From a virus: DNA of 28,088 bases. The number at the start of each line of letters is the position of its first letter. Position 1 is the stretch's first letter. The notes beneath the pieces were generated by a model. It did no database searches and was not told where the DNA came from. It saw nothing but the letters and a program-made list of their open reading frames with translations. The stretch spans positions 1-28,088 of the IMG/VR virus record IMGVR_UViG_3300037628_000128. One strand, written 5' to 3'. Below are positions 1 to 28,088 of the stretch, piece after piece. Both the position numbers and the translations under genes were made by a program.

Positions 1-187
1 TGCTGTCAGTGAAATCGACAATTATTCCATCAAGCCCTTCATCCATAACTATTCGCACAGGCTTAACCTCTGCCTCTTTTTTGAGCTTCTTGATTCCCTC
101 CATTTGCTCAATTATTTTCGAGTTAAGTACCTCTATTGCACATAACATACTTTCATTACTTTCCTGTAGCTTCTCTATCTCATTCAT
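1..187 (-). CDS. Coiled-coil-like hypothetical protein, 3' end cut by window edge
   Basis: Leftward reading frame that starts with ATG at 185-187 and runs off the left edge; 62 residues are visible. The start overlaps the stop codon of the upstream 66-residue gene in an ATGA arrangement, which points to translational coupling. The visible part is mostly charged and helical (MNEIEKLQESNES at the start, KKLKKEAEVK near residue 35) and then gives way to a hydrophobic stretch around GIIVDF. It is the fifth gene in the replication operon. I recognise no family. An opposite-strand open frame over the same bases is taken to be a shadow. Confidence 0.6.
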   Translation of the reverse strand, partial: MNEIEKLQESNESMLCAIEVLNSKIIEQMEGIKKLKKEAEVKPVRIVMDEGLDGIIVDFTDS

Positions 188-384
188 GATTTAGTCTCGT
201 TTATTAATTTGCGTAACTTTCCGTAAATCTCAGTTAGTGCGTTTGCAGCCTTCCCACCAACATCTGAACTATCGATTAGAATAATTGGCGAGATAATCAA
301 CTCTTCAATCTTACTAACCGGTATCGCTTTCTCTTCCGCCATCTCTTCAATTTCTATTTTTATGTGATTCAAATCTTTCATCAT
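184..384 (-). CDS. Hypothetical 66-residue phage protein
   Basis: Starts at tandem ATGATG codons directly after the stop of the preceding small gene, with the sequence AAGGGG 5-8 bases upstream as ribosome-binding site. The protein is acidic at the N-terminus (IEIEEMAEEKAIP) with a hydrophobic centre (ELIISPIILIDSS) and a basic C-terminus. The centre is too short and too mixed for a confident membrane span. It overlaps the next gene by 4 bases. The position behind the DnaB-type helicase suggests an early or replication-linked accessory role, but no function can be assigned. Confidence 0.6.
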   Translation of the reverse strand: MMKDLNHIKIEIEEMAEEKAIPVSKIEELIISPIILIDSSDVGGKAANALTEIYGKLRKLINETKS

Positions 385-486
385 TCACCCCTTAGCTTCG
401 TTTAAAATCTTGGATTTCTTGTTCTGTTTTGCTCTACGTTTAATTTCATTTACTGCATCGTCAACTAAATCGCCAACTGGCATCAT
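385..486 (-). CDS. Tiny basic protein (33 residues) downstream of the helicase
   Basis: Begins with ATGATG one base after the helicase stop codon and ends with TGA immediately followed by the ATGATG of the next gene, so it fills the gap exactly. The product is MMPVGDLVDDAVNEIKRR followed by a Lys-rich tail. A longer version of the frame extends back inside the helicase gene, but that part reads as helicase shadow. The ribosome-binding site is weak (AAGAAAAAA), so expression would rest on coupling to the helicase. Function unknown. Confidence 0.45.
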   Translation of the reverse strand: MMPVGDLVDDAVNEIKRRAKQNKKSKILNEAKG

Positions 487-487
487 T

Positions 488-1837
488 TTATTTTTTCTTG
501 TACATGTTCGTGAAGTCATTTGAATCTCCGTTGTTTGGGTTTTTGATAGAATCGATAATGTCGTAAGCTGTATGTTCAGCATTCTTAAAAGATTGGTGTT
601 CACCTTTAAATACGCAAACCGTGTCTTTCTTTGGGCAATTTCTCGCCTTGCCTATGATTAGTTCAGCAAGACCTTTGGCCGGTGTGTTTTCGTTGTAGAC
701 CTCATCTCGATAAACGAAGATGATTTTATCTGCGTCCTGTTCAATTTGTCCCGACTCCCGCAAATCGCTCATTACCGGCCGTTTATCTGCTCGCTGCTCT
801 AATCCACGGTTTAGCTGTGAAAGTGCTATCACTGGACATTTTAACGTCTTAGCTAAAGCTTTAAGCTCTCTGCTGATGGTTGATATTTGCTGTGTTCGGT
901 TTTCACCCTTCGCACTGAGTAATTGAAGATAATCAACTATGACCAAATCGACGCCATGTTTCCGAGCGTAAGCAATCGATTTAGATTTCATATCCCAGAT
1001 TGATAAAGGGTTTGAATCGTCAATGATAAACTTACCTTTTTTAATTTTCCCGATTGCGTCACCGATTAAAGGCATTGAATAGTTGTCATCAACACACTTT
1101 GCATTTTGGATGGAACCGTAATCGACCTGAGCTATTGATGAAATCATTCTTTGTTGAATTTCTTCCTCAGTCATTTCCAGCGTAAACAATAGTGATGTTT
1201 TACCAAGTAGGGCGTTATGGCTACCAATATTCATAGCAAGTACTGATTTACCCATTGCTGGCCGTCCTGCGATTATCACTAGATTACCGTCCTGCATACC
1301 CTGGATTGAGTTATCCAAATCAGCTAAACCGGTTGTTAACCCCACAAACTCACCATCTGATTGATACCTAGATTCTAAGTTATCCACAAACTGGTCCATA
1401 GATTCCCCAATATTCCTTAGCTGGCTACCTTCGACCGATTCAAGGCTTATCATGAACTCACCAAGCTGGTTGATGATATCCTGTGATTTCCCGCCACCTT
1501 GCATACTCATGAAAGCCGTTGTCATGGCATCTTTAAGTAAATCCTTACGATGGCATTCGAGAACTATTTTAGCGTGCTGTATAACGCTAACTGAGCCGTA
1601 TTGAATAGCGTTTGATACAAGCTGGCCACAAAAAGATATCCAGTCATCACCCATAGCATCAGAAATCGAAATAGTATCGAATGGTTTGTTTTCATATTGA
1701 AATTGTAATATATGCCGGTATAGATTCGAGTTGTCAGAGTCTTTGAAGCAATTTGCATCTAATAACGGCATTACGTCATGTATTAAATGATTGTTGACTA
1801 ACAGACTACCGAGAACTATTTTTTCAGAATTGCTCAT
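488..1837 (-). CDS. dnaB-like: Replicative DNA helicase, DnaB family
   Basis: A 449-residue protein close to the usual DnaB length (E. coli 471). The helical N-terminal domain covers roughly residues 1-110. The RecA-like ATPase domain begins near residue 165 and carries the Walker A motif GRPAMGKS (191-198), a Walker B region DLVIVDYLQLL (297-307), the SQLNRGLEQRADKRP motif (340-354), the DLRESGQIEQDAD motif (358-370) and a basic KARNCPKK segment near 398-405. DnaB-family hexamers unwind DNA at the replication fork, and the phage likely carries its own instead of recruiting the host enzyme. The ATG overlaps the stop of the upstream DUF1376 gene (TAATG), the usual pairing of a loader or initiator with its helicase. 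Confidence 0.95.
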   Translation of the reverse strand: MSNSEKIVLGSLLVNNHLIHDVMPLLDANCFKDSDNSNLYRHILQFQYENKPFDTISISDAMGDDWISFCGQLVSNAIQYGSVSVIQHAKIVLECHRKDLLKDAMTTAFMSMQGGGKSQDIINQLGEFMISLESVEGSQLRNIGESMDQFVDNLESRYQSDGEFVGLTTGLADLDNSIQGMQDGNLVIIAGRPAMGKSVLAMNIGSHNALLGKTSLLFTLEMTEEEIQQRMISSIAQVDYGSIQNAKCVDDNYSMPLIGDAIGKIKKGKFIIDDSNPLSIWDMKSKSIAYARKHGVDLVIVDYLQLLSAKGENRTQQISTISRELKALAKTLKCPVIALSQLNRGLEQRADKRPVMSDLRESGQIEQDADKIIFVYRDEVYNENTPAKGLAELIIGKARNCPKKDTVCVFKGEHQSFKNAEHTAYDIIDSIKNPNNGDSNDFTNMYKKK

Positions 1838-2565
1838 TAGTGATATTTCCTATCGATTATTTTTACAAAGTTGTCAAATTTTGTTAAGAATTCAAAATCA
1901 CATTTCCAATTTTGATAATCTCCCTGTCTTTCGTTTCTGCCCATTAGATGGTTGGAGCCACGAACAAAGTTAAAATAGTTTATCCACCAATCGATTGTTT
2001 TGTGTTCGTCTTTAAAATCAAATATCTTTTTTATTAACCGCTTCCGTTTATCACTAAGTATGTTAATCCTTGGCATTTCAGGAAGTAAGTTGTGGTACTC
2101 GTCAACGATTCGTTGATAAGGTACTTTAATTGGTTTATGGTTATTGGTTATTGGTTTATGGTTAGCTTCTGATCCGGTTATGTCTGGGTTAGCCAAATTA
2201 ACCGGATGGGTTATTTTGGGTTTAGCTTGGGTTAGCTCTGGGTTTAGCTTCTTTGGTCGACCTCCTTTTTTACCATTAGCTCTAGCCGAATCAGCCTTTG
2301 CATGATACTTTTCAACTTCCTCGCTAATTCTATTTTGAATGTAACCAGATTCGCTAAGTTCAAAAAAGTCACCCAATACGTTTTGAATCTCTTCTTGGTT
2401 ATTAGGCATAGCTATCAGCCGTGATAGTTTTTTAATGTCGGACGGTATCGGTTTTTCAGTGTCATACGCAACATCTAATAAACGTCGATATGCTAAATCT
2501 TCTAAATTATTTAGATGCCGAGTTTTTTTAGCGTAATCACCAATATTGAACTGGTAATAATGCAT
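1837..2565 (-). CDS. DUF1376-type replication protein (likely initiator or helicase loader)
   Basis: A 242-residue protein. Residues 1-65 (MHYYQFNIGDYAKKTRHLNN followed by LEDLAYRRLLDVAYDTEKPIP) match the DUF1376 pattern found in phage and prophage proteins next to replication genes. A basic, Asn/Pro-rich linker (about residues 95-145) follows, and a C-terminal helical part (about 150-242) ends the protein. The linker is encoded by repeated DNA that looks like origin iterons. The gene lies directly upstream of the DnaB-like helicase and overlaps it by one base. By analogy with lambda O/P organisation the likely job is to bind the origin and bring in the helicase; this is inference. Ribosome-binding site GAGGG lies before the ATG. 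Confidence 0.75.
   Translation of the reverse strand: MHYYQFNIGDYAKKTRHLNNLEDLAYRRLLDVAYDTEKPIPSDIKKLSRLIAMPNNQEEIQNVLGDFFELSESGYIQNRISEEVEKYHAKADSARANGKKGGRPKKLNPELTQAKPKITHPVNLANPDITGSEANHKPITNNHKPIKVPYQRIVDEYHNLLPEMPRINILSDKRKRLIKKIFDFKDEHKTIDWWINYFNFVRGSNHLMGRNERQGDYQNWKCDFEFLTKFDNFVKIIDRKYH
2129..2250. repeat. Iteron-like repeats inside the replication gene, candidate origin
   Basis: Two perfect 15-bp copies of ATTGGTTTATGGTTA start at 2129 and 2150 (21 bp apart). They are followed by a second family, TGGGTT(T)AGCT, at 2185, 2217, 2228 and 2239, plus a weaker copy at 2207; the last three are 11 bp apart. The 10-11 and 21 bp spacing puts the copies on one face of the helix. Repeats of this kind inside an initiator gene are typical of lambdoid origins. 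That they are the origin here is inference. Confidence 0.5.
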
Positions 2566-2568
2566 TAT

Positions 2569-2763
2569 TTAACCCTCTGGCTTTTCTTGTTCGTTTACCA
2601 TGTAAAACGGATCCATACCTTCCTTTTCATTATTGTAGGAATAAGCTGCATCAAACAAAGCTCGCCTAACTATCGAAGCTCTTGAATCTCCGGTTTCCAT
2701 AGATAAATCATTTAAATAATTATCCGTATACTCTGTTATTTTTTGCCTTGATAGCATTGGCAT
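2569..2763 (-). CDS. Small ribbon-helix-helix-like protein
   Basis: A 64-residue product. The segment TDNYLNDLSMETGDSRASIV followed by RRALFDAAYSY resembles the helix-turn-helix half of an Arc/MetJ ribbon-helix-helix fold (helix, short Gly/Asp turn, Ser-initiated second helix with RRAL). That would make it a small DNA-binding regulator, perhaps autoregulatory, but the beta strand is not clear. The start at 2763 is supported by GAGGAA 8 bases upstream. It is the first gene of the leftward replication operon, immediately below a predicted promoter, and ends 3 bases before the DUF1376 gene. The function is uncertain. Confidence 0.6.
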   Translation of the reverse strand: MPMLSRQKITEYTDNYLNDLSMETGDSRASIVRRALFDAAYSYNNEKEGMDPFYMVNEQEKPEG

Positions 2764-2793
2764 GTTTTATTCCTCGTTTGTTGGTGTAAGGTA

Positions 2794-2822
2794 ATAGTAG
2801 ACTCATTTAGGGTGCATAGCAA
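2794..2822 (-). promoter_or_regulatory. Predicted sigma70 promoter of the replication operon
   Basis: On the leftward strand TTGCTA (2817-2822) is followed after 17 bases by TACTAT (2794-2799). Transcription would begin near 2787, just upstream of the GAGGAA ribosome-binding site and the ATG at 2763. Spacing is ideal and both boxes match 4-5 of 6 consensus bases. Confidence 0.55.
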
Positions 2823-3033
2823 TACCTTTTATGGGTTATTTCGAGTTAATCGTCATTTATAGCAAATTGAGAGGGTGGGCTGTTTAGCGATCACAAAAAA
2901 GGTTCGCTACAGGCCACGGAATACGCGGGATTTTGGCTTAAATGATTAATAGTTGTAGTGGTTAGTGATCAGGGTTATCTGTTTAAAAGATTGGTTTATC
3001 AGGATGGTAGGTTTTGAGAGATTGTGGCAAACT

Positions 3034-3062
3034 TTGCCCTTATCATCTGTTTATGATAAAAT
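3034..3062 (+). promoter_or_regulatory. Predicted promoter with embedded palindromic operator
   Basis: TTGCCC (3034-3039) and TAAAAT (3057-3062) are separated by 17 bases. The spacer holds a perfect 7-bp inverted repeat, TTATCAT (3040-3046) and ATGATAA (3053-3059), with a 6-bp centre; its right arm overlaps the -10 box. A repressor bound there would block RNA polymerase. The winged-helix protein encoded directly downstream is the obvious candidate, which would give autoregulation (inference). Confidence 0.6.
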
Positions 3063-3086
3063 TACTTACTCAGATTAGGGGGTTAT

Positions 3087-3368
3087 ATGAACAAAAAATA
3101 CTTAATGAAAATAATCTATAGCGATGGAGAGAGAATTAAAGATATTACTCTACCCAAAAAACAGCGTGAGATTATCGAATGGGTTAGGACGAATAAAGAG
3201 GTTAGAGCGTCCGAACTATCGAGCAAGTTAAAATGTTCAATGCAAAGCGCATCAACGAGGCTGCACGCGCTCAGTGTTAAAGGGTGGCTAGATAGGCGCT
3301 CAGTAAAAAGCATTTCCGGTGGGATTGAATACATTTATTCTTTCCCTAAATTTTTAGATGATAAATAG
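3087..3368 (+). CDS. Winged-helix DNA-binding protein, likely regulator
   Basis: A 93-residue protein with AGGGGG 5 bases before the ATG. Residues 22-75 look like a winged helix-turn-helix: KKQREIIEWVRTN (helix 1), VRASELSSKLKC (helix 2), SMQSASTRLHALSVKGWLDR (recognition helix and start of the wing), then a GGIEYIYSF strand. The fold resembles MarR/ArsR-type or phage regulatory wHTH proteins, with no ligand or enzyme domain. It is the first gene of a three-gene rightward operon and sits next to a palindromic operator, so it probably controls its own promoter and perhaps the divergent replication promoter. Exact family not recognised. Confidence 0.8.
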   Translation: MNKKYLMKIIYSDGERIKDITLPKKQREIIEWVRTNKEVRASELSSKLKCSMQSASTRLHALSVKGWLDRRSVKSISGGIEYIYSFPKFLDDK

Positions 3369-3379
3369 AGAGTTAAATA

Positions 3380-3568
3380 ATGATAGTTTCACCAATAATG
3401 AAGTTTTTCGAATATAAGCATTTACCAGAACATTTGCAGAAAATCAGCGCTCCGTTTTGTGAGTTAGCGGCTGAGATGGAATTAGAATTGCCAGAGGGCG
3501 CAGAAAAAAGTGCAGGCATGAGAAAGCTGCTAGAGGCTAAAGATTGCTTTGTTCGGGCTAATTTATAA
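3380..3568 (+). CDS. Small helical-hairpin protein resembling the Acb2/Tad1 hairpin family
   Basis: A 62-residue protein. After a short N-terminus come a first helix LPEHLQKISAPFCELAAEME (15-34), a Pro-Glu-Gly turn and a second helix EKSAGMRKLLEAKDCFVRA (42-60). This helix-turn-helix hairpin, with the E(R/K)S-x-A-x-x-KL-x-EA pattern in the second helix, is shared by many short phage proteins grouped with the Acb2/Tad1 hairpin domain. Known Acb2 and Tad1 proteins bind cyclic nucleotide or gcADPR immune signals and so block CBASS or Thoeris defence. Whether this member binds such signals is inference. The start is the ATG preceded by GAGAG; Met7 is a less supported alternative. It lies between a regulator and a Cys-rich protein. 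Confidence 0.7.
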   Translation: MIVSPIMKFFEYKHLPEHLQKISAPFCELAAEMELELPEGAEKSAGMRKLLEAKDCFVRANL

Positions 3569-3793
3569 ATGCATGAATCTAGCAGGTGTTTTCGATGCGG
3601 GCGTCCTAGCGGTTTACCTGTGCGATGCACCTGCACCAAAAGCGAATTGGACAAAGCTTACGGTGATCATAATAAAGAGTTTGAAAACAGGTTTTACGGT
3701 TCAGAGCCATCGATTGAGCGGTGTAAATTAATATTGATGGCTAACGGGTATTTGGTTAAAAAGAATCCGAAGCGAAAGAAGAAAAGGCGTTAA
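3569..3793 (+). CDS. Cys-rich, basic C-terminus protein (possible zinc binder)
   Basis: A 74-residue product whose ATG follows the previous stop codon directly (TAAATG), so translation is probably coupled; no strong ribosome-binding site is seen. Cys7-x2-Cys10 and Cys20-x-Cys22 form a short metal-binding-like cluster (RCFRCGRPSGLPVRCTC). A helical middle and a Lys/Arg-rich tail (KKNPKRKKKRR) follow, consistent with nucleic acid contact. It is the last gene of the rightward operon and is followed at once by a strong hairpin. I do not recognise a named family. Confidence 0.7.
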   Translation: MHESSRCFRCGRPSGLPVRCTCTKSELDKAYGDHNKEFENRFYGSEPSIERCKLILMANGYLVKKNPKRKKKRR

Positions 3794-3794
3794 T

Positions 3795-3830
3795 TTCTGT
3801 AACCTGCCTACTTAGTTGCCAGGTACAGAA
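3795..3830 (+). other. Strong RNA hairpin after the rightward operon
   Basis: TTCTGTA-a-CCTG (3795-3806) pairs with CAGG-TACAGAA (3820-3830): 11 base pairs with a single bulged A and a 13-base loop. It begins two bases after the stop codon of the Cys-rich gene. No T-run follows, so it is not a classic intrinsic terminator. It may be an mRNA 3'-end stabiliser, a Rho-assisted end or a protein site. Confidence 0.55.
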
Positions 3831-3902
3831 TACGGTGCTTGCAGTAAATACTTATTCGTGATTAACGTCTTTAGGCTGTCAATAAAACCGGATGTCAAAC
3901 AC

Positions 3903-3921
3903 AAAAAACCGCATTACGCGG
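3903..3921 (-). terminator. Intrinsic terminator of the small-gene operon
   Basis: On the leftward strand CCGC-GTAAT-GCGG is followed by TTTTTT. The stem overlaps the stop codon of the last gene of the leftward small-gene operon. It separates that operon from the facing rightward operon. Confidence 0.6.
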
Positions 3922-4057
3922 CTCTCGGTTTCTGTCCCTTGCTCAATTGCCAGGGTATGACAGTATGGCAATCTAGACAGTGTTTCTCGTTGAATTTCTC
4001 AAGCTCGACTAGCCATGTGTTGCCGCATTTGGGGCATTGTTTTGTTGATTCAGTCAC
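3914..4057 (-). CDS. Zinc-ribbon-like small protein (47 residues)
   Basis: Begins with GTG that overlaps the TGA stop of the membrane peptide upstream (GTGA). Two CxxC knuckles, CPKC at residues 8-11 and CLDC at 27-30, are separated by a short Trp/Leu-rich strand region (NTWLVELEKFNE), and the end reads VIPWQLSKGQKP. The pattern matches a zinc ribbon. Similar tiny Cys4 proteins occur in phage early regions, but their role is not known to me. It is the last gene of the operon, and its stop lies in the terminator stem. Confidence 0.65.
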   Translation of the reverse strand: MTESTKQCPKCGNTWLVELEKFNEKHCLDCHTVIPWQLSKGQKPRAA

Positions 4058-4152
4058 TTTACAAAAAGAACGTAAAAACCAACGACGTACCCAGCAGCGA
4101 ATAACACTGCCGCTAGTATTTGTAAAACGACTATTGCGATCGCCTTAATCAT
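4054..4152 (-). CDS. Single-span membrane peptide (32 residues)
   Basis: ATG preceded by GGAGAGAGATT, the same leader found before its two neighbours. The product MIKAIAIVVLQILAAVLFAA then GYVVGFYVLFVK is nearly all hydrophobic, consistent with one membrane helix. The stop overlaps the GTG of the zinc-ribbon gene. Role unknown. Its ribosome-binding site lies in one copy of a 61-bp direct repeat. Confidence 0.6.
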   Translation of the reverse strand: MIKAIAIVVLQILAAVLFAAGYVVGFYVLFVK

Positions 4153-4209
4153 AATCTCTCTCCAATGTTGATGTTATTTAGATTCGCTCATTAGTATGAA
4201 TACTATGCA
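4149..4209. repeat. 61-bp perfect direct repeat, copy 1
   Basis: Identical to 4473-4533 at an offset of 324 bp. It covers the ribosome-binding leader of the downstream gene and the last codons of the upstream Phage_ABA_S-like gene, including the shared C-terminal MSESK. Similarity continues a few bases beyond. Confidence 0.9.
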
Positions 4210-4476
4210 TATTGCCCTGCAATAACCGAACTTATTAGAATACCCAATGTAGCAATTCAGTAATAATTTATTATTCGAAAATACTGTGACACCTTTTGTT
4301 TCAAAGTCGATTACCATATTATTCTCCATTGCTATAGGCATGATGTCTGCTGGCGAGCTGCAAAACTTTGGTATATAGCTTATTATGCTTTGCACCATCC
4401 CAGGGTTTTGGATCAAGTTAACAAGTTTATTAATCTCCAAATCGCTCATGCTTTCTAACTCTTCTTGCCTGCTCAT
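4174..4476 (-). CDS. Phage_ABA_S-like small protein, diverged paralogue
   Basis: A 100-residue protein starting MSRQEELESMSDLEINKLV and ending RAICIVFILMSESK, the same ends as the next gene. The central motif CSSPADIMPIAMENNM corresponds to the NNPADxxPIxxEN signature of the Phage_ABA_S (alpha-beta-alpha sandwich) family common in phage accessory regions. The middle differs strongly from its neighbour (VTVFSNNKLLLNCYIGYSN). The function of the family is unknown. The ribosome-binding site is GGAGAGAGATT. Confidence 0.75.
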   Translation of the reverse strand: MSRQEELESMSDLEINKLVNLIQNPGMVQSIISYIPKFCSSPADIMPIAMENNMVIDFETKGVTVFSNNKLLLNCYIGYSNKFGYCRAICIVFILMSESK

Positions 4477-4533
4477 AATCTCTCTCCAATGTTGATGTTA
4501 TTTAGATTCGCTCATTAGTATGAATACTATGCA
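4473..4533. repeat. 61-bp perfect direct repeat, copy 2
   Basis: Second copy of the repeat at 4149-4209. The spacing of 324 bp equals about one gene unit and is a multiple of three, as expected for tandem gene duplication. A shorter third match (about 20 bp, the leader and first codons) lies at 4861-4880. Confidence 0.9.
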
Positions 4534-4866
4534 GATTGCTCGCAGCGGGTTTATGTTGATTGAGTGGAATTTATAGTCCACATCGTCAGCCCACCACTTT
4601 TCAGGCTTTCTATTTACTCTTGAGAAAACTTTCTGCTGTATCCCGTTTTCAATCGCTATAGGCATAATGTCGGCTGGATTGTTGCAGTAATCAGGTATAC
4701 ACCTTGACCGGTCAAAACCTCCATCGGTAGCGTATACAGAGTCGCCATCTTGAACGAAAAAATGATCCTCTCGCCAATCTTCAGGAATTTTCAATCCTTG
4801 AAATCCAGCTACCAGAATATTAATCTCTAAATCGCTCATACTTTTCAATTCTTCTTGCCTGCTCAT
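4498..4866 (-). CDS. Phage_ABA_S-like small protein
   Basis: A 122-residue protein, taking the ATG at 4864-4866 because GGAGAGAGATT lies just upstream and because it aligns with the start of its paralogue. An in-frame ATG ten codons earlier lacks such a site. The segment DYCNNPADIMPIAIENGI, then NPLRAICIVFILMSESK at the C-terminus, matches the Phage_ABA_S signature well. It is better preserved than its neighbour at 4174-4476. These proteins are accessory and of unknown function. Confidence 0.8.
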   Translation of the reverse strand: MSRQEELKSMSDLEINILVAGFQGLKIPEDWREDHFFVQDGDSVYATDGGFDRSRCIPDYCNNPADIMPIAIENGIQQKVFSRVNRKPEKWWADDVDYKFHSININPLRAICIVFILMSESK

Positions 4867-4891
4867 AATCTCTCTCCAATATGTTAGTTGT

Positions 4892-4912
4892 GACATAAAG
4901 CGGGTTTATGTC
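4892..4912. other. Perfect 8-bp inverted repeat between genes
   Basis: GACATAAA (4892-4899) and TTTATGTC (4905-4912) with a 5-base centre, GCGGG. It lies in the short gap between the 56-residue gene and the Phage_ABA_S-like gene. No T-run follows on the leftward strand, so an operator or an mRNA-processing or stabilising hairpin is more likely than a terminator. Confidence 0.5.
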
Positions 4913-4920
4913 GTTGTGGG

Positions 4921-5091
4921 TTACTTGGCTTTCTTTCCTTTTTCTACGCAATCTAGCGAGAGGTTTTTCGTTTTAACTCTACGCTCTATAACGACTGAAG
5001 CAGTAAGGCAGGCATCCAAAGTATTAAATTCCTGCATTTCTAAAGCCGTTCTAGCGTAGGCGTGCATGTAAACTATCAATATATATTCCAT
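4921..5091 (-). CDS. Hypothetical 56-residue protein
   Basis: The start at 5091 (MEYILIVYMHAYARTALEMQ) is chosen because GGAGAAAGTT precedes it. A longer in-frame version, 19 residues more, overlaps the upstream membrane-peptide gene and has no ribosome-binding site. The N-terminus is hydrophobic, followed by EFNTLDACLTASVVIERR and a Lys-rich tail. This looks like a small soluble protein with an N-terminal beta strand and a following helix. No family recognised. Confidence 0.6.
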   Translation of the reverse strand: MEYILIVYMHAYARTALEMQEFNTLDACLTASVVIERRVKTKNLSLDCVEKGKKAK

Positions 5092-5104
5092 AACTTTCTC
5101 CAAT

Positions 5105-5224
5105 TTATTGTATATACATGACGTAAAACCCAACCGCCCACGGTGCAACCATGAACCAGCCTACCGCTAGTATGAGTAGTGCGCTTATAGGTAGTGGTGG
5201 ATTGGGTCTGCGTCGTTTTTTCAT
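5105..5224 (-). CDS. Single-span membrane peptide (39 residues)
   Basis: ATG follows the upstream stop codon directly (TAAATG). The product is MKKRRRPNPPLPISALLILA then VGWFMVAPWAVGFYVMYIQ: a strongly basic N-terminus and one long hydrophobic segment, predicting an N-in inner-membrane span. The ending GFYVMYIQ resembles GFYVLFVK of the membrane peptide at 4054-4152, which may mean the two are related. Role unknown. Confidence 0.6.
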   Translation of the reverse strand: MKKRRRPNPPLPISALLILAVGWFMVAPWAVGFYVMYIQ

Positions 5225-5635
5225 TTAAAGCTGTAAGCCTTCGATTCTTTCCGCTTCTTTCATTATTTCAACGTATTTATCAAAACCTAATAAATCCTTA
5301 ATAACATTACGAAGCGTCGACATCTGAGACTCTACGCGTGCTATGTGATTCAAGCGACGAGTATCGACCTTTTTTGATTTGCTCGACCCGCTCAACTTTA
5401 GTATATGTACGTTTATTTTTTTAATTTGCAGCCCTTTTATATGATTAGCCATTTGCGTTTTGTGAATCATATCTTTAAATGACTGACTTACTTCTTTGCT
5501 ATTACGAGTATCACGCATTCGGCTTAACTTTAGTTCCATTATTGATCTCTGACCATCGATGGTAATCACTAAATCTTTCATTTCAAAAATGCAATCTGTC
5601 AATTCTATGTCTCGTAAAATATCAAGCTCTCTCAT
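5225..5635 (-). CDS. Hypothetical 136-residue protein
   Basis: Starts MRELDILRDIELTDCIFEMK with GGAGAAGAG upstream. It is rich in charged residues and predicted mainly helical, with a beta-like stretch in DLVITIDGQRSIMELKLSRM and a basic SGSSKSKKVDTRR linker near residue 80. The C-terminal half (about 90-136) looks like a helical bundle. Two bases-apart coupling to the next membrane-peptide gene places it in the same operon. No family recognised; a nucleic-acid-related role would be a guess. Confidence 0.65.
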   Translation of the reverse strand: MRELDILRDIELTDCIFEMKDLVITIDGQRSIMELKLSRMRDTRNSKEVSQSFKDMIHKTQMANHIKGLQIKKINVHILKLSGSSKSKKVDTRRLNHIARVESQMSTLRNVIKDLLGFDKYVEIMKEAERIEGLQL

Positions 5636-5655
5636 TTTCTCTTCTCCAATTAAAG

Positions 5656-5934
5656 TTATTCGCCTGTTAGCCGCTCTAAATCACGGCCCGTTAGTTGTTT
5701 AAATTTCGTACAAACTGCTATTTGGTCCTCTTCCGCATCTCGTGATACAAAGCCCTCCCTTTTTCCAAGCTCAAGCCAGGACTCATGCTTTGCGCAATCT
5801 GCTTTCTGTACGTTTCGAATCTCTGTGAGTAAGTCACTCAAAAAGCACATGATAAGCTCCCTCTCTGCCCCTTCATGGCATTTACTCTCTAAAACCCACC
5901 TACGTGCTACCTTCATCAAGTGTTGGGCGCTCAT
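5656..5934 (-). CDS. Hypothetical 92-residue helical protein
   Basis: Its ATG overlaps the TGA of the preceding 54-residue gene (ATGA). The sequence is amphipathic and charged (MKVARRWVLESKCHEGAERE, then LIMCFLSDLLTEIRNVQ), pointing to a helical fold, with Cys residues at about 19, 30, 47 and 75 that do not form an obvious metal site. It ends FKQLTGRDLERLTGE. No family recognised. Confidence 0.65.
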   Translation of the reverse strand: MSAQHLMKVARRWVLESKCHEGAERELIMCFLSDLLTEIRNVQKADCAKHESWLELGKREGFVSRDAEEDQIAVCTKFKQLTGRDLERLTGE

Positions 5935-6095
5935 TTGATTAACTCCCCTCGTTCATCATACCGCTTGATATTCTCCTCGCCGAAATCTTTAATTAGCTGC
6001 TTAATTTCGTCACTTGCTTTCTTATCGTGCGTTCTGTCGCTTACATCTGAACTTGAAGTATAATCAACACCTGCGCCGTATCTTCGTTGTTTCAT
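5931..6095 (-). CDS. Hypothetical 54-residue hydrophilic protein
   Basis: Starts MKQRRYGAGVDYTSSSDVSD with AGGTGAT 4 bases upstream, and ends in the ATGA overlap with the next gene. A charged helix follows (KKASDEIKQLIKDFGEENIK). The N-terminus is basic and Gly/Ser-rich. No family recognised; the good ribosome-binding site and the coupling support it as real. Confidence 0.6.
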   Translation of the reverse strand: MKQRRYGAGVDYTSSSDVSDRTHDKKASDEIKQLIKDFGEENIKRYDERGELIK

Positions 6096-6108
6096 AAATC
6101 ACCTATTT

Positions 6109-6216
6109 TTAATTAAGTCGATTTATTGTTATTTTGATTGTTAAAATTAATATCCAGGCTATCAATATGATTAGCCAAAAGATTACTGTTACGATGCGGT
6201 CGATGAAAGATACCAT
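6109..6216 (-). CDS. Single-span membrane peptide (35 residues)
   Basis: MVSFIDRIVTVIFWLIILIA then WILILTIKITINRLN: a short head and one very hydrophobic segment of about 22 residues ending in basic residues. The gene overlaps the preceding 57-residue gene by 28 bases in another frame, so its start lies inside that gene. The ribosome-binding site is poor (GGCGGTATTAGC), which fits coupling. The role is unknown. Confidence 0.5.
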   Translation of the reverse strand: MVSFIDRIVTVIFWLIILIAWILILTIKITINRLN

Positions 6217-6362
6217 ATCGCTAATACCGCCACCGCTGCCAAAAGCGCCCAACGTCTGTATTTCTTGCTGGTTTTTCGGTCAAATCTGGCAATTTCTTGC
6301 TTAGTTGCTCCGATTATAAATTTATCGCTGATGAATGTTGTTTGGTCGTATCTGGTTTTCAT
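6189..6362 (-). CDS. C-terminally anchored membrane protein (57 residues)
   Basis: Start supported by GGAGAGTGAGAA upstream and by ATGA overlap with the preceding gene. The N-terminal 35 residues are polar and charged (MKTRYDQTTFISDKFIIGAT, then KQEIARFDRK). A hydrophobic span WALLAAVAVLAIWYL (38-52) lies near the C-terminus, after a basic KKYRR stretch. The basic stretch predicts a cytoplasmic N-terminal domain. Function unknown. Confidence 0.6.
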   Translation of the reverse strand: MKTRYDQTTFISDKFIIGATKQEIARFDRKTSKKYRRWALLAAVAVLAIWYLSSTAS

Positions 6363-6511
6363 TTCTCACTCTCCACGTAATGAAATATTTCAGGAAATTC
6401 TTTATTGCCTTTTTTAGCCCATGCTTCAGCGTTAAATTCAGTCATCCATTCACCATGACCTTTGTTGCCGCTTCTGTTACTTATCCATGCTACTCTGTGT
6501 GTTTTTTTCAC
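6359..6511 (-). CDS. Small conserved-looking phage protein (50 residues)
   Basis: GTG start whose ribosome-binding site GGAG lies 8 bases upstream, with a GTGA overlap with the previous gene's stop. The sequence has a HRVAWISNRSGNKGHGEWMT then FNAEAWAKKGNKEFPEIFHYVE pattern with several Trp and a Gly-His-Gly turn. I recall similar short phage proteins with the G-x-G-E-W and AWAK-x-GN-x-x-(F/Y)PE motifs, all of unknown function. It looks like a small beta-rich fold. Confidence 0.65.
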   Translation of the reverse strand: MKKTHRVAWISNRSGNKGHGEWMTEFNAEAWAKKGNKEFPEIFHYVESEK

Positions 6512-6684
6512 TTGATGTACTCCCCTTTGATTTCGATTAATTTGTCTGCTGTTTCGGTTTCGATAATTGCAAGGTCTTTTCCGCCAACGTCGCGGTTATA
6601 GTTACCTTCATGTAATCCGAATCTTGTGCAGAAATCGCGCTTTGTTAGGCTGTTTTCTAGCCTGTAGTTTAGAATTTCGTTCAT
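6508..6684 (-). CDS. Hypothetical 58-residue protein
   Basis: ATG with AAGGAAAAAC upstream. The protein MNEILNYRLENSLTKRDFCT, then RFGLHEGNYNRDVGGKDLAI, then IETETADKLIEIKGEYIK appears to be a compact alpha/beta fold. The stop overlaps the next gene's GTG. No family recognised. Neighbouring tight overlaps suggest the genes from 6978 to 5656 are translated as one chain. Confidence 0.65.
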   Translation of the reverse strand: MNEILNYRLENSLTKRDFCTRFGLHEGNYNRDVGGKDLAIIETETADKLIEIKGEYIK

Positions 6685-6720
6685 GTTTTTCCTTGGTTAA
6701 TACCGTCCTTGGCTGGTTGG

Positions 6721-6978
6721 CTATAGGACTCTATGTGAGCCTATTTGACTTTCAACCACGAATCTAATTGATTCCTGAATCTTAGCTTTTGACTCGTATT
6801 TAATTACTTCAAAGCTTTCGCCACCGTTTGGCTTGTAAAGAAATGCAGATGAATTGCCTAATTTTATCTCGCCGTAGCAAGAGTAGCCAAAATGGAGGTC
6901 GGCTTCTCCGGATGTCATTAGAACTGTCTTTATTTTATTGCTAGTTAGCTGGCTAAAATATATCCACGGGTTTGACAT
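6721..6978 (-). CDS. Hypothetical 85-residue protein, first gene of the small-gene operon
   Basis: Starts MSNPWIYFSQLTSNKIKTVL with AAGGAAACG upstream. Most of the chain looks beta-rich (ADLHFGYSCYGEIKLGNSSA, then FLYKPNGGESFEVIKY) before a C-terminal helix (ESKAKIQESIRFVVESQIG). It is the first gene below a putative promoter with twin repeats and so likely an early gene. No family recognised. Confidence 0.65.
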   Translation of the reverse strand: MSNPWIYFSQLTSNKIKTVLMTSGEADLHFGYSCYGEIKLGNSSAFLYKPNGGESFEVIKYESKAKIQESIRFVVESQIGSHRVL

Positions 6979-7022
6979 TTTCGTTTCCTTGGTTGGTTTC
7001 AGTGTTTCGCTTCAGTAACTAC

Positions 7023-7051
7023 ATTATTATTCAATTTGAAGAACTATGCAA
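7023..7051 (-). promoter_or_regulatory. Putative promoter of the small-gene operon
   Basis: On the leftward strand TTGCAT (7046-7051) and AATAAT (7023-7028) are separated by 17 bases. The -35 box matches only TTG of the consensus, while the -10 box matches 5 of 6. It lies between the late terminator and the first small gene, and its -10 box lies in the nearer of two direct repeats. Confidence 0.4.
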
Positions 7052-7074
7052 GTATTATTATTCAATTTGAGGAA
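7023..7074. repeat. Twin 21-bp direct repeats, candidate operators
   Basis: ATTATTATTCAATTTGA then (A/G)GAA occurs at 7023-7043 and 7054-7074 with one mismatch, 31 bp apart, which is three helical turns. The repeats overlap the putative promoter, so they may bind a regulator or a phage activator on one face of the DNA. Confidence 0.6.
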
Positions 7075-7116
7075 TTAATTATTGGAGCAGGGTGGTTGAG
7101 GGTAAATCGCAGGTAC

Positions 7117-7146
7117 AAAAAAACCCACGTTTTAAGGCGGGTTTTT
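7117..7146 (-). terminator. Intrinsic terminator closing the late operon
   Basis: On the leftward strand AAAAACCCGC pairs with GTGGGTTTTT around the loop CTTAAAAC, and the T-run continues. The A-rich left arm makes it potentially bidirectional. It lies about 100 bases past the last late gene and just before the small-gene promoter. Confidence 0.8.
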
Positions 7147-7247
7147 AGGTTTCTATTGGAGATAGAAAATTTACAACTTTAACATCTAACAACGAATCCC
7201 AAGGAAGGTTTCAATATTATAATTACATTACTCTCGCAAAATGTCAA

Positions 7248-7481
7248 CTAACGTATAGTTCGGAGCTTTGCCAATGCTTGAGTTAGTAACAGCTCGACCT
7301 CCTGTATCTTGCTTGGTTCTGGTGGGATAATGACAATATCATTCGTAAACGTACCATCGCCATTATCTAGCCACCCAATGCCGCAAGGGATATTAGTTAC
7401 GTCAATGTGTTGTGGAAACTTAGCTGAATCACCTACAATTATGTTTTTAACTCTGCCATTTTTTACAATTGCTAATCTCAT
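7248..7481 (-). CDS. Small protein coupled to the glycine-rich adhesin (77 residues)
   Basis: The start at 7481 (MRLAIVKNGRVKNIIVGDSA) is chosen because TTGGAG lies 8 bases upstream and because it overlaps the adhesin stop (TAATG). The N-terminal part resembles the short AvvxxGxVxNvIv proteins often found beside phage tail fibres, with GIGWLDNGDGTFTND in the middle and a C-terminal helix PSKIQEVELLLTQALAKLR. Tight coupling suggests a partner, for example an assembly factor or a tip subunit of the fibre. The function is not established. Confidence 0.65.
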   Translation of the reverse strand: MRLAIVKNGRVKNIIVGDSAKFPQHIDVTNIPCGIGWLDNGDGTFTNDIVIIPPEPSKIQEVELLLTQALAKLRTIR

Positions 7482-8158
7482 TATTCGCTCCAATATATAA
7501 TTGCGTAACCATCACCACCATCGCCGCCGCCGCCGTCATTAGCTGAACCACCGCCACCGCCACCGAGAGCACCGTTAACGCCAGGTGTTGAGGATGTATC
7601 CACACCAGCACCGCCAGCACCCCAACCACCGCCGCCGCCGCCAGCATCAACGCCGCCAGCCGCGCCACCATCACCAAAACCATTAGAGCCGGCCGCGTTA
7701 CCAGTGCCGCCAGCAGAACCAGTAATCCCAAATACATTGCTTTCACCTGCAACATCAGACCAACCAGCACGACCTCCCGCGCCACCCGTCCCGCTTACCG
7801 CCCCAGAACCTCCGTAAGCTGTGTTTGTTTCTGTAATGCTGCCAGTTAATGTTGAGTTCCCGCCGTTAGCGCCTGAATTAATGCCCCCGTTAGCGCCTCC
7901 CGTTCCACCAGCGCCTATAGTAACAGTTACATTACCAGTGACCGGAACTTGATCACGCCTGAGAAATCCGCCAGCACCACCACCGCCAGAAGCTATTGCT
8001 GCAGTGTTATTTCTAGCGCCGCCACCGGCACCAAATAACATGTAAGATATAACAGATACGCTAGTATTAGGTTGAGTCCATGTCCCCGACGCTGTAAATA
8101 TTTGGCTTTTGCGAGTCGAGCCGCCGCTTGCGAGGGTTGTTAATTTTATATCAGCCAT
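7481..8158 (-). CDS. Glycine-rich tail-tip adhesin (receptor-binding protein)
   Basis: A 225-residue protein. After an N-terminal segment SQIFTASGTWTQPNTSVSVI (about 19-38), a strand and a Gly-rich turn, the chain runs into many GG-rich blocks (GAGGG, GGGGAGG, GAGGTGG, GGGGGGWGAGG) and ends GDGYAIIYWSE. This FTxSGTWTxP...GGGG...GYAIIYW layout is the glycine-rich domain of phage tail proteins. The polyglycine-sandwich adhesin of Salmonella phage S16 (gp38) is the structural model. It probably binds the host surface. GGAGG precedes the ATG, and the ATG follows the adaptor stop codon at once. It is the last large gene of the late operon. Confidence 0.8.
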   Translation of the reverse strand: MADIKLTTLASGGSTRKSQIFTASGTWTQPNTSVSVISYMLFGAGGGARNNTAAIASGGGGAGGFLRRDQVPVTGNVTVTIGAGGTGGANGGINSGANGGNSTLTGSITETNTAYGGSGAVSGTGGAGGRAGWSDVAGESNVFGITGSAGGTGNAAGSNGFGDGGAAGGVDAGGGGGGWGAGGAGVDTSSTPGVNGALGGGGGGSANDGGGGDGGDGYAIIYWSE

Positions 8159-9043
8159 TTAAACGACCTCCAAAATGTTTGTTGAAACTGCGACCAAAAC
8201 GGCTGTATCACCTGGGCCTAGTTCGAGGTTGTCAGATGATGTAACGGTTCCAGACGGACCTTTTATCGTTAAAGCGGTATTTGTTAGCCTAACTAGATTA
8301 GTAGAATCTGAGGCGTTGTGAGCTGTGATAATATCCCCAGCCGCTAACGATACTGGTAACGCTCCGTCAACTGTTGAACTTGAGCCATCGATTGTATATT
8401 TAATATTTGGTATAACAGTGAAGTTTGCCGCTTTATTTTTCCACAACCCATTGATAGCTGGGAGCCAATTCGTACCGCTGTCAGAAGATGGTGTATTTGC
8501 TAGATTCGACGCTGACTGACTTGCCCACAATGCGCCGGTACTGTCTTGTACAACATCACCGATTGAGTAAGATTTCGAAGCGTTGTATACGCCTAGAAAT
8601 CTGATTTCACTCCACCACGTCGGCGCTGGTGTTGTGGGGTCATGATTGATATTTGCAGCTTGAAGGGATATGTAAAATTTGTTGTCACTTCCTTGAACTA
8701 TTGAGTTAAGGCTGTAGGTTACAATCGATTCCCAAAACGCTAACTCGCCCGTGGTTTGTTCGCCGCCAACGGGATCATCTTCGCTAATCAGAGTGCCGGT
8801 TGAATTACAATCCGCTGCTGCTGAACGAATCACAACCTTGGCTGAACCTTCATAAAATACATTGGGTATTCGTCCTGCCGCATCTAATACGACTGGATTT
8901 GTATTTAATGTATCGAATGTTGAGTCAGCGTAGGTGTTTAATCTTGTGTTGGTTCCCGACTGATAAAAATCAATCGTTCCACCCGACAGTACGTTTCCGC
9001 TGTTGTCGAAATATTGGGATGCTGGGTTAATGTACCTGGCCAA
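8159..9043 (-). CDS. Tail-fibre adaptor with two carbohydrate-binding-like modules
   Basis: A 294-residue protein with a TTG start (GAGAGGA upstream). Residues 1-90 resemble the head-binding part of phage tailspikes and fibres: NPASQYFDNSGNVLSGGTID then FYQSGTNTRLNTYAD and NPVVLDAAGRIPNVFYEGSA. Two repeats follow, at about 100-145 (WESIVTYSLNSIVQGSDNKF, ending WWSEI) and 148-195 (YNASKSYSIGDVVQDSTGAL, ending NWLPA). These have the W/Y-x-Y-xx-G/N-x-x-V...Y motif of CBM5/12-like chitin-binding modules. The last 95 residues are a beta-rich cap. No catalytic domain is seen, so it probably connects the virion to the glycine-rich adhesin downstream. Confidence 0.75.
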   Translation of the reverse strand: MARYINPASQYFDNSGNVLSGGTIDFYQSGTNTRLNTYADSTFDTLNTNPVVLDAAGRIPNVFYEGSAKVVIRSAAADCNSTGTLISEDDPVGGEQTTGELAFWESIVTYSLNSIVQGSDNKFYISLQAANINHDPTTPAPTWWSEIRFLGVYNASKSYSIGDVVQDSTGALWASQSASNLANTPSSDSGTNWLPAINGLWKNKAANFTVIPNIKYTIDGSSSTVDGALPVSLAAGDIITAHNASDSTNLVRLTNTALTIKGPSGTVTSSDNLELGPGDTAVLVAVSTNILEVV

Positions 9044-9044
9044 T

Positions 9045-10829
9045 TTACTGTCCTCTCAAAAGTTTTCGTATTGCTTCAATTGCATTTTCTGGTGAGCGTC
9101 TAGCCAATGTATCAAGAGCCGTTCTACCAGCCTTAATCGTTGCCTGTAGTGGCTGACCTGTCACCGCATCAACTGCCGCGCCTGCAACCTGTTTCTTTAA
9201 TCCCGTAGCAGCATCTAGTTTTAGCAACTGCTCTAAATCATCTGCAAATAAAGATTGCTCCAAGACTCTATCCTTAAACTTCACTCCATTTTTGACTAAA
9301 ACGTCCTCTAGCTCTGCCATCGATTTCATTAAGTTTGCGCGGCCTTGAGAGTTATTTGTCAACGTTCTGAGCTTAGTACCTAGCGCCGTATCCGAAAAAT
9401 CACTTGCCAAGTCTAGATTTGTTCCTGCTGCTTTCTGGAAATTATCTAAAGCGCTCTTTGATGAGCTGAATGTATCGTTAACTTTCTTATAAGGCGCGAA
9501 GTTATCACCTAACACTGTGTTGATTTCTTTACGCAAACTCTTTAAAGCGACCTCAGCTCCACCAGCTCCGCCGGTTGATGTTTTACCAAACGACACTTGC
9601 TTATCAATGAACTTTTTAAGCTTATGAAATTGTAACGCGTCACCAGTTTCTACCGCCTCATTCAGTCGCCTTAAAGTAATCTTTAATATACCTTGTGCGG
9701 TTGATGCACCTGATACACCGCCCTCAAGAGCTGAACCTGCAAAATCAAGTGCAGACAAATCATCTGACACCTTCACATCTAATTTTTTTAGCTCTCCGCT
9801 GAATTTTTGAACTGCTTGTGACATATCAACAGGCTTGTTTTTTAAATTCGTTTCTGCAATCTTGTTGACGTTACGTCCTGCACGCCTATTTATTCTACTA
9901 GCCTCGCTCACTCTATTTAGCAGAGTTCTACCAACAACGTTACCGATTCTATCGACCGCCTTTCCTGACCTACTTCTTATTGCCTTACCTGCCACATTAA
10001 GCATTTCACCAAATCTTGCCTTGTCTAACTTTCCTGATGATTTAAGCATCGCTGTTGTTTCGGGGCTTAAGCCTTGATTCATTGCTTTTATAGCGACCTT
10101 ATCTTTGACAACCCTAGGCAATCCATCGGTTATTTTTGAGCGTAAATTGTGAGCACTTAATTTAACGTTTGCAGTGCTTATGTCGTCAGATTTTGCGGAT
10201 ATCAACTCTGCTATTTTTTGCTTTCCTAATGATTGCTTGGGCGAAAATCTGCCTGCTATGGCTGATTTTGGCGAGACTAGAGATCTAACCGGTAATAATG
10301 CGAGAGTCGCATCAGGTAAAGCTTTTGCAATCGATGCTAAAAATGGGCTATCCGTTAATGCTAAAGCACCCTCGCCGGAACTCTCTCTAGCTGCTTCAAG
10401 ACCTTTAGCTACTGGCTCTAATGTTTCAGCAACGTTAGATACTGCCTGACTGCCTGCGCCTAGCTGAGGTTCAAAAGTTAACGCATCCTGAACACGTTTA
10501 GCCGTAGCAGCTCCAACCCCCTCTTGACCTTCTATAAATCCTTGAGGGGATGCCGCTAACCCAACAATGCCACCAGCAATAGGGGCAACTGCTCCGGATG
10601 CTAAAGATAAAGCGCCCTCTATTCCGCCAAAGATTGACTCAAGTAAATCAGGGTTATTTCTCGCCTGTTCAAGCTTTGCCTTTTCTGCATCAAGTTCCTT
10701 TAGCCTGTTTTCTGCTTGCTGTCTGATATCTTGATTAGCCTGCGCCTTCTGTGGGTTCACCTGTTGTAATTCAGCCATTAAGTTAACCGGCTGTCTCCGC
10801 TGGTTTAATTCAGCTAGTAAGTCGGCCAT
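9045..10829 (-). CDS. Putative internal virion / DNA ejection protein (594 residues)
   Basis: Begins MADLLAELNQRRQPVNLMAE, helical and Gln/Ala-rich to about residue 55, with a hydrophobic Gly/Ala stretch (SLASGAVAPIAGGIVGLAAS, about 75-94) and then long basic helices to the end (TPEN-type segments such as LARRSPENAIEAIRKLLRG). Position and size (594 versus 609 for P22 gp16) suggest the gp16-like ejected protein, but I see no clear sequence match. The TTP-type hydrophobic patch could insert into the membrane. One-base overlap (TAATG) with the preceding gene supports co-regulation. Confidence 0.6.
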   Translation of the reverse strand: MADLLAELNQRRQPVNLMAELQQVNPQKAQANQDIRQQAENRLKELDAEKAKLEQARNNPDLLESIFGGIEGALSLASGAVAPIAGGIVGLAASPQGFIEGQEGVGAATAKRVQDALTFEPQLGAGSQAVSNVAETLEPVAKGLEAARESSGEGALALTDSPFLASIAKALPDATLALLPVRSLVSPKSAIAGRFSPKQSLGKQKIAELISAKSDDISTANVKLSAHNLRSKITDGLPRVVKDKVAIKAMNQGLSPETTAMLKSSGKLDKARFGEMLNVAGKAIRSRSGKAVDRIGNVVGRTLLNRVSEASRINRRAGRNVNKIAETNLKNKPVDMSQAVQKFSGELKKLDVKVSDDLSALDFAGSALEGGVSGASTAQGILKITLRRLNEAVETGDALQFHKLKKFIDKQVSFGKTSTGGAGGAEVALKSLRKEINTVLGDNFAPYKKVNDTFSSSKSALDNFQKAAGTNLDLASDFSDTALGTKLRTLTNNSQGRANLMKSMAELEDVLVKNGVKFKDRVLEQSLFADDLEQLLKLDAATGLKKQVAGAAVDAVTGQPLQATIKAGRTALDTLARRSPENAIEAIRKLLRGQ

Positions 10830-11983
10830 TATTTAACCCCTAACTGCTGTAGTAACTGCTCTCTAGTTAATCCAGGGTTCCCGCTCAATGTGTCTTCTAT
10901 GTCCTGCTCTGAAACCGTACGGCCTAGAACTGAGCTGTTAAACCCGCTATTTTTCGTTCCCTCTAGCTGCTTGCCAAGATTAAATTTCTTGGGTACTCTC
11001 TTTCTAATCGCTACAGGGAACGTTTCACCTAAACTGCCCTCAAATGTGCCAAGGTAGTTATCTAAAACGCCTGAAGATGACTCTATTGCTGAGTTAGCTA
11101 ATGTCTTAGCCACCCCAACAAACTGTTGAACCTCGGTATCTTCAATTCTTTCGCCTGTCATTATCTTATTATAATAATTTGTTATTGCTGCCGGCACACC
11201 ACCACTATTTTCGGCGGTTGCAAATTCGCCCTCTCTAACTGTTGATGTAGGGTCGTTTGCTTTCATAAATTTAAATATTGCAGCTATAGACGACGCGCCT
11301 GTACCTAAATCTTTAAGCCTTATTAAGTCGTTTGCTGTCGTTTTAATTGCTATCGCATTTTTAATAAATCCGCTGACATCCTTATTAATAGACTGCCTTT
11401 CCTTAACTCCAAACTTGCCGGTATTCTGCTTTTTCGCCATCTCATCAAATCGTCTCTTTGCCAATTCATCGATAGAATAGGTTCCGGTATTTGGATCGAA
11501 AACTAGACCGCCTTCACCTTTTTGCTTTGGCGCTCGCTTTGTAGCTGCTTGACCTTTCAAAAACCCAGTCTGAACACCAGCATCCACTCCACTTTGAAGT
11601 AATGCGGTTGCACCCTCGAAATCTTGGTTTTCAATAGCTGATAATACCGCGTCTGTGTCTGCTGTATCGCCACCTAATTGAAGTAATGATTCAATTCTGT
11701 TTTCTGCAAGCCTAGTTACCTCACCCCAATTACCTGACTTGGCAAGTTTCAAACCTTTTGACGCATCATCGAAAAATATCTGCTGTCTTCGCTTGTCGAG
11801 AGCTGCGAATTTTTCAAGCGGATTTGCTGAGAACGCGGCTACTTGCTGTGCCTCTGGTGAGAATGCTTGATTAAACCCAGGTTGTTGAGATGCCTGTGCT
11901 AAAGCCTGTTGAGCTTGATTCTGATCAAATTGTTGCCTGCCCTGTTGCCCTGCTAACAATGATTGTAATGGATTAAATGGCAT
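10829..11983 (-). CDS. Putative DNA ejection protein, Gln-rich N-terminus (384 residues)
   Basis: N-terminus MPFNPLQSLLAGQQGRQQFD then QNQAQQALAQASQQPGFNQA is Gln/Ala-rich. The middle is helical (NPLEKFAALDKRRQQIFFDD, IESLLQLGGDTADTDAVLSA), and the C-terminus SEQDIEDTLSGNPGLTREQL is a short helix. Length and order fit the second ejected protein of P22-like phages (gp20). Similar sequences with the TLSGNPGLTREQ-like tail are annotated as phage DNA transfer or internal virion proteins, from memory. Start supported by GGAATTACA. Confidence 0.6.
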   Translation of the reverse strand: MPFNPLQSLLAGQQGRQQFDQNQAQQALAQASQQPGFNQAFSPEAQQVAAFSANPLEKFAALDKRRQQIFFDDASKGLKLAKSGNWGEVTRLAENRIESLLQLGGDTADTDAVLSAIENQDFEGATALLQSGVDAGVQTGFLKGQAATKRAPKQKGEGGLVFDPNTGTYSIDELAKRRFDEMAKKQNTGKFGVKERQSINKDVSGFIKNAIAIKTTANDLIRLKDLGTGASSIAAIFKFMKANDPTSTVREGEFATAENSGGVPAAITNYYNKIMTGERIEDTEVQQFVGVAKTLANSAIESSSGVLDNYLGTFEGSLGETFPVAIRKRVPKKFNLGKQLEGTKNSGFNSSVLGRTVSEQDIEDTLSGNPGLTREQLLQQLGVK

Positions 11984-11991
11984 TGTAATTC

Positions 11992-13758
11992 CTATGGTTG
12001 CAAGTTCATTAGTGCAGCTAAACCGGATGTATTATCTTGAGTTCTTGCATCAAGTCTTTGCTGCGGAGTTGCGGGGCCAAAAGCGCCACCAAATGCCGCA
12101 GAATTTAACAAGTTACCGATTAACTGCTGCTGGTTTTGCCCCTGCTGTTGAGCTAACTGCGCTTGAGTAAATCCGCCTTGTTGGGCAATGTTACCGGCTT
12201 GAGTACCTTGGCCCGTTGCGATATTCGAAAGTAATCCACCTAATTGAGCCTGATTACTTCCTGCTGCGTTTCCTGCATTCTGGAATATTTGAGCTTGATT
12301 AGCTCCACCGCTGCCGATGATATCACTAAAGCCTGAGCCTTGTTGTTGCTGAAGATTTGATAGTCCGCCGGTTGTATTGCCGATTGTGTTGGCTATATTT
12401 TGACCAGCGTTAAATCTTAATCCGCCTATTTGGTTACCTGCGCCGCTTAATAGGTTGGCTACGTTCGTACCGGCTTGATTCTGGATGCCTGCACCTTGGC
12501 CCGCTAATTGAGTAGAAAACCCTGCACCTTGACCAAGCAATCCCGCCGCGCTTTGTCTCAATGCTGTTTGATTTCTGCCCGCCGCAATGCCCGCCTGATT
12601 TGCGTTATTAGCGTTTGCAATACTTGCCTGTGTTCCAAGTTGAGCATTTTGTAAATTAGCTTGTTGCGTCAATCCTGCTTGTTGACCAGCTAACTGACCC
12701 TCAAGACTTCCGGCTTGACCTAATAATTGACCGGCTTGACCTGCTGCCTGTAATCCTTGACCAGCTAATTGACCCGCCGCCGCCCGTTCTTGCTGTAAAT
12801 TTTGGCTTGCTAAACCTTGACCAAATCTTGCTAATTCTCGACCAATAGCTCCACCACCTAAACCACCGGTCGCCGCGTTTTGATTGATTATTGATTGCTC
12901 GCCTTGCTCTCTCAAAAATGCTTGAGCAGGGTCATTAATTCTGGCTTGGTCAAATGCTTCCTGACCTAACGCACCGCTTAAAGCTAGCTGCCTTTGTTGA
13001 CCTTGCAATCCTGCATCTTGGAATTGTTGAATGCCTTGTACACCCTGTTGGAATTGATTCTGTCCGGTTGATTGGTCTAAGCTTGCCGCCGCTGCTTGTT
13101 GAGCTGTTGCGCCACCTCCGCCACCAAATCCACCGCCACCACCGCCGAAACCGCCACCACCTTGTAAGATGTTAACGCCTCGATTAATGCCTTGTTGACC
13201 AGCTCCAAATCCAGCTAATAACGTGCCTAGTGCGTTTTGTTGACCGGTTTGAATAGCATTTGCACCGCCGAAAGCGCCCGCTTGTATGGCTTGCTCTGCA
13301 CCGCCTAAACCGAATTGTTGCTGGGGTTGTTGGGCGAATTGCTGAGGTTGGTTTGGGTTTTGTTGCTGTATATTTGTTCCTCTCGGTATTCCACCTCCAG
13401 GAGCAGGAGTAAAGCCTGGGTTATTTCCCGCTTCAGGTCTTATTATATGACCTCCAGTTTGAGGTGAGTTTGGGTTAATTCCTGGGGTATTCATCCCCGC
13501 TACTGGTTTTTGTGGCGCTGTTAGTCGAAGGTCTAAGCCTTGACCGTCCGGCCTCACCGCGCCGTTAGCTATAGCCATCTGCCTCAACTGTTCGGCACTT
13601 GGTCGTGCTCCGCCGCTGAAATCAAATCCGCCTGGTATAGATGTATTAGCTTGACCAAATTGGTTTTGCTGTGGAAGCCCAACACCCACCGGTCTAAATG
13701 GTGGAGTTTGTCCAGGTATCGGTCTGCCCGCGCCTTGAAATTGATTAAATCCTACCAT
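11992..13758 (-). CDS. Gln/Gly/Ala-rich putative ejection protein (588 residues)
   Basis: Very biased protein. Residues 1-140 are Gly/Pro/Gln-rich and disordered (FQGAGRPIPGQTPPFRPVGV). A polyglycine block GGGGFGGGGGGFGGGGG sits near 200-216. The remainder is a long series of short Ala/Gln/Gly repeats such as QLLGQAGSLEGQLAGQQAGL, with an approximate 11-residue period suited to amphipathic helices. Proteins of this kind sit where P22 has gp7/gp20/gp16 and are expected to be packed in the capsid and ejected with DNA. The DNA is correspondingly rich in TTGACC and CCGCCA runs. ATG overlaps the previous stop (TAATG); GAGG site upstream. Confidence 0.6.
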   Translation of the reverse strand: MVGFNQFQGAGRPIPGQTPPFRPVGVGLPQQNQFGQANTSIPGGFDFSGGARPSAEQLRQMAIANGAVRPDGQGLDLRLTAPQKPVAGMNTPGINPNSPQTGGHIIRPEAGNNPGFTPAPGGGIPRGTNIQQQNPNQPQQFAQQPQQQFGLGGAEQAIQAGAFGGANAIQTGQQNALGTLLAGFGAGQQGINRGVNILQGGGGFGGGGGGFGGGGGATAQQAAAASLDQSTGQNQFQQGVQGIQQFQDAGLQGQQRQLALSGALGQEAFDQARINDPAQAFLREQGEQSIINQNAATGGLGGGAIGRELARFGQGLASQNLQQERAAAGQLAGQGLQAAGQAGQLLGQAGSLEGQLAGQQAGLTQQANLQNAQLGTQASIANANNANQAGIAAGRNQTALRQSAAGLLGQGAGFSTQLAGQGAGIQNQAGTNVANLLSGAGNQIGGLRFNAGQNIANTIGNTTGGLSNLQQQQGSGFSDIIGSGGANQAQIFQNAGNAAGSNQAQLGGLLSNIATGQGTQAGNIAQQGGFTQAQLAQQQGQNQQQLIGNLLNSAAFGGAFGPATPQQRLDARTQDNTSGLAALMNLQP

Positions 13759-14405
13759 TATACTAACCTCTGAAATGGGGTTGCTCTACCGCCTAAGCCT
13801 ATTTCTTGAAATGGGTTTATACTTTGTTGGCCGGTATTAAATGGGCTTGCTCTACCACCTAATAAATTAGCCGGGTTAGCTTGCTGAGGCCCGTCGACTA
13901 TTTGCTGATTAGGGTTACCCAAAATTGGCGGTTGAATGCCAAGAGCTTGATTAATCGATTCGAACTCAGGTAGCTGTTGTTGAAACATACTAGGGTCTGG
14001 TTGCTGTACTTGTTGAGCTTGCAATCCTGATAGGTCCACGTTACCGCCTAAAATTGCCTGAATTTGTGGGTCTAATCCAGCTAACAAAGTATTCTGAGCG
14101 TTAAGATTTCCACCACCAAATGCATTCAATTGAGCGGGTATTGTTTGCCCGAATATATCTAAAGCACCTTGGAAACCTTGCTGCTGATTCTGTTGAGCGC
14201 TGTTAAATAGCGGGATAGCTTGAGAGCGTGCTAAATCTGCAGCTTCTTGCGTTGCTTGGAGTGCTGCTGCTTGGCCTTTCTCTTGGGCTTTCGCTGCTCG
14301 CTTTGATGCTTTGTTTGACGAGTGAGCGCCGAATAGACTACCAACACCCGCCGCGATTCCACCAATTGCGCCGCCGCTTAAACTCGATAATGCTGTACCT
14401 ATCAT
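13758..14405 (-). CDS. Putative small ejection protein (gp7-like position, 215 residues)
   Basis: N-terminus MIGTALSSLSGGAIGGIAAG then VGSLFGAHSSNKASKRAAKA gives a Gly/Ala-rich hydrophobic segment followed by an Ala/Gln/Lys helix. P22 gp7 also has a hydrophobic Gly/Ala-rich N-terminus, which is cleaved during maturation. The C-terminal third is Pro/Gln/Asn-rich and repeats the motif LGGRA(S/T)PF twice (about 177-184 and 203-210). GAGG lies before the ATG, and the gene starts straight after the gp14-like gene. It is the first of four compositionally biased virion proteins. Confidence 0.6.
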   Translation of the reverse strand: MIGTALSSLSGGAIGGIAAGVGSLFGAHSSNKASKRAAKAQEKGQAAALQATQEAADLARSQAIPLFNSAQQNQQQGFQGALDIFGQTIPAQLNAFGGGNLNAQNTLLAGLDPQIQAILGGNVDLSGLQAQQVQQPDPSMFQQQLPEFESINQALGIQPPILGNPNQQIVDGPQQANPANLLGGRASPFNTGQQSINPFQEIGLGGRATPFQRLV

Positions 14406-14837
14406 TTAAACCTCTCTCGCCATGATAACCAAATCATGCTTTTCATTGTTTTTTAAACATGCCTGTGGGATTCTGCCTGTTACTTTAAAATCGAAACTTC
14501 TTAAATAATTCATAACGTTTTCACAATAGACCGGTACTTTTGCGTAAATCACGCCGGCTAAATGCTCGCTTATCCATTCCCAAATTGCTGCGCCTGCTTC
14601 CTTCGATTTCGCTCTGTGTTTCGGCAAAATGTGAATATGCGCCTCATATGCTTGGCTGGTTTTCTGAGCTAATTGAACGCATCCAATTAAATCGTTGTCG
14701 ATAACTTCTAACCAAATATCATCAATTACATTCACCTTAACCGCTGGTGCGTTATCTTCAGAAATAGCTTCGAATATATCGTCATCGTGAATGATGCTCA
14801 TCATTAGCCCAGTATTTAGACTTCGCTGAACTAACAT
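14406..14837 (-). CDS. gp14-like protein with a GNAT-type fold
   Basis: A 143-residue protein from the ATG at 14837 (MLVQRSLNTGLMMSIIHDDD), which has AAGGGTGG 5-8 bases upstream; an in-frame GTG three codons earlier lacks spacing. LEVIDNDLIGCVQLAQKTSQ, then AYEAHIHILPKHRAKSKEAG and WISEHLAGVIYAKVPVYCEN, then NYLRSFDFKVTGRIPQACLK follow the strand-helix order of GNAT acetyltransferases, including the central I-L-P-x-x-R region. In P22-like phages the DUF2824/gp14 protein between gp10 and the ejected proteins has the same pattern. Catalytic activity is unproven. The start overlaps the end of the preceding gene. Confidence 0.75.
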   Translation of the reverse strand: MLVQRSLNTGLMMSIIHDDDIFEAISEDNAPAVKVNVIDDIWLEVIDNDLIGCVQLAQKTSQAYEAHIHILPKHRAKSKEAGAAIWEWISEHLAGVIYAKVPVYCENVMNYLRSFDFKVTGRIPQACLKNNEKHDLVIMAREV

Positions 14838-15091
14838 AAAATCCACCCTTGAGTCTTGTCGCCTCCGATATCCGAATCACGTTTGACGTAAAGTATATTG
14901 CCTGCCGTTCCTGCATCATCCATATATTGAGCACCTTGAATTGCTTCTATAACTGTCTCTGGACTGCCTGTGCCGGTTATCATAATTAAGCTAGTAATCG
15001 ATTGCGCCCAACTTCGCATCTCCTGATTTGCTGCGCCTTGACCGTCAACAATAGGGCGTGTGCTTGTTAATTCGTTAACTCTAACGGGCAT
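14831..15091 (-). CDS. Small tail-associated protein in the tail-needle position (86 residues)
   Basis: Starts MPVRVNELTSTRPIVDGQGA, overlapping the gp10-like gene by 11 bases. PIVDGQGAANQEMRSWAQSI resembles the short PIVDxxGxxTxxMRxW segment seen at the start of several phage tail-hub and fibre proteins. In P22 this place is held by the trimeric coiled-coil needle gp26 (233 residues). This protein is far shorter, without heptads, and ends TQGWILC. A short tail plug or stub is possible but unproven. Confidence 0.6.
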   Translation of the reverse strand: MPVRVNELTSTRPIVDGQGAANQEMRSWAQSITSLIMITGTGSPETVIEAIQGAQYMDDAGTAGNILYVKRDSDIGGDKTQGWILC

Positions 15092-16535
15092 TTCCAGGCC
15101 TTATTTTTGCTTCTAACTTAATGATTACGGGCTTAACTGGGTCGCTCATTTCAAATCTGAGCACCGCATAACGTGAAAACTTGCCTAAGCCACGCCAAAT
15201 CATCCGCTTTGAATACTCGCCCGTCTTACCAAATGTTCGCACTATCTCACTGTTAAACTTTCTAGCATCCTTCGATACTGATAGTCTCATTTGTGGCTCA
15301 ACTTCACCGCCCACGCCTGATTCAACGGTTAATTCTAAAATTGGAATAAAGAACGTTTCGCTCTGATTATTAAATGGTGATGTTGTCAATACTCGAACAA
15401 TTGGAAATCCGTATTCCTCATAAGTGTCGCGTGATATAACGCCGATTCGACCGTCTACTGAATCGCCGCATATCAGTCTGTTGTAGGCTGAAACAACCGA
15501 ATTTGCTCGCCATCTTTGATTGACTGCTAAACCGGTAGGCTCTATTACTCTAGACTGTCTCTCATGCCATTTGTTTGTTACCGTGTTAAATTCATATGTT
15601 GCTTGTGGAAATGTGAACGTGACGAAATATGCACCGGCTTGGGCGTAAGTCATTGCAAAACATAAATCCAAATCGCTCTGTGAATAACCGTTGATTACTG
15701 AGTCGATTGCGGTTGTTGAAATCTTTTGAACGTCACTGCCATTGATTAACCAAATCGCTGCGGTTTCGTTTGGTCCTGCACCGAGAAACATAATACCCAG
15801 TGTGGTTTGAACGATTGCATGTTTATTCGTTAGACCTTTGTTTATGATGAAACCGTTGATACGCTGGTAAAATCCCTCCGGAGAAAATTGGAAGACTTCG
15901 AAGGTTTCACTACCACCAATATACAATTGATTCTTGAAAACAATCTGACCAACAATATCATCGGGGTCAACTTCTGCGCTCGCAAAGTCCAAAGCATTCC
16001 AATTTAAACCATCGTTAGCCGCTGACCTTACGAACTTTTTACTGTCAGTAGTTACGTTAAAAAATGAATTCGAGTAGGTTACAGATTGAGGTAAACCGCT
16101 CGCTGTAAAGTCTGGGTCTGATATTTCCGCTAATACGTCGGACGCGTCAACAATGTAACCTTTATTATCAGCGACTATCATTAATTGCGTGCCGTTATCA
16201 GCAAAGGTTGCTCGGTCATCACCGGTTATAGTTCCGATTGTTACCAGGTTAAATGACTCAATACCCTGACCATCAATGACCGAATTTAACCGGTACAAAG
16301 TGGTTTTATTCAAAAAATAAGGTATTCCATTTTTAACATGCGAGCCTCGATTAGCTTCATCCGGCGTTAATCCGCTGGTCTGTATTTGAAACTGTCCCGA
16401 CGTGCCGAATAGATTGTCATTCGATAATGCCGTTTCGGTCTGCGGGATATTCACATACCAGTTAATAGCCTGCTGGTGTGAAATCGGCAAGCTATCACTT
16501 TCATAAAAACCACCGGATATTGGTAATGGGATCAA
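15081..16535 (-). CDS. Packaged-DNA stabilisation protein, P22 gp10-like
   Basis: A 484-residue protein (P22 gp10: 472). The opening segment, IPLPISGGFYESDSLPISHQ then QAINWYVNIPQTETALS, then SHVKNGIPYFLNKTTLYRLN, matches the gp10 family. The chain is beta-rich with repeated strand-turn units (GDDRATFADNGTQLMIVADN, NGIMFLGAGPNETAAIW-like segments), as expected for a beta-propeller-like tail hub that closes the portal channel after packaging. The start codon is TTG, with GAGGC 8 bases upstream and the 535-residue gene's stop next to it. Binds between gp4 and the tail tip in P22. Confidence 0.85.
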   Translation of the reverse strand: MIPLPISGGFYESDSLPISHQQAINWYVNIPQTETALSNDNLFGTSGQFQIQTSGLTPDEANRGSHVKNGIPYFLNKTTLYRLNSVIDGQGIESFNLVTIGTITGDDRATFADNGTQLMIVADNKGYIVDASDVLAEISDPDFTASGLPQSVTYSNSFFNVTTDSKKFVRSAANDGLNWNALDFASAEVDPDDIVGQIVFKNQLYIGGSETFEVFQFSPEGFYQRINGFIINKGLTNKHAIVQTTLGIMFLGAGPNETAAIWLINGSDVQKISTTAIDSVINGYSQSDLDLCFAMTYAQAGAYFVTFTFPQATYEFNTVTNKWHERQSRVIEPTGLAVNQRWRANSVVSAYNRLICGDSVDGRIGVISRDTYEEYGFPIVRVLTTSPFNNQSETFFIPILELTVESGVGGEVEPQMRLSVSKDARKFNSEIVRTFGKTGEYSKRMIWRGLGKFSRYAVLRFEMSDPVKPVIIKLEAKIRPGNAR

Positions 16536-18143
16536 TTATCTAGCCTCGATAGAGAAGAAAGAGTCTAGTTCAGCGGTAACATCTGATGTGTCGGTTATAT
16601 TTGCAACCTGCAATTTAACGTAATCACTTTGATTCAAAACCACGTTACCAAAAATTACCGTATATGCTACATTCCGAGCGCCCTGTAAATTATTAATTAC
16701 TCGAGTTGTTATTTTTGAATCTTCAAATGTGGTAGTAGCAGACCTAAAAACTACTATTTTAATAGCTACCGTGTCACCGCTTCCGCCGACAACAACTATC
16801 TGCCCACTAACCTTATACTCTGTGGGCGATGTTCCTAAATGCCTAAGATGGCCATTAGACGGCGCGTCAAAGTGCTGCAAATCTGAAGCTGTGAATGTAC
16901 CCGATAAATCAACATATGCGCCAGGTGTAGATATTGTTGTTACAATCTCAGCTGTAACAATGCTATCGCCACCAACAAAAGTATTAATTATTCCATCATT
17001 ACTAACCCACTTACTGACTAGGTTTTCAGCTCCTACATTTGGTATTATATTCGTGTCCGATGAATCAAAAACGCCTGCTCGACTAATCAAACAACCGTCT
17101 AGCTGTAAAGTTGACGGATTAACAAAATTACTCGCTGAAAAGTCTATGAAAGACGCCGACGCTGGTAAGTCGATATTCTGATTACTTCTGAATCGCGACG
17201 ACATGATAAAGCCTGCGCCCGCTTTAAATAAAGTGTAAGCTCCATCATCTAAACTTCTGACGATTGATGTGTCAATAAAGTAACCGCCTGACCAAGTTCC
17301 GATAAACTCAAGTTGCGGTTTACCTCCGAACCTTCCAGTACCAACTTCAAGCCCCTGCCGATAACCGGAAATAGATCCTAGACTGGTGCAATCATTATAA
17401 TTAACTCTTGAGAACTCTACAGCATCGCCGCCTGTTGCCGAAACTAGCTCGTATACTTTCGACGTGGCCCCGCTGACACTTATTGCGTAATCTTTACCTA
17501 TAACGTTTCCACTGCCGCCACCGCCTGATATAAACATAGTGTATCCGGCTGCGGTTGAAGTTAGCTGCGAAATGTCGAAACTATAGCCGGCTAAACTTAA
17601 GCCGCCCGCTGGTACAGTTACAGATTGACTGCCCATATCGATAATGCCGTCGATGAAATATTCTTTTGTCGAGTCTAAAACCCCCGCTAAATCTGCCGCT
17701 ACTTTTACAACCACCCTGTTATTTAGTGAATCAAATGACGAACTAAATTCAATAGTATTTCCAACTGTTACGATGGCCATATTTGATTTGGCAACTAATG
17801 ATTTGACAACAGGCGGTGTAACTGTCTCATCAACAATTAACGGCTCTCCTGTTTTATCCCATGTAAAATTCTGTTTTAAGCTAATGCCATTCTGAGCTGA
17901 TAACGCTGCAATAATTCCGTTAGTAGCTTCTATGCCTCGGATATTGTTTATTGCTGTCGATGGCTGCTCTAGGATTGGTACGGCTAGATTTGAGCCGATT
18001 GGCACAATCGTACCGGTAACACCTAAAGCCACCGCGTATGCTGAAAACGGAACAGTGTAATTAGTCGCGTTACGAACAATATTAACTAAATCCGTAGTTT
18101 CAAACGTTTGGACTTGAGTGAAGTCGCTTATCTTTGAACTCAT
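16536..18143 (-). CDS. Fibre-like virion protein between gp4 and gp10 homologues
   Basis: A 535-residue beta-rich protein. N-terminus KISDFTQVQTFETTDLVNIV then RNATNYTVPFSAY resembles the short phage appendage N-terminal motif (ISDLxxxxxxxxxDxxxIVxNGTxYxVxxxxF). A Gly-rich insertion SGGGGSGN lies near residue 210. The middle (about 215-400) contains repeats such as VEFSRVNYNDCTSLGSISGY and SNFVNPSTLQLDGCLISRAG that fit a beta-helix or beta-roll. The C-terminus ends with a jelly-roll-like block (NVVLNQSDYVKLQVANITDT). P22 has no gene at this place, so it is an added appendage or head-tail decoration. ATGA overlap with the gp4-like gene. Confidence 0.7.
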   Translation of the reverse strand: MSSKISDFTQVQTFETTDLVNIVRNATNYTVPFSAYAVALGVTGTIVPIGSNLAVPILEQPSTAINNIRGIEATNGIIAALSAQNGISLKQNFTWDKTGEPLIVDETVTPPVVKSLVAKSNMAIVTVGNTIEFSSSFDSLNNRVVVKVAADLAGVLDSTKEYFIDGIIDMGSQSVTVPAGGLSLAGYSFDISQLTSTAAGYTMFISGGGGSGNVIGKDYAISVSGATSKVYELVSATGGDAVEFSRVNYNDCTSLGSISGYRQGLEVGTGRFGGKPQLEFIGTWSGGYFIDTSIVRSLDDGAYTLFKAGAGFIMSSRFRSNQNIDLPASASFIDFSASNFVNPSTLQLDGCLISRAGVFDSSDTNIIPNVGAENLVSKWVSNDGIINTFVGGDSIVTAEIVTTISTPGAYVDLSGTFTASDLQHFDAPSNGHLRHLGTSPTEYKVSGQIVVVGGSGDTVAIKIVVFRSATTTFEDSKITTRVINNLQGARNVAYTVIFGNVVLNQSDYVKLQVANITDTSDVTAELDSFFSIEAR

Positions 18144-18625
18144 GTGTCAGTTTCCAAAGTTATATTTCTATTCGATTCATCTGTGAGCGTGTCGGTATCA
18201 ACACCAGGATAAAAGTGGTCATTAGTGCTTCCGCCATTCCAATATCCCTCATTACCTGAGCCAATAGGCATGGTATTCGGCATTTGAGTAGCTTCAACAG
18301 TGACAGTTAAATCAAGAATAGCCCGCATTCCGTCCTTAGCATTTGCAGCCAAATCAACCGTCATAGGTGAATCATATTGTTTAGCAAGTTTGATAGCTAA
18401 ATTATATACAATCGCACTCAATGCGCCATCTGGGACCGTTACGATATCAACAGGATTGACTATTTGAGTAAACCCTAAAGACATACCTCTAGCGGCCCAT
18501 TCGGACATCATTCGGTTAAGGTATCGAATGCTAGTTTGCATCTCTACAGACTCAACGGATTGCTCTGATTCTTGAACGAGTAATTCGCCTAGGCTGTCTG
18601 TGATTAATTCGGCTGCAGTTGCCAT
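18140..18625 (-). CDS. Tail accessory factor, P22 gp4-like
   Basis: A 161-residue protein (P22 gp4: 166). The first half is helical: MATAAELITDSLGELLVQES then IRYLNRMMSEWAARGMSLGF and LSAIVYNLAIKLAKQYD. The C-terminal part is extended (YWNGGSTNDHFYPGVDTDTL). In P22, gp4 binds below the portal and is the first head-completion protein added after packaging. The gene overlaps the preceding 45-residue gene (TAATG) and the following fibre-like gene (ATGA). Confidence 0.8.
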   Translation of the reverse strand: MATAAELITDSLGELLVQESEQSVESVEMQTSIRYLNRMMSEWAARGMSLGFTQIVNPVDIVTVPDGALSAIVYNLAIKLAKQYDSPMTVDLAANAKDGMRAILDLTVTVEATQMPNTMPIGSGNEGYWNGGSTNDHFYPGVDTDTLTDESNRNITLETDT

Positions 18626-18762
18626 TAGTCAGCCTTTTTAGCTGGCTTTTTGGCCGCTTTCTTTTTAATCTTATAATCTGGCAGTGCACCACGCTTCATG
18701 CATTCGATAGTGTGGTCATTTACTTCTAGTTCTTTGCCGTGAGGCGTAATAATTATTTGCAT
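18625..18762 (-). CDS. Tiny basic protein between coat and gp4 genes (45 residues)
   Basis: Starts MQIIITPHGKELEVNDHTIE with AGGATTAGATA as ribosome-binding site, continues CMKRGALPDYKIK and ends in a Lys/Ala tail (KKKAAKKPAKKAD). The stop overlaps the ATG of the gp4-like gene by one base. The N-terminal part looks like a short beta hairpin. Short proteins with such Lys/Ala tails are found at this place in related virion operons, from memory; function unknown. It lies just below the hairpin that follows the coat gene. Confidence 0.7.
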   Translation of the reverse strand: MQIIITPHGKELEVNDHTIECMKRGALPDYKIKKKAAKKPAKKAD

Positions 18763-18780
18763 TATCTAATCCTAATTAAG

Positions 18781-18806
18781 TGAAAGAAAGGGAGCCGAAA
18801 CCCCCT
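18781..18806 (-). terminator. Hairpin with short T-rich tail after the coat gene
   Basis: On the leftward strand AGGGGG and CTCCCT pair around the loop TTTCGG (18789-18806), followed by TTCTTTC. It sits 10 bases past the coat stop codon. This looks like a weak or partial terminator that would lower readthrough from coat into the tail genes. Confidence 0.5.
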
Positions 18807-18815
18807 ATTAGGATG

Positions 18816-20105
18816 TTAAGCGATACCGAAACCTTGACCGGCTAGGAATGGATTCATTACACCTAAAGCGTAACGGAGATCTATTCTTACCTTGTTTTGG
18901 TTTTTGGTGAAGTCAGAACCGCGTGAAACACGTAATTGCAATCCGTCTTCAGTGGTAGCCGTAGTATCAACAGAATCCAATTTTTCCATTGGAACACCAG
19001 CTAATACAAACGCGTCACGATGGAAGAATAAGTTAGGTTGAATCAACGTTGTAGCCGCTCCACCCAAGGTAATCACATCACTAGCCGCAATCGCTGAACT
19101 AACAGTGTTATATTGTCCATCAGACTCAAACAATGCTGGACCACTTACAGTCAAGTTACCCGCACCTGATCCATCGAGAGTAACAGTTGTTGTAACTGTG
19201 CCAGTAAATACAATAACACCACCAGCCGCATCAATCATTGGCGTTCGAGTAGCAAGGTTAAGTTTATTTCTAACTGCAACCGTTACCGTTTCGCCTGCCG
19301 CTACAACTAAATTTGCTTGGAACGCTGTGACACCAATAACCTGGGTCATAGTATCCTTTGCGCCTATATAAGTAGCCAGTGGAGTTCCTACGACTGTACC
19401 GCTTCTATCTGCTCCTGTGCCGGTTGTGTAAGATGCAAGAGTGTTAGCGGTTAATACCTTCATACCCGCGTAATCTTCAGAAACAACCGCTTTAGTATTC
19501 GCGCTCATTGCGCCAGTTTCACCACCTAGATTAGTTCGCTGGTTTCCTGCTAAAGCTGTTTGATTAAAAGGATTAACAATGTATTTCCAATTGCCATCTT
19601 GAGGAACACCAGAGGCATTCATAATAGCGCCCGCTTGAGCTACATCTGCCCATGCATCAGCCGCCGCACCTGCACCAATTGCTGTGCCAACATCACCGGC
19701 AAGCATTGATGTATTTTTCATCATAAACTCAGCGGTTTTTAGCTCCAACTTGGTAACTATTCGACGCGCCATATCTTCAAAAAATCTAGGGTCGCCGCCA
19801 TCTTTAAGCGCCTCGTCAAATTCTTTTACGGTTGCAAATACGGTTAATTGGTCTTGTACGGTTGCTGTTGCTTTACCGGTTAGGTATACGGATTCCGTTT
19901 CTGATGTTAAATCACCGTCGGTAGTCTCGGAGACTAGCCAATCGGTCGGGCGTTTAACGTCTACGCTTTCGCCTGAATCGCCGCCAAACTCGCCGGAAAA
20001 CAGTTGCGTGTTAATATTTTTTGAAATTACTCGTGAATTTTCGAAGGGGACAAGAACTTTGTCCATGATTCTACGGTTGAAATTGCTCTCGAAATTATTA
20101 GCCAC
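18816..20105 (-). CDS. Major coat protein, P22-like
   Basis: A 429-residue protein (P22 coat: 430) with a GTG start and a consensus CAGGAGG site 6 bases upstream. MANNFESNFNRRIMDKVLVP, then SGESVDVKRPTDWLVSETTD, then KATATVQDQLTVFATVKEFD and EALKDGGDPRFFEDMARRIV fit the HK97-fold P22 coat family, with the E-loop-like N-terminal part. The central GKVTVAV/TGTVTTTVTLDGSGAG region (about 270-325) likely forms the inserted I-domain typical of P22 coat. It follows the scaffold gene and is followed by a hairpin. Confidence 0.9.
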   Translation of the reverse strand: MANNFESNFNRRIMDKVLVPFENSRVISKNINTQLFSGEFGGDSGESVDVKRPTDWLVSETTDGDLTSETESVYLTGKATATVQDQLTVFATVKEFDEALKDGGDPRFFEDMARRIVTKLELKTAEFMMKNTSMLAGDVGTAIGAGAAADAWADVAQAGAIMNASGVPQDGNWKYIVNPFNQTALAGNQRTNLGGETGAMSANTKAVVSEDYAGMKVLTANTLASYTTGTGADRSGTVVGTPLATYIGAKDTMTQVIGVTAFQANLVVAAGETVTVAVRNKLNLATRTPMIDAAGGVIVFTGTVTTTVTLDGSGAGNLTVSGPALFESDGQYNTVSSAIAASDVITLGGAATTLIQPNLFFHRDAFVLAGVPMEKLDSVDTTATTEDGLQLRVSRGSDFTKNQNKVRIDLRYALGVMNPFLAGQGFGIA

Positions 20106-20120
20106 GTGGGCCTCCTGAAA

Positions 20121-20954
20121 TTAGCTATAAATAACCCCCCTGAGCGCCGGATGTATTTTCTCGGCTGCTCCGCCTCCCTGAATATCAGTAGATGGCTTTG
20201 GTGCGTTACTTGTTTTTGGTTTGAGAGCAACCGCTTTAGCTTTGAGGTTTAACATGTGAGCACCTGCCGCATAAGGATTCATACCGATTAAATTGGTAAC
20301 TTCCTGCGGGTTGGCTGCTAAATACTTAGTGAGTAAGGGCCCGTCTGGGTCTGCTAAAATAGCATACGTTAAATCAGGCGTGATTCCATAACTCTCAACT
20401 GCGTTAGCTGCACTTTGTAACTCACTTGCGTCAATGCCGTTCTTCTTTGCGTTTTCAGTGTAAGTGATAACGTCTGCATTGACCTTCTCTTGCTTCTGCT
20501 GCGCTTCTCGATTATGTTGCTGCTGACTGGCTTGTAAGCTCGCTTGTTGTTGCGCTTCATGCCGTCCAACTGCCTGAGCGTTTTGAACATAAGTATTTTT
20601 TGCGGTTTCGAATTCTTCAGTAGTATCGTAATCATACTCGCTTGGAAATTCGCCTAACTGCGGTGCTGATTGAGGTTGTTGTGCTTGCTGCAATTCTAAG
20701 TTTTTAGCCTTGGCTGCTTCAAGCTCTCGCTCTAGCTGCTTCTTTTCGCCGTATTGCTTATTGAATGCTGCTTGCCGTTTTGCCTCTTTGTCTTCCTCAG
20801 TTGGTTCCGCTTTAACTTCTGCTGTTTCGCTCTGTGTCTCGGTAGCTAATTCCGGCTCTTTCGAGTTTTCGATTACTTCTGCTGATTGTGATTCAGTGAT
20901 ATCGGTTGAATCATTGCTCATAGATAGTGTTTCGTTTTGTAGCTCTTCACTCAT
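20121..20954 (-). CDS. Scaffold-like protein
   Basis: A 277-residue protein from the ATG at 20952-20954 (MSEELQNETLSMSNDSTDIT), which has AAGGTC upstream; a longer frame 14 codons earlier has no ribosome-binding site. The N-terminus is acidic (PEETEAVKAEPTEEDKEA-type), followed by a long Gln/Glu/Lys-rich helical stretch (about 70-180; YGEKKQLERELEAAKAKN) and a C-terminal helical part ending in a basic segment. The size is near P22 scaffold (303 residues), and the position between portal and coat fits. Low identity is normal for scaffolds. Confidence 0.8.
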   Translation of the reverse strand: MSEELQNETLSMSNDSTDITESQSAEVIENSKEPELATETQSETAEVKAEPTEEDKEAKRQAAFNKQYGEKKQLERELEAAKAKNLELQQAQQPQSAPQLGEFPSEYDYDTTEEFETAKNTYVQNAQAVGRHEAQQQASLQASQQQHNREAQQKQEKVNADVITYTENAKKNGIDASELQSAANAVESYGITPDLTYAILADPDGPLLTKYLAANPQEVTNLIGMNPYAAGAHMLNLKAKAVALKPKTSNAPKPSTDIQGGGAAEKIHPALRGVIYS

Positions 20955-21027
20955 GTTTACTGACCTTTTAGGTATAGACTGTTTCCAGTCAAGCATTAAT
21001 TTAGGCTTAATGTTGGCCTTTGACTAT

Positions 21028-21056
21028 ATTTTAGCCTTTTTGACTAAATTTGTAAA
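21028..21056 (-). promoter_or_regulatory. Predicted internal promoter before scaffold and coat genes
   Basis: On the leftward strand TTTACA (21051-21056) and TAAAAT (21028-21033) are 17 bases apart, in a 118-base gap between portal and scaffold. Each box matches 5 of 6 consensus bases. The leader also contains the hairpin GACTG-GAAA-CAGTC (20979-20992) and two copies of AGTCAAA near the -10 box. It would boost scaffold and coat mRNA. Confidence 0.5.
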
Positions 21057-21072
21057 TAGTTGGTTAAATTGA

Positions 21073-23241
21073 CTAACTCTCATCATCGTTAATTTGTGGT
21101 TGATTAGCTATCGATTGACTATGGTTTTGGCCCTGAGCCTTCAATCCTAATTCTTTAGTCGATAAATCTTGCTGAAACGCTTGGTCTTGAGCTGACAATT
21201 CTATTTTCTGCGTGTCCTGCTCAATCTTCTGCTGGCCCTGATTAATCTTAGCCGCTTCAACGTTGTTCTTATCTTGCTTCTCAAGCATAAACTTTTCATT
21301 TTCTAGTTGCAATCTTTGCATCTCTAGATTGAGTTCACCGGCTTTTAACTGGTGATTACCTTGTATTTCCATAGTTTTATTATCGGACGCTTTATTGGCG
21401 GCTTCAGCTTCACCCAGCGCAGCTTGAGCAATCAGCATATTAGGATCTGGTTGTGGTGGCTGTTGTGCTGCTTGCTGCTCTTGAACTTGCTTCTCTTTTT
21501 CCTCTTCCTCGGTATATTGCTTTCTTGGAATTGTACCGTTTTGTATACCAATAACTCTGTAACGGTCCTTTATCACACCCATACCTGGAGAATCTAAGTT
21601 CTCAAATATCACATCGGGCGCAATTTGCATCAGTCGTGGGTCAACATTTATCAGCTCTAGCAATGTAGCAACCGCCGCCTCTTGTTGGTTTTTGAACGCT
21701 GCACCCATGCTACAAGTAACATCATAACTACCTTTAGATAGGTCGTTTAATTCATAATTAGTATTGGTTTCTTCGTCGAACATCTTTTTATTAAGCTCAA
21801 CCATCTTACCAGTGCCATCTTCGCCCAACACGCGTTGAGTTCTGGTAGCGTCGTAAACTCTCGGTATTGCGTCAATACAAACTCTAAATGCTTGACATAT
21901 AAACGCCTCCATTGATTTAAACCACTTAACATGACCGTTATTTGATTGACCGACTAAAGCATTGACCGCTGTTCCACTTTGCAATCCTGGGTTTTGGCCC
22001 ATACTTGGATCATCCATATTAGCAGTTTTCGACAATAGCCCTTGCATGTTAGCCGCCGCACTTTGCAACCCTGGATTACCCATTTTACCGCCGCTTCGAG
22101 CTGGTGGCATTTGTTCAGGTTGATGGTTATAGAATCTAACCGGCTTTTTGTCGACGTTCATTTTAGAATAGTCGTTACCTGCTGCCTGCTCTTTAGTCAT
22201 CCAGAAACAATCATTCGGAGCTAAAGCAACATCCTCAACTTCAGCGCTGATTGCAAAATTCAAGCCTCGTTGAGAGTCCATCAATTTCAACGTCTTGCCT
22301 GAGTACTTTCTAACACCATCCAATATTGCAAAACTACCGTGAGCCGGCACTAATGGAATATAGCTGAATACTGTTTCCTCTTCATCTGTCAACCAGTCGT
22401 CACCATCAAGCACTCTTGTCCATACTCGCCACGACTTGCGCTCTCGTTCATCTGCTATGGTTATCCCTTGCTCGGCTAATTCATCTTGAGTAGCTAAAAA
22501 CTTCTTATCTTTTACGTAAACGCTACCGTCTGACATTTTAACCAGCGGTATTGTGATCGGCTTTTTATAATACAATTTACCGACCGTCACGGTGTCGTAA
22601 GTTTTGCGCCTTTCACTGTGATTCACTTCACCTTCGCCAATAGACATACCTGAGCCTTTTGGAAATTGTTTATCATAGTTAGCCGCTGGCATTTTACGCA
22701 GTTTAATAGCCCAATTAGAATCACTCATGTCCGGCTTAATTGCTGCCAAATCAAACCAGACAGATTTATACCAATCGCTAACCGCCTTGAATACTAAATC
22801 TTGGTCGAATGTGTTCGCGTCGATATCTTCTTGTACAACTTCAAGCCCGTCAAGACCTGCCATAATCATACTCTTACCAACTTCACTGTATAACATGCTA
22901 GTGTTTGATATGTTCTCGATATTCCTGACTATGCCGCCGTATACCTCCGCTACATCCTCGGTAGCCCCACCGCCTGCCGGCGATACTTCGATACCAAAGT
23001 TAGCCTCGTCCATTTCACCAGAAATCTGATCTAAAATAGGGCTTACCTGGTCAAACGTTCCACGGTAACGGCTCTCGTTCTCCATCATTTGAACGGTTCG
23101 CTCGTCCCACTGACCATCTTTTTCAAGTATAAAAGTTTTCTGTTCTTGGACTAAGTTACGTTGCTCTCGCTCTGCGTCCTGCACTTCTTTAATTAGCAAA
23201 GTAACCTGTTTATGACTTGAGAAATCTTGTTCTATTGACAT
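21073..23241 (-). CDS. Portal protein, P22-like
   Basis: A 722-residue protein (P22 portal: 725). Start MSIEQDFSSHKQVTLLIKEV. The segment ESRYRGTFDQVSPILDQISG then SPAGGGATEDVAEVYGGIVR and SNTSMLYSEVGKSMIMAGLD matches the P22 portal family, and ILDGVRKYSGKTLKLMDSQRGLN-type and SMGQNPGLQSGTAVNALVGQ segments continue it. The last 110 residues are Gln-rich helix (AQAALGEAEAANKASDNKTM), matching the extended C-terminal barrel of P22 gp1. The portal sits at one capsid vertex and forms the DNA channel. GAGAGACTA lies before the ATG. Confidence 0.92.
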   Translation of the reverse strand: MSIEQDFSSHKQVTLLIKEVQDAEREQRNLVQEQKTFILEKDGQWDERTVQMMENESRYRGTFDQVSPILDQISGEMDEANFGIEVSPAGGGATEDVAEVYGGIVRNIENISNTSMLYSEVGKSMIMAGLDGLEVVQEDIDANTFDQDLVFKAVSDWYKSVWFDLAAIKPDMSDSNWAIKLRKMPAANYDKQFPKGSGMSIGEGEVNHSERRKTYDTVTVGKLYYKKPITIPLVKMSDGSVYVKDKKFLATQDELAEQGITIADERERKSWRVWTRVLDGDDWLTDEEETVFSYIPLVPAHGSFAILDGVRKYSGKTLKLMDSQRGLNFAISAEVEDVALAPNDCFWMTKEQAAGNDYSKMNVDKKPVRFYNHQPEQMPPARSGGKMGNPGLQSAAANMQGLLSKTANMDDPSMGQNPGLQSGTAVNALVGQSNNGHVKWFKSMEAFICQAFRVCIDAIPRVYDATRTQRVLGEDGTGKMVELNKKMFDEETNTNYELNDLSKGSYDVTCSMGAAFKNQQEAAVATLLELINVDPRLMQIAPDVIFENLDSPGMGVIKDRYRVIGIQNGTIPRKQYTEEEEKEKQVQEQQAAQQPPQPDPNMLIAQAALGEAEAANKASDNKTMEIQGNHQLKAGELNLEMQRLQLENEKFMLEKQDKNNVEAAKINQGQQKIEQDTQKIELSAQDQAFQQDLSTKELGLKAQGQNHSQSIANQPQINDDES

Positions 23242-23253
23242 ATTAGTCTCTCG

Positions 23254-24780
23254 TTAAAATATTGATGCAAATTCGGTTGTTAGGTTGTTGTGATTAAGAT
23301 TGACCGGTTCGGCAAATGTTAACGCTTGAGCATCTCCCTCATCAGGTGAAAACCCATAGTCTTTTTTAATGCGTTCTTTCTTCCATAAACAAATTCGGTC
23401 GTGACTGTCTCTGTCGTAAGGTGACGCACATAAATCAGCTTGCAATGTGTCTGAGTCTGGTAATTCTACCTCTAAGTTTTCATCCCTCAGCCATAGATTA
23501 AGCTCGCCCCACATTTCACACCGTTTATTCTTATACTTCTTTCCGTTCAATGGTGATGCGCCAAAGTAAATAGCTTTTACTTTATCTTCATAACCAAGTT
23601 CATGCAATCTATCGACGATATCAGCACCGCCACCGGCATCAATAAACATCTTGTCGGGCTTCTTTCCTGCAACTGGATCCACTTCATCAAGTAACTCTTT
23701 GCACCATGCAACCGCTTTACCTAGCTTATCAATCTGGTCGCCGGTCTTACTCTCCAATCCCCATGACTTACGGCCCATACGTTTAACAACTGAAAACCTA
23801 TCACCACCTCTTGATGGATCCACTCCTACGACATAAGCACCGCTTGGATTGACAGTGTTATTCCTCGCCTTAACAATTGAGTCCGCTGTTATTAATCCAT
23901 CACCACCTGATACCTGAAACGCTTCACTTGCATTCATTGGGTATTCTTGACGGAACGCTTTCTCTCCGTCTGTGCCATCTGCTGATAACTCGACTATCTT
24001 TTGTCGTCTAAAGTATATCTGTTCGTCATCTAAGCTATACTGATTAGCTAGTTCTGTCTCTGGGTCGCTTCTTACAAACTGCTTTGGTAAATCCTTTCGG
24101 TATTCATTCTGCCAAAACCACGGTACAAATATGGCTATAAAATCACTTAACCCTGTTTCTGCCATCTTCCACTGTTGATGAAAGAAATTACCTAATCCGT
24201 TAGCAGTGGACTCGAATATTATTTCAGTACCTTCCATATCCGGTATAGTCTGCAATATCCCCTTTGCGTGCTCTGCTGCGTTAGGCCAAAATGCTACCTC
24301 TGAACCATGAAAGAATTGATTTGTTTGCGAGCGTCCAACCGACTTATTGCCTGCTGTTCCGACCTTGTAACCTGAATCAAGCTTATTAAACATCAACTCC
24401 CTGGCGTTACTTGCTGATAAATTCGGCCTTACAAATTCAGGTAAGTTTTCATAATACCGCTTACCCATGCTGAATAAATTCTGTGTCGCGTCATCTTCAT
24501 GTGTCAGTATAAAAGCTCGGACACCTTTTTTGTGTGTCACCTTCCAAGTGAATCTACCTTGAATATATGTGCTTGCTCCTTGCTGCCTGCCCTTTAATAT
24601 TACCGCTCTAACTTTGCCTGTTTCTTTTAACTGTTGTTCAATTAACTTGTGTATATGCTTTTGTGCTTTATTAACGGTGAACGGTATTTTTTCAGCATTC
24701 TTTGCTCGAATAGTTAAGCAATTCCTAGCGTAAAACTCGAAATCATCTTTTAACCTTTGCAGCTTTTCAATGTTACTCAA
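23254..24780 (-). CDS. terL: Terminase large subunit (DNA-packaging ATPase and nuclease)
   Basis: A 508-residue protein. The ATPase domain carries a Walker A variant KGRQQGAST (63-71), Walker B-like HGSEVAFW (158-165) and the coupling motif IIFESTANG (187-195). FRQEYPMNASEAFQ (276-289) links to the RNase H-like nuclease with Asp321 in VVGVDPSRGGD, Asp381 in FIDAGGGADIVDRL and Asp/Glu in PDEGDAQALTFA near 480-490. The start is TTG overlapping the stop of the small subunit (TTGAGTAA) with a poor ribosome-binding site, so initiation probably depends on coupling. It drives genome packaging through the portal. Confidence 0.93.
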   Translation of the reverse strand: MSNIEKLQRLKDDFEFYARNCLTIRAKNAEKIPFTVNKAQKHIHKLIEQQLKETGKVRAVILKGRQQGASTYIQGRFTWKVTHKKGVRAFILTHEDDATQNLFSMGKRYYENLPEFVRPNLSASNARELMFNKLDSGYKVGTAGNKSVGRSQTNQFFHGSEVAFWPNAAEHAKGILQTIPDMEGTEIIFESTANGLGNFFHQQWKMAETGLSDFIAIFVPWFWQNEYRKDLPKQFVRSDPETELANQYSLDDEQIYFRRQKIVELSADGTDGEKAFRQEYPMNASEAFQVSGGDGLITADSIVKARNNTVNPSGAYVVGVDPSRGGDRFSVVKRMGRKSWGLESKTGDQIDKLGKAVAWCKELLDEVDPVAGKKPDKMFIDAGGGADIVDRLHELGYEDKVKAIYFGASPLNGKKYKNKRCEMWGELNLWLRDENLEVELPDSDTLQADLCASPYDRDSHDRICLWKKERIKKDYGFSPDEGDAQALTFAEPVNLNHNNLTTEFASIF

Positions 24781-25102
24781 GTTGGTCTAGCCAGTCTTCA
24801 ATCTTAATCGAGCCACCACCTTCCCCGGTGTGCTCAATAGCTTTTAAATTTGGTAAGTATTTATCAACTAATTTTAACCTTAAATCTGCTGCTATTTTTA
24901 GTTTGTTTAGTGTAAACTGTTTGACTTGCAAATCATTATCGCCGTCACCAGCTTCGCTCATCTCGATTTCTATTTCAAGATTTTCTATTTTTTCAATATT
25001 TACAACGGCTTGCTGCAAATGTCGGCCTTCAACCAATTTCTTTCTTTGGTCCTCCTGCCTTTCAGCTCTCATAGCCGTCTCTCTGACTGTTTTACCTACC
25101 AT
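24773..25102 (-). CDS. terS: Terminase small subunit (likely)
   Basis: A 109-residue protein encoded directly upstream of the large subunit and overlapping it by 8 bases. The middle and C-terminus, NDLQVKQFTLNKLKIAADLR then LKLVDKYLPNLKAIEHTGEG and GGSIKIEDWLDQLE, fit small terminases of P22-like and other phages. The N-terminal DNA-recognition helix region is less clear here. The annotated ATG (MVGKTVRETAMRA) has only a distant GGCGGG site. An 8-codon frame MAGRPTKW with a better site ends across this start. Confidence is mainly from position and from the C-terminal pattern. Confidence 0.8.
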   Translation of the reverse strand: MVGKTVRETAMRAERQEDQRKKLVEGRHLQQAVVNIEKIENLEIEIEMSEAGDGDNDLQVKQFTLNKLKIAADLRLKLVDKYLPNLKAIEHTGEGGGSIKIEDWLDQLE

Positions 25103-25122
25103 TTTGTTGGTCTACCCGCCAT
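25096..25122 (-). other. Eight-codon frame MAGRPTKW overlapping the terS start
   Basis: ATG at 25120-25122 with GAGGTAAATA as a good ribosome-binding site, ending TGG-TAG; the ATG of terS lies in the same bases (AAAATGGTAG). MAGRPTK is a common opening for small terminases and other HTH proteins. Either this is a leader peptide that couples translation or the real terS begins here and shifts frame by one at the A-run. Confidence 0.45.
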
Positions 25123-25285
25123 TATTTACCTCACCCATTTTAGCCGTTAACTTGTCTTTAGCTTCATCGTGGCTCAACGAGTCTAGGGTGTAAGTTATCC
25201 CCACGCTCTGCCATTCATTAGCCAACTTAAATGCCATAGTTGCCGCGTATTTACCCTTGTGTGTTTGCACCATCTTATATTCCAT
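25112..25285 (-). CDS. Hypothetical 57-residue protein
   Basis: MEYKMVQTHKGKYAATMAFK then LANEWQSVGITYTLDSLSHD and EAKDKLTAKMGEVNNGG. The second ATG (Met5) is an alternative start. The frame begins 8 bases inside the end of the preceding 39-residue gene and has GGCGG upstream. It is helical at the ends with an ITYTL strand in the middle. Function unknown; conserved position before terminase suggests a late-operon accessory gene. Confidence 0.6.
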   Translation of the reverse strand: MEYKMVQTHKGKYAATMAFKLANEWQSVGITYTLDSLSHDEAKDKLTAKMGEVNNGG

Positions 25286-25394
25286 CCTTTACCGCCTTAA
25301 ACACTCTAGCCGCTAACTTATTGTATCGATGCTTTAACTCTTCCCTGTAATCCTTGAGTAAGTAATCAGCGATGTTTCTTTCTATCCTAGTCAT
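25275..25394 (-). CDS. Tiny hypothetical protein (39 residues)
   Basis: MTRIERNIADYLLKDYREEL then KHRYNKLAARVFKAVKDGI is a basic, helical peptide. The ribosome-binding site AAGGGGG lies 6 bases before the ATG, and the gene starts 2 bases after the tailspike stop. It overlaps the next gene by 11 bases. No family recognised. Confidence 0.6.
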   Translation of the reverse strand: MTRIERNIADYLLKDYREELKHRYNKLAARVFKAVKDGI

Positions 25395-25396
25395 AA

Positions 25397-27115
25397 TTAC
25401 CCCCTTGAAACTTCATACCAAAACGAGCCGGTTTTTCGTAATGTCAAAACGTTATTCTGCGCCATTACATAATCTGATGCGCCGTTAAGCACGATGTTTG
25501 AGCCATGCTGTATAGTGATATTATTGGCTGTTGAATTGTACAGCTCTATTTTACGGCCTAATACGATTGAGTCGTCAATATTCGTTATCGTCGCTATTCC
25601 TGTGTAATTACTAAAGCTATATATTCCCTCTCCACTTGCTACGCTGGGAGTTGTATCACCATCAGAAAACGATGCCGAGTTATGACCTGTCATCCCAATC
25701 CAGCCAGTATTTGCACCATCGTCTGCAACTTTTAGATATAACTCGCTAAATGTTCCGCCGCTTGTTCTCTCGTATGTTGAACCCTTATTAGCAGTTATCA
25801 AACTGTTAGGATTTGGGTTGCCTCCACACACGGAACTAGTATCATCATTAGAATTAATCTTCTGATAGAATGTGTCTGAGTTAGATGCTGAGATATATGT
25901 GGGGTATTTTTCCCAAAAGATATTTGTAGCTCTTGCGTTAACTTGTGATTCGAGCAGCTCTCTACCTGATGTTAAATCTTTAATTATAACCACGTCACTA
26001 GCTGTATTAGTTGTTTGAAATCCGCTTATATGTACCCGCGCTTCTGACGATGCCGCTACATCCTGCGAGATTCTAACCAGTGCCGTACAGTCTTCAGTAA
26101 ATTGGTGAAATCCACCGACTATTTCTATGTTGCCTTGATTTGCGTCTATAACCTCTATTCCGGAAATGCCGCCGCCCGATGCCTGTGCTCTGCATTCGCT
26201 TCGACAATCTACCAATCGAGCTGTTGAAAATCTCCCACAGTCGATGAATACAAATTGCCCAGTCGCTAACAGTCCGTTACCTTCTGCACTGCACTGATGA
26301 AAAGTTGGGTTTTGAGTATTGCCTTCTGTAACTATTCCGCCCTCATCACACCTTACTGCATCTATTCTGTGCAGATAAAAAGTGCCTTGCTCTTGTGCTG
26401 TTGTATTATTGGCATAAAAGCCTTTACCTAGGCAATTTTGGATTTTAAGATTTCTAAATCCATTAGCTAAGTCTAGCCCAGTAATTTCTATACCATGCCA
26501 GCTTCCCGCGCCTTGATTTGTTTTATTTCCATCAATTAACATATCCGCTAAACCTAAAAAAGGCAAGTCATCAGCGAAAGATTTGAACATAGTAGTATCT
26601 GAGTTATCAGCGAGTTTAAAAACAGTGCTCTCGTTAGCTGTGTCTGAATTCGGGTATCCTACACCTTTGCTAACAATGCCTTTTTTAAGAATTATAGTAG
26701 CATCGATTAAATAAACACCCGCATTATAATAGATATCTCCACCAACACCATCAGCCACAAGTCTATTTCTAGCGGCATCAACTGCGCCCGTTGATATCGC
26801 AGTTCCGTCTGGAATAGCTCCAAACCAATCACCGTTAATTCTACCCGTTAGTATTAGTTTCAATTGCAGGGGCAGAGTGTCATGCGCAATAATATCGTAA
26901 GTGTTCGCTGTTTCTCCTGTTCTATACTCAAATAGCCCATCCGCTCTATCGGTTATTTGAATGACTTGGTTTTCTGTAGCGCTCGTTAATGCTTTAGCTT
27001 CTGCAAGCGTATATCTTAAAGCCGTTATATAGTTCCCATCAATTAGATCACAAGTTGCATCAACTAAAACTTGCGAGGGTCCGAGACACTGAGGCTTTAC
27101 AATTGGAGTAGTCAT
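25397..27115 (-). CDS. Tailspike with predicted beta-helix fold
   Basis: A 572-residue protein. The N-terminal 110 residues (SQVLVDATCDLIDGNYITAL, then ENQVIQITDRADGLFEYRTG) lead into the sequence DWFGAIPDGTAISTGAVDAA, the usual entry to a pectin-lyase-like parallel beta-helix. Repeated strands follow, such as GIEITGLDLANGFRNLKIQN and STARLVDCRSECRAQASGGG (about 115-400). After residue 400 come other beta-rich blocks ending WIGMTGHNSASFSDGD, then VLTLRKTGSFWYEVSRG, typical of tailspike C-termini. A sugar-degrading or binding activity is likely, but catalytic residues cannot be identified. It is placed before the terminase, away from the fibre genes at 7-9 kb. Confidence 0.75.
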   Translation of the reverse strand: MTTPIVKPQCLGPSQVLVDATCDLIDGNYITALRYTLAEAKALTSATENQVIQITDRADGLFEYRTGETANTYDIIAHDTLPLQLKLILTGRINGDWFGAIPDGTAISTGAVDAARNRLVADGVGGDIYYNAGVYLIDATIILKKGIVSKGVGYPNSDTANESTVFKLADNSDTTMFKSFADDLPFLGLADMLIDGNKTNQGAGSWHGIEITGLDLANGFRNLKIQNCLGKGFYANNTTAQEQGTFYLHRIDAVRCDEGGIVTEGNTQNPTFHQCSAEGNGLLATGQFVFIDCGRFSTARLVDCRSECRAQASGGGISGIEVIDANQGNIEIVGGFHQFTEDCTALVRISQDVAASSEARVHISGFQTTNTASDVVIIKDLTSGRELLESQVNARATNIFWEKYPTYISASNSDTFYQKINSNDDTSSVCGGNPNPNSLITANKGSTYERTSGGTFSELYLKVADDGANTGWIGMTGHNSASFSDGDTTPSVASGEGIYSFSNYTGIATITNIDDSIVLGRKIELYNSTANNITIQHGSNIVLNGASDYVMAQNNVLTLRKTGSFWYEVSRG

Positions 27116-27519
27116 TATAGCCCTCCAAAACCACGAAACGCTCCCAAACTCCCGAATTGAGCTTGAGCTAAACTAGATTGCTGTTGGGCCATCTGATTAG
27201 CTAATTGACTGCCTATGCCGCTGGCAAATAGACCTGTACTGCATAACGCTTGCCGCTGTGCGCCAAGTCCGAGCAACTGCCTTTGGCTATTCTCAATATC
27301 TGCCTTTTTATACTTCTCGACCTTTTCAGCCATTTCTAGCAACTCTAAAAATTCAGCCTCATCATTCTGCAGCATAGCAACCTGATACTTTAGCTTATAG
27401 CCCTTGTACTCTCTCACCTCTGCCTCTAGCAGTTTATTATTTTCAAGCAAGGCATCGACGCCGCTTTCAAGGTTTTCAATTTTATCGTGATTAAATAGCT
27501 TCCTAAAAAAGTTAATCAT
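27115..27519 (-). CDS. Coiled-coil protein with a Gln/Ala-rich tail (134 residues)
   Basis: The start at 27519 (MINFFRKLFNHDKIENLESG) is preferred because GGGAG lies 5 bases upstream; an in-frame GTG two codons earlier is possible. Residues about 15-85 are a charged helix with heptad-like spacing (NLESGVDALLENNKLLEAEV). The last 50 residues are Ala/Gln/Gly-rich (QLANQMAQQQSSLAQAQFGS), similar in style to the ejection proteins at 9-14 kb. Function unknown; a virion-associated role is plausible. Confidence 0.65.
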   Translation of the reverse strand: MINFFRKLFNHDKIENLESGVDALLENNKLLEAEVREYKGYKLKYQVAMLQNDEAEFLELLEMAEKVEKYKKADIENSQRQLLGLGAQRQALCSTGLFASGIGSQLANQMAQQQSSLAQAQFGSLGAFRGFGGL

Positions 27520-27521
27520 TA

Positions 27522-27881
27522 TCACTCCCTCGGTAAAACTGAAAAGTTTGAAACGTCACCGCTTACATCTTTTGGCGTTGCGTCTACATATTCAATATGT
27601 TTTGACCAGCCGCCAGTTTGATCAAGTAGGCCAACCTCACTAGCATACTGGACATATTCATTGGCCGCGTAAGTAGTGTCTTCTGTATCGGTTGGGCATA
27701 GTTTGCCAGTCCACGGAACAGCTGGAGCCGTTACCCCGTCAGCGCTTAATTTTGTTACAACTGTTAAATCTGGCTTTTTAAATACCATTCTAAGTTCTGT
27801 ATTTCCAGATAAATCAAATCCACCTGAGCCAATAATAAATATCAGACCAACATCGTCTTCGTGTGCAACTCCGCATGTCAT
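27522..27881 (-). CDS. Predicted beta-rich virion protein (119 residues)
   Basis: The ATG has AAAGGTG 6 bases upstream. GLIFIIGSGGFDLSGNTELR and MVFKKPDLTVVTKLSADGVT, then VQYASEVGLLDQTGGWSKHI and DVSGDVSNFSVLPRE, give an Ig-like strand pattern. The GFDLSGNTxLxLxFxKPDxT phrase is frequent in small phage structural proteins, in my recollection. The exact role (decoration or tail-fibre adaptor) is unknown. It ends 2 bases before the coiled-coil gene. Confidence 0.65.
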   Translation of the reverse strand: MTCGVAHEDDVGLIFIIGSGGFDLSGNTELRMVFKKPDLTVVTKLSADGVTAPAVPWTGKLCPTDTEDTTYAANEYVQYASEVGLLDQTGGWSKHIEYVDATPKDVSGDVSNFSVLPRE

Positions 27882-27891
27882 AAATTCACCT

Positions 27892-28088
27892 TTAACATAT
27901 TACATTTTGCCCGCAATAAATAATTCCATCACAGTTAATTGTGCCATCTTCATTCCAAATCGAATTGACGTATAACAGCGGGTCCAGTGTGTGGCATAAG
28001 TCACCGTCTGCCGCCAGCGTATCCGTAATCGCTCCGTTTGCTGCCACATCCGTTACATTTAAAGCTCCGTTTGCCGCTAGTGTTGCAA
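27892..28088 (-). CDS. 3' end of a repeat-containing gene cut by window edge
   Basis: The leftward frame is open from the window edge to TAA at 27892-27894, with 64 residues visible. It begins TLAANGALNVTDVAANGAIT then DTLAADGDLCH, a run of short repeats of about 10-11 residues. The end (VNSIWNEDGTINCDGIIYCG) carries Cys residues. The next gene follows within 10 bases. Virion or fibre protein is likely from location; the start is not visible. Confidence 0.6.
   Translation of the reverse strand, partial: ATLAANGALNVTDVAANGAITDTLAADGDLCHTLDPLLYVNSIWNEDGTINCDGIIYCGQNVIC

Follow-up and report, generated by a model that had tools for sequence, protein, structure and literature searches.

The locus and its three plus-strand genes

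The window analyzed here is an entire IMG/VR virus record of 28,088 bases, a contig of a P22-like podovirus whose coat protein shares 52% identity with its counterpart in Pseudoalteromonas phage H6/1. The minus strand carries nearly all genes of the window. The plus strand has a run of three consecutive ORFs of 93, 62, and 74 aa, a module spanning 3087-3793 (+) that lies between a divergent 64-aa gene and a convergent 47-aa gene. An earlier note, made from the sequence alone, had described these ORFs as a rightward operon under operator control. Both parts of that description were borne out, in that all three ORFs were found on the strand opposite to their neighbors and a palindrome was found within a promoter-like site upstream of the first. 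The features of the locus are as follows:

2569-2763 (-): 64-aa gene, divergent from the module
3034-3062 (+): extended -10 promoter-like site, TTGCCC-17-TAAAAT, with TG before the -10
3040-3059 (+): candidate operator, a perfect 7+7 palindrome (TTATCAT-N6-ATGATAA) within the promoter spacer
3087-3368 (+): 93-aa winged-helix-like protein, an orphan with sub-threshold MarR/LexA-type matches
3380-3568 (+): 62-aa helical hairpin, a divergent relative of the Acb2/Tad1 hairpins (PHROG 1761/5120), from profiles, AlphaFold2, and structural search
3392-3409 (+): short N-terminal helix, residues 5-10 (AlphaFold2 model)
3428-3487 (+): long helix 1, residues 17-36 (AlphaFold2 model)
3488-3499 (+): turn, residues 37-40 (PEG), within the LPxGxEKS motif common to canonical Acb2/Tad1 hairpins (AlphaFold2, alignment)
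3500-3559 (+): long helix 2, residues 41-60 (AlphaFold2 model)
3521-3544 (+): near-invariant RKLLEAKD, residues 48-55, in which R48 replaces the canonical Thr (T68 of T4 Acb2)
3569-3793 (+): 74-aa Cys-rich basic ORF, an orphan with a CxxC...CxC start and a basic tail
3914-4057 (-): 47-aa zinc-ribbon-like gene, convergent with the module

The palindrome is the sole perfect copy of TTATCAT-N6-ATGATAA in the window, and its superposition on a promoter-like site right before the first ORF is consistent with an operator; counts of promoter-like sites and of palindromes in the region were no higher than chance. Since the module had no counterpart beside the replication genes in any of 80 related loci, we regard it as accessory in this phage.

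The 93-aa ORF matched winged-helix models for MarR (2e-4) and the LexA DNA-binding domain (1e-3). The winged-helix regulator proposed for this position thus stands as far as winged-helix-like matches exist, all of them below the model cut-offs. Two weak relatives were found, in Vibrio phage, and none in the IMG/VR scan; judged from its sequence, the protein is probably the regulator of the hairpin operon. The 74-aa ORF does have the CxxC...CxC start and basic tail of the Cys-rich basic protein that had been described. It had no relative in any database searched, IMG/VR included, and is putatively coding by its composition and position only.

Relatives of the two partner ORFs were likewise absent near other members of the hairpin family in the loci examined. 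Since both partner genes are orphans and never accompany the hairpin there, the suggestion that the partners help is left without evidence, and the operon was in this respect over-read. The same results bear on a reading in which the three genes form one regulatory, superinfection or toxin-antitoxin-like unit with the hairpin as a partner. Tight spacing (the TAA of the 62-aa ORF abuts the ATG at 3569) and a shared promoter would suit such a unit, but we consider it quite improbable, given that the hairpin travels alone in hundreds of phages and that its partners have no relatives beside it or in IMG/VR.

Two further observations concern the neighboring minus-strand genes. The 47-aa protein of 3914-4057 contains CPKCGNTW...HCLDC and has a weak match to PHROG 25658. 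Beyond it, 4174-4476 and 4498-4896 (-) encode two paralogues in tandem that belong to the P22 NinX-like PHROG 444. Their ends (MSRQEEL...SMSDLEIN and RAICIVFILMSESK) are nearly identical and their middles have diverged, which suggests cassette duplication or recombination.

Relationship to the Acb2/Tad1 hairpins

AlphaFold2 predicted the 62-aa protein with a mean pLDDT of 96.3 as a short helix followed by two long antiparallel helices, in agreement with the helix, LPEG turn, and helix that had been read from the sequence, with EKSAGMRKLLEA in helix 2. The Acb2 protomer likewise comprises one short and two long antiparallel helices (PMC12043709), and a canonical actinophage member modeled with AlphaFold2 showed the same layout as the 62-aa protein (H2-7, H16-39, H44-66). 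Among the matches listed by a Foldseek search of the PDB with the 62-aa protein, and by a second look with VIA, there were generic helical bundles only and no Acb2. The canonical control ranked T4 Acb2 (Vs.4) first and yet reached only E=2.1, so the PDB fold search is not a reliable detector of the hairpin family. Among the predicted viral structures of BFVD, the named neighbors below the direct homologues were mostly "Acb2/Tad1 hairpin domain-containing protein."

The protein matched PHROG 1761 (2.6e-30) and PHROG 5120 (9.7e-23), as did all 38 family members tested against these profiles. Single-sequence searches assigned it to no family (best Pfam match "Occludin_ELL," 0.13; NCBIfam none; PDB none). 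The curated Pfam model Acb2_Tad1_hairpin (PF24729, cut-off 27 bits) matched neither the 62-aa protein nor the contig; it reported 4/38 family members, at best E 0.011 and none over the cut-off.

Profiles were then built from two canonical PF24729 sets, actinophage proteins and PaMx33-type Acb2, representatives of both of which exceed the Pfam cut-off; the actinophage set includes StellaBean gp101, annotated as a "cyclic nucleotide sequestering protein." When all six frames of the window were searched with the actinophage HMM, the 62-aa ORF alone of 398 ORFs was matched (E=3.6e-5; next best 0.35). The profile check that the earlier note had called for was therefore negative with the curated Pfam model and positive with the canonical actinophage HMM. 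With hhalign, the family and the actinophage group aligned at 95% probability (E 2e-8 to 4e-8) over the N-terminal motif, helix 1, the LPxG turn, and KLxEA. The actinophage HMM matched 130/148 family members at E<0.01, and the reciprocal search matched 53/75.

These results bear on whether the resemblance to Acb2/Tad1 is a chance likeness of short helical hairpins. The protein is indeed short, helical, and under the curated Pfam threshold. However, the hhalign score of 41 compares with a maximum of 17.6 over 150 column permutations and with 7.6 for the reversed profile, shuffled and reversed control sequences gave 0 matches in both HMM directions, and the reciprocal HMM matches cover the large majority of both families; we therefore hold chance likeness to be extremely improbable.

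Links to characterized proteins were also found. PHROG 1454 was matched by 33/38 family members and also by T4 Acb2, and the family profile aligned in register with the solved Acb2 homolog 43 (LPEGREKSVFKTKLEEA, E 0.75). The actinophage profile matched Acb2 homolog 43 at 1.4e-11 and Tad1 at 2.6e-5 among solved structures. The PaMx33-type Acb2 profile had no direct match to the family; since it scores poorly even against the actinophage group, the hairpin superfamily must be very diverse. A separate profile match, to Gp22 (8JAJ, E 0.004), was confined to the N-terminal half.

The relationship that the earlier note had drawn is thus supported by profiles, by predicted topology, and by the structural search of viral models; it is real, though overlooked by a standard annotation pipeline. 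Its sequence and predicted fold place the 62-aa protein in the Acb2/Tad1 hairpin superfamily as a divergent and free-standing member.

Distribution of the family and its proximity to Tad2

Relatives of the 62-aa protein are widespread. Searches by tblastn found the family in 249/50,697 INPHARED phage records and in 23 plasmid records; one restricted IMG/VR scan with six exact peptides gave at least 526 relatives, and 195 stretches with relatives were found in GTDB bacterial genomes. The phyla include Proteobacteria, Actinobacteria, Firmicutes, Cyanobacteria, Bacteroidota, Chloroflexi, Planctomycetes, and others. Hundreds of homologues with 45-80% identity leave no doubt that the hairpin gene is genuine. 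Residues F10, H14, L19, S23, E42, R48-K49-L50-L51-E52-A53-K54-D55, and R59 are invariant or nearly so across phyla, and gene settings vary: the locations include capsid gene neighborhoods, the gap between terminase subunits, a lysis cassette, and the vicinity of rIIA, and early, structural, lysis, and accessory regions are all represented. Nearly all features under the phage-record and plasmid matches are annotated "hypothetical protein," PHROG 1761 and 5120 are without functional annotation, and literature searches with these PHROG numbers found nothing; the family has no name. Two leads were rejected: the names "occludin homology" and "anti-TRAP" on some homologues are spurious or derive from a fused N-terminal zinc domain, and the two commonest "neighbor clusters" are antisense ORFs of the hairpin gene itself.

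Genes for proteins like Tad2, which counteracts Thoeris, were found close to the hairpin gene, or fused to it. In L066 (IMGVR 3300011618_000001), a 360-aa ORF at 4896-5978 joins an RKLLEAKD hairpin to WDGH (PF25311) and Tad2-like (PF11195, E 9e-24) domains and is, from this domain content, apparently a multi-signal anti-defense protein. In Yersinia similis (L137) and a Rhizobiaceae MAG (L144), the hairpin gene is directly followed by a Tad2-like gene; in L062 and in Alteromonas AD45 phages (L046/L085), the Tad2-like gene lies upstream, at 0.4 kb and 0.9 kb, respectively. All five independent Tad2 genes detected in 2.13 Mb of family loci thus lie <1 kb from the hairpin gene, and none was found in 0.70 Mb of control loci. 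The <1-kb zones make up 18% of the family-locus sequence, which gives 0.18^5, or ~2e-4, a value computed after the fact for a linkage noticed post hoc in five loci of 174. Considering this fusion and adjacency, the hairpin family and Tad2 are probably in the same line of work, and the counter-defense role proposed for the 62-aa protein gains indirect support.

Other arrangements were seen in these loci and elsewhere. A short segment of the form LVEY.DG..GYISWSP..FE..Y, which forms an N-terminal fusion with the hairpin in one phage and with Tad2 elsewhere, occurs at L087 3767-4174, L144 ~10146-10731, L062 3062-3821, and in L444, and may be a shared, uncharacterized adaptor of anti-defense domains. 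In Paracoccus (L183/L449; genome G015, contig 5, 61800-62440), a Tad2-like gene lies ~0.2 kb downstream of a canonical Acb2/Tad1 hairpin, on the same strand. Two Xenorhabdus genomes (G003 and G011) have unusually many Tad2-like matches, seven and five, respectively.

Conservation and gene setting could also be taken to mean that the scaffold was retained while its function shifted away from sequestration, for example to binding of host proteins or nucleic acids by a takeover factor. The unusually strongly conserved charged helix (RKLLEAKD and R59) could serve to contact proteins or nucleic acids, and the variety of genomic regions that carry the gene would fit. The repeated linkage to Tad2 and the homology to several characterized signal sponges argue against it, and we regard such a shift as unlikely.

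Predicted function and comparison with known systems

Thr opens the T[KND]L motif in 96-98% of both canonical groups; in the family, this position is Arg in 148/148 sequences. Eight residues further on, the Trp of the actinophage and T4 proteins is replaced by Cys or Ala in the family. In T4 Acb2, T68M lowers binding and Y8A abolishes it (PMC12657230). Position 12 is Y/F/H/W in 99% of the family, with an uncertain N-terminal alignment to Y8 of T4 Acb2. The family also has an invariant charged face (K54/D55/R59), in which R59 matches an Arg of T4- and PaMx33-type Acb2. The substituted binding residue could not be seen from the single sequence on which the earlier note was based.

Acb2 and Tad1 sponges are hexamers with ligand pockets between their subunits; they sequester cyclic nucleotides or gcADPR and so inhibit CBASS or Thoeris. 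We favor, with some confidence, the explanation that the phage uses the 62-aa protein as a sponge to weaken a signaling defense. The hairpin would form an oligomer whose inter-subunit pockets capture an immune signal of the nucleotide type, and this sequestration would shield the phage from CBASS, Thoeris or a similar defense. Arg for Thr and Cys for Trp would re-tune the pocket and alter its specificity; a pocket re-tuned in this way implies a ligand that probably differs from the known ligands or is a subset of them. The gene would be expressed from an accessory, separately promoted operon, probably under control of the winged-helix orphan.

What such a sponge would bind is a matter of several readings. 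The protein could bind the known Acb2/Tad1 signals (CBASS cyclic di/trinucleotides or gcADPR) with Arg48 in place of Thr, and the family would then be an ordinary additional sponge subfamily. It has the same scaffold, the LPxGxEKS turn, the KLxEA core, and Arg at 59 as in T4/PaMx33-type Acb2, and the linkage to Tad2 also counts in its favor; however, replacement of the Thr throughout the family, and of the Trp as well, argues for a changed pocket, and we find this reading rather doubtful. Given the swapped residue, the 62-aa protein may instead soak up an alarm signal other than that of Acb2/Tad1. Extended to the whole family, a tentative proposal of lower probability is that RKLLEAKD proteins are a distinct, very widespread sponge branch whose invariant Arg/Lys/Asp helix binds an immune nucleotide outside the known Acb2/Tad1 range or, alternatively, that the change of Thr to Arg lets them ignore decoys, e.g., Panoptes 2',3'-c-di-AMP.

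The fixed Thr-to-Arg change offers a concrete handle on ligand specificity. If the family sequesters an immune signal, it would give an easily testable means of probing nucleotide alarm molecules, and if the RKLLEAKD helix does bind a novel nucleotide, an undescribed, phylum-crossing alarm signal would be revealed.

Compared with known systems, the family lacks defining features of Acb2 and Tad1 proper and is therefore kept out of both. The actinophage hairpins (PF24729; StellaBean gp101; Acb2 homolog 43, PDB 9PTQ) are likewise short phage proteins of the same predicted topology with a significant profile match, and share an F-x-[YF]..H start, V[RS]....LA in helix 1, an LPxG[R/P/A]EK[SA] turn, and KLxEA in helix 2; the family differs in having R for T48, LEAKDCFVRA for EEAMFWANAA, an invariant charged helix 2, and scores below the Pfam cut-off. 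The Acb2 proteins of T4 (Vs.4) and PaMx33 are also phage-encoded, with one short and two long antiparallel helices and an Arg at the position of R59, but have a longer inter-helix region, T68 where the family has Arg, and, for the PaMx33 type, a profile without a direct match. Tad1 (Thoeris anti-defense 1) resembles the family in its C-terminal pair of long helices and its motif REN/K..A.T..EEA..W, and is linked to it via the actinophage profile, whereas its N-terminal beta-sheet domain (b1-b4; PMC12043709) is lacking in the all-helical 62-aa protein. Tad2 (PF11195) has an unrelated beta-rich fold and is the system that stands fused to or beside the family in five loci.
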